DNA from: Clostridiales bacterium
GTDB lineage: Bacteria; Bacillota; Clostridia; Lachnospirales; Lachnospiraceae
Assembly (NCBI GenBank): GCA_020860365.1
Contig: JAJBUL010000152.1
Location: forward strand, 1 to 39,932
Reading direction: 5' to 3'
DNA length: 39,932 nucleotides
Positions 1-39,932 of the stretch are shown in pieces. Below the pieces are notes generated by a model that did not search any database, was not told the DNA's origin, and saw nothing but the letters and a program-made list of their open reading frames with translations. Both the position numbers and the translations under genes were made by a program. The stretch's first letter is position 1. Every line of letters begins with the position of its first letter.

Positions 1-800
1 GTATTGTAGCTTCCCCGATTCTGATTTGCAAGTTTGTCGCGGTTCTCATCCAAAATAATTTTTCGCACCGTGCGCCCGATATCAATCAATACCGGTTCAC
101 TCGCCTGCCATACCGCGTTCCCCAGATGAGCCAGAAGGCCGATGTCCCGGTATTTTACAATCTCTTTGAAATCATCCGCATCTAGGAAATTTGCCGGGTC
201 GAGGCCGCACCGTTTGGAAACCGTATACAAAACACTCATTGCCATCAGATACCGAAATTCTTTTCTGACAACAGATGAATCATCGCCCAAGGCGGCGGTT
301 CCCGGTTCCACGAGCAAACCGTCAATTGCATCGTCCAGGTAGCTTTCTGTCTGAACCTTTGCCACTCCCAAAAGAGCCGTCTGCAGGTTTTCAGAGTAAT
401 TCTCCTCGATCCCATACGCCTGTAGCAGATGATCCCTGAGTGCATCCCGATGCTCCGGATACAACTGCCAGAGGACCGGATGCCTGCCATCCCTCGATGG
501 AATGGTATCAGACACGTCAAATACATAACGCAGCCTTGGCCGCGATCCAGTCTGTTTGTCTATCAGCGCAATTCCCTTTGACCCCCGCCTGATCCAGCAG
601 TTCATTTTCTTATTCCAGACATCAAAGTCCGCACAGGCCGTCGCGTCCGGGCGCTGCGCATGGATCAGCAGGCTATCCTCGAATGAATAGCGGTAAAGGC
701 GAGACGCGGTGTCCAGATAATCCATCCAGGATGCCGGAGACCCTGTTATCTCCGCCGCATGATCCTCTGCCAGCTTTATAACCTCATTTATTTTTGCCAC
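1..800 (-). CDS. N-terminus of large ArdC-like/helicase-type ICE protein (partial, runs off left edge)
   Basis: The reading frame is open from a GTG at 800 to the window edge (266 codons). It begins MAKINEVIKLAEDHAAEI and continues with a segment containing YSFEDSLLIHAQRP and WIRRGSKGIALID. This is the ssDNA-binding, ArdC/antirestriction-like N-terminal part that I know from the very large SNF2-helicase/methylase proteins of Lachnospiraceae ICEs. Those proteins are thought to protect or process transferred DNA in the recipient. The start is set by an AAGGGGGAG ribosome site 6 nt upstream. The stop of the preceding gene lies 13 nt away, so it is the last visible gene of the mobC-relaxase operon. 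The downstream helicase and methylase domains are not visible, so that part of the call is inference. Confidence 0.72.
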   Translation of the reverse strand, partial: MAKINEVIKLAEDHAAEITGSPASWMDYLDTASRLYRYSFEDSLLIHAQRPDATACADFDVWNKKMNCWIRRGSKGIALIDKQTGSRPRLRYVFDVSDTIPSRDGRHPVLWQLYPEHRDALRDHLLQAYGIEENYSENLQTALLGVAKVQTESYLDDAIDGLLVEPGTAALGDDSSVVRKEFRYLMAMSVLYTVSKRCGLDPANFLDADDFKEIVKYRDIGLLAHLGNAVWQASEPVLIDIGRTVRKIILDENRDKLANQNRGSYN

Positions 801-813
801 ACGATTCTCCCCC

Positions 814-1140
814 TTACAATGCCCTGCCAGCTTTTCTCTGCCTGGTTTCTTCTTCCTCTATCTGGGGCCGCGTATCTTCCTGTTTGATCGGTTCCGATTC
901 TTCAACGGTCTGCTCCGGCGTTTCATCCTCCCGCTTCTGGACAATATCTATATCCGTTCTTCCATTCTCTGTCAGGAACTCACTATAGTGTTCCTCCAGT
1001 TCTGGATTTTCAGCAAGGTATTGATGGAATGCCAGGTTCATGGATTCATAGCTCCGCAGAAGATTCTGTATCGCTTCCTTCAGACTTTCAAGCTCCTTCG
1101 CCAGATCTTCCTGCCGAAGTAATTTCACTGGTACTTCCAT
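814..1140 (-). CDS. Small acidic hypothetical ICE protein
   Basis: A 108-residue protein starting MEVPVKLLRQEDLAKELES. The first half is predicted helical (LESLKEAIQNLLRSYESMN). The second half is very acidic and low in complexity, rich in Glu, Thr and Pro. I do not recognise the family. An in-frame ATG lies at 1146 and a more distant start at 1173. The ATG at 1140 is preferred because the AAGGGGG ribosome site is 9 nt upstream. It overlaps the end of the preceding coiled-coil gene by about 50 nt, so translation is probably coupled. Its place between the relaxase operon and the large ArdC-like protein suggests an accessory DNA-processing role, which is inference only. Confidence 0.6.
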   Translation of the reverse strand: MEVPVKLLRQEDLAKELESLKEAIQNLLRSYESMNLAFHQYLAENPELEEHYSEFLTENGRTDIDIVQKREDETPEQTVEESEPIKQEDTRPQIEEEETRQRKAGRAL

Positions 1141-2368
1141 GTCCATCTGCCCCCTTTCCAAGGATAATTCCATCTTCCGGTCTCAAAAAATAATTCGCCA
1201 GCATCTGCATATTCCGCGGCGGCAGCTTCGGATTGCAGATTTGTTCCAGTTCTTTCAGCGGAAGCCCCGCTTTTACCGCCTGATAGATAATCTCAAACTG
1301 TTCATCCGAGTAAGCCGTATTTGTAATCAGGGCGATAATAAAATCATTCCGTTTTTTATTTCTTTTGTCTTTCTGCGGAAGGGAAAGAAACCGTTTCCTG
1401 CAGAAATCCTGACTCTGCGCTTTTGCCAAATCCGTTCTACAAGCAGCCGTTATCGCATCACTCTGATTCTGTGATTCCCCCGCTTTTTTCGCGATCTCTG
1501 TCATCGTCTCTAACTGAGCCTTTATTTTTTCATTCTCGTGAATCAGGAGATTCTTTTCCGCCAGCCACTCACTGTTCTTCTTCTGCTCCGCTTCCAGTTG
1601 GCCGCGCAGCTTCTCCATCTCTTTTTGTGCAGACTCATATTTCTCTGAATATTGGCCTGCAGCATTCTCCAGACGGTCCTTCTCCTTATCCATATTCGAC
1701 TGCAGAAGTTCTTTTTCTGTATGGAATGTTGTCTTCTGCGACTGCAGCTTTTCTTCATAAAGCTTCCTGTCTGCTTCCCGGAGCTGTTCGAAGGTTTCGC
1801 GTTCCCTCCGAATCCTCTCATCCGCATATGCTTTGCTGTTTTCATACGCCGTTTTCAAAAATGCCATCTGCGTATCATACCGTTCCCGTGTAGTTCTCAT
1901 TTCCCCGGTAAGTTTATCAATGCTGTCGAACATCTGAAATTTCTCACGCGCTGCCTGGTCATAAAGCGCCTCCGTCGCTTCTTTCAGCGTGAATTTCTTC
2001 CGATAATATTCCATCGCGAAATCCTCGCCCGCCACAAGTGCCAGACAGCGCATCACATCTACACTGACAAGGCTCATATCTACACCGCGGCAGAAGATCG
2101 CTTCGATAAACTCTTTACTGAATCCTTCCCGACACATCAGGTACAGCTGCTCTACGTGATGGGAATAAGAAACATCAGAAGAAAGATACGCCGCATAGGG
2201 TAAAAACTCCCGTTTTCTCTCCTCTGCGGCCTGAGCAGATGCCTCCCGCCCTTCCAGGTCACAGCCAAATATCACCCTCTTTTCTTCTGGCGATTGAGCC
2301 GGCTTCGGCTTAACCGTTCCGGATGCTGCCGCCGGCTGTCCACTCTTTCCCGCTATATTTTCTTCCAT
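1088..2368 (-). CDS. Coiled-coil hypothetical protein downstream of relaxase
   Basis: A 426-residue soluble protein. Residues about 1-30 are low complexity. Residues 50-140 form a helical domain (YSHHVEQLYLMCREGFSKEF). Residues about 145-310 are a long Glu/Lys/Gln-rich coiled coil. The C-terminus holds a second helical repeat of the form YSDEQFEIIYQAVKAGLPLK, which resembles the first. I cannot name a family. The ATG at 2368 follows GAAAGGAATC and lies inside the last 59 nt of the relaxase gene, so it is translationally coupled to it. Position and coiled coil suggest a structural partner of the relaxosome, but nothing in the sequence proves this. Confidence 0.75.
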   Translation of the reverse strand: MEENIAGKSGQPAAASGTVKPKPAQSPEEKRVIFGCDLEGREASAQAAEERKREFLPYAAYLSSDVSYSHHVEQLYLMCREGFSKEFIEAIFCRGVDMSLVSVDVMRCLALVAGEDFAMEYYRKKFTLKEATEALYDQAAREKFQMFDSIDKLTGEMRTTRERYDTQMAFLKTAYENSKAYADERIRRERETFEQLREADRKLYEEKLQSQKTTFHTEKELLQSNMDKEKDRLENAAGQYSEKYESAQKEMEKLRGQLEAEQKKNSEWLAEKNLLIHENEKIKAQLETMTEIAKKAGESQNQSDAITAACRTDLAKAQSQDFCRKRFLSLPQKDKRNKKRNDFIIALITNTAYSDEQFEIIYQAVKAGLPLKELEQICNPKLPPRNMQMLANYFLRPEDGIILGKGADGHGSTSEITSAGRSGEGA

Positions 2369-4214
2369 TTCGTGATTCCTTTCTTTTCCGTTTTGTTTTG
2401 TCTTCGTAATGAATCTTCAAATCTCTTCCTTCCATTGTCCCGGACAGAATTCCCTTCGCATCTGTTATTTCATATGCCTGCTCATCACGAAGCCGCACAG
2501 TCAGCATCTCCTCATTTTCTGAGAGATACCCGTCTGATTTCGGGATACGGACAAACACCTGCTGATAAGGTATCCGGGTGAGATACCCTTCTCCCGCATC
2601 CATATTTACGAATAGCTTTTTGTTAATCGTAACAATCGTGCGACTCGCAACATCCGCATCCTTATCCATGTTTTCTGTTTCTGAAAAAAAGCGTGAAGCA
2701 CGGGATTGCTCCCGTTTTCCTTCACGCTCTGGCTTTTCATGATTTTGCGAACCAACCGTTCTCGCAGATTTCTCCGGTTCCGCCGTTTTTTTCTTAACTT
2801 CGATCTCCCGGATGGGAGGCTCCATCTGATAGTGCAGCCGAAAAATATCATCGACGATTTTTTCTTCTTTTTTGATATCCCGGATGGCACAGCGGCATTT
2901 ATCCATTTCTCCCTTCGTCTCACGCCACATCGAAACTGCTTCCTCATACGGACAAACAGATTCAGCCATTTTCGTCAGTTCTTTTATCTTCTGTTCCTCT
3001 TCAGGAGATCGCTCCTCTGGATTTTTTCTCTTTAGCCTCTCGCACCGGGCTACAGAATAAAAAGGCTGCTTTTTATAATATTTCGTCTGACTGGCTGAAA
3101 GCTCGCGGGAAAGTGCATCCCGCTCCTTTTGCAATTCCGCTTTCCGTTTTTCTAAATCCGCTTCATCGCCAATATCATAGTCAATCATATAGCGGATGGC
3201 ATCTGACAATTTTCGGATTTCCAGGATATCCTGCTTATTCCGCTGCCGCTGTTCTTTTGTCATACGATCCGGTTTCCGGATAAAGTAGGTATTGTTCCAT
3301 CTCTTCCAGAATTTTTTCTGAAACGGAGTCATCTTCCACCCCGGACTGCGAACAAGTTTTGCGTAAATCACCTCCCGCATCTCCTGCCTGTCCCCGTAAG
3401 TCTTGTATCGATATTCGATTTTTGGCTTTTGAACTTTATCCGCAATCCTCTGGATAATTTCTTCTTTTGCGTATCCGTTCCCCAGTCGCCCCGTGCGAAA
3501 AGCCCGCCCCGCTCCGGCCGGAAGCAAAGACAAAAACTTTCCATCACGGGTCACCGTATATCCATCCTCCCGCAGATAGATAAGAAATTCCTCGTAGTTA
3601 TCCGAATGTTCGATTGCCTCATCAATGTCATCCCGGATGATATCCGTCCAGCTGTAATACTCACCTTTTTCCATCCGTTTTGATTTTTTCCACTCCCCGT
3701 AATTTTTCCCGCGCCGCTCCTCATCATAATCCAGTGTCGGCAGATGATATTTTACACAGATTCTATCCGTGATCGGTTGAATGCGTTTCTCCCAATCCCC
3801 CTTGGGGGAATGAAATTTCAGGCCATCGGTTTTTGATACGGAATCAAACGTGATATGTACGTGCATATGCGCCCGGTCATTGTGGACTGCAAAAACATAA
3901 TAATAATTCTCTCCCAGAAGTTCCCCGCAGAATTCTTCCGCGATCTGAAAGGCTGTCGCTTCATCAACGCCACAGTCCGGTGGAAAAGAAAGCATATAGT
4001 GGAATGCCTGGCTCCCGTCTTCCTTACACCAGAATTTCTTATTTTCCACCATCGTCCGGTAAATCACATCCGGCATCCTGCCCGCGTTTCCCCCAATCCA
4101 GAGACCGTTTCCCGTTTTTTCATCCCGGCAAATGTAAAAAATATTCTTTTTCAGGTGTGAGGCCCTGTTACTCCCCTTTGTCTCCTTGATGCGAAGGAGC
4201 CGTGTCACCGCCAT
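2310..4214 (-). CDS. MOBP-type relaxase (mobilisation nuclease, VirD2-like)
   Basis: A 634-residue protein with the relaxase/mobilisation nuclease domain at the N-terminus. Visible motifs are the N-terminal tyrosine region (FYICRDEKT, Tyr27 the likely nucleophile), FHYMLSF at 71-77, and the metal-binding three-histidine motif HNDRAHMHVHITFDS (His111, 116, 118, 120). By family knowledge it nicks one strand at oriT and stays bound to the 5' end for transfer. Residues from about 330 onward are charged and coiled coil, probably for contacts with MobC or the coupling protein. The gene starts 2 nt after the mobC stop and overlaps the next gene, giving a tight mobilisation operon. The exact MOBP subfamily is not determined. 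Confidence 0.9.
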   Translation of the reverse strand: MAVTRLLRIKETKGSNRASHLKKNIFYICRDEKTGNGLWIGGNAGRMPDVIYRTMVENKKFWCKEDGSQAFHYMLSFPPDCGVDEATAFQIAEEFCGELLGENYYYVFAVHNDRAHMHVHITFDSVSKTDGLKFHSPKGDWEKRIQPITDRICVKYHLPTLDYDEERRGKNYGEWKKSKRMEKGEYYSWTDIIRDDIDEAIEHSDNYEEFLIYLREDGYTVTRDGKFLSLLPAGAGRAFRTGRLGNGYAKEEIIQRIADKVQKPKIEYRYKTYGDRQEMREVIYAKLVRSPGWKMTPFQKKFWKRWNNTYFIRKPDRMTKEQRQRNKQDILEIRKLSDAIRYMIDYDIGDEADLEKRKAELQKERDALSRELSASQTKYYKKQPFYSVARCERLKRKNPEERSPEEEQKIKELTKMAESVCPYEEAVSMWRETKGEMDKCRCAIRDIKKEEKIVDDIFRLHYQMEPPIREIEVKKKTAEPEKSARTVGSQNHEKPEREGKREQSRASRFFSETENMDKDADVASRTIVTINKKLFVNMDAGEGYLTRIPYQQVFVRIPKSDGYLSENEEMLTVRLRDEQAYEITDAKGILSGTMEGRDLKIHYEDKTKRKRKESRNGRKYSGKEWTAGGSIRNG

Positions 4215-4216
4215 CT

Positions 4217-4693
4217 CTATCCACCCTTTCCGTCAGAAGAATCCGTACTTTTTTCATAATCCTCACCCACCATCCATTCTTCCGAATCTGAATCACTATC
4301 GGAATTCTGCTCTTCTCCTTCATACCCATTCCCCGGCTGATATGTGAGTCCTGCCAGATAAAATCTGTTTTCATTCTGTTCCTTTAACTGCCGGATCAGC
4401 TCATAATATTTCTCATCCAGTTTTTCGAGGTACTCCACCAGTTTCTGGTAATCATAGCTGCTGATGAATTTCTTCGAATTGCAGCTCCGCACAACCTGGT
4501 TGATGTTATTTCCGATTTTTAAATCATAATGCTTCAGCTCCTGCAGCAGCAGATTCGTCTCCTGCGGAAGCATAAAAACCTTGCGTCTGATGTACTCCGA
4601 CTCAGACAACCGATTTTTTTCGGCCTGCCTGGAAAGCTCCGCAGCTTCCTCGTCTGTGCAGCGAAACGCTTTCCAGACTGTTTTGTTCGCCAT
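4217..4693 (-). CDS. mobC: MobC-like relaxosome accessory protein
   Basis: A 158-residue protein. The start MANKTVWKAFRCTDEEA at 4693 is chosen over an upstream ATG at 4762 because GGGGGCAGGAG directly precedes it. The N-terminal 50 residues look like a ribbon-helix-helix DNA-binding unit (ESEYIRRKVF). Next comes the diagnostic MobC motif IGNNINQVVRSCNSKKF, then a coiled coil. The tail is acidic and Ser-rich (DSDSDSEEW). MobC proteins bind oriT and help the relaxase open the nic region. The gene lies between the putative oriT and the relaxase, the expected order. The acidic tail is longer than usual for the family. Confidence 0.87.
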   Translation of the reverse strand: MANKTVWKAFRCTDEEAAELSRQAEKNRLSESEYIRRKVFMLPQETNLLLQELKHYDLKIGNNINQVVRSCNSKKFISSYDYQKLVEYLEKLDEKYYELIRQLKEQNENRFYLAGLTYQPGNGYEGEEQNSDSDSDSEEWMVGEDYEKSTDSSDGKGG

Positions 4694-5168
4694 AAGCTCC
4701 TGCCCCCTTTTTGTGCTTTTTTTCATTTTCCATTTCCGCCCGCTTCGCGGGGGCAGCTTCAAAAATTCAGATTTTGGGATTGCCCTAAAATGGCTTGTGA
4801 CATTTTTGTAACAACTTTTCTGTTCATTTTCGAATGTAACAATTCTGTAATAATTTTCAGGCTGCCACCCTCAATTAAAGAGCTGCAGGAGTCTACATTT
4901 CCAAAGGAAATGGCAAGATACGCCTGTTGTTTCACTTCTGTTTCACTTTCGTTTCACAACGGCCTCTTGTCAAGGGAAACTCTTCCGCTTCGCTTCATTT
5001 CTACGCTTCGCTCCGGTCCGCGCTAAACGGACGTCCACTGGACGTCCAGCGCCCCCTGAGACCCCTGGTAACGCCGTCCGAAAGACGGCAAAGTAAAAAA
5101 TCAAAATAAGTCCTGAGTCACATACAAAAATCCCGGTCCCCCGTTAACCACAAAGAACAACTGATTTC
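4694..5168. other. Intergenic region with probable oriT (core about 5015-5095)
   Basis: This stretch has no credible gene. It holds a perfect 9-1-9 inverted repeat (GGACGTCCA at 5029-5037, TGGACGTCC at 5039-5047). Next come the G/C-rich strand CGCCCCCTGAGACCCCTGG and a second inverted repeat (GCCGTC at 5073-5078, GACGGC at 5084-5089). Inverted repeats beside a short conserved-looking segment, immediately upstream of mobC and a MOBP relaxase, are what an oriT looks like. The nic site cannot be fixed by eye. TGTAACAA-like repeats (4808-4855) and the GTTTCAC array lie between this core and mobC. Confidence 0.55.
4929..4957. repeat. Three 11-bp-spaced GTTTCAC motifs upstream of mobC
   Basis: GTTTCAC begins at 4929, 4940 and 4951, exactly 11 bp apart, so all copies face the same side of the helix. 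The core matches the seven-copy 10-bp array upstream of the adhesin gene (26076-26141) and has the same orientation relative to the minus-strand genes it precedes. A shared DNA-binding regulator or relaxosome protein is the simplest reading. Confidence 0.6.
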
Positions 5169-5540
5169 TCAGTTACCTCCCGTCTGGTTAGTGAATCCAG
5201 ATTTTTTCTGATCCGCAAAGAGCAAAGCATCAAGGTCATCCAATGTAAGCGGTTGAATTTTCTCATCCAATATTTTGAGTGATAGTGTGAGCACAATCAC
5301 CTCTTCCTCACCAATCCGCAAAAACCTCACCCAGCTTCGAATCTCATTTACCTGTCTCTTGATCTGTTTTTGCTTTTTTCTTCCGCAAAATATCCTGCCA
5401 GCTTCAAACCGGTTTCCCGGAATCTTCTCGCCAAGCAGTTTTTCTAAAGATAGAACGATCTGCAGGCATTGCACATTTTCAGGAAAATCTCTGTTTCCTG
5501 CCTGAACCCCTTTCCCAGAAGCAGTGATTATCTTTTCCAT
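5169..5540 (-). CDS. Hypothetical protein, 123 residues
   Basis: The start MEKIITASGKGVQAGNRDF at 5540 is preferred over the longer frame to 5648. A GGGGAAGG ribosome site precedes it, and the longer frame would read through the terminator at 5598-5623. The protein is mixed alpha/beta with a basic middle (KKQKQIKRQVNEIRSW) followed by a hydrophobic strand (EEEVIVLTLSLKIL). There is no signal peptide or membrane segment, and I do not recognise the family. It sits between the Rpn nuclease terminator and the oriT region, so it may be transcribed separately from the transfer genes. Confidence 0.6.
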   Translation of the reverse strand: MEKIITASGKGVQAGNRDFPENVQCLQIVLSLEKLLGEKIPGNRFEAGRIFCGRKKQKQIKRQVNEIRSWVRFLRIGEEEVIVLTLSLKILDEKIQPLTLDDLDALLFADQKKSGFTNQTGGN

Positions 5541-5591
5541 TGATATACCTTCCCCAAAAATCTTGCAAATCTCTTTTTTTAAAAATAGGCA

Positions 5592-5623
5592 ACAAAAAAC
5601 CGCCCTGCAAAAACAAGACGGTT
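5592..5623 (-). terminator. Intrinsic terminator after the Rpn nuclease gene
   Basis: On the minus strand AACCGTCTTG pairs with CAGGGCGGTT across a 6-nt TTTTTG loop (10 pairs, two of them G-U), followed immediately by a T run. It lies 38 nt after the stop of the Rpn gene. Confidence 0.8.
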
Positions 5624-5660
5624 CTTGTAAAACTATTGATTTCATCAAATGACTGTCAGG

Positions 5661-6611
5661 CTATTTTTCAGCCTGCACCACACGTACTTCTTCTTCCGAA
5701 CGGCCAAGCAGGTCAGCGATTTCATGCGTCTTATACCCAAGAGCTGTCCACTTATGAATCAGTTCTCTGTCGCGCTGCATGATTCCTTGTCCAATCCCCA
5801 GCTTTTCACCCTTCTCAATTGATTTCTGCTCAAACTGCTCCAACACAGAACACATGGTCAGTTCCCTCCTTCCTTTGCCTTTCTGCATAAGAAATGCTGA
5901 ATCCGTAATTTTTCCAATCACTGCTATTAATTCAGGTTGAAGTTTTTTATCCTTGTAGCGCTCCTTAACCGTCTCAACATCTCCCTTGAAAAATTCTCTG
6001 GAAATATCAAATACCGTTTTGACATCTTCATTATTGAAAATATATTTGTCGCTGTCACGAACCTGAACCAAATTCATCTTGTAATCTGAAAAAAGATTCG
6101 CCATCGGTTCCGGCATATCAACAATCATATCTCTTAGGCAGAGCGGACCGTCCCATTCCTTTTCCCCATAATACACTGTAATTGAAAAAATCGGGTGAAG
6201 CCTGTCTTCCTTACGCATTTTCGAAAGAAACTCATCTTCTGTTTTCTGTTCTGAATCCTCTTTGCGCTGTCTGGTAATCTCATTGTATTCTTTCAGATAT
6301 CCCAGACCGTCATACAAGAGAGTCCGAAGTGGGGAGGCATAATGTACTCGCTGCTGGTTCTCGATTCCCCAAATTACAAAATCTGCACCATATGCCGTCT
6401 TCTTAACCACATCCCTTGCCCGCACAAGTGATTCCTGATACTTTTTCAGCTGAATAACACCTGACACATCCGTATCTGCTTCTTCCAACGCATCCGGTTT
6501 CAAAATCTCCTGTCCATCAAATAAGACTGCATTGAAAAGGTCCGCAAACCGACCATTGTCGCGCCAGAAGTCTTTCAGCCTTACATCTGCCTTCGTGTTG
6601 TCTCTTCTCAT
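5661..6611 (-). CDS. Rpn family PD-(D/E)XK recombination-promoting nuclease/putative transposase
   Basis: A 316-residue protein of the Rpn/YhgA-like family, which in E. coli are DNA endonucleases that promote recA-independent recombination. The PD-(D/E)XK core is visible near residues 67-100: GADFVIWGIENQQRVHYAS, with Asp77 and the E-x-Q pair Glu84/Gln86, followed by a conserved-looking PLRTLLYDGLGYLKEY. The C-terminus carries a helix-turn-helix-like KTHEIADLLGRSEEEV. The start ATG follows AGGAGA. The gene has its own promoter (6645-6672) and terminator (5592-5623), so it is a self-contained insertion between the transfer operon and the mobilisation region. Such genes often occur in many copies per Clostridia genome. 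Confidence 0.85.
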   Translation of the reverse strand: MRRDNTKADVRLKDFWRDNGRFADLFNAVLFDGQEILKPDALEEADTDVSGVIQLKKYQESLVRARDVVKKTAYGADFVIWGIENQQRVHYASPLRTLLYDGLGYLKEYNEITRQRKEDSEQKTEDEFLSKMRKEDRLHPIFSITVYYGEKEWDGPLCLRDMIVDMPEPMANLFSDYKMNLVQVRDSDKYIFNNEDVKTVFDISREFFKGDVETVKERYKDKKLQPELIAVIGKITDSAFLMQKGKGRRELTMCSVLEQFEQKSIEKGEKLGIGQGIMQRDRELIHKWTALGYKTHEIADLLGRSEEEVRVVQAEK

Positions 6612-6644
6612 AAAGCTTTTCTCCTGATTTCCTGTGACACTATC

Positions 6645-6672
6645 ATTATATCAGATTTTCACCGGACTGCAA
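6645..6672 (-). promoter_or_regulatory. Sigma-70-type promoter of the Rpn nuclease gene
   Basis: On the minus strand TTGCAG (6667-6672), a 16-nt spacer and a consensus TATAAT (6645-6650), 33 nt upstream of the start codon. Confidence 0.7.
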
Positions 6673-6689
6673 TCACAAGATTCTATTTT

Positions 6690-7985
6690 CTACTGGTACG
6701 AATAGGAATTGTCGTCCCGGCTGTAAATTCCAGTCAGGCTGCTGCCATCCGACAACGTGAATGTAATCGTCGCTGTCCGAGCGTCCGCATCGATCTCATA
6801 CGAATTAACTGCCGCGGCAGTCACATCACTGTAGCCATTCCGGTACAGATAATCATAGAGTGTGTATTGCAGTTCATAACGGTTTGAAAGATAATTCAGC
6901 AATGTTGTCGGAATCCCTGTCACGGAAAGTGTCGTAGCATCGTACTTTCGTCCCGTTTCACTGGAGTTCTGCCCACTCTGAATCTCAATCGTTTCCTGCG
7001 CCCGCTCATTTGCTTCATTCTCAGTCTGCCTCTCCGATTCTTCCACAAGTTCAGATTCTTCCGCAGCATCCGATGTCTCTTCAAGTAGTAAAATGTACAG
7101 CCCTGGATAATCGGGATACATGATAATGATAATCCTGCTTTCTGAATTATCCAACCTCGCGCTGTATGCAACTGCTCCATCCGAAGAGCAGGAAAGCTCA
7201 TTTTCAAATATCACCTCTGTCACCCCGGTCAGTCCATTGTCTGTCAAAAACGCTGACAGAGCAGTGAGGAAATCCGATTCGCGGTAGCCGGATTTTTCTT
7301 TTTGTTCTTCTGTCAGACCGGAAACCTTTATAGATGACAGAACAGTATTTTCCGCTTCTCCGAAAATAGTCTTCTGCCACTCCATGGTTCCACTTGCGTT
7401 TTCCGTCTCAGATGCTATGCCATCCTGATTGTCTGTTCCTCCCTGATTTTCTTCAGTTGCTGCATCCTCTGTTCCTGCCGTAGATATACCCACCTCATCC
7501 CTTTCGCTCGTGCCAGTCACCTGAACAGTTTGAGCTGTCATGGCAGTTTCGAACTCTGATTCGGTTGTTACAGTTTCTGTCTCCTGTGGCAAGCTCGTTC
7601 CCGCGTTCTTTGAGCCATTATTGAGAAGATACACTACTGCAAAAATCATCAAGAGCAACCATGTCAGCCATTGTCGCCACTGGCATAAATGATTTCCGTT
7701 CTTCTGGCCGGCACTATTGTCTCCGATTATTGGTTCATTTTTTTCGATCACTGATTCCTCAAATGCAGCAAATTCCACCTTCAGATCGTCCTGTTCATCT
7801 TCCTCTACAGCATCTTTTTCTGGCGCAATTTCATCTGAGTCATTCGTTACTTCTTTTTCTGGAAAGGTCTCCGTCAGAATCTCATTGTCGGTTTCTGTCT
7901 GTTTGTCATTTACCGTTTCCACCTGAACCTCCAGATGTTCTTCGGTCAGCTGCTTTCTGCCACCTGCCTTTTTTCTCTTACTCAT
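6690..7985 (-). CDS. Membrane-anchored protein of the transfer operon, paralogue 3
   Basis: A 431-residue protein. A cytoplasmic, acidic N-terminus (1-105) is followed by one membrane segment at about 107-122 (WLTWLLLMIFAVVYLL). A long Thr/Glu-rich linker follows, then two small alpha/beta domains at about 215-305 and 365-431. The second ends with the pattern YDYLYRNGYSDVTAAAVNSY and ITFTLSDGSSLTGIY. The same domain type ends the two upstream genes, so the three are paralogues. The gene begins 12 nt after the preceding stop behind GGGAGG. Since Tn916-type systems place a VirB8-like protein (TcpC) just after the NlpC/P60 gene, a VirB8-like scaffold role is possible, but no similarity to VirB8 is proven. 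Confidence 0.72.
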   Translation of the reverse strand: MSKRKKAGGRKQLTEEHLEVQVETVNDKQTETDNEILTETFPEKEVTNDSDEIAPEKDAVEEDEQDDLKVEFAAFEESVIEKNEPIIGDNSAGQKNGNHLCQWRQWLTWLLLMIFAVVYLLNNGSKNAGTSLPQETETVTTESEFETAMTAQTVQVTGTSERDEVGISTAGTEDAATEENQGGTDNQDGIASETENASGTMEWQKTIFGEAENTVLSSIKVSGLTEEQKEKSGYRESDFLTALSAFLTDNGLTGVTEVIFENELSCSSDGAVAYSARLDNSESRIIIIMYPDYPGLYILLLEETSDAAEESELVEESERQTENEANERAQETIEIQSGQNSSETGRKYDATTLSVTGIPTTLLNYLSNRYELQYTLYDYLYRNGYSDVTAAAVNSYEIDADARTATITFTLSDGSSLTGIYSRDDNSYSYQ

Positions 7986-7997
7986 ATTGACCTCCCA

Positions 7998-9245
7998 TCA
8001 CAGCCCGGAAAAGCTGTACGTGTTCGCAGACTTATTATATGTCCCTGTGATTGTCCCGCCTGTACTAAGCATGATCCGGATCGTGGCAGTCTGGTTTTCA
8101 GGGGAAATCTCATAAGATGACATAGTTCCGGTAATACTGCCTGTATATCCCTTGCCAAGGATATATTCAAAAGCAGCCTGATAAAACGCATTTTCATCCC
8201 CAACATAGCTTAAAAAAACCGTTGAAACCGAAAGGATATCAAAACTCGTTGTTGTCGTAGTTGTACCTTCTGAACTGTACGTACTGGATGTAGAAATGCC
8301 TGTATCTGAGCTTCCAGTACCCGTACTTGTACCTGTGCCGGAATCTACACTGATTACCGCATCTGTCTCTGATGTACCACTTGTAATAATATTTGCGGCC
8401 ACTGCTTCCGTCTCTGCCTCTGTTTCACCCGTGACATTCGTGAATACCCAGGAATCCTCCGCCACATAATATGTCGAGAGAACCCTCCAGGTTTCGTAAC
8501 CGTTAAAATAAATGTAGTAGCAGACTTTCGGCGTGTCGGAATCGCCAGCGTCTACGGAATCGCCAAAATACACGTCCGTCACCATCCGATACTCGCTTTC
8601 TTCCGAATCGATCTGGAGCGCATCACCGATTGCCTGGAGAAATTTCTGCTCGTCTAACGCCCCGTTATAACTGCTCATCACCTCATTGGTAACTCCGTGC
8701 AGGGTAAGGCCATATGGCGCTGTTTCCTCTGTCTCGGCTGTTTCGGTCTGAGTTATTGTCTCTGATGCAACATCTATGAAGTTAAAATTGATAAAGATGT
8801 CCCGGTCTGGCATGACAAAACTAAGCCTCATCTGCCCGCTCGCATCCTCTGTCCCAGACACAGACCGCACCACACTGCTGACCGTCTGCATATCATAATC
8901 CAGGACATCCACACTCTCCAATGCTTTGCCCTCTGACGGCGTAATCAGCATGGTCACAAGAATATTTTCTTCCACCTGCAGCACGGCATCTGAATCGTTA
9001 TCTGATACCAGCCAGCCTGCGTCAAACTCAATTGTCCCGGAACTGCTCTTATACAGCAGAATATTATGGGCCGGTACATCCGTCTCTGTCTCCGCAGTTT
9101 TCTCACTCTCTGTTTCCGTCTCTGTGGTCTTTTTTTGCCCGATCTGTCTTGACAGGCCAGACTGCACAATTACAAGAAGCGCAACCAGCAGAATGACCGC
9201 CGCGGCCGTAATATAGATTGGTTTCTTGCTTTTCTTCTTATACAT
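7998..9245 (-). CDS. Membrane-anchored protein of the transfer operon, paralogue 2
   Basis: A 415-residue protein with a short basic N-terminus, one membrane segment at about 9-28 (PIYITAAAVILLVALLVIV) and a Thr/Glu linker. A beta-rich domain follows (about 65-165), then a first small domain (about 180-275, with LDEQKFLQAIGDALQ), a Ser/Thr/Gly spacer, and a C-terminal small domain (about 340-415, with YQAAFEYILGKGYTGSITG and TGTYNKSANTYSF). The C-terminal domain matches those of the neighbouring genes. The ribosome site is GGAGG. The exported, repeated small domains suggest wall-facing parts of the conjugation channel. The function is unknown and the VirB8-like idea is inference from gene order. 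Confidence 0.72.
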   Translation of the reverse strand: MYKKKSKKPIYITAAAVILLVALLVIVQSGLSRQIGQKKTTETETESEKTAETETDVPAHNILLYKSSSGTIEFDAGWLVSDNDSDAVLQVEENILVTMLITPSEGKALESVDVLDYDMQTVSSVVRSVSGTEDASGQMRLSFVMPDRDIFINFNFIDVASETITQTETAETEETAPYGLTLHGVTNEVMSSYNGALDEQKFLQAIGDALQIDSEESEYRMVTDVYFGDSVDAGDSDTPKVCYYIYFNGYETWRVLSTYYVAEDSWVFTNVTGETEAETEAVAANIITSGTSETDAVISVDSGTGTSTGTGSSDTGISTSSTYSSEGTTTTTTSFDILSVSTVFLSYVGDENAFYQAAFEYILGKGYTGSITGTMSSYEISPENQTATIRIMLSTGGTITGTYNKSANTYSFSGL

Positions 9246-9285
9246 AATTTTTCCTCCAAACCTTCGCGTCTGCCCTGCAGGCGCT

Positions 9286-10074
9286 TCAATCTACGCTGTA
9301 AAGGGAGTACACCCCATAGTAATCCCATTTTTTGTTATAGCTGCAAATAAACAGTTCCGAGTTTCCGTCTTCCGTAAACAGTTCAATCTGGCAGGAACAC
9401 TCCTCCTCATTGTTTCTCACCATCTCAACCACCTCAATTCTCGTAACCTGTACCAGGTCATCATAAATAGAATAGATATACTCCCCGATTGCCGAAAGGA
9501 ACTGTACTTCCCTGTCACTAAGAAAATCCGTGTAGCTATCAGCAGCCGCATCAGATATTGAGATATCCGGTTGAAAAGAACCTACAAATGCGTCCATCTC
9601 ATTTAGTCTTTCCGATTGCGCCAGATCAGCAGATTCTGATTTTCCTTCACTCGAACTTTGCATCTTCTCCTGGTTCACAGTCCCAGTCAGTCCAGATGAT
9701 GCCAAAAACGACTCCGCTGCATCTGAGTCTTCAATTTTCGTATCTGTTTCTGTAGCTACTACCGCATCATTTTCCGAACCGCCGACATCTTTTATCTCCG
9801 TTTCTAAACCTGTTTCTGATTCAGATTCATCCGACAACTCCGACTGCGAATCCATTTCTGATTCAGCCTCACTTTCAAAAATCAATTCGAGTTCCAACCC
9901 TGTCTCTGGTTCCGTTTCCGATTCCGTCTCTGCCTCTGTCTCTATTGCGGAACGATCGGTAATTTTTCCTACAATCACATCCGAAACCGCATTTATTACA
10001 CAAGGCAGTAAAAGAGAAACTGCGATTAGAAGTACAAGCAAAATAACATATAACTTTAGTTTCTTTTTATCCAT
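9286..10074 (-). CDS. Membrane-anchored protein of the transfer operon, paralogue 1
   Basis: A 262-residue protein. The start MDKKKLKLYVILLVLLI at 10074, behind GGGGATTGGGATT, is chosen over an upstream ATG at 10251 because that extension overlaps the previous gene and lacks a ribosome site. There is one membrane segment at about 7-28, then an extremely acidic Ser/Glu-rich linker (about 40-190, many SE, TE and ETE repeats). One copy of the small alpha/beta domain follows at about 200-262 (REVQFLSAIGEYIYSIYDD and ELFICSYNKKWDYYG). The other two paralogues have two copies. It directly follows the wall-hydrolase gene. The long acidic linker probably spans the cell wall. Function unknown. Confidence 0.7.
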   Translation of the reverse strand: MDKKKLKLYVILLVLLIAVSLLLPCVINAVSDVIVGKITDRSAIETEAETESETEPETGLELELIFESEAESEMDSQSELSDESESETGLETEIKDVGGSENDAVVATETDTKIEDSDAAESFLASSGLTGTVNQEKMQSSSEGKSESADLAQSERLNEMDAFVGSFQPDISISDAAADSYTDFLSDREVQFLSAIGEYIYSIYDDLVQVTRIEVVEMVRNNEEECSCQIELFTEDGNSELFICSYNKKWDYYGVYSLYSVD

Positions 10075-10126
10075 AATCCCAATCCCCTTCAATGTTTCAA
10101 AACGCAGAAGCTGCTGTTTTGGACTG

Positions 10127-10798
10127 TTACCCAAAGTAGTAGTTTCCGCCGCCGATCTGTACGGAACCCTCCGTATAATAGCTTCGAAAGCTTGTATAAC
10201 TGTGATTCCGGATTCCGTTTTCCAGACAATCACTAACCGCCTGTTTGACATAATCCGGCACGTTTCCGTTCAGATACCGCTGCCAGTAAGTATCAATGCT
10301 ATAGCAAAATTGTCCCGGCGCGGTCAGCTGCGCGTAGGCATTGCTGCCAAGGTAAGACCACTGCGCACTGTCCACACGGTTCATTGCCGTGCTGATCACT
10401 GCGAGCGCACCGGCATAACTGCCGCCGTCCTCCTGGCAGACGATTGCCCAGATCGTCTCCATCTGCGCCTGCGTATAAACCGTATTGTCGGTACTGTTTC
10501 CGGAAGTTGTCCCTGTGATAATCCGCCGAACGACATAAGGTCTGCCATCGGATGCCACACTCGACATACAGACACCCCTGCTCACGGAATTATGTACCAT
10601 CATTCCATTTCCGGCATAGATACCGACATGGGAGCTGCCCCCGGAATGAACCGAACCGGTATAAAACAGGATAATATCTCCCGGCAGTGCATCGCTTAAT
10701 CCGCCTTCCACTAGCGTTCCATCATCCTCCATGGCCGTTGTTGTCCAGCCCGTCTCAATTCCGAAATGGTTAAAACCCCATGTACGAATGAACTGCAA
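10127..10798 (-). CDS. C-terminal part of frameshifted NlpC/P60 plus SleB-like wall hydrolase
   Basis: This frame continues the gene at 10711-12750 after a one-base shift. It supplies the second half of an NlpC/P60 domain (ALPGDIILFYTGSVHSGG then HVGIYAGNGMMVHNS, with the catalytic His at residue 57 of the fragment). It is followed by a SleB/CwlJ-like cell wall hydrolase domain (METIWAIVCQEDGGSYAGAL and QLTAPGQFCYSIDTYWQRYL). Family members cut peptidoglycan so the conjugation machine can cross the wall (VirB1-like). The listed start is a TTG without a good ribosome site. The first internal ATG is at residue 23, so independent translation would give a protein without the catalytic Cys. Confidence 0.7.
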   Translation of the reverse strand: MQFIRTWGFNHFGIETGWTTTAMEDDGTLVEGGLSDALPGDIILFYTGSVHSGGSSHVGIYAGNGMMVHNSVSRGVCMSSVASDGRPYVVRRIITGTTSGNSTDNTVYTQAQMETIWAIVCQEDGGSYAGALAVISTAMNRVDSAQWSYLGSNAYAQLTAPGQFCYSIDTYWQRYLNGNVPDYVKQAVSDCLENGIRNHSYTSFRSYYTEGSVQIGGGNYYFG

Positions 10799-12750
10799 TC
10801 CGAATAATCCTGCCAGTCTGTTGCCGAGCCCCGCCCAGCTCCATAGGAGTACTGGGTAATCCCAATCCAGGACTGCGCGTATTCGACAATCTCACTTCCG
10901 GACACGGAATACTGCATACTGTTTTCTTCCTCTTCCCCGGCAAGGCTCCCGAACAGGGCCGCAAAAAAAGCAATAAGAAAGAGGAGCATAAAAATCACTC
11001 CCCCAAATATGGCAAGATACTTCCCGATCCCGGCAGCTACCCCATCCAGTTTCTGCTGCAGCTGCCCCTTAATCTGCGCCATCCGGATTCTGGCTGGAAG
11101 ACCAGCCGTCCGGATTGCATCTGCAGCAGTCTCCCGTTCCAGTTCCGCCTGCCCGATCATCTCTTCACGCTGCATCTTGTTGACAGCTTCCCGCTTTCTT
11201 GCATCCTGATTAAGCAAACTGCCAAGTTCACGTACAAAAAGCCTTTTCTCCGCCACAGCTTCTTTCTTCAGTTCTTTTTCTGCCCTGTGCTCAAGAATGG
11301 CTTCCTTTTTCGTCGTTTTTCGCAAATACGATGTGTAAACAACCTCACCAGAATCATGGCTCCTGACATCGCTTTCTTTTCCATTTTTTCGCACGGTTCC
11401 GATACTCTCTCTGCGATGAGCCTTTGATCTGCCAGACAGCCTGTCCAATTCCTTCTGCAAAACCTCACCCATACTTGCGGACTGGTTTTCTTCCCGCTGA
11501 ACCAGAGCCATCTTCTGCAGGCGGATTCCCTGTATTCCTGCATTGTCCTGACCCATCGGGCTTCTCTGAAATGCCCCCGTAATTCGAGGCGGCGGCGTTT
11601 TCTCCTGCTGAATGTTTTTCATTGCTTGACTACGCCGAACCAATTCAAGTGTTTCCCCGGAAATGCGAGGGTTTATATAAACAAATACTTCATCACCCTT
11701 TACCCGGCGGATTCTTCCGCGCTCTGATAATGTACGTATTTCTCCCACATTCACAGCCGCAGGAGGAATAGCCTGATCCTGCCCTGAGCATTGTCCTGAG
11801 AAAAACGATGATTCCGCTTGCTGTGAAAAAAATACGCCCGTTTCAAAAAAGATTTCTTCATCTGTATCAGCTTTATCCTGCAATAATTTCCGCTCAGTCA
11901 GGATAGCACCCGCTTCCCGGGCGTTCATCCCCTTATCGGTGTCCCACCCCACCACCAGCTCTTCCTTATCTGACGAGTTTCCCTGTTCAGTCTGGTCAGT
12001 TCTAAATGACTGATTCCTCTGGAGGCTTCCACCGATTTGATTGGCGTGGCTATGATGAACACTGAATGCATCATCATCCACACGGCGAATCTTTACTGGC
12101 ATTCTGAATACTTCTTCCCTGCCGCTTTGTTTTACCAGCTCCTTTTCTACATTCGGATTATTTTGACTTTCCAGAACCGATCTATCTGATCTGCGTTTTT
12201 GCGCCATTGCACCATATTCGATACTTCTGTTACCATCGGCTTCCACAGCCATTCCCGTCAGCCGGATACTTTGCCCCCGCCGTCCAGTCCGGTTCTGTAT
12301 CCGCCTCTGTCCGGTATCTGATATTCGGTACGCAAGACTTACTTCTTCCTGTTTCTGATAAATCGGGTTTTGCTGTACTCCTCGATTCTGATAGACCGGC
12401 TTTTGAGTCTCCGCCACCCCACTGCTCTGGTACCTTGTCCGGCGCTCTACCTTTTTCTCTACTACAGTCAGAATCCGCACCTGCTCATGGTGACTGTAGC
12501 TGTTCCACTGCTTCTTCTGTTCCCGCGAAAGCGAAGACAACGCCGCTCTGCTTTCCAGTGAAAGAGATGCATATTTTGCAGCACTTGCCGGATATCCTGC
12601 GCCTCTGCTGCCTCCCCTCACCACAGCACTTCCGTATTTCGCGGAAGGTGAAGCTCCCCGCTGCACCCAAAAGGCCGTTTTGCCAACGGCACGCAGATTG
12701 ACATCCCTGGTATCAATATCCCTCGTCTCTTCTTTTTGCCTGATCTGCAT
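10711..12750 (-). CDS. N-terminal part of frameshifted VirB1-like wall hydrolase (CD1108-type)
   Basis: A 679-residue frame starting MQIRQKEETRDIDTRDVNL at 12750 behind AAGGTGA; an upstream ATG at 12783 lacks a ribosome site. The first 550 residues are a long, charged, low-complexity cytoplasmic region with Gln/Arg/Glu-rich coiled coil near 500-550. One membrane segment follows at about 570-600 (FGGVIFMLLFLIAFFAALFG), then the start of an NlpC/P60 domain with catalytic DCSSF (Cys652). After HGVL the frame runs into 19 unrelated residues and a stop, while the -1 frame resumes NHFGIETGW. Adding one base near 10771-10779 restores a 2.6-kb gene. It lies between virB4 and the three paralogues, the NlpC/P60 position in Tn916-like systems. 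Confidence 0.75.
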   Translation of the reverse strand: MQIRQKEETRDIDTRDVNLRAVGKTAFWVQRGASPSAKYGSAVVRGGSRGAGYPASAAKYASLSLESRAALSSLSREQKKQWNSYSHHEQVRILTVVEKKVERRTRYQSSGVAETQKPVYQNRGVQQNPIYQKQEEVSLAYRISDTGQRRIQNRTGRRGQSIRLTGMAVEADGNRSIEYGAMAQKRRSDRSVLESQNNPNVEKELVKQSGREEVFRMPVKIRRVDDDAFSVHHSHANQIGGSLQRNQSFRTDQTEQGNSSDKEELVVGWDTDKGMNAREAGAILTERKLLQDKADTDEEIFFETGVFFSQQAESSFFSGQCSGQDQAIPPAAVNVGEIRTLSERGRIRRVKGDEVFVYINPRISGETLELVRRSQAMKNIQQEKTPPPRITGAFQRSPMGQDNAGIQGIRLQKMALVQREENQSASMGEVLQKELDRLSGRSKAHRRESIGTVRKNGKESDVRSHDSGEVVYTSYLRKTTKKEAILEHRAEKELKKEAVAEKRLFVRELGSLLNQDARKREAVNKMQREEMIGQAELERETAADAIRTAGLPARIRMAQIKGQLQQKLDGVAAGIGKYLAIFGGVIFMLLFLIAFFAALFGSLAGEEEENSMQYSVSGSEIVEYAQSWIGITQYSYGAGRGSATDWQDYSDCSSFVHGVLTISELRRAGQQRPWRMMER

Positions 12751-12836
12751 CTGCGTCACCTTCTTTCTGCGGAAAAGCAGCATTCAGAATCATTTTTATA
12801 TATACCTTGCATCCGAAGTGAGGTATTCAACTTCAG

Positions 12837-15329
12837 TCAATCATCCACCGGATAAACCTTTTCCAGTTCAGTCGGATCATCCCGGATACTTTCCAGTACA
12901 TCCTCCGGTAATTCCTGCACACTATTTTTCATCTTTTCCCGGTCTTTCCGCCTTGTCCTCTGAATTTCATGGAAGTTGGTATTCGCAAGCCGGTACATTT
13001 CAGAATATTTCGGTATCCGCGCGTCTACAGGAATGAATGTCCCGCCGCCAAATTTCAGCAGGCCACAGCCGGGCGAGGTATTCTGTACATATTCCAGAAG
13101 GTTGTCCGATATCCGGAGCGTACTCCTCAGGATTTCCATCTCGATTTCCGACTGGTTAAAAAAGGCGATGTACTCGGAATTGCAAAGCATCGTCTCGATG
13201 GTTTTCAATGCCAGACAGTCCGCGATATTCTGCGTGATTGCCGTACAGATTCCGCCCATTTTTCGCACTTCTTTCCATATTTTCTCGAAAAAATTGGCCG
13301 TGTACTGATGCGCGGCCATGTTATGAAACTCATCCACATAAAGCCAGGTTGCCCTGCCTTTTACCGCATTCCGGGCAATCCTGGCGCGGATTCCTTCCAG
13401 CATAATCAGCATCCCGATCCCGCTCTGTTCCTCCCCAAGGTCTGCAATCCCGTATACCGTCAGGCGGTTCCTGACGTTCACGTTTGTCGGTTTCGAAAAC
13501 ATATCCAGCGCGCCATTTACAAACACCTCCAGGTCAAGCCTCAGTTCCTGCGCCACCAGTTCATCCTGTTCCCCCAGTTCTTCGTAAAAGTCCAGCAGGG
13601 TCGGCGCAGGAGACCGTCTGCCACGTCTTTTCAGCACTTCCCCATAAACCCTTTTCACACACCGACCGATCAGGGAACGTTCCTGCCCGGTAATTTCGCC
13701 CTTGATCTGCGTGAACAGGCTGCACATCAGCTGTGTTTTATCGACCAGAAATTTGTCCGCCTCCATAAACTCCAGGGTATCTATGTCTAGGGGATTGATA
13801 TAATTCCCTGCCCCGGAACCAAACTCCACATACTGGCCGCCGAGGTATTCCGTAACTCCCTTGTATTCGTTCTGTGGGTCAATAATGATAATCTCATCCT
13901 CAAGCTGAAGGAATACCTCAGTAATCTCCAGTTTCGAATACAGGCTTTTTCCCGAACCGGTAGTCCCCAGCACAAAACCATTCCCATTTTTCAGACGCTT
14001 CCGGTCCCCGACCAGCACGTTTTTTGACACCTGGTTTATGCCGTAAAACTGCCCGCCCGGATGGTACAGCTCATGCACAACAAACGGCGTCATCGCGCAG
14101 AGCGGCTGGGTAAACAGCGGCCTCATGCCGTCTGTACAGAACCGCGTCCCGATCGGCAGTGCCGTGTTCACTGCATCTATCTGCATCCACCTTGCCGGGC
14201 GGAACACAAAGCCCTCGCTCTCCGCTGTCTGGTAAAACGCTACTACGTCATTCTCCAGACCCGTTAGGCTTCCAGCCGTGAGAATCGCGTAAACCCCGAC
14301 ATAAAACATCTTCTCGTCGTTTTCATTCAGGATATCCATGTAGGACTCCAGTTCCTCTTTCTCCCTGCGCCGCTCGTAGGTAATATCCGACGACCAGGCC
14401 CGCGCATTGTTCCTCGCCTCCTGCTGCTTCTCAATCGCCCTGCTGTTCTGCAGGTAAAGATGGTCCATTTCCTTGCGGGTGACCTCCTGTGGGATTGCCG
14501 CAGCTTCAATGGTCAGAATCACGTGCTGCGAGCCGCCCATCAGCTTCTGGATGACGGAAGTATCAATAGTATTCGGAAATTTCGGCAGATATAATACCCG
14601 TACATAGCGCCCGTCAATCTGGATGGTCATCCCGTCAAATCTTCCGTATTCATCCTGACAATGGCAGACCGTCATCGGGGCAATATAGCTTTTCCAGTCC
14701 AGTTTCTTCCACCCGGCCTCCTTAAAATCAAACTGGTATTCCGCCTCATCGCCCATGTTATAAAACGCAAAAAGGTAGCGCAGGCGTTCCGCGGCATTCA
14801 GCGGAACCAGTGCCGACTTCATACGGCCAAAGCAGAGCGCCAGGTTTGCTTCCAGGGAATGAAAATAATCCCTTGCCTGCCCCTCATTTTCCCTCTGGCA
14901 GCTGATCACAAACAGCCTGGCCTGCTCAATCCCGGCGCGTCCCTGCACAAGGGAGTCCTCGATATGGCTGTTCAGGGAATCCACCAGCTCTTTCAGCTGT
15001 CCGTTCCGGCAGCGGAGAAAGACTTCCTTCCGCACCTGGTCCATATCACGGTTATTATTCATAATACAGATCTTAAACGAAACATTCAGGCTGTTCAGCA
15101 TCCCGCAGTATAGCTTCAGAAAATCTTCCCTTTCATAATCGTCCATAGTCGCAAAATTGGCGTCCTCGAACAGGTAGGCCCGGTCATAGAGCTTCTTCGC
15201 CCCGTCCGGTTTCTCTTCCAGTTCAAAAATACCGTCCTTGCTGATACGGCAGACCGGAATAAGATCCTGCACCGTTTCCGGTATCTTATAAGGCTTTTCT
15301 GTTTTTCTCCTGTAATCCTGCATCTTCAT
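12837..15329 (-). CDS. virB4: VirB4-type conjugation ATPase
   Basis: An 830-residue, full-length protein. The N-terminal half carries the VirB4/TraE-like region. Walker A is GFVLGTTGSGKSLYSK at about 451-466, Walker B is ATWLYVDEFHNMAA at about 660, and the C-terminal arm holds TAITQNIADCL. VirB4 powers pilus/channel assembly and substrate passage of the type IV secretion system at the inner face of the membrane. The start ATG overlaps the prgI stop as ATGA, showing coupling. This and PrgI are among the intact core transfer genes in the window. Confidence 0.95.
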   Translation of the reverse strand: MKMQDYRRKTEKPYKIPETVQDLIPVCRISKDGIFELEEKPDGAKKLYDRAYLFEDANFATMDDYEREDFLKLYCGMLNSLNVSFKICIMNNNRDMDQVRKEVFLRCRNGQLKELVDSLNSHIEDSLVQGRAGIEQARLFVISCQRENEGQARDYFHSLEANLALCFGRMKSALVPLNAAERLRYLFAFYNMGDEAEYQFDFKEAGWKKLDWKSYIAPMTVCHCQDEYGRFDGMTIQIDGRYVRVLYLPKFPNTIDTSVIQKLMGGSQHVILTIEAAAIPQEVTRKEMDHLYLQNSRAIEKQQEARNNARAWSSDITYERRREKEELESYMDILNENDEKMFYVGVYAILTAGSLTGLENDVVAFYQTAESEGFVFRPARWMQIDAVNTALPIGTRFCTDGMRPLFTQPLCAMTPFVVHELYHPGGQFYGINQVSKNVLVGDRKRLKNGNGFVLGTTGSGKSLYSKLEITEVFLQLEDEIIIIDPQNEYKGVTEYLGGQYVEFGSGAGNYINPLDIDTLEFMEADKFLVDKTQLMCSLFTQIKGEITGQERSLIGRCVKRVYGEVLKRRGRRSPAPTLLDFYEELGEQDELVAQELRLDLEVFVNGALDMFSKPTNVNVRNRLTVYGIADLGEEQSGIGMLIMLEGIRARIARNAVKGRATWLYVDEFHNMAAHQYTANFFEKIWKEVRKMGGICTAITQNIADCLALKTIETMLCNSEYIAFFNQSEIEMEILRSTLRISDNLLEYVQNTSPGCGLLKFGGGTFIPVDARIPKYSEMYRLANTNFHEIQRTRRKDREKMKNSVQELPEDVLESIRDDPTELEKVYPVDD

Positions 15330-15772
15330 TCCGCCATCTCCCCATTTCCTTCATATGGCCCCAGCAGATTCTTCCGTTCCTTCTTTTTAATGTGGCCTGG
15401 TTTTACAGGTTTCCCCAGGCCGTCCGGCAGCTGCATTTCCTGCTGCAGGTTCCAGCCGGCATCCGCCTCCCTAAATATCATCGGCTGATATCGATACAAT
15501 GGTCTCCTGGTCACTGCCCGCCGCCTTTTCAGATATTCAAACGGGGATACCCCGTCTATTTTCACAAATCCCGCAGCCGCGAACGGCAACGCTGCCGGGA
15601 ACACCAGGTAAAGCGAAACCGTCTGCGGGAGCCCAAGCACGCCATTGCATAGGAAATAACAGCCCACACCAACTGCCAGCGTAAGCGCACACATCGTAGT
15701 CTGCCGCAATGTCATTCCCTTAAAAAAATCATCCTTGTAATCATCAATATCCTTATTTACAGGTATCTGCAT
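15326..15772 (-). CDS. prgI: PrgI family conjugal transfer protein (VirB3-like)
   Basis: A 148-residue membrane protein starting MQIPVNKDIDDYKDDFFKG. Two membrane segments lie at about 25-45 (MCALTLAVGVGCYFLCNG) and 51-71 (VSLYLVFPAALPFAAAGFV). The motif DGVSPFEYLKRR and a basic C-terminal tail follow, as in PrgI-family proteins that pair with VirB4. The ribosome site GGAGG lies 5 nt upstream, and ATGA overlap couples it to virB4. A minus-strand promoter (15800-15829) sits just upstream. This lets prgI-virB4 and downstream genes be expressed despite the opposite-strand toxin locus separating them from virB6. Confidence 0.9.
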   Translation of the reverse strand: MQIPVNKDIDDYKDDFFKGMTLRQTTMCALTLAVGVGCYFLCNGVLGLPQTVSLYLVFPAALPFAAAGFVKIDGVSPFEYLKRRRAVTRRPLYRYQPMIFREADAGWNLQQEMQLPDGLGKPVKPGHIKKKERKNLLGPYEGNGEMAE

Positions 15773-15799
15773 ATTTTTCCTCCGTTTCCATCATCTTCT

Positions 15800-15829
15800 A
15801 TAATATTGAAAGCTGCCATTCTCTTGCAA
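15800..15829 (-). promoter_or_regulatory. Probable promoter for prgI-virB4
   Basis: On the minus strand TTGCAA (15824-15829), an 18-nt spacer and TATTAT (15800-15805). It diverges from the antitoxin-RNA promoter, whose -35 begins 19 bp away. Confidence 0.5.
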
Positions 15830-15847
15830 ATTTTACTAAAATTGTCC

Positions 15848-15876
15848 TTGCTTAATTCACTCAATTCGCATATAAT
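15848..15876 (+). promoter_or_regulatory. Promoter of the type III antitoxin RNA and toxin
   Basis: TTGCTT (15848-15853), a 17-nt spacer and a consensus TATAAT (15871-15876). Transcription would start near 15883, at an 8-bp hairpin (ACAAGAAG at 15883-15890 with CTTCTTGT at 15897-15904) that precedes the repeats. Confidence 0.75.
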
Positions 15877-15882
15877 AAAAGT

Positions 15883-16065
15883 ACAAGAAGACACAACTTC
15901 TTGTCTTCGTTAAATGATGACGAGTGACGGTTCTGACTCGTCGGTAAAATAAAAACTGACCGAGCGAAGATGATGTGTGACGGTTCTGACACATCGGTAA
16001 AATAAAAATTGACCGGGCGAAGAACAATCCGGCGGGGTTGGATTAATCATCCATCCCCGCTTTTT
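15883..16065 (+). ncRNA. Putative type III antitoxin RNA: two 53-nt tandem repeats
   Basis: Two 53-nt units lie head to tail at 15916-15968 and 15969-16021. Each contains an inverted repeat whose arms differ between units by matched changes: GACGAGT/ACTCGTC in unit 1, GATGTGT/ACACATC in unit 2. The loop (GACGGTTCTG) is identical. A second pairing CGGT/ACCG flanks AAAATAAAAA-TG, and the loop CGGT could also pair with that ACCG, allowing an H-type pseudoknot. Compensating changes show selection on RNA structure. Two-plus repeats between a promoter and a terminator, directly upstream of a ToxN-like gene, is the ToxI/CptI/TenpI plan. The toxin would cut this RNA into units that then bind and inhibit it. 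Confidence 0.8.
16032..16065 (+). terminator. Terminator between antitoxin RNA and toxin gene
   Basis: GCGGGG-T-TGGAT, loop TAATC, then ATCCA-T-CCCCGC and TTTTT: an 11-bp stem with one T-T mismatch. In type III systems such a leaky terminator makes antitoxin RNA exceed toxin mRNA. It ends 16 nt before the toxin start codon. Confidence 0.9.
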
Positions 16066-16081
16066 ACGTGAGGTATTCAAA

Positions 16082-16555
16082 ATGGAATTTGATTCCGGTT
16101 TATATCTTTTATCATCTAAATTTATAACAGACTACCCGGCTTCCACGTACCCTGAACTTATGCATAAACAGGGACGTCCTTACACCTGCTTACTCATAGA
16201 TTCACATGAGGATTATTTTATCTGCGTTCCTTTTCGTTCAGATATCCGACATAAGAATTCTTTCCTTTTCTCCGGAACAAAGCGTTCAAAAAGGACAAGT
16301 TCTGGGTTGGATTACTCAAAAATCGTAATTATCAAAGACTCTGAATATATCGACTCAGATACCTCAGTTGTCATAGACCAGGACGAATATAACGAAATGA
16401 TCAGGAACCTTCCGACTATCGTTCAGGAAGCCAATGATTATGTAAATACATACATTGACCACGTTTCTGGTAAAACACAGATTCATCCAAGAGAATTTTC
16501 CCGGAAATATCAGTTTTCGACATTACCATATTTTCATGATGTCATGAAAATATAA
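16082..16555 (+). CDS. Type III toxin-antitoxin endoribonuclease toxin (ToxN/CptN/TenpN-like)
   Basis: A 157-residue protein starting MEFDSGLYLLSSKFITDY behind GTGAGGT. The compact beta-rich fold signature of this toxin superfamily is visible: GRPYTCLLIDSHEDYFICVP (31-50), FRSDIRHKNSF (51-61, with Ser53, His57 and Lys58 as candidate active-site residues by comparison with ToxN-type toxins), and GLDYSKIVIIKDSEYI (75-90). The rest is an alpha-helical C-terminus. Length (about 150-170) fits the family. The two RNA repeats and terminator immediately upstream give independent support. It lies on the plus strand between virB6 and prgI, opposite to the transfer operon, so read-through from virB6 would be antisense to it. 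The subfamily is not certain; CptN or TenpN is more likely than classical ToxN. Confidence 0.8.
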   Translation: MEFDSGLYLLSSKFITDYPASTYPELMHKQGRPYTCLLIDSHEDYFICVPFRSDIRHKNSFLFSGTKRSKRTSSGLDYSKIVIIKDSEYIDSDTSVVIDQDEYNEMIRNLPTIVQEANDYVNTYIDHVSGKTQIHPREFSRKYQFSTLPYFHDVMKI

Positions 16556-16569
16556 AAGCTCCACACCAG

Positions 16570-16588
16570 GAAATTTTCTTAAAATTTC
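16570..16588. other. AT-rich hairpin between converging toxin and virB6 ends
   Basis: GAAATTTT-CTT-AAAATTTC, a perfect 8-bp inverted repeat in the 39-bp gap between the toxin stop and the virB6 stop. It is too AT-rich to be a convincing terminator, but it is the only structure available to separate the converging transcripts. Confidence 0.4.
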
Positions 16589-16594
16589 ACGCAA

Positions 16595-16840
16595 TCATCC
16601 CAGCCCCAGGCACCGCCGCACTACTGTATCTGCCCCCTTCACACAGGCACACGCCGTTATCATCGGCAGGCAGTATTCACAGATTCCAAGCACTACGCCG
16701 ACCACTTCGCTGACGCTCCCGAATGCTGACGTGTCCTGGAACAATCCGTAGCTGATGTCGATTGCCAGGATAATCACCACTGCTTCCAGGCAATACCCGA
16801 TATACGTTCTCACCCACGCACTCCCGGCCTGTGAACACAC
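16595..16840 (-). CDS. virB6: C-terminal fragment of VirB6-like channel protein (after in-frame TGA)
   Basis: This 81-residue frame is the direct in-frame continuation of the upstream VirB6 fragment, separated only by a TGA at 16862-16864 and seven codons. It encodes AWVRTYIGYCLEAVVIILAI, then a membrane segment VVGVVLGICEYCLPMITACA and the basic end CVKGADTVVRRCLGLG. As I recall the family, these are the last segments of VirB6-like (CD0415/CD1112-type) proteins. The GTG start shown would allow reinitiation 21 nt after the stop behind GGCGG, but a separate functional protein is unlikely. Confidence 0.65.
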   Translation of the reverse strand: MCSQAGSAWVRTYIGYCLEAVVIILAIDISYGLFQDTSAFGSVSEVVGVVLGICEYCLPMITACACVKGADTVVRRCLGLG

Positions 16841-16861
16841 CCGTCCGCCAGCACACCCGGC

Positions 16862-17494
16862 TCACGCAACCGCGGCAAAGGGAATACAAAGCAGCATCTT
16901 GAATAGCCGCGACAAAACCGACAAAATCAACTGAACCGCGCATACGATAATGACAAGCCCACCGATCACGCCCCCGATCATTGCCACAATCCCATAAGCT
17001 AACCATGTACCGCCGTCCGCATCGGAACTTTCCAGCTCCTCTTTCATTTCATCAAATAGCCCGTCCGCATCCTCGGATTCAACTTCCGCTGATAAGGTCG
17101 AAACAAGGGCAGTCGCGCACCGCGTAATCCCTGTTGCCAATGTCAGGGAATTTACGATCAGCGACGCCGTAATTACATACCGGACAAAAAATCGGAACAT
17201 ACTTTCCAACGTAAAATTCGTCCGGATATCAATGCTTTCATTCAGCCATCCGAGCACAAAAAACAGCACCGCCAGGGCCGCCGCAACCGAAAGCATGGTG
17301 CTGTAAATGCTTCCGGTCACCGTCCCCCAGGCGTTGGAAACACTCATCGGATCTTTCTGCGCATACTGGAGGGCAATGCTTCCGCTGCCTTTCCAAACAT
17401 TGTACCCCGCGCTCATCATCCACTCCCCGACATTCATCATAGAACTGCCAAAACTCTCAAAGGCGGAGTTAATCGCATTGCTTATCAGTCCCAT
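16862..17494 (-). CDS. virB6: N-terminal part of VirB6-like polytopic channel protein (ends at in-frame TGA)
   Basis: A 210-residue membrane protein starting MGLISNAINSAFESFGSSM. Membrane segments are visible at about 64-84 (STMLSVAAALAVLFFVLGW), 104-124 (YVITASLIVNSLTLATG) and 168-190 (IVAMIGGVIGGLVIIVCAV). It stops after LLCIPFAAVA, in the middle of a conserved-looking stretch, and the frame continues after the stop to give about 299 residues, the usual VirB6-like size. VirB6 proteins form the inner-membrane channel of the secretion system. It follows the VirB2-like gene and precedes prgI, the expected order. The stop may be a nonsense mutation (Leu TTA to TGA), an assembly error or a recoded codon. 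Confidence 0.8.
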   Translation of the reverse strand: MGLISNAINSAFESFGSSMMNVGEWMMSAGYNVWKGSGSIALQYAQKDPMSVSNAWGTVTGSIYSTMLSVAAALAVLFFVLGWLNESIDIRTNFTLESMFRFFVRYVITASLIVNSLTLATGITRCATALVSTLSAEVESEDADGLFDEMKEELESSDADGGTWLAYGIVAMIGGVIGGLVIIVCAVQLILSVLSRLFKMLLCIPFAAVA

Positions 17495-17584
17495 GGCAGG
17501 TAACCTCCCCTCTCAAAAAATTGTCGATCGGATAAGGGTATATTCACTCCTGTCCGCAATATCGGCCTTTTTGCTGCATCTTCA

Positions 17585-17920
17585 TCAGGAAACCGAAACC
17601 CCAAGCATACTCATCAGCGTTCCGGCGCCGACCATAATCAGCCCCGCAATAATCCTTTTCAGCGCAGAAGTCTGCTGCGTCCCGTCGTGGGACTGATAAC
17701 CATTCGCAAACTCAAAAATGCCCCACGCCGTAACGATCACCCCAGCCGCCTGGATAATCGAAAGCACAAATGAATTAAGGCTGTTGATCTGGCTCACTAC
17801 ACTCGTAGCGTGAGCTGTCCTCTGAACCGTCACCGCGGCCAACGGAGCCACAGCCAATGCCTTTGATGCCGCGCTTTTTAACCCCTTTCCAATTTTCTGG
17901 AATGCTTTTTTGTTCATCAT
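17585..17920 (-). CDS. Maff2/VirB2-like small membrane (pilin-type) protein
   Basis: A 111-residue protein (MMNKKAFQKIGKGLKSAAS) with a basic N-terminus. Two hydrophobic segments follow (about 44-68, INSLNSFVLSIIQAAGVIVT, and 88-108, RIIAGLIMVGAGTLMSMLGV), separated by the loop EFANGYQSHDGTQQTSALK. This two-helix hairpin with a short polar loop matches VirB2-like pilins and the Maff2-type proteins of Firmicute ICEs. It is longer at the N-terminus than the roughly 70-residue Maff2 proteins, and the AHATSV stretch near 36-41 could be a processing site. The ribosome site AGAGGGA lies upstream. It starts 83 nt after the adhesin stop and is followed by virB6. Confidence 0.75.
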   Translation of the reverse strand: MMNKKAFQKIGKGLKSAASKALAVAPLAAVTVQRTAHATSVVSQINSLNSFVLSIIQAAGVIVTAWGIFEFANGYQSHDGTQQTSALKRIIAGLIMVGAGTLMSMLGVSVS

Positions 17921-17951
17921 AATCTAAAATTCCCTCTTTCACTTTTAGCCA

Positions 17952-17979
17952 GTACAGGCTCCCTGCAGGGAGCCTGTAC
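17952..17979. repeat. Perfect 28-nt palindrome between adhesin and pilin genes
   Basis: GTACAGGCTCCC, loop TGCA, then GGGAGCCTGTAC: a 12-bp perfect stem lying in the short gap after the adhesin terminator. It has no T run on either strand, so it is more likely an mRNA-processing or stability hairpin than a terminator. Confidence 0.75.
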
Positions 17980-17983
17980 ATAT

Positions 17984-18009
17984 GAAAAGCCTGAGCAAAA
18001 ACTCAGACT
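17984..18009 (-). terminator. Terminator overlapping the adhesin stop codon
   Basis: On the minus strand AGTCTGAG pairs with CTCAGGCT (8 bp, one G-U) across TTTTTG, then TTTT. It would partly terminate adhesin mRNA before the pilin and virB6 genes. Confidence 0.6.
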
Positions 18010-21000
18010 CTCCTTCTTCTTTTTACGGCAACTGCCACGAGCAGCGCCGCTCCCGCCATCATTGCCAGAAGCGCCGGAAGATAGCGGAATCCATCGCCGG
18101 TATTCACGGATGATGACGTAAGCGAGCCCGACAAGCTGCTGGTACTGCTCTTTCCGGTCAGGTCAACCGTCGCCTCTTTGGGCGAATCGTACATCGTGAC
18201 ATACTGGTCTTCCGCCGAATCAACCACCTCAAAGGTGATGGTTTCCGCCAGCTCGTATCCATCCGGGGCTGTCACTTCCGTCAGCGTGTATGTCCCCGAT
18301 TGCATCCCAGCAATGGTATGCTCCTCATCCGTTGACGTCCACTCATCCACAACATTGCCATCCTCATCTTTTACCACCAGGGAGGCACCTGCAAGTTCTT
18401 CCTCATTTGTAATATCTTTCTTACTGATAATGACAATGTTCTTCGGCATATGGCTGTTTATGATGGTAAACGTATAGTCGTCCGCGCTTGCGTCAATGGC
18501 TGATTCATATCCTTCCACTTCTTCTTCGGTAACCGTGTAAAGGATCTCCTCACCCTCGTTCATATAAACCGGAAGTCCGGTGAGAATTTCAACAAAACCG
18601 CCTTCTTCGGTCAGTTCCAGCTCGTACACACTGCCGTCTGTCCCGGTCAGAGTTACAGAAATGCTGTCCGGCCTGATGCCATCACGGTCATTGTAATCTG
18701 CCCATTCCTTACAGATAACCAGGTCAACCACCGCAGGGATATGGTTATTTGTCACCGTAAATGTGTAACCATCCTCCCCTTTTAGGATTTCATCGGAATA
18801 GCCGTCCACCGCGGTTTCCTGCAGCGAATAATCAATCTGCTCACCCTTGTTCCAGTAAACCGGCAGATCTGTGAAAGTATATGTCCATTCGGTTTCTTCT
18901 GTAAGCACCGCGCTGTAACGGCTGCCGTCTGAACCGGTCAGAACCACTTCCACCTCATCCGGACGGACGCCGTCCTGGTTTTCCGCGTCCTCCCATGTCT
19001 TTGTAACTGTGATATCCGTTTTTGCGGTTTCATGGGTGTTGGTAAAGGTAAACCCATAGCCATCCTCTGTCGTCACAAGCTCCGCATCATAATTCGCCGT
19101 ATTATCCTCAGCAATCGTATAGGTAATCTTTTCCCCATGGTTGAAATATACAGGCAGGTTGGTGATCACCGCCGCCCAGCCGGTTTCCTCAGTCAGGTCG
19201 GCTTCATAGCTTTTCCCGTCCGAGCCATTTAAGGTAATATGCAGGAAATCCGCGCGGACACCATCACGGTTGTCATCGTCATTCCAGATTTTCTTCACAT
19301 TCACCTCGGTAGTCTCCGGTTCATGCGTGTTGGTAATCGCAAAGCTATAGCCTTCCTCCCCTGCTGCGATCTCCGTCTCGTATCCATCCACCGTCATTTC
19401 TTCCAGGGAATACTCTGCAAGCTCGCCTTCGTTGTAATACACGAAAACATCCTCAAAGGTATAAGCCCAGCCATTTTCAGCAGAAAGCTCCGCCTCATAG
19501 CTTACACCGCTGCTCGTTTTCAGCGTCACCGTAATGCTCTCCGGGCGCAGGCCATCCTGATCATCGTTGTCATCCCAGGTTTTCGTCACCGGGATGGAAA
19601 TTGTCGCCGGTTCATGCGTATTTGTGACTGTGAAAATATAACCTGTCTCATTCACGCTCACCGCAGTTTCATATCCTTCCACAGCATCCTCACTTACCGA
19701 GTACACAACGGTTGTGCCGTGATTGTAGTATACGGGCAGGCCGGTGAAAAGATACGAATATCCGTTTTCTTTCGTCAGATCTGCCTCATAGCTTCCTCCA
19801 TCCGTCCCGGAAAGCACCACATGGATGGTCTCCGGACGGATGCCGTCACGGTTGCTGTCATCATCCCATGCCTTTACGATTACCACATCCGTCACTGCCG
19901 GGATATGGTTGTTGGTCACGGTAAAGCTGTAACCGTCCTCACCCGCAATGACTTCATCTGAATAAGCGTCTACCTCTTTTTCCTGCAGCGAATAGGTGAT
20001 AACTATACCCTCATTCCAGTAAACCGGAAGACTTTTAAACGTATAACTCCAGTCCCCGGATGCTGTCAGCACCGCTTCCCGTACCGTGCCGTCTGACCCG
20101 GTCAAGACCACGGTAATCTCTTCCGTGCGCACACCATCCTGGTCATCTGCGTCATCCCAGATTTTCTCGACCGGAATATCAATAGTAGCGATCTCGTGGG
20201 TATTCGTCACCGTGAAATGGTTCTCGCTGTCTGCTTCGCTTACCGCACGAACATAATCACTTACCGGGCTTTCTTCCAGCGTATATTTGATTTTTGTCCC
20301 CTCGTTCCAATACACTGGCAGGTCGCTAAAGGTATAGTTCCACCCGTCATCCTCCGCGAGTTTTGCTACGCGCTCTGACCCATCTGAGCCGATCAGTTTC
20401 ACTTCCACGCTGTCCGGACGCACACCGTCGCGGTTGCTGTCATCGTCCCAGACCTTGGAGACGGTATATTCTGTGGTTTCTGCTGTGTGGGTATTGGTCA
20501 CTACAATGCGGTAGCCGTCTTTCCACGTGCCATCCAGTGCGGAATAAGACACCGTATATCCGGCAACCTCTTCCTCCGTTACGGAATAGGTAACTGCTTT
20601 TCCGTAAGCATAAGCCGGCAGGCCAGTAAATGTCACTCCCTGCTTCGAGGCATTGGCGCGGATCGTCCCGGATTTTGTCACGACGGTGACTGTCTCCCCA
20701 TTTTCATTTACCACTGTCCCGGTCAGGTTGACGGTCACATCCGTGCGTAGGCCGTCCTGGTTATCGTTATCCTTCCAGGCTTTCTCCACGGTTACGGAAG
20801 TCTCTGCACTCTCATTCTCAATCACCAGTTCCCCGTCCAGTGTTTCACCGTCAACCGTGAGGTAACTCACCCAGCCGCTCTCTGATGTTTTTCCAAGGAT
20901 TTGTATTTTCCACGTCTCCGCAGATGACTCATAGCCATCCGGCGCCTGGTATTCCACAAGGGTATAGGTGCCAAACGGCAGGCCATTCACCGCCAGAGTG

Positions 21001-24000
21001 CCGTCTGATCCGGTCGTCAGCTTGCAGGCAGCACTGACTTTTTCTTTCGTCCCGGAATAGGTTCCATTTTCAAAGGTCAGGTACTGCCCATCTGCGTTTT
21101 TCAGCACATAGACCGCTCCACTCAATGCCGTACCTGTCCCTGATTCCACTTTTTTCAGGGAAAAGCCAGATGTAAATGCGATCAGGCCTGCGTCGTTATG
21201 GCTGCTCTCGTAAAAGTAAGCATACATCTCATCCAGTTCCGGAAGGGTAATACCGCTGATGTAAGCGTACGCAATCCCGGAGCCATCCTCGTAAACAGAA
21301 GCGGTCGCATCCGAATCCACTGTATCATCTTCCCCGGCATCCTGCGCAGTCAGGCCATAGCCATCCATCCCGGAGAAAACAACATAGTATGTCCCGGCTT
21401 CGAGGTCAGTAAACTGATAACCGCCATCCTTGCCTGTGGTAACCGCAGCCACCTCATTTCCAAGGACATCGTATGCTGTATAGAGTTTCGCGCCACTGAT
21501 GGTCACCGCTGCTTTCTTCGATGACGCATATCCGGAAACGTTCGTCCGGTACAGCGTAGCGGTAACTCCGGAGAACAGAGCCTCTGTTTCTCCACGGATT
21601 CCATCGCTGTCTGCGTCCACCCATGCAAGGCCGCTGACCGTGCGCTGCACAACCTGCGCCGCAACCGTGTTGCTCTCTACCATGGCCACCTGTCCGGTCG
21701 CGTGCTCATAGAAAGAGTTTGCGTAAAGGTCGCCCGGATTCTGTGACAGTCCATCTGCATCCATCAGGAAATTTCCAGAGCCATCCTGCACGGTCAGCGT
21801 CACAGTAATTTTCAGATACTCCTGTGCTTTCACCGTCCCGATGTCAAACAGCAGCCCTGCCACATCGCTTAACGCGAGTCCGGAATAAGTAACCGTCGTC
21901 CCATCTGTGGAACCGCCGCTTACAGTCTTCCAGGAAAGGCTGTCCGACCCTTTTAGAATTGTCTCCGCCTGAGAGGTGTCCCTCGCGGATTCACTCCCCG
22001 TCCAGCGGATTTCCATGCTGTCCTTTACCGTACTGTAAGTTTCTTTTGCATTGGAAAAATCTACCGTGATACTGTCAACCGCATAACTGCCGCTGAACGA
22101 AGTATCCCTGCCATCCCCATTGTACGGAAGAATATCATACAGGACAACACCATCCACATCTTCCTCCGCGCTGTTTCCATAACGAATGATGTAAGTGATC
22201 GAATCGCCCTCTTCCACCAGGGCACTCTCCACTGCTTTCGAAACCGATGAAGTCGCCAGCTTGATCACGCTGATTGTCGTCTCTGAATAATTCCCATGAG
22301 CCGTGTTGATGGAACGGTCATCCTTGTCGGAAGTAATCGTTGCTGCGATCGTAAGCGTGTCATTGTTCTGCACGTCGTTCGCGGTTCCGGCCTCACCAAT
22401 CAGACAGGAAAGCGTGATATCCTCCATCGCCTCCCCAATCGTCTGGTTCTCCACCAGCCAGGTAATGGTGCTCGTCCCGTCCTCGTTTTCCACAACGGAA
22501 GCCGGGGCCAGGCTTGCGCTGTTCATGACATAGCTCAGGTCAGAAGGCAAGATAGCCGTAATGGTCACGTCCGTTGTATCTGTGGAAGACTCTACTTCAG
22601 TATTTGCCGAAACCACTGACACGGACGGATGGATCACATAAGTCACCGTCCGTTCCCCGGCATCCAGGTCATAGACCGATTTCGTCGTCGTCCCGCCCGC
22701 GGTTGTGGTCGTATCTGCTACTTTAATGGAAACACCCGTCTTACAGCCGATGATCAGGCAGGAATTTCCATAAATATATCCGCCCGAATGGCCGGAGACG
22801 ATACTGCCATCCTGATATACCGATTTACCATAATCGGTATACAGCTTGTAGGTCGGCGCGGTATATCCATCGATGTAGCTTCCCTCGCTAAAGGAGGAAT
22901 CACCAAGGCCGTACGCCCCGTTCCCGTAGGACACTTCCGTCCAGGAAAGGGCGTCGATGTCTTCGCCCCAGCAGCGCACATCATTGGTTGTCTGGTAAAC
23001 CGTGCCGATTTCTGCATCGGAAGTCACCTGCACATACATCTGGAAATTCAACGCAGATGCATCTGAAGCGCCCTGATAAATCTTGCTGTCCCGAACCTCG
23101 TACAGGAAACCTACGCAGGTGTACCCGGCCGCGTTCAGGGCGTCAATGCTGTCAAAATAGATCAGCTGTTCCTCACGGGTGGCATTCATCTCCGCATCGC
23201 TTGTCCACCCCGTCTTATCCGGTTTCGCAGCAAAAAGCACCGTCACACGCCCTACAGAACTCTCTGCATTTGTCACATACGTGGATGCGTATGTGGTTGT
23301 CCCCGCCGGGATTTCAAACGCCTCATCATCAAACTTCTGTAAAATATTGACAGAGGAAAGGTATCCATCCCCGCTGTAATCCAGGGTCGAGCTGATCCGG
23401 AGCATCTGGCCGTTATAGGCATAGGAATCCCCATAGGACCACACGGAAGCAATCTGACCGCCTGTTTCCGTATAAAAATAGTTCCGTTTGGAAATGCTGC
23501 CGCTCGGATACAGCGTCACATTCATGCCACTCCTATCATCCGCGCTGTTCTGATCTTCCGTTGTCACCTGGCCAGAAGCAGATACCGCATTTACGTTTCC
23601 AGTCTCAATCGTAAAATACAGGTTGGAAGTGGTATCTACGCTGCGGGCAAACTGGACAACAAACTGCACATATCCAGCGGAAAAGCAGCCAACGTTCGCT
23701 CCGTATACAATCGTCCCGGATGTATTGCCACAATTGTTGGTCGGAAAGTCCAGGTCTTCCAGGTCAAAGGAATAGCCGGATACCGTGACATGGTAAACAT
23801 TCGAGCTCTGTGAATCCTGGCTGATCGACCAGCTGCCCCCGTCATAGCAGGCATATTCTGTATCTGTCGCGCCCCCACTGTTCCACGGCTGCGCCCAGGT
23901 TCCATACGTGGATGTGGATTTCCCGCCCACTCCCATCTGCCGGCCAAGGGTACCGGTTGTACCAAGCCCGCCACTTGCGTTTTCCCTGTAATCCCAAAGG

Positions 24001-25781
24001 ATCGGCGTATAGTTCTCTTCCCCGGTGACATCCTCATTATCCAGGGATTCCGTCACCGTCAGGTCAAAGGAAAACTCCCCTGTGGGAAGCTCAATCCCTT
24101 TCAGTCCCTTATCCGAAGAAGTGTTGTAAAGCTGCAGTGTCAACGCATAGCCTTCCAGACGGCCATATACGGAACCCTCCGTGTCAGAGTCGCTTGCCGT
24201 TCCTGTTTCCGTATTAAAATACCCCAGGTAGTCACAGGTACTGGCTTTCGTCAGCTTGACATTATAACGGGGCGCTGCCGTCACAGTCACGGAATCCCCG
24301 GTGATCGTGCGGGAAAGGTCCTCCTCATTCCCTTCCATCCAGACCGTGAAAGTCGGCTGGAGCACATCTCCGTTCTGCGCCGCTTTTACATAAATACCAA
24401 CGCTCAATGTACCGGCACCCGGAATCGCGTTGCTGTCACCGTTTTGGGAAAGATAACGTTTCCCGGTCAGGATCTGCGCGTTCACCGTTTTGCTGCTGTC
24501 CCAGGAGGTAGAAGTTGTCCCGTCCGCATACACATACGTGATCACCCGGTCCACGCACCAGTTCAATGTATCCGTGTTAAACTCTGCCTTTGACGGGTCG
24601 CAGTCCAGGGTGAACTCTACCATCATATACGCCTCATCCACCGTCTGGGATGTATTCATCAGGGCGGTTGTATACTCCAGCGTATAATTCACATAATCAA
24701 AGGTACGCACGATGTGGTTGCTGGCGCTGCTGTCATTACCCGCCTCATCATCCGAATCAAACGGCGCAGTTCCGTCCTTCAGGCTCTTAACCGCCAGACC
24801 GGAAACATAGCTCTTATTCTCATTCAGGCCGCTGCCGGTGCTTTCCTCTTCCAGGGAAAGAAGCATGATCTCCCCATCCAGTGACTCTTCCGTCTCTGTC
24901 TCCATCTCAGATTCCGAATCGTCCGTGCTGCTATCCATTCCTGATTCTGTATCCGCAGCCTCCGTCTCAGCCCCGGTTTCATCGGATTCCTGGTTCCTGT
25001 CTGTCTCAGCCTGCGTTCCTGTATCAGATACCTGATCCGTCTGCGCTTCCCCCGCTGTTTCAACAGTAACCACCGTATCTGATTCTGACAGTCCCGCCAG
25101 GGTATCCGATTCCGTAGATGTGTCCTCTGACTCAGATGCTGTGCCTGATTCTAAACCTGCTGATTCAGTTCCTGTCAAAGCATCCGTAATGGAATCAGCT
25201 GTGCTTTCGGTGTCTGCCACGGAAGCACTCTCCGCTGAAACTTCAATACTTCCTCCTGACGTACCCACTTGCGGATCAGGGTCACCATCATCGGAATCTT
25301 CGGAGTCGTCACTGCCGCTTCCCTCATCAGAAACAGCGCTTGCACTGTCTGATTCTGATTCTTTTACAGTAATCACACGTGAAATCTGATAAGTTGGACT
25401 GCCACTTACAGGCTCCACATAATAGACCGCCTGGTATGTGTCAGCACGGTTGGTCGTGAAGGCATAGCCGCTCTCACTTTTGGCTTCATGGAGCGTGATC
25501 TCCACCTTTTCTTCCTTATAAGAAAGGCCGTCAAAATCCTCCTCTGGGTTAAAGCTGCTGCCATACCCGACCACAATATCTTCTGCGGTCACAATCTCAT
25601 CCTCATCCAGCTTCTCCAGGACATCTTCCAGCTCCGGAACCTCCGCCTCCAATGCAGATGAATCATTTGCACTTCCCGCTGCATAAGCCACAAGCGGCGA
25701 TCCCTCCAACGAAAAAGCGCTCACCACGGAAAGAATCCCGGCAAGCGCACGTCTAATCTTCTTTTTTATCAAGCTGCTCAT
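18003..25781 (-). CDS. Giant wall-anchored adhesin with SdrD-B, SpaA-like and eight Cna-B domains
   Basis: A 2,592-residue surface protein. The start at 25781 (MSSLIKKKIRRALAGILSV) is preferred because GTGAGGA precedes it; a GTG at 25802 is possible. It has a signal peptide (1 to about 35, ending VAYAAG), an acidic Ser/Asp/Glu/Thr-rich stretch (about 130-320), and a large beta-rich head (about 330-1380). An SdrD_B-like domain (GLAWVDADSDGIRGETE) and a SpaA-like domain (GFSLKKVESGTGTALSGAVY) follow, then eight Cna-B repeats and a last SpaA-like domain. The sorting signal is VNTGD, then a membrane helix and KRRRRV; there is no LPXTG. By analogy with conjugative adhesins it probably sticks mating cells together. 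It opens the transfer operon. The dedicated sortase is likely the one at 28965-29816. Confidence 0.92.
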   Translation of the reverse strand: MSSLIKKKIRRALAGILSVVSAFSLEGSPLVAYAAGSANDSSALEAEVPELEDVLEKLDEDEIVTAEDIVVGYGSSFNPEEDFDGLSYKEEKVEITLHEAKSESGYAFTTNRADTYQAVYYVEPVSGSPTYQISRVITVKESESDSASAVSDEGSGSDDSEDSDDGDPDPQVGTSGGSIEVSAESASVADTESTADSITDALTGTESAGLESGTASESEDTSTESDTLAGLSESDTVVTVETAGEAQTDQVSDTGTQAETDRNQESDETGAETEAADTESGMDSSTDDSESEMETETEESLDGEIMLLSLEEESTGSGLNENKSYVSGLAVKSLKDGTAPFDSDDEAGNDSSASNHIVRTFDYVNYTLEYTTALMNTSQTVDEAYMMVEFTLDCDPSKAEFNTDTLNWCVDRVITYVYADGTTSTSWDSSKTVNAQILTGKRYLSQNGDSNAIPGAGTLSVGIYVKAAQNGDVLQPTFTVWMEGNEEDLSRTITGDSVTVTAAPRYNVKLTKASTCDYLGYFNTETGTASDSDTEGSVYGRLEGYALTLQLYNTSSDKGLKGIELPTGEFSFDLTVTESLDNEDVTGEENYTPILWDYRENASGGLGTTGTLGRQMGVGGKSTSTYGTWAQPWNSGGATDTEYACYDGGSWSISQDSQSSNVYHVTVSGYSFDLEDLDFPTNNCGNTSGTIVYGANVGCFSAGYVQFVVQFARSVDTTSNLYFTIETGNVNAVSASGQVTTEDQNSADDRSGMNVTLYPSGSISKRNYFYTETGGQIASVWSYGDSYAYNGQMLRISSTLDYSGDGYLSSVNILQKFDDEAFEIPAGTTTYASTYVTNAESSVGRVTVLFAAKPDKTGWTSDAEMNATREEQLIYFDSIDALNAAGYTCVGFLYEVRDSKIYQGASDASALNFQMYVQVTSDAEIGTVYQTTNDVRCWGEDIDALSWTEVSYGNGAYGLGDSSFSEGSYIDGYTAPTYKLYTDYGKSVYQDGSIVSGHSGGYIYGNSCLIIGCKTGVSIKVADTTTTAGGTTTKSVYDLDAGERTVTYVIHPSVSVVSANTEVESSTDTTDVTITAILPSDLSYVMNSASLAPASVVENEDGTSTITWLVENQTIGEAMEDITLSCLIGEAGTANDVQNNDTLTIAATITSDKDDRSINTAHGNYSETTISVIKLATSSVSKAVESALVEEGDSITYIIRYGNSAEEDVDGVVLYDILPYNGDGRDTSFSGSYAVDSITVDFSNAKETYSTVKDSMEIRWTGSESARDTSQAETILKGSDSLSWKTVSGGSTDGTTVTYSGLALSDVAGLLFDIGTVKAQEYLKITVTLTVQDGSGNFLMDADGLSQNPGDLYANSFYEHATGQVAMVESNTVAAQVVQRTVSGLAWVDADSDGIRGETEALFSGVTATLYRTNVSGYASSKKAAVTISGAKLYTAYDVLGNEVAAVTTGKDGGYQFTDLEAGTYYVVFSGMDGYGLTAQDAGEDDTVDSDATASVYEDGSGIAYAYISGITLPELDEMYAYFYESSHNDAGLIAFTSGFSLKKVESGTGTALSGAVYVLKNADGQYLTFENGTYSGTKEKVSAACKLTTGSDGTLAVNGLPFGTYTLVEYQAPDGYESSAETWKIQILGKTSESGWVSYLTVDGETLDGELVIENESAETSVTVEKAWKDNDNQDGLRTDVTVNLTGTVVNENGETVTVVTKSGTIRANASKQGVTFTGLPAYAYGKAVTYSVTEEEVAGYTVSYSALDGTWKDGYRIVVTNTHTAETTEYTVSKVWDDDSNRDGVRPDSVEVKLIGSDGSERVAKLAEDDGWNYTFSDLPVYWNEGTKIKYTLEESPVSDYVRAVSEADSENHFTVTNTHEIATIDIPVEKIWDDADDQDGVRTEEITVVLTGSDGTVREAVLTASGDWSYTFKSLPVYWNEGIVITYSLQEKEVDAYSDEVIAGEDGYSFTVTNNHIPAVTDVVIVKAWDDDSNRDGIRPETIHVVLSGTDGGSYEADLTKENGYSYLFTGLPVYYNHGTTVVYSVSEDAVEGYETAVSVNETGYIFTVTNTHEPATISIPVTKTWDDNDDQDGLRPESITVTLKTSSGVSYEAELSAENGWAYTFEDVFVYYNEGELAEYSLEEMTVDGYETEIAAGEEGYSFAITNTHEPETTEVNVKKIWNDDDNRDGVRADFLHITLNGSDGKSYEADLTEETGWAAVITNLPVYFNHGEKITYTIAEDNTANYDAELVTTEDGYGFTFTNTHETAKTDITVTKTWEDAENQDGVRPDEVEVVLTGSDGSRYSAVLTEETEWTYTFTDLPVYWNKGEQIDYSLQETAVDGYSDEILKGEDGYTFTVTNNHIPAVVDLVICKEWADYNDRDGIRPDSISVTLTGTDGSVYELELTEEGGFVEILTGLPVYMNEGEEILYTVTEEEVEGYESAIDASADDYTFTIINSHMPKNIVIISKKDITNEEELAGASLVVKDEDGNVVDEWTSTDEEHTIAGMQSGTYTLTEVTAPDGYELAETITFEVVDSAEDQYVTMYDSPKEATVDLTGKSSTSSLSGSLTSSSVNTGDGFRYLPALLAMMAGAALLVAVAVKRRRRV
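18450..20810 (-). repeat. Eight tandem Cna-B domain repeats, about 290 bp each
   Basis: Each unit begins with a K-x-W-x-D core near 20770, 20445, 20150, 19865, 19570, 19280, 18990 and 18700, and ends with VTNTH or VTNNH. The first unit is slightly longer. The hexapeptide after the tryptophan alternates between Q and R forms along the array (NQDG, NRDG, DQDG, NRDG, DQDG, NRDG, NQDG, DRDG). This suggests growth by duplication of two-domain blocks. The repeats form the stalk of the adhesin. Confidence 0.85.
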
Positions 25782-25905
25782 AAAGTCCTCACTTTCTCTC
25801 ACTCTGTGGTCAACCGCCGCATCTTCTTCCTACAACATATTGCCTCGTTCCAGCCCTCTTCTGTCGGGCGCTTCGTTTACATTTTCTATCACTCCTTTCT
25901 TTCGG

Positions 25906-25993
25906 AGCCGGATCTCTTTTGAACGAAAAAGGCAAGAAAAAAAGACTGCCACTACAGTCCTCTTCTCATGCCTTTTTGCGCCCAACTCCGGCT
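25906..25993 (-). promoter_or_regulatory. Nested hairpin leader of the adhesin operon (possible attenuator)
   Basis: Three nested pairings lie upstream of the adhesin on the minus strand: an outer 7 bp (25906-25912 with 25987-25993), a middle 9 bp AAAAAGGCA/TGCCTTTTT (25926-25934 with 25969-25977), and an inner GACTG/CAGTC (25944-25948 with 25955-25959) followed by a run of seven T. The inner hairpin plus T run looks like a terminator that the middle stem encloses. No known riboswitch consensus was recognised. Confidence 0.5.
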
Positions 25994-26075
25994 ACCTATT
26001 CGATTCGCAAATGACTGATACGATTCTGTCATCCCTCAGCCAACTGCTGTCAGCATATATACTACCACACTTTTC

Positions 26076-26141
26076 GTTTCAGCGGGTTTCAATTTGTTTC
26101 AAAAAGTTCCATCCGGTTTCACAAAGTTTCACGGAGTTTCA
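26076..26141. repeat. Helically phased array of seven GTTTCA motifs, exact 10-bp period
   Basis: GTTTCA starts at 26076, 26086, 26096, 26116, 26126 and 26136, with the variant GTTCCA at 26106, all exactly 10 bp apart, with unrelated spacer bases. On the coding strand of the adhesin this reads TGAAAC. The array ends 14 bp from a TATATA box, so a protein bound cooperatively along one face of the DNA could recruit polymerase to the transfer operon. Confidence 0.8.
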
Positions 26142-26371
26142 TCTGTTCAGCAGAAGCTGGATGATGTATAATGGTCGTATCAAAGAGAAGCAAATGAAGC
26201 ATCAAAGAAGTTTGCCTGTTCTCTTGGATTTCAGATAATTGGAAGTAAGGAAAAGATAGATAGGCGTAATGATCAGCCTTATGTTCTGCAAAAATATATC
26301 TTAAAACTTTAATTTCCAGATTATCGACGAGAGCATCAAAAATACGAGACACATCTTTAAGTGAGGTAAAA

Positions 26372-26866
26372 ATGAAAAAAGTTTATTTAATTGGCGGAAC
26401 TATGGGAGTAGGAAAAACGGCAGTATGCCAAAAATTAAAAATGGAATTGGCTGACTGTGTTTTTCTGGATGGAGATTGGTGTTGGGACTCTGATCCATTT
26501 CAGGTCAATGAAGAAACGAAAGAGATGGTGCGGAAGAATATATGTTTTTTGCTAAACCAGTTTATCCATTGTTCTGCATATCAAAATATAGTCTTTTGCT
26601 GGGTTATGCATGAACAGGAAATTATAGATTCAATTCTCAATGAGCTTGATAGAACTGATTGCGAAATTAAGACCCTCTCCCTTTTTTGCAGTGAGCAGGC
26701 TCTTAGAGAAAGGCTGCTTAATGATGTACAGAAAGGAATCCGTCAGGAAGATATTATTGAAAAAAGCCTTCAGAGAATTCCCTTATACCAGAATTTGAAT
26801 ACCGCGAAAATTGACACAACTGGGAAAACGATAGACCAGGTTGCCAAAGAAATAATATGCTGTTAG
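26372..26866 (+). CDS. P-loop nucleotide/small-molecule kinase
   Basis: A 164-residue protein starting MKKVYLIGGTMGVGKTAVC behind AGTGAGGT, with Walker A GGTMGVGKT at 8-16. A DGDWCWDSDPFQ segment follows at about 33-44, resembling the substrate region of AAA_33/gluconate-kinase-like proteins, then a lid-like RERLLNDVQKGIRQED near 113-128. It is a soluble monomeric kinase-like protein, and its substrate cannot be told from sequence. It is lower in G+C than its neighbours and on the opposite strand to the ICE operons, as expected of cargo. A phosphatase gene follows 46 nt later on the same strand. Confidence 0.75.
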   Translation: MKKVYLIGGTMGVGKTAVCQKLKMELADCVFLDGDWCWDSDPFQVNEETKEMVRKNICFLLNQFIHCSAYQNIVFCWVMHEQEIIDSILNELDRTDCEIKTLSLFCSEQALRERLLNDVQKGIRQEDIIEKSLQRIPLYQNLNTAKIDTTGKTIDQVAKEIICC

Positions 26867-26912
26867 CTATAAGGTAAAAGATTACTACAGAATAAACAGG
26901 GAGGTCAGACGG

Positions 26913-27650
26913 ATGAGTAACATCAGAGTATCGGAACCATTGCAATTAGACGGTGCAAAGAATGTGCGGGAGTTGGGCGGTTATCCTGCCAAGGGCGGCA
27001 CGACAGCAGAGGGATTTTATCTCCGTGCGGACGGGCTGCAGAATTTAAGTGATAATGACCTGAAAAAATTAGCTGATTATGGCGTCTGCCAGGTGATTGA
27101 TCTGCGCAGCGACAAAGAAAAGGAATATATGCCTGACCGCGTGGGTAATATGGCGTATTTCCATGTCGGGATGCTGGACCAGATGAATTCAAAAAGTTTT
27201 AAAGGACAAGGTCCGGAATCCATGTACGCTTTGTACCAGTCACTTCTGGATGATTCAGCAGAGCAGGTTGGTACGGTAATGCATCTTTTGGCGGAAGTAA
27301 AAGAAGGGGCTGCTTTATTTCACTGCACCGCTGGAAAAGACCGCACGGGTATTATCGCCATGATTCTTCTGGAACTGGCTGGTGTTCCAAAAGAGTACAT
27401 TATTGCGGATTACAGCGTAACGGAAACCTATATGAAAGACGTATTTGTCCGGCAGAAAGAACAGGCAGAAGCGAACGGGATTGAGATTAAAGATTATATG
27501 CTACAGTCAAAAGCGGAGGACATGGAGCGCACAATCGAATATTTTCATCAGAAATATTCGGATGTAGAAACATATCTGCTTGATTTTTGCCGGTGCAGTC
27601 GAGAAGACGTTGGTTTTATCCAGCATCGTTTGCTGAATGGAAACCATTAA
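26913..27650 (+). CDS. Tyrosine/serine protein phosphatase (Y_phosphatase3 type)
   Basis: A 245-residue cytoplasmic protein. It starts LDGAKNVRELGGYPAKGG near residue 10, the N-terminal signature of this family, and has CQVIDLRSDKEKEYMPDRV around 60-80. The catalytic P-loop is HCTAGKDRTG (C-x5-R) near residues 144-153. The family removes phosphate from Tyr/Ser or acts on phosphoinositide-like substrates. The ribosome site is GGGAGGT. It forms a two-gene plus-strand unit with the kinase and is closed by the bidirectional terminator at 27692-27729. A linked kinase and phosphatase could act on one substrate, which is inference. Confidence 0.88.
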   Translation: MSNIRVSEPLQLDGAKNVRELGGYPAKGGTTAEGFYLRADGLQNLSDNDLKKLADYGVCQVIDLRSDKEKEYMPDRVGNMAYFHVGMLDQMNSKSFKGQGPESMYALYQSLLDDSAEQVGTVMHLLAEVKEGAALFHCTAGKDRTGIIAMILLELAGVPKEYIIADYSVTETYMKDVFVRQKEQAEANGIEIKDYMLQSKAEDMERTIEYFHQKYSDVETYLLDFCRCSREDVGFIQHRLLNGNH

Positions 27651-27691
27651 TGGCGCTTTGATCAACTACATAGTTTGACCCTAAAATGAGC

Positions 27692-27729
27692 AACGGGTAC
27701 AGCCGTTAATTATTTGTGCTGTACCCGTT
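27692..27729. terminator. Bidirectional terminator between cargo genes and the maintenance operon
   Basis: AACGGGTACAGC (27692-27703) pairs perfectly with GCTGTACCCGTT (27718-27729), a 12-bp stem with a 14-nt loop, placed between converging genes. T runs are short on both sides. Confidence 0.7.
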
Positions 27730-27754
27730 CATCATATTCTATTTTCCTCTCCAC

Positions 27755-28051
27755 TTACTCCAGAAGGCTGTCTATCTTGAAATAACCTAAAACTTCTTTT
27801 GATTCTTTCAGCTGCTCAATTCCAAGGGACAAACCATATCTGAAATACTCTGCGCCGATCACACCTGCTTCCCTGAGAATCAGGTCGTGAAGTTCCGTCA
27901 GCATATCCATTTTCTTCATCCCAATCCGGGGTTCCAGTTCATTCATCACGCTGTCAATTGACTTTTCCATTTCACCAACCTTTGGTGAAGCTGTTACAAC
28001 CTGTTCCAGCGGATCTACCTGTCCGGTAAAAATAGCCTCTATAACACTCAT
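27755..28051 (-). CDS. DUF6809-like small protein, copy 3
   Basis: A 98-residue soluble helical protein starting MSVIEAIFTGQVDPLEQVV at 28051. The longer frame to 28114 is rejected because GGAGGAAATAAGAAC precedes this ATG. The conserved layout is a short N-terminal segment with a Pro-rich turn, a central helix, then EYFRYGLSLGIEQLKESKEV. It is closely similar to copy 1 (28529-28855) and more distantly to copy 2. I associate this pattern with the DUF6809 family. The function is unknown. It is the last gene of the maintenance operon. Confidence 0.7.
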   Translation of the reverse strand: MSVIEAIFTGQVDPLEQVVTASPKVGEMEKSIDSVMNELEPRIGMKKMDMLTELHDLILREAGVIGAEYFRYGLSLGIEQLKESKEVLGYFKIDSLLE

Positions 28052-28211
28052 GTTCTTATTTCCTCCTATTTTTTGTTGTCGTTCAATGGCTGCATTCGTA
28101 TTACCGTATATCACAATTATCTTTACAGCTTTGTTGATTCTCCATATATTATCTGTGTTAAAAAAGCATGGACTAATCTTTTTCAGTACCTCTGTCTTTA
28201 TCTAAACGGAA

Positions 28212-28502
28212 TTAAAGATCATGAATGACCTCCTGCGATTCCTGCATAAACTGCAATCCGAGAGAAAATCCGCATTTGAAGTATTCCACACCCATAATTT
28301 CAGCCTCCGTTGCAAACAGGTCATGGACTGCTTCAATCTCATTATAGACCGAAGCCTCCAGCGTTTTCTCCATCCCCATCATCTTCTGGCAGATCTCCTC
28401 CGATATATTTTTGCATCTGGGAGATTCTGATACCACTTGTTCCGCTGGATAAAGCTTTCCGTTAAAAAACTCTTCCATAATATCCTGAATTTCTCTGCTC
28501 AT
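28212..28502 (-). CDS. DUF6809-like small protein, copy 2 (divergent)
   Basis: A 96-residue protein starting MSREIQDIMEEFFNGKLYP, with the same layout as its neighbours: FFNGKLYPAEQVV at the start and EYFKCGFSLGLQFMQESQEV at the end. It shares roughly a third of residues with copies 1 and 3, so it diverged earlier. The ribosome site GAGGAGGC lies upstream. Function unknown; helical and soluble. Confidence 0.7.
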   Translation of the reverse strand: MSREIQDIMEEFFNGKLYPAEQVVSESPRCKNISEEICQKMMGMEKTLEASVYNEIEAVHDLFATEAEIMGVEYFKCGFSLGLQFMQESQEVIHDL

Positions 28503-28528
28503 AATTGACTGCCTCCTCTATACCTGGT

Positions 28529-28855
28529 TTACGCCTGGTTTTCTGTTTTCTCTTCTCCCAGTTCCAAACCATTTTCAACCTTAAAATAATTCAATACATC
28601 CTTTGATTCCTTTGTCATTTCGATCCCCAGAGACAGGCCGCATCTGAAATATTCTACGGCAATCACATCGGCTTCCTGAAGGAACAGTTCACGGATTTTC
28701 GTCAGCCTGTCCATCTCGTCATTCCCTATCCGGTTTTGTAGTTCATTCGTTATACCATCAATCGACTTTTCCATCTCACCGACTTTCGGCGGAACTGCTA
28801 CAACCTGTTCCAGCGGATATACCTGCCCGTTAAAAATAGCTTCCATAACGCTCAT
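28529..28855 (-). CDS. DUF6809-like small protein, copy 1
   Basis: A 108-residue protein starting MSVMEAIFNGQVYPLEQVV at 28855 behind CAGGAGGAAAAAGAAC. The longer frame to 29005 overlaps the sortase gene and is rejected. It ends EYFRCGLSLGIEMTKESKDV plus a charged tail. It is nearly colinear with copy 3, pointing to a recent duplication around copy 2. The family is associated with Firmicute mobile elements; the role is unknown. Confidence 0.7.
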   Translation of the reverse strand: MSVMEAIFNGQVYPLEQVVAVPPKVGEMEKSIDGITNELQNRIGNDEMDRLTKIRELFLQEADVIAVEYFRCGLSLGIEMTKESKDVLNYFKVENGLELGEEKTENQA

Positions 28856-28964
28856 GTTCTTTTTCCTCCTGTTTTTTGCTGTTGTTTCGTGGTTGCCGCA
28901 GATATTATCGTATATCCCGGTTTTCTCTGCAACTTTGTCAGATGCCCAATGTATTCCCCACTTA

Positions 28965-29816
28965 TCAATCATCTTCACTTTCCACATCCTGCCACACGAG
29001 GACACCCTGTACTACCAGGCGCGTAGCACTATTCCCATTACAAGTAGACAGTGTTACCGCTTTCTTTCCGACCAGGGCTGTAATGCCCGTATCTATTTCA
29101 GAAGTGTCCAGCATCTCATAAAACCATTCCGTATACCCCTCATATCCATCAAACTCCAAAGCGTAGGCGTTGCCATCTGCATCAACAGAATGAATCGAAA
29201 AGATACGGTACAGATAATCCCTGTCTGGTGTATAAATCCAAAAGTAGGGGCAGAAGACCAACACCTCTGAATCCTTGAACCGCTTCAGCTTTGCAAACAT
29301 ACTCCCGTCCCTCATGTTATGCCCGTAAATAACCGTATTGTAATCTTCCAGATAAGAATCATTCTGGTGATCCATGAAAACACTTCCGGCGTAGATGTAA
29401 CTGCCATCTGGTGAGCGGTGGAGGTAATAATCATTGTCCTCTGCCTGCATCACCGGATAGGAAATCTCCACAGCCGGAATCTGAATCCATGCGACACAAT
29501 CATCGTAACTTGCCGACAAAGCATCCCAATCTACCACAATGCGCTCTGGTGCGTCTTCCGGAAGAACCTCTGACCCGGTTTCAGATATGGTATTTTTTTC
29601 CATATCATCCGTCTCACTGCCTGTCTCATCCCCGGCGGCAGGCTCCGTATCTTCACTTTCCTCTCCTGGAGGATTATCAATGGTAAATGCAGCTTCCATC
29701 TCGTCATACGTTTCCCGGCCTTTCTGGTAGGTGAAGTACACCCGCAAGGCCATTGCAATTCCCGCAATTAGCAGGATAAAAGCAGCGATTCCACAAATCA
29801 ATTCCGTTTTTTTCAT
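28965..29816 (-). CDS. srtB: Class B-type sortase, probably dedicated to the element's adhesin
   Basis: A 283-residue protein. It has an N-terminal membrane anchor (about 5-27, LICGIAAFILLIAGIAMALR), an acidic linker (about 40-95), then the sortase barrel: WIQIPAVEISYPVMQ (110-124), catalytic His166 in YGHNM, catalytic Cys259 in TLSTCNGN and Arg266. YLHRSPDGSYIYAGSVFMD is typical of class B. Sortases cut a C-terminal sorting signal and join the protein to the wall. The only substrate in the window is the Cna-B adhesin with its VNTGD signal. The start follows the previous stop by 2 nt, so the two are coupled, in the maintenance rather than the transfer operon. Confidence 0.92.
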   Translation of the reverse strand: MKKTELICGIAAFILLIAGIAMALRVYFTYQKGRETYDEMEAAFTIDNPPGEESEDTEPAAGDETGSETDDMEKNTISETGSEVLPEDAPERIVVDWDALSASYDDCVAWIQIPAVEISYPVMQAEDNDYYLHRSPDGSYIYAGSVFMDHQNDSYLEDYNTVIYGHNMRDGSMFAKLKRFKDSEVLVFCPYFWIYTPDRDYLYRIFSIHSVDADGNAYALEFDGYEGYTEWFYEMLDTSEIDTGITALVGKKAVTLSTCNGNSATRLVVQGVLVWQDVESEDD

Positions 29817-29818
29817 AA

Positions 29819-30352
29819 TCAGTCCATCCTTTCCCTGTCGGTTCCTCTGTTACTGGCAAACCGACCATTATACAGCTCCAGAAGATTTCCCATAGCTGCC
29901 CTTGTCCTGCGGCTTGCCGTTGCTTTGCTGAAATACTTTTCTTTTGCGTAGGCCACCTGCCCCTCCCCTTTCACGTAAACGTGCAGAATCAATTCCTCCT
30001 GTTCCTGCGGAAGGGAGCGGATGCAGAATCTCACATAATTCAGTTTTTCCTGCCCTTCCGTGATCTTTAGTATTTGCTGCGCGATCTCCCTCCCCTGCCG
30101 GTCCATGTCGCTCTGCACGGAACACAGGATGTTATAAACGGTGTCCGTTTTCGTACTATGCGACTGGCTTCCAGTACCCAATTCTGATACACCGTTCCGA
30201 AATGACCTGCGGCGAATGCATTCCTCAAACGATTCAAGTTTCGAGTATTCCTCCCGCAGCATTTCCTGTATCCTTTTGTCCATGCGTTCCATCTCCCCCA
30301 GATATTCCACCATGTCCCCCTCGTCCATTGGCTCAAAATCCAAAAAATGCAT
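29819..30352 (-). CDS. Sigma-70 region-4-like/ArpU-RinA-like putative transcription regulator
   Basis: A 177-residue protein starting MHFLDFEPMDEGDMVEYL at 30352 behind AGGGAGAGG; a GTG at 30361 is too close to that site. The N-terminal half is helical and charged. The C-terminal part has IRSLPQEQEELILHVYVKG followed by an HTH-like EKYFSKATASRRTRAAMGN. This resembles sigma region 4 and the phage late regulators of the ArpU/RinA type. Such proteins often drive late or transfer genes of mobile elements. It is the only plausible transcription regulator here, making it a candidate reader of the GTTTCA arrays, which is speculation. It lies directly before the sortase gene. Confidence 0.5.
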   Translation of the reverse strand: MHFLDFEPMDEGDMVEYLGEMERMDKRIQEMLREEYSKLESFEECIRRRSFRNGVSELGTGSQSHSTKTDTVYNILCSVQSDMDRQGREIAQQILKITEGQEKLNYVRFCIRSLPQEQEELILHVYVKGEGQVAYAKEKYFSKATASRRTRAAMGNLLELYNGRFASNRGTDRERMD

Positions 30353-30423
30353 CCTGACCACCTCTCCCTGTGCAGGTATAGCACAGAGCGTAACAGTTCC
30401 ATGTCTTCCCAGTTACCACAGTG

Positions 30424-30597
30424 TTACATTTTCGGCAGTATCTTGAAATCCGCTTTTTTCCCTGAATGGAGCGCCATCCGGCGGACCACCAGCAGGCTGT
30501 CCGGCAGGTTCTTCACCACCAGCCAGCTCTCCGGGTTTAACCCATGCTTTTTCATGATACCCATATGTTCCCTTGTCGGTTTTTTCCCGTTTTTCAT
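30424..30597 (-). CDS. DUF6906-like small protein
   Basis: A 57-residue protein starting MKNGKKPTREHMGIMKKHG, with LNPESWLVVKNLPDSLLVV at its centre. I recognise this pattern as the small DUF6906 type that accompanies RepA in Lachnospiraceae elements. The ATG at 30597 is chosen because GGAGGAAAAA directly precedes it; the GTG at 30609 overlaps that site. It is basic and soluble. Function unknown, possibly nucleic-acid binding. Confidence 0.75.
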   Translation of the reverse strand: MKNGKKPTREHMGIMKKHGLNPESWLVVKNLPDSLLVVRRMALHSGKKADFKILPKM

Positions 30598-30617
30598 TTT
30601 TTCCTCCACTTCTTCAC

Positions 30618-31796
30618 TTACGCGCCGGATTCCGCATACATCCCCTGCCTGACTTCCGACCGGTAATAAGCATCCATCATGGTCGGCGCGTTAAAGATGC
30701 AGGCAAGCACATATGCCTTGATGTTATTTATCTTTTCCCTTTGCTGCTTCAGACAGCTCACTATGTACCGGACATGAAAATAGCCCACCCGGAGAAGCTT
30801 ATTCACTACATACGCATACGGATATTCCGCCCTGGCGACAACCACTGTTTCACATCGTGCCCCAATCGTCTCTGCCATCAGGGAGACGATCATATCTATC
30901 AGCTTCCTCTCCTCCGGGGTGGAATCCATCACCAGATACTCATATTCGATATTTGACCTGATGATATCCGCGTATTCAGTTATCCGATCTGCCTCATCCG
31001 GCGGATTTGCGCGTGCGCGCACAGATAGATTGATAAGATCAGTATCATTCCTATCAGTCTTATTAATATCAGTATTATTAGGGTCGGTTTTTTCGACCTG
31101 TACAGGTGGACTTTCCCGACCCCGGCAGGTCGATTTTTCCGACCTCGATAAGTCGGTTTTTCCGACCTCGACAGGTCGATTTTTCCGACCTCGATAAGTC
31201 GGACTTTCCGGCCCCGACAGGTTCACCCTCTCCGGCTTGGCTGATTGGCTCCTATCTTTCAGATGTTCATGATTCGTCCCGATATCTTCCAAATTGTCCG
31301 CAAACGCATCTTCAAATTGTTCCTGTCTACCCTCGACACTTTCTGGTGTTTCACTGCCTGATGTTTCACTGCCTGACGTTTCATTTTCTGGTGTTTCCGC
31401 CGTCTCCTGTTCCGGCTGTTCGTTCTGCTTCACGATAAAATTCTTTACATAGATCGCATCCGGTTTCCCAAATCCCTGTTTTACCCGCTCAATCAGCCCA
31501 ATCCCCTTTTTGCAGTCCAGCTCCGCAAGGATTTTCATTCCCTTGTCCCGGCCACAGTTCAGATATTCCGTGACCTGTTCAAGTGTGAAAACTATGTAAA
31601 CTCGTTTCTCCCGGTCAATCCAATGATTTTTCAACGAAAGGCACATACGGTCCAGCATAAGCCCATACAGCACTTTTGCCTCACAGGACAGATCATGAAA
31701 ATGCTCATCCGTAAACAACAATTTCGGGATACGGTAAAAAGAAAACTGCTCCGATTCATGCTCATGGAAATAATCAAATTCTATTTTGTTTTCCAT
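30618..31796 (-). CDS. repA: RepA_N-type replication initiator with DUF6017-like C-terminus
   Basis: A 392-residue protein starting MENKIEFDYFHEHESEQFS at 31796 behind GGAGAAGTGAG; the longer frame to 31979 has no ribosome site. Residues 18-120 are the RepA_N winged-helix initiator domain (FSFYRIPKLLFTDEHF, CEAKVLYGLMLDRM). Residues 130-260 are low complexity, with ETSGSETSGSETPES and a segment encoded by 23-bp DNA repeats. Residues about 275-392 are the DUF6017-like domain (YPYAYVVNKLLRVGYFHVRY). RepA_N plasmids commonly carry their origin inside this gene, and the repeats fit that. It sits downstream of parAB and implies autonomous replication of the element. Confidence 0.92.
   Translation of the reverse strand: MENKIEFDYFHEHESEQFSFYRIPKLLFTDEHFHDLSCEAKVLYGLMLDRMCLSLKNHWIDREKRVYIVFTLEQVTEYLNCGRDKGMKILAELDCKKGIGLIERVKQGFGKPDAIYVKNFIVKQNEQPEQETAETPENETSGSETSGSETPESVEGRQEQFEDAFADNLEDIGTNHEHLKDRSQSAKPERVNLSGPESPTYRGRKNRPVEVGKTDLSRSEKSTCRGRESPPVQVEKTDPNNTDINKTDRNDTDLINLSVRARANPPDEADRITEYADIIRSNIEYEYLVMDSTPEERKLIDMIVSLMAETIGARCETVVVARAEYPYAYVVNKLLRVGYFHVRYIVSCLKQQREKINNIKAYVLACIFNAPTMMDAYYRSEVRQGMYAESGA
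31038..31082. repeat. Three AT-rich 15-bp repeats beside the iterons (possible unwinding element)
   Basis: ATCAGT begins at 31038, 31053 and 31068 in 15-bp units rich in A and T (for example ATCAGTCTTATTAAT). They lie inside repA, 13 bp from the 23-bp repeats, where an origin's melting region is expected. They also encode an N-x-T-D-rich stretch, so a coding explanation exists. Confidence 0.5.
31095..31232. repeat. Six 23-bp iteron-like repeats inside repA (candidate origin)
   Basis: Units start at 31095, 31118, 31141, 31164, 31187 and 31210, exactly 23 bp apart. The best units contain the partial palindrome GACCTCGACAGGTC followed by a T run. A 23-bp period is not a multiple of three, so the protein does not repeat and the conservation must be at DNA level. 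Iterons within the rep gene are characteristic of RepA_N origins. Confidence 0.78.
31348..31402. repeat. 15-bp coding repeats in repA
   Basis: GTTTC-containing units start at 31348, 31363, 31378 and 31393 and encode a repeated Ser-Glu-Thr-x-x pentapeptide. The period is a multiple of three and the protein is repetitive, so this is best read as a coding low-complexity repeat. Confidence 0.6.
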
Positions 31797-31912
31797 CTCA
31801 CTTCTCCATTTCTGTAAATGGTTCTCTGCTTTTTTGAACCAGCATTGTCCTTTAACACTGGTTGAAAACCGCGCACACCACTCCGGTGTTCCGAATAGTG
31901 GAGCTTCTCTTT

Positions 31913-32350
31913 TCAGGCGCAGTATTCCGGATAGCGAATTTTTACCGCTTCCCAAAAGTATCTTGCGTAACCACAGCAAAACAAATCGCTCACTGTATAT
32001 TCACAGCACTCCCGCAGCTTGTCTTCCTCGTTACTCAGGTTATCTACACTCGGAGTACCATCGCAATAGAGATTAAATGCCATACGCACAACCCTCATAC
32101 TGCGGATTGTCTGCCAGGCCTCGCGCAGACAATCCGGCTTCACCTCCCCGGTTTCAAAATCATAGATACGGTCAACATGGTTTCTCGTATTCTGGTCGAT
32201 TCCAAGGCAGTAGACCAAAGCTTCATGACAGCCGTCTATCCATCTGCACTTTTCCATCGCCTGCAGACAAAATAGTTCATGTTCTTCATCCCTGAATAAA
32301 ATATCGTCTTTCCCCTCATCAATCACCGCATTGCAAATTGAATATGACAT
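31913..32350 (-). CDS. DUF6075-like protein
   Basis: A 145-residue protein starting MSYSICNAVIDEGKDDILF at 32350 behind AAAGGAGAG; an upstream start at 32407 overlaps the parB stop but lacks this site. Conserved-looking stretches are RDEEHELFCLQAMEKCRW, EALVYCLGIDQNTRNHVDRI, VRMAFNLYCDGTPSVDNLS and FCCGYARYFWEAVKIRYPEY. I recognise these as the DUF6075 type found next to rep/par genes in Firmicute ICEs. It is Cys-rich (about nine), so metal binding is possible. Function unknown. Confidence 0.75.
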   Translation of the reverse strand: MSYSICNAVIDEGKDDILFRDEEHELFCLQAMEKCRWIDGCHEALVYCLGIDQNTRNHVDRIYDFETGEVKPDCLREAWQTIRSMRVVRMAFNLYCDGTPSVDNLSNEEDKLRECCEYTVSDLFCCGYARYFWEAVKIRYPEYCA

Positions 32351-32403
32351 ATCCGAACTCTCCTTTCCGTTTTTCTTCCGTTTCTCGCTGCAATATACCC
32401 TCA

Positions 32404-33264
32404 TCACCGGGAATTATGGCGTCTCTGCTGATCTTGTTGCTGCAGTCGTCTCTGTTTCCACTGTTCCAGCAGCTTAATAATCGTCTCCTCCATCTTCCTC
32501 GGTGTATAGTCTTTCGGGAAATACTTTCTCAGAACATCCGATGTAAACATCACCCGGTCCTGAATCGGCTTTTTCCCCTCAGACATAATTGCAAGCATAG
32601 AATCCTCCGTTAATCGCCCTTCCTGACTGAACTGTTTCAAACGCTGCGCCTGGGAAAGCGACGGCGTCGCCTGCTCATAATCCATCGTTTCAATCAGCAT
32701 CTCCTGTTCTTCCGGTTTCAGGAATGACAGCTCATATGCCGGGTTAAATGCAATTTTCTTTTCATCCACCATATTTAAGAGCGGGGGAATCAGTTCCGTT
32801 AGGCGAATATAGCGTTGGATCTGATTCCGGCTTTCTCCCATTTGTTCAGCCAACAATTGATCCGATCTTTTTTGTGTCCCAACTTGGGACACATTTTCCT
32901 TATTGGGTCTCCCGCTCTTCCTTTTCATAGCATTTAGTTTCATCTTTAGAGCGAACGCTCTTTCACTCGGCAGTATTGTTTCTCTTTGCAGATTACTATC
33001 TACCATTAGCAAAACAGCCTCATCATCATCCAAATCACGAACAATCGCCGGTATTGTCTCTTTCCCTGCCAGTTCACAGGCTCTATGCCGCCGATGTCCG
33101 GAAACGATCTCATATCCACCCTCTGGCGAAGGTCTTGCAATAATCGGAACCAGAACGCCGTACTGCTGTACGCTTTCAACGGTTTCCATCATTTTTTCAT
33201 CATCCAGGACTTTAAAGGGATGATCCTTAAATGGATGCAATTCGGATATCGCGATCTCCTGCAC
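32404..33264 (-). CDS. parB: ParB/Spo0J-type partition protein
   Basis: A 286-residue protein from a GTG at 33264. The N-terminal ParB nuclease-like domain is clear (AISELHPFKDHPFKVLDDE, GGYEIVSGHRRHRACELAG, near 1-90). A central HTH (LLAEQMGESRNQIQRYIRL, about 135-155) and a C-terminal dimer region follow. It would bind centromere-like parS sites and spread on DNA with CTP. It overlaps the end of parA by 76 nt. A parS site was not identified by eye. With ParA and RepA it forms the stability module. Confidence 0.92.
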   Translation of the reverse strand: MQEIAISELHPFKDHPFKVLDDEKMMETVESVQQYGVLVPIIARPSPEGGYEIVSGHRRHRACELAGKETIPAIVRDLDDDEAVLLMVDSNLQRETILPSERAFALKMKLNAMKRKSGRPNKENVSQVGTQKRSDQLLAEQMGESRNQIQRYIRLTELIPPLLNMVDEKKIAFNPAYELSFLKPEEQEMLIETMDYEQATPSLSQAQRLKQFSQEGRLTEDSMLAIMSEGKKPIQDRVMFTSDVLRKYFPKDYTPRKMEETIIKLLEQWKQRRLQQQDQQRRHNSR

Positions 33265-34049
33265 TCGCTCCCTCTCATCATCTCTTTCGTCAGTTCCATG
33301 TATGCTCCCGCCACTTTTCCTTTGGGGTCATGAGCATAGATACTCACACCTGCCGCGGTTGCTTCTTTTGCCTTTACCGAAAACGGAATCTCTGTGTTAA
33401 ATACATTAATTTTTCTTCCATAAACGTCTCTGATTAGAGATGCTGTCTCTCTCGCAAAGTTTGTCCGCTTATCTACCATTGTCAAAAGAATCCCGTCTAT
33501 TTGTAATGTTGGATTGATCTGCCGCCTGACTTTTCCCACCGTCTGTAGCAGTTGCTCTAGTCCTTTGGCAGGAAGATATTCTGCCTGAACTGGCACATTA
33601 ATACGTGTAGCAGCTGCCATGGCATTAACTGTGAGCATTCCCAGCGATGGTTGACAGTCAATCAGGATATGCGTATACTGGCTTTTCACAGTATCCAGAT
33701 ACTGACGTAAAATTGTTTCCCGGCTGATCACATTCACCAGAGATACTTCCATACCAGATAGCTGAATATCAGCAGGCATCAGATCAACCCCTTCCGCGTG
33801 ATGCAATATTCCCTCTCCAGGACTAATTGGCTGATCCGTCAAAATTTTTCCTAAGATCGTTGATACCGTAACTGGAAGCTGATCCGGACGCGAAACCCCC
33901 AGGCTGATTGTCGCACTGGCCTGGGGATCGAAATCCACAATTAGGACTTTCTTTCCATGCATTGCCAAACCAATTCCCAGATTCACACATGTAGCCGTCT
34001 TTCCTACTCCGCCTTTCTGATTTGCGAGGCAAATAATCTGTGTATTCAT
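33189..34049 (-). CDS. parA: ParA-type partition ATPase
   Basis: A 286-residue protein starting MNTQIICLANQKGGVGKTAT. The deviant Walker A KGGVGKT sits at 12-18 with the preceding Lys12 signature, then VLIVDFDPQASATISLG near 39-55 and HILIDCQPSLGML near 126-138. ParA proteins position plasmid or ICE copies on the nucleoid. No N-terminal HTH is present, so this is the short (Soj-like) form. The C-terminus (about 20 residues) overlaps parB. The start overlaps the DUF3789 stop as ATGA and is preceded by GGGGGATG. Confidence 0.95.
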   Translation of the reverse strand: MNTQIICLANQKGGVGKTATCVNLGIGLAMHGKKVLIVDFDPQASATISLGVSRPDQLPVTVSTILGKILTDQPISPGEGILHHAEGVDLMPADIQLSGMEVSLVNVISRETILRQYLDTVKSQYTHILIDCQPSLGMLTVNAMAAATRINVPVQAEYLPAKGLEQLLQTVGKVRRQINPTLQIDGILLTMVDKRTNFARETASLIRDVYGRKINVFNTEIPFSVKAKEATAAGVSIYAHDPKGKVAGAYMELTKEMMRGSECRRSRYPNCIHLRIIPLKSWMMKK

Positions 34050-34177
34050 TCCTTTGCATCCCCCTTTTCGTCATAACATCCATTCCTACGATCCTCTTCT
34101 CCTGCTGCGAAGCACATACACATTGTCGCGACTCCGAAAAAGCCGCCCAAACAAAAAGCAATAAAATGACTTAACAT
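34046..34177 (-). CDS. DUF3789-like 43-residue membrane peptide
   Basis: A short gene from ATG at 34177 to TGA at 34046. It starts MLSHFIAFCLGGFFGVATM, with a single membrane helix over residues 3-25, then CMCFAAGEEDRRNG and a polar tail. This matches the DUF3789 pattern, small membrane proteins common in Firmicute mobile elements. GAGGAGGAAAAAT precedes the start, and the stop overlaps the parA start as ATGA, so it is the first gene of the parAB operon. Role unknown. Confidence 0.78.
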   Translation of the reverse strand: MLSHFIAFCLGGFFGVATMCMCFAAGEEDRRNGCYDEKGDAKE

Positions 34178-34252
34178 ATTTTTCCTCCTCATCAAGTTCT
34201 CTGCAGGATAGCCTATCGTTATCCATACTCTGTCCTTGACATAAAAACAGGC

Positions 34253-34290
34253 ATAAAAAAACCGTTCAAGTCAAAATCACTTAAACGGTT
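34253..34290 (-). terminator. Terminator upstream of the par operon
   Basis: On the minus strand AACCGTTTAAGT and ACTTGAACGGTT form an 11-pair stem with one mismatch and a 7-nt loop, followed by seven T. It insulates the par operon from the toxin-antitoxin genes on its right. Confidence 0.8.
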
Positions 34291-34440
34291 ACAATCCAGA
34301 ATATAAAATTTTTAAACTATGTCTCTCTACTCCTTCACCAATAGCAAACACTCCGAGCATTTTTTAATTAAACGCGCAGTATTTTTATCTGTTATACATT
34401 TCTTGTCTGGCACCCAGCATTCAGTCTTTCTCACTATTTT

Positions 34441-34464
34441 TTGAATACACCCTTGAATACACCC
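34441..34464. repeat. Tandem 12-mer, site A
   Basis: TTGAATACACCC occurs twice head to tail. A close relative (10 of 12 bases) is also present twice in tandem at 36709-36732. GGAGAGCCTCGC follows at 34601-34612, and GGAAAGCCTCGC follows the second site at 36741-36752, so the two loci are related over more than the 12-mer. Confidence 0.6.
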
Positions 34465-34517
34465 GCATGGACGACGTGTCAAAATCCCTCACTTTCTGGG
34501 GTTTCTCAGCTTCTATA

Positions 34518-34542
34518 CAGGGTTCGAGCCCCTGATCGCGCA
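34518..34542 (+). other. tRNA T-arm-like fragment (possible old attachment site)
   Basis: CAGGG-TTCGAGC-CCCTG is a perfect T-arm (5-bp stem, 7-base loop with TTCGA) followed by ATCGCGCA, which could be an acceptor strand plus discriminator. No matching GCGCGAT 5' half or anticodon arm is present. Integrases often use tRNA 3' ends, so an attachment remnant is plausible. Confidence 0.4.
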
Positions 34543-34659
34543 CGGAAAGCACTGTTTTCGATGACCATGAGTATCGGGGGCGGTGTTTTTTTCATGTTAT
34601 GGAGAGCCTCGCCATGCAAAATAGGCGGCTTGCCGTTAATTGAGAAGATGTACTCATTC

Positions 34660-35097
34660 TCAGCGTGAAGCTCCTGTATTGTCTTCTTTTAATGATTCGA
34701 GAAATTCTTCCGGATTATAAACTATCAGTTTTGACTTTTCATAATCTTTACCATTGCGGGTAACAATACAATCCATACCGGAGCGGATGGCCGTTTCAAT
34801 CATTACTGCGTCCTCAAAATCGGACGTATCCGAGCTAATCGCATGAAAGACATCTTCCGCAGATGTATCTAACATCCCAATTATCGAAAGGAGCTGGTTC
34901 AGCTTCGACCTGCTTTCCTTATCACTATGCGTAGCTCTGTGGCTGAGATAGTAGATATCTGTCGCCGATTTTGCTGTAATGAAACCGAAAATCTGATTTG
35001 TCGCTGCCAGTCTCATAATGCGCACAGCTTCCTGATCGAATGGTTCCCGGCGTTGCAGAAAGTCGATAATGACGCAGGTATCAAGTAACACTTTCAT
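34660..35097 (-). CDS. vapC: PIN-domain toxin (VapC-like)
   Basis: A 145-residue protein starting MKVLLDTCVIIDFLQRREP. The PIN acidic residues are visible: Asp6 in LLDTCVIIDFL, an acidic cluster in SDTSDFEDAVMIETA near 89-103, and DCIVTRNGKDYEKS near 108-121. PIN toxins are Mg-dependent RNases that cut tRNA or other RNA. Its start overlaps the antitoxin stop by 4 nt (ATGA). It is probably held inactive by the antitoxin and co-regulated from the palindromic promoter at 35343-35386. Confidence 0.88.
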   Translation of the reverse strand: MKVLLDTCVIIDFLQRREPFDQEAVRIMRLAATNQIFGFITAKSATDIYYLSHRATHSDKESRSKLNQLLSIIGMLDTSAEDVFHAISSDTSDFEDAVMIETAIRSGMDCIVTRNGKDYEKSKLIVYNPEEFLESLKEDNTGASR

Positions 35098-35309
35098 ATT
35101 TTGTCCAGCCTTTCTTCACGAGCTTCCTCCAGGGTAATATCCGACGGAATGCTGCCATAAAGGGAGTCTACAATACCAAGCTTATTCTGATACGGTGATG
35201 TCAACTTTGCGATTGTTTTTCCGTTACGAGTAATAAACACATCTTCTGTCGCAGCCAAAAGCAAATACTTGCTGAGGTTTGATTTCAGTTCTGTAGCAGT
35301 GATAGACAT
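35094..35309 (-). CDS. Phd/YefM-type antitoxin partner of the PIN toxin
   Basis: A 71-residue protein starting MSITATELKSNLSKYLLLA. It has the Phd/YefM N-terminal DNA-binding fold (ATEDVFITRNGKTIAKLTS near 19-37) and an acidic, flexible C-terminus (ITLEEAREERLDKI) that would wrap the toxin. GAAGGAGG precedes the start. Two copies of ATCGTACGAT in the promoter are the likely autoregulatory operators. Phd-type antitoxins with PIN toxins are common in Clostridia. Confidence 0.87.
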   Translation of the reverse strand: MSITATELKSNLSKYLLLAATEDVFITRNGKTIAKLTSPYQNKLGIVDSLYGSIPSDITLEEAREERLDKI

Positions 35310-35342
35310 ACAAAAGCCTCCTTCCTGTTTATTTCTAATATC

Positions 35343-35386
35343 AGCATAGCAGAATCGTACGATTCAGTCAATAGCATCGTACGATT
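35343..35386 (-). promoter_or_regulatory. Promoter with twin palindromic operators for the Phd/PIN pair
   Basis: TTGACT (35366-35371), a 17-nt spacer and TATGCT (35343-35348) on the minus strand. ATCGTACGAT occurs in the spacer (35354-35363) and again just upstream of the -35 (35376-35385), 22 bp apart, i.e. two helical turns. Binding of antitoxin-toxin complexes there would block transcription. Confidence 0.72.
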
Positions 35387-35877
35387 TTTTCTATATTTCC
35401 GCAGATATTCTACAAAAATGCTTCTCCGTATCAATACCTTTTTACCAACCTTATAAGCGGAGCCAGATTCATGAGCCATACGTGTGACAGACTTGAGTCC
35501 TAACCTGTGTATTCGCATCGACAATGCTGTCCTTCCCCATTTCCGCCAGCGCTTTTCCGAGCGTTTCTTCTGCCAGCGCAAGGCGCTCCCGGAGCTGCTC
35601 ACATTCCGTTTCAAGCCGCTTTACATAAGCTTCCATCTTTTTTGTTCGTCGTTTACCTGGTTGAATTCTCCAGACACCTTATCATCACTGCCATTTTCCA
35701 TTCGTGTCATACCTCATCCTGTATCTGCAATGTTTCTGCCGCCCGTCCTGCCTGTATATCCAACGTCTTTGAATACATCCACGCTACAAAACCTCTATTT
35801 TGCAGCGATGCTCCTTCTTCTTCCGACCATATCCAATGTCCACCATCAATATCCGTCCCGTATGGCACTTCTCCGTC
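35384..35877 (-). pseudogene. Relic operon: truncated ORF, frameshifted coiled-coil ORF and excisionase-like fragment
   Basis: Three coding-like pieces follow one another on the minus strand. Piece A (35877-35707) lacks a start and ends GRAAETLQIQDEV. Its stop overlaps the next start as ATGA. Piece B begins at 35710 (MTRMENGSDDKVSGEFNQV). It is broken at a six-A run (35638-35643), where one more A would join it to MEAYVKRLETECEQLRERL (35636-35469). Piece C (about 35515-35384) has RMAHESGSAYKVGKKVLIRR and looks like the second half of an excisionase/DUF6462-type HTH protein. MazF lies right at the cut end of piece A. This is an old mobile-element operon decayed by truncation and indel. Confidence 0.5.
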
Positions 35878-35927
35878 TCACTCTCATAGAGCGGAAATGG
35901 TCGGGTACTATTAAAATGCAGTTCAAC

Positions 35928-36263
35928 CTATATTCCTTTTGGGGTACACTGCCCAGTATAAGGATAATAGTCAAAAATACTCTGAATAGCATCTGTAATG
36001 TCCATGATTCTCTCTATTTTCAGCTCCCCAATCTTCTTATAACCACGAATTCGCAGATCTAACAATTTTAGCTGTTCACACAGGACAATCCCTTCCGTAT
36101 CGTTCCAGGCAACAGGAATATGAAGTGGATCAGCTATGGCACGTTCTTGAATTGGGCAGGCAATGATCTGTTCCGAACGGTTAAAAAAATCTTTACTGAC
36201 AACAAGAACAGGGAAAGAGAGCTTTTCGACTTTTAAAATATCTCCCTGTGAAATCGTAAACAT
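35928..36263 (-). CDS. mazF: MazF/PemK-type toxin
   Basis: A 111-residue protein starting MFTISQGDILKVEKLSFPV, with the MazF opening GDILKVE and the beta-barrel core VLVVSKDFFNRSEQIIACPI. ERAIADPLHIPV and the family-like EGIVLCEQLKLLDLRIRGYK (about 56-75) follow. MazF toxins are sequence-specific mRNA endoribonucleases. It begins 3 nt after the antitoxin stop. The C-terminus QCTPKGI runs up to the truncated relic gene, so the module may have inserted there. Confidence 0.85.
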   Translation of the reverse strand: MFTISQGDILKVEKLSFPVLVVSKDFFNRSEQIIACPIQERAIADPLHIPVAWNDTEGIVLCEQLKLLDLRIRGYKKIGELKIERIMDITDAIQSIFDYYPYTGQCTPKGI

Positions 36264-36266
36264 ATA

Positions 36267-36509
36267 TCACCACATCTCCCTTCCGGTCGGCTCTCCCCAT
36301 GACATTTCCTCGTAAGGGCCAATTTTACCGCCAAATTCAGCCGCCCGCTCTTCCAGAGTCTTATGTCGGAATGTCTTAGACAGTACGATTTCTCCATTTA
36401 CTACTTTGACATCGAGATACTCATTTAAGCGAATCCCCAGCGAATCCAATAATTCTTTCGACAGACGGATTCCCTGGCTGTTCCCCCATGCTTTTACCTG
36501 TGCTACCAT
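36267..36509 (-). CDS. mazE: MazE/AbrB-type antitoxin
   Basis: An 80-residue protein starting MVAQVKAWGNSQGIRLSKE at 36509 behind AAAGGAGAAGGA; longer frames to 36707 cross a terminator and are rejected. The swapped-hairpin AbrB/SpoVT DNA-binding fold is clear (WGNSQGIRLSKELLDSLG, then EYLDVKVVNGEIVLS). The acidic tail (EERAAEFGGKIGPYEEMSW) would bind MazF. Autoregulation through the inverted repeat at 36594-36612 is likely. Confidence 0.87.
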   Translation of the reverse strand: MVAQVKAWGNSQGIRLSKELLDSLGIRLNEYLDVKVVNGEIVLSKTFRHKTLEERAAEFGGKIGPYEEMSWGEPTGREMW

Positions 36510-36593
36510 ATGCTTCCTTCTCCTTTCCGCGTCTGAAAAAAGCAGATCGTTCTGTACCGTTTTCTCTTCGCAACTGTGAGCACCAAACGTTTC

Positions 36594-36632
36594 GTATATA
36601 CAAAGTATATACCTCTTCATCGATAAAAGCAA
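36594..36632 (-). promoter_or_regulatory. Promoter and operator of the MazEF-like pair
   Basis: On the minus strand TTGCTT (36627-36632), a 17-nt spacer and TATACT (36604-36609). GTATATAC-3 nt-GTATATAC (36594-36612) covers the -10 element, as expected for MazE autorepression. Confidence 0.7.
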
Positions 36633-36670
36633 GAGGGGGTGAAGCTTCGCTAAAAAAAGAAAACAAAACC

Positions 36671-36700
36671 AAAGGCCAGACAGTTTCCCGTCTGGCCTTT
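36671..36700 (-). terminator. Strong terminator between beta-glucosidase and mazEF
   Basis: AAAGGCCAGAC pairs perfectly with GTCTGGCCTTT (11 bp, 8-nt loop), followed on the minus strand by GGTTTTGTTTTC. Confidence 0.8.
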
Positions 36701-36708
36701 CCTGCATC

Positions 36709-36732
36709 TTTGATTACACCTTTGATTACACC
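36709..36732. repeat. Tandem 12-mer, site B
   Basis: TTTGATTACACC occurs twice head to tail, matching the tandem 12-mer at 34441-34464 in 10 of 12 positions. GGAAAGCCTCGC follows at 36741-36752. The pair brackets the toxin-antitoxin island. Confidence 0.6.
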
Positions 36733-36755
36733 GCGCTACGGGAAAGCCTCGCATG

Positions 36756-36772
36756 AAAAATTGCTTCGCAAT
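36756..36772 (-). terminator. Short terminator after the beta-glucosidase gene
   Basis: On the minus strand ATTGC-GAA-GCAAT is followed by TTTTT, 38 nt after the gene's stop. The 5-bp stem is weak, and the hairpin at 36671-36700 backs it up. Confidence 0.5.
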
Positions 36773-36809
36773 GCTCCAAAGGTGAAAAAATGTACTATTG
36801 ATGCAACAC

Positions 36810-39716
36810 TCAGTCTACTTCGATCGTCCCCGTCAGACGGATATCTCTGCTGGACGCACCGACATACACGTCTCGCTGACCGGTCGCGCGCACCCATTTG
36901 TCTTTCGTTCCATCCGGGCGGTTCTGCAATACCATAGCCGGATTCCAGTAACAGAGGCTCCTCTCTTCGATAAATAATGTCACCTGACGGCTCTCTTGCG
37001 GCGCGAGGTTTTTCACACGGGCATATCCCGCCAACTGCTTCCTGGCCATCTGGATGTGCGCCGGAACCTCCGCCGCGCCAAGATACACCTGCACAATCTC
37101 GTCGCCGCTGACCTCTCCGGTATTGGTCACGGTCAGGGACACGGCATATCCATCTCCCTCTTTCCGGATATCCAGTCCTTCGTAGGAAAAAGTCGTATAG
37201 CTTAGTCCATATCCAAACTCATACAGAGGCTTCCGGCCTTCCCGATCGTACCAGCGATAACCGCTGAAAATACCCTCGGACATTTCCGCAATCCGATCAT
37301 CTCCGATGGAAACACCGATCTGACGATGGTTCAGATGTTCCGGCGTATCTGATACCGGCGTGTCATCATTCGACGCTGGCCAGGTCTGAGAAAGCTTCCC
37401 TGAAGGATTCGTCTTCCCGGTCAGAATCTCGGCAATCACCCGGCTCCCTTCCTGTCCAGGCATATAGGTACACAGGATCGCATCCACCTTATCCGCCCAT
37501 CTGCCGATCGCGCGCGCGTTGGAAGTCTGCAAAACAACGATGAATTTACTATTCTCCCTGCGATGAGCGATCGCGTCCTCCAGCAGCGCAGTCTGCTCCC
37601 TGGAAATCTCGATGTAGCTGCCATCCTTCTTTTCAAGCATATCTGCAAATGGGCTCTTCGCATCCCAGGTATCGCAGGCGTAATAAATCACTGTATCCGC
37701 AGTGGAGACCGCCTCCATCATCGCGTCATAACGCTCTTTTTTCCGGGTCGGTGTGGACCAGGCAAGCCGGATCTGCAGATCTTTGTTTTTAACCGCCTGT
37801 CGGCCAAAGACAACCATCGGATAGGCTTCCCCTTTCTTCAGCATAATCTTTTGTCCTGTGATACCCATGCCCTCCGGTGTGTGTGCCACATGTTCCCATG
37901 GCCACTGGGTCCACTCACGGAACTGTGCGTTTCCGATCACCTGCCACTGTCCATCCACCTGTAACAGGAATACGCCCTCACCGCCGACACATTCCAGAAG
38001 AAGCGTATACTCACCGTCCTCGGGTGCTTTCAAAAATCCCTTCCAGGTATAAGAGACGCCATCCGTAAACGCGGTTCCATTTTCTCCGTTAAGATAATGT
38101 TTCATGGGATTCCCCTTCGCATCCGTCCCACAGGTAAAATTAAGCTGGGCATCAATGGCTGCAAGAGTACCCAACAGCTTCTCGTCCACCGCTTTTTCCC
38201 CAGAGGTCGCGTAGCTGGCAAGCCCTGTGTTGACCGGCTCTCCGTCTTCATCCAGCTTCATCTCCCCAAAGAAAGCCCTCCCTGCGCCGCCGGGACCAGC
38301 GGCAGTCTGCACCTTCGCACGTTCTTCCGGTAAAATCCCCCAGGTTCTCCTCAGTCCCTGCGCCTGGCAATTTTCATCCTGCCAGAGAAATTCGGCCGGA
38401 ACCGCCTCTCCCACATAGTCAATGCCCGCGTAAACCGGAACCGCTTCTCCAGTTATTTCCCGCAATGCTTCCGTCGGCTCAATCATACGCTCCAGGCGCC
38501 CGAAGCTCCTCTCCTGTGCTTCCCCGCAGAGCGGATATTTTGCTCCCGGACCGGCCAGAATCACCTTTCCAGCGAACGATTCCTCACGCAACGGCAGTGC
38601 TTCTTTCTCATTTCTCAGTAAAACGATTCCCTCGCGAACCATATCCGCTGCAAGCGCCGCATTTCTATCCAAAAGGCCGTTTGCTACCGCCTCCTCGTAA
38701 TACCACTCCATCTGGATGGGCTCCGTGCGGTTCAATTCTGCCTTTACATTGCCGTCCTCATCCAGCTCAACCAGCCCCAACAGGCCGACTACCGACATGC
38801 CATACAGCACATGGCGGCAATTCTCATCCAGCTGCTCCCAGCTGAAGGTGCCGCGCCGGATATTGCGTGCGATTCTCGTGCTGTCATTGTATGCCGGATA
38901 AGGCATCTCCATATCCATTCCTTTATTCAGCGTAAATTCATGCACTGCACCCCAGTCCGACATGATACTGCCCTTGAAGCCCCACATATCCCGAAGCACA
39001 TCCACGTTCAGCTCTTTGCTGGCGGTCATATAGCCGTCATTGATCACATTATAGGCGTCCATGACACTGCCCGCATTGCCTTTACGAATCGCTTCTTCAA
39101 AAGGCTTCAGATAATTCTCATGGAGCGTCTGCTCATCCACAATTGTCCGTACCGGGTGGTCTCCCATCGGAGAACCCATGATATTGCCGGCGACCAGATG
39201 CTTGATCGTCGCCACCACATGCTCGTCCTGCGCCCCCTTCGTCTCCGCGGCGCCAAGCCGCGCGGCCAGAAAGCTGTCCTCGCTCTTAATATCCTTATTT
39301 CTCCCAAAATGTGGACTGCGGATCACATCCACCTGCGGAGCCAGCAGAAAATTGCCGGAACAGGCCGCATCCTCCGATCCGGCCACCCTTCCGAACTGAT
39401 ACGCCATTTCATCATCCCAGGTGCAGCCAAGAAGACTCGGCTGTGGCAGACCGGTCGTCTCCACAATACCGGTAATCCCGGCCGGTCCATCGTACATCAC
39501 CACCTCCGGGACGCCAAGCCTCGGAACCCCCCACTGATAACCGGCATTTCCAATCTTGCCTTTGTCCGCCGGTTCCTTCGCGCCACCCAGCAGGCGGCAC
39601 TTTTCCTCAAACGTCATCGTCCGCACCAGAGCATCGATCTTCCTCTGTGTCGTCTGCTCATCCTCAATCTTATAGTCCTTGCGGGTGAAGACCTTCGGAT
39701 AGGTTGTAAATTGCAT
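36810..39716 (-). CDS. GH3 beta-glucosidase with PA14 insertion
   Basis: A 968-residue cytoplasmic enzyme without a signal peptide. The GH3 N-terminal barrel spans about 30-310. It contains the substrate-pocket motif YDGPAGITG (75-83), KHLVAGN (172-178) and the nucleophile Asp254 in IMSDWGAVHEF. The GH3 C-terminal domain is split by a PA14-type beta domain (about 500-660, with GFLKAPEDGEYTLLLECVGG), as in beta-glucosidases of gut bacteria. A fibronectin III-like domain ends the protein (about 850-968). It would release glucose or another sugar from beta-linked oligosaccharides or plant glycosides. GGAGGAGATAAG sets the start. It has its own promoter and terminators and is probably a host gene next to the element. 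Confidence 0.92.
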   Translation of the reverse strand: MQFTTYPKVFTRKDYKIEDEQTTQRKIDALVRTMTFEEKCRLLGGAKEPADKGKIGNAGYQWGVPRLGVPEVVMYDGPAGITGIVETTGLPQPSLLGCTWDDEMAYQFGRVAGSEDAACSGNFLLAPQVDVIRSPHFGRNKDIKSEDSFLAARLGAAETKGAQDEHVVATIKHLVAGNIMGSPMGDHPVRTIVDEQTLHENYLKPFEEAIRKGNAGSVMDAYNVINDGYMTASKELNVDVLRDMWGFKGSIMSDWGAVHEFTLNKGMDMEMPYPAYNDSTRIARNIRRGTFSWEQLDENCRHVLYGMSVVGLLGLVELDEDGNVKAELNRTEPIQMEWYYEEAVANGLLDRNAALAADMVREGIVLLRNEKEALPLREESFAGKVILAGPGAKYPLCGEAQERSFGRLERMIEPTEALREITGEAVPVYAGIDYVGEAVPAEFLWQDENCQAQGLRRTWGILPEERAKVQTAAGPGGAGRAFFGEMKLDEDGEPVNTGLASYATSGEKAVDEKLLGTLAAIDAQLNFTCGTDAKGNPMKHYLNGENGTAFTDGVSYTWKGFLKAPEDGEYTLLLECVGGEGVFLLQVDGQWQVIGNAQFREWTQWPWEHVAHTPEGMGITGQKIMLKKGEAYPMVVFGRQAVKNKDLQIRLAWSTPTRKKERYDAMMEAVSTADTVIYYACDTWDAKSPFADMLEKKDGSYIEISREQTALLEDAIAHRRENSKFIVVLQTSNARAIGRWADKVDAILCTYMPGQEGSRVIAEILTGKTNPSGKLSQTWPASNDDTPVSDTPEHLNHRQIGVSIGDDRIAEMSEGIFSGYRWYDREGRKPLYEFGYGLSYTTFSYEGLDIRKEGDGYAVSLTVTNTGEVSGDEIVQVYLGAAEVPAHIQMARKQLAGYARVKNLAPQESRQVTLFIEERSLCYWNPAMVLQNRPDGTKDKWVRATGQRDVYVGASSRDIRLTGTIEVD

Positions 39717-39812
39717 CTTATCTCCTCCTTTTCTCGCTTACGCTCAACAGGTAATCTATCTGATTACACCGTTCCCCGTAATTTCATCTCTTCCCATTTG
39801 GCAGATATTGCC

Positions 39813-39841
39813 ACTATAGCATACCTGAGGAGTAAAAGCTA
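39813..39841 (-). promoter_or_regulatory. Probable promoter of the beta-glucosidase gene
   Basis: On the minus strand TAGCTT (39836-39841), a 17-nt spacer ending in TGC, and TATAGT (39813-39818). The TGn extended -10 compensates for the poor -35. It lies about 97 nt upstream of the start codon. The remaining sequence to the window end is AT-rich with no gene seen. Confidence 0.5.
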
Positions 39842-39932
39842 TCCCAAAATGAATGTCCTGCACATCAGAAAATGATATTTTGTTACTATTCACAGTAAAT
39901 TAAAAATATAACCTAATCGTTTAGAAAGCTTC

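Follow-up and report, generated by a model that had tools for sequence, protein, structure and literature searches.

A 157-residue gene and two short RNA repeats on a 39,932-nt contig of a Lachnospiraceae bacterium (the window, meaning the whole stretch of DNA analysed) very probably form a TenpIN type III addiction or defence module of a mobile element, with two pseudoknot antitoxin units and a helix that closes the array. The locus itself is an ordinary TenpIN member and extends a known family. On our best reading of its relatives, TenpIN RNA would serve as an antidote in the rival elements and phages that have acquired it. An earlier note on this DNA had recognized a type III toxin–antitoxin locus; the toxin family and the gene order bear this out and sharpen the assignment to TenpIN, and the promoter, the two 53-nt repeats, the terminator and the 157-aa open reading frame all lie where that note placed them. 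As an overall interpretation it holds for the type III assignment and for selection on RNA pairing, and is not supported for the new subfamily that it thought possible from the 53-nt unit. The module comprises the following features.

15848..15876, + strand: predicted promoter TTGCTT-N17-TATAAT, read from the sequence (TTGCTT 15848-15853, TATAAT 15871-15876, 17-nt spacer)
15883..15904, + strand: 5' leader hairpin ACAAGAAG/CTTCTTGT, 8/8 paired and present in the predicted fold
15904..15909, + strand: 5' arm of the closing helix, TCTTCG, able to pair with 16018-16023 or 15965-15970
15916..15968, + strand: antitoxin unit 1, 53 nt; predicted core pseudoknot 15919-15962 (S1 15919-15925/15936-15942; S2 15928-15932/15958-15962)
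15969..16021, + strand: antitoxin unit 2, 53 nt; predicted core pseudoknot 15972-16015 (S1 15972-15978/15989-15995; S2 15981-15985/16011-16015)
16018..16023, + strand: 3' arm of the closing helix, CGAAGA, from pairing, a permutation test and the predicted fold
16032..16065, + strand: terminator hairpin and T run between antitoxin and toxin; arms 16032-16043/16049-16060, 11/12 paired (92%)
16070..16073, + strand: GAGG, likely ribosome binding site by its sequence, 8 nt ahead of the start codon
16082..16555, + strand: toxin gene, TenpN family, 157 aa (NF047358 profile; dN/dS 0.07-0.10)

The 157-aa protein scores 178 bits against the NCBIfam TenpIN toxin profile NF047358 (cut-off 90), and its remaining NCBIfam match is a single weak, unrelated family. 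It matches no Pfam family, PF13958 (ToxIN) included, and PF13958 gives one weak match (E 6.6e-4) among the toxins of 28 relatives. PADLOC profiles return weak unrelated matches only (best E 0.0018); in the PDB, searched by sequence, no solved structure matches the toxin, and the family profile finds unrelated entries only, from E 0.042. The toxin is the sole TenpN match in the window's own genome. TenpN proteins that exceed the cut-off are encoded by 9 of 194 relatives, 15 of 397 evenly drawn genomes of the same family and 2 of 398 genomes of the phylum, the window's genome being counted in each of the three tallies. dN/dS was computable in four of six pairs, where it lies at 0.07-0.10, and saturated in the other two; the toxin is under purifying selection. 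As a protein query, it retrieves 56 plasmid records, all below 60% identity, and one phage record. A TenpN protein search of viral contigs yielded four stretches, none of them a relative, and the TenpN-bearing viral records L123, L190 and L206 were reached through the RNA search instead.

Two further observations concern TenpN-like proteins. L024, L025, L026, L032, L059, L060 and L061 encode proteins of this kind below the TenpIN cut-off (41-48 bits in the three tested), preceded by a strongly conserved stretch of ~100 nt that has two unlike halves and no tandem repeats, and over which no Rfam family reaches its gathering score in L059-L061. This group may be related to type III systems and use another kind of antitoxin RNA. 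In a 141-kb IMG/VR record (G926; L190/L205), the intact TenpN is preceded at ~1.1 kb by another TenpN-like match, which is weak and contains a stop codon.

Sequence and conservation fit a single promoter ahead of the repeats, albeit one with a weak -35 box: TTGCTT agrees with the consensus at only 3/6 places, many relatives have a better -35 (TTGATA or similar) at the identical 17-nt spacing, and a generic scan listed neither the module's promoter nor its terminator on the + strand. Leader hairpins of differing sequence occupy the same place in many relatives. The predicted fold of the window transcript contains the terminator hairpin; its energy is -58.8 kcal/mol, whereas 200 shuffles average -43.0 (sd 3.75), which gives z -4.2. 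The last codons of the toxin gene overlap a perfect 12-bp inverted repeat (16528-16553) at its 3' end.

Units 1 and 2 are tandem 53-nt repeats, 89% identical to each other, whose S1 arms differ (GACGAGT/ACTCGTC and GATGTGT/ACACATC) and pair at 7/7 positions in each. The earlier note had taken this as a sign of selection on RNA pairing. Two repeats alone could not prove covariation, so we aligned 43 distinct 44-nt cores, with gaps in one column only. S1 is paired in 98.0% of cells, with double changes in six of its seven pairs; S2, formed by the loop sequence CGGTT and the downstream GACCG, is 97.7% paired and varies little. For the whole structure, pairing reaches 97.9% (84.0% in shuffled and 18.5-55.6% in slid alignments) and the covariation score 0.358 (0.116, sd 0.013, shuffled; at most 0.106 slid). 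Because related sequences can exceed such shuffles without any structure, the slid control and the count of double changes weigh more. Selection on pairing is upheld by this alignment and its two controls. The unit is predicted to fold as an H-type pseudoknot, on covariation for S1 and, since S2 hardly varies, on conservation and not compensatory change for S2. The loop that the note described as identical is indeed constant; it would be half of the pseudoknot, constant because one strand of S2 lies in it.

The cores were located by loop and tail motifs. When no pairing filter is applied, S1 pairs at 7/7 positions in 67 of 71 distinct contexts, at 6/7 in two and at 5/7 in two, the two worst being L048, with a broken toxin, and L235, with none detected. 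An IMG/VR scan that left the stem almost unspecified returned 31 stretches, of which 27 carry the unit and four are chance matches (L273-L276, 1-4 of 7 pairs); a shifted-register control pattern gave 18 matches, with S1 at 5/7 pairs or fewer. Within the window, the loop motif matches three times at up to two mismatches, the two exact matches being the two units (0.30 expected; three reached in 0/100 shuffles). Rfam matches to the window array are at chance level only: ten up to E 10, the best over the array at E 1.6, all far below gathering scores. As a DNA query, the array finds one plasmid record, a 22-base chance match, and one phage record, a degenerate copy (MT835481.1). Several candidate unit loci were rejected: the unit proved absent on inspection in L187, L194 and L196, only part of the tail matched in L207 and L208, and L069, L209, L210, L213 and L216 lack the unit. 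L235 (G720) has a single unit that joins the 5' arm of unit 1 to the 3' arm of unit 2, with S1 at 5/7 and no toxin detected in the locus; from its sequence it looks like a product of recombination between units 1 and 2.

The array also appears to be closed by a helix of its own. Its arms in the window, TCTTCGT/GCGAAGA, lie in the leader ahead of unit 1 and in the 3' tail of the final unit. The leader could pair equally well with the unit 1 tail, and the closing helix is present in the transcript's unaided fold. In L047 and other 52-nt relatives the corresponding arms are CTTCATCA/TGATGAAG; they are GGATAGTTTC/GAAGCTATCC in L199, TCAGCT/AGCTGA in L051 and CTTCACCAG/TTGGTGAAG in L167. In phage lineage B they are CTACCC/GGGTAG (L125, L168), another helix scoring better in L082. 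Over 33 contexts, picked by hand to drop near-duplicates, the helix scores at least 6 in 28 and averages 7.20, whereas 300 permutations of the partners average 5.91 (sd 0.20, maximum 6.5). The scores fall below 6 in L007, L110, L120, L219 and L220, and in L044, L082, L228 and L231 the best helix sits elsewhere than in other contexts. When each unit's arms are compared with shuffles, many units are null, with up to 300/300 shuffles scoring no worse. Most of these are second units, which was to be expected, but L007, L120, L110, L189, L190 and L051 are also among them. The arms thus differ between loci yet match, a pattern that points to covariation. A literature search, over sources available in part, returned no report of such a helix; the founding TenpIN survey lay outside its scope, and we do not claim absence from print.

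Unit number follows the state of the toxin. Where the toxin frame is intact, 18 of 19 loci, three of the 19 being viral records, have at least two units, versus 6 of 17 bacterial-genome loci in which the toxin is broken or undetected (p 2e-4), in a hand-made tally that leaves out the toxin-less phage records, L010, L014 and L062. Adding L010, which has two units and a toxin with an early stop, brings the broken group to 7/18 (p 4e-4). L041, with an intact toxin frame and a single unit, is a counter-case. The tally fits a need for two units and also joint decay.

Judged by its genes, the module sits in a conjugative element, because the contig carries, besides the two conjugation genes listed first below, a relaxase, RepA_N, ParA/ParB, a sortase and a Cna_B surface protein. 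The element may resemble Tn1549-type elements. The surface protein (2599 aa, 18003-25802) contains eight Cna_B stretches and SpaA domains, and the sortase gene lies at 28965-29816. Sister elements lack part or all of the module, as given in the last two lines.

15326..15772, - strand: PrgI-family conjugation gene adjoining the module (PF12666, E 5.8e-19)
12837..15329, - strand: TraG/VirB4-like conjugation ATPase (PF19044, E 1.5e-16)
16072..16588, no strand: stretch missing in the toxin-less L245 and L247, with the same junction in both and the antitoxin kept
15784..16596, no strand: stretch without counterpart in L248 (G040), where the whole module is absent and 66 unmatched nt take its place

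In a survey of the genus, the array is present in 7 of 47 genomes, five of which have TenpN over the cut-off (interrupted early by a stop in G023). Of the remaining two, G010 has no TenpN match at all and G036 has one weak match of 37.5 bits on another contig. Both carry the same element as the window, with 90.5-95.2% identity on either flank. L245 and L247 retain the promoter, both units and the terminator, with one change in the -10 box of L247. As the junction is common to both, we infer that the toxin was lost before they split; if so, the RNA would have been kept without its toxin. The L245 array is identical to that of the window, so in L245 the toxin loss may be recent, or the stretch may have been exchanged.

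Units also occur in 27 IMG/VR records. A TenpN search of these whole records gave matches in three (L123, L190, L206), the best match in each being over the cut-off; the other 24 show no TenpN match and may be fragments, although six exceed 97 kb. Phage-borne antitoxin-like RNA with no TenpN match, as in pseudo-ToxI, thus occurs in 24 of 27 possibly fragmentary records, and these 24 are not independent, lineage A contributing six near-identical records and lineage B ten. In 19 of these records the unit is placed within a tRNA array or next to a tRNA. It sits between tRNA-Phe and tRNA-Lys in lineages A and B wherever the locus shows both, and because of this shared position the two probably represent one inheritance; in lineage C (two records) the unit is near tRNA-Leu, and in L167 it is beside tRNA-Gly. 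No tRNA is present in the examined locus of L120, L189, L192, L199 or L200. Among tRNA-array contexts, L082, L110, L125, L167, L168, L183 and L195 have no promoter-like site above 7/12 within 100 nt. After the core, tRNA-array units lack the junction GA(A/T)GA found between bacterial units and run into a closing arm, save in lineage C, whose arms are weak; loss of the junction might make these units uncleavable.

No Rfam family reaches its gathering score over the phage units in 10 loci, and around the L082 unit Rfam finds a tRNA and chance-level matches only. Lineage B phages have a conserved stretch of ~200 nt after the unit (L082:985-1210), also with chance-level Rfam matches only, and a skipping-rope RNA lies near the unit in the tRNA arrays of L110 and L167. 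As to hosts, phage DNA searches gave tRNA-type matches only, and the lineage A large terminase has no match at or above 60% among 101 phage records. In 250 genomes of the Lachnospiraceae family it has one match, in G695 (E 1e-40, 52%), on a contig that also carries, 44 kb away, a toxin-less two-unit array (C13:264,928-265,002). The presence of both on one contig suggests that this family hosts relatives of the tRNA-array phages. The literature search brought up no account of TenpI units within the tRNA arrays of phages; it drew on partly available sources and did not extend to the founding TenpIN survey, and absence is not claimed.

The phage-borne and other toxin-less units might be functionless, decaying remnants of full TenpIN modules, a reading we regard as doubtful but not negligible. 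Single-unit bacterial loci often adjoin toxin remnants (L005, L006, L218, L229), the phage copy in MT835481.1 is degenerate, S2 is damaged in L120, and the IMG/VR records may be fragments. The pattern of change speaks against decay, however: between L245 and L247 the unit cores differ at 0/88 positions and the rest of the aligned stretch at 26/284 (p 0.0012, or 0.0013 with 12 further unchanged junction columns), and between lineages A and B the core differs at 3/44 positions, of which two form a single compensatory pair, as against 39/88 in the flanks (p 7e-6). Moreover, S1 is paired at 7/7 positions in every toxin-less phage context listed, and the promoter of L199, a phage array of two units with no toxin, matches the consensus in full (12/12). 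An unlikely alternative is that the phage units serve some other purpose in tRNA arrays, for example as a processing signal or inter-tRNA spacer. Their position in 19 of 24 records would suit this, as would the start of the core, 17-29 nt past the end of a tRNA, in L167 and lineages A and B, the skipping-rope RNA in the same arrays and the theta ribozymes found within 5 nt of phage tRNAs (PMC10879173). Yet the lineage A core is identical to window unit 1 at 43/44 positions, a likeness that a generic spacer would hardly require; in the 10 loci Rfam recognizes no family at gathering score; and two-unit toxin-less arrays occur with no tRNA in the examined locus (L189, L199, L200).

For the window locus itself, the alternative is that toxin and 53-nt antitoxin make up a new type III family, to which the missing Pfam family, the missing solved relative by sequence and a unit exceeding the ToxI and CptI units in length would lend themselves. 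We consider this highly improbable and set it aside on the NF047358 match, at twice the curated TenpIN cut-off, and on relatives whose units form a series from 46 to 53 nt. In the tree built from 28 toxins, 53-nt units fall in an eight-row clade (support 94/94); the enclosing 15-row group (support 88/89) has 51-53-nt units save for the single unit of L041, a deeper eight-row group has 46-47 nt in the five rows with a callable period, and L034, outside these groups, has 51 nt. Relative to 52-nt units, the extra length is one linker base. Because 53-nt units fill one clade and 51-52-nt units its sisters, the length is a clade trait; given also the 46-47-nt distant loci and the 45-nt CptI unit, the new subfamily suggested earlier is not sustained.

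The reading we favour is a TenpIN module whose RNA may have spread as an antidote. One promoter would drive the leader, the two pseudoknot units and a leaky terminator, and some read-through transcripts would make TenpN. In ToxIN and CptIN the toxin cuts the array and each unit blocks the enzyme (PMC5086642, PMC4627078). By family resemblance, TenpN would act as an endoribonuclease and release from the array single units that fold as H-type pseudoknots and block TenpN, and the leader/tail helix would close the array. CptIN stabilises its carrier (PMC4627078) and TenpIN of Photorhabdus aborts phages (PMC5377504); by analogy, the module likely keeps its element in the host and may act against phages. 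Ribonuclease activity, processing, inhibition, addiction and defence are thus putative here, carried over from the family.

The toxin-less copies in sister elements and phages could most simply be antidotes against TenpN, a proposal to which we give an even chance and for which PhiTE provides the precedent of a phage-borne antidote RNA (PMC3475682). More broadly, TenpI-type pseudoknots may be a shared currency of conflict, an idea we place midway between belief and disbelief: the single closed units of phage tRNA arrays, made together with the tRNAs, would be perhaps uncleavable TenpN inhibitors, and the toxin-less prophage and conjugative arrays of one or two units would be anti-addiction modules against TenpIN-carrying rivals. 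If they are antidotes, the repeated toxin-less pattern would amount to a standing counter-defence against type III systems; RNA antidotes would be more than the escape route known from PhiTE selection experiments, and phage tRNA arrays would gain a role beyond translation. The RNA anatomy is also described in more detail, with the pseudoknot and, as a further part of the antitoxin transcript, the closing helix.

Among known systems, TenpIN, named from Photorhabdus (PMC5086642), shares the curated toxin profile, the operon order, the tandem units and the terminator between RNA and toxin; the more distant TenpIN loci found here have 46-47-nt units in place of 53 nt, and the window also has the closing helix, the Photorhabdus RNA itself not entering this comparison. 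CptIN of Eubacterium rectale (PDB 4RMO; PMC4627078) likewise comes from gut Clostridia and has an H-type pseudoknot with a long A-rich second loop, but its unit is 45 nt, and the NCBIfam match of the window toxin is TenpIN. ToxIN (Pectobacterium, Bacillus) and AbiQ have the same order and presumed mechanism, with units of 34-36 nt (PMC5086642); the window toxin has no PF13958 match. The pseudo-ToxI of phage PhiTE (PMC3475682) is, as here, a phage-borne type III antitoxin RNA with no toxin; wild-type PhiTE has 1.5 repeats and no complete unit, whereas the wild phage records described here carry complete TenpI-type units of putative activity, mostly in tRNA arrays.
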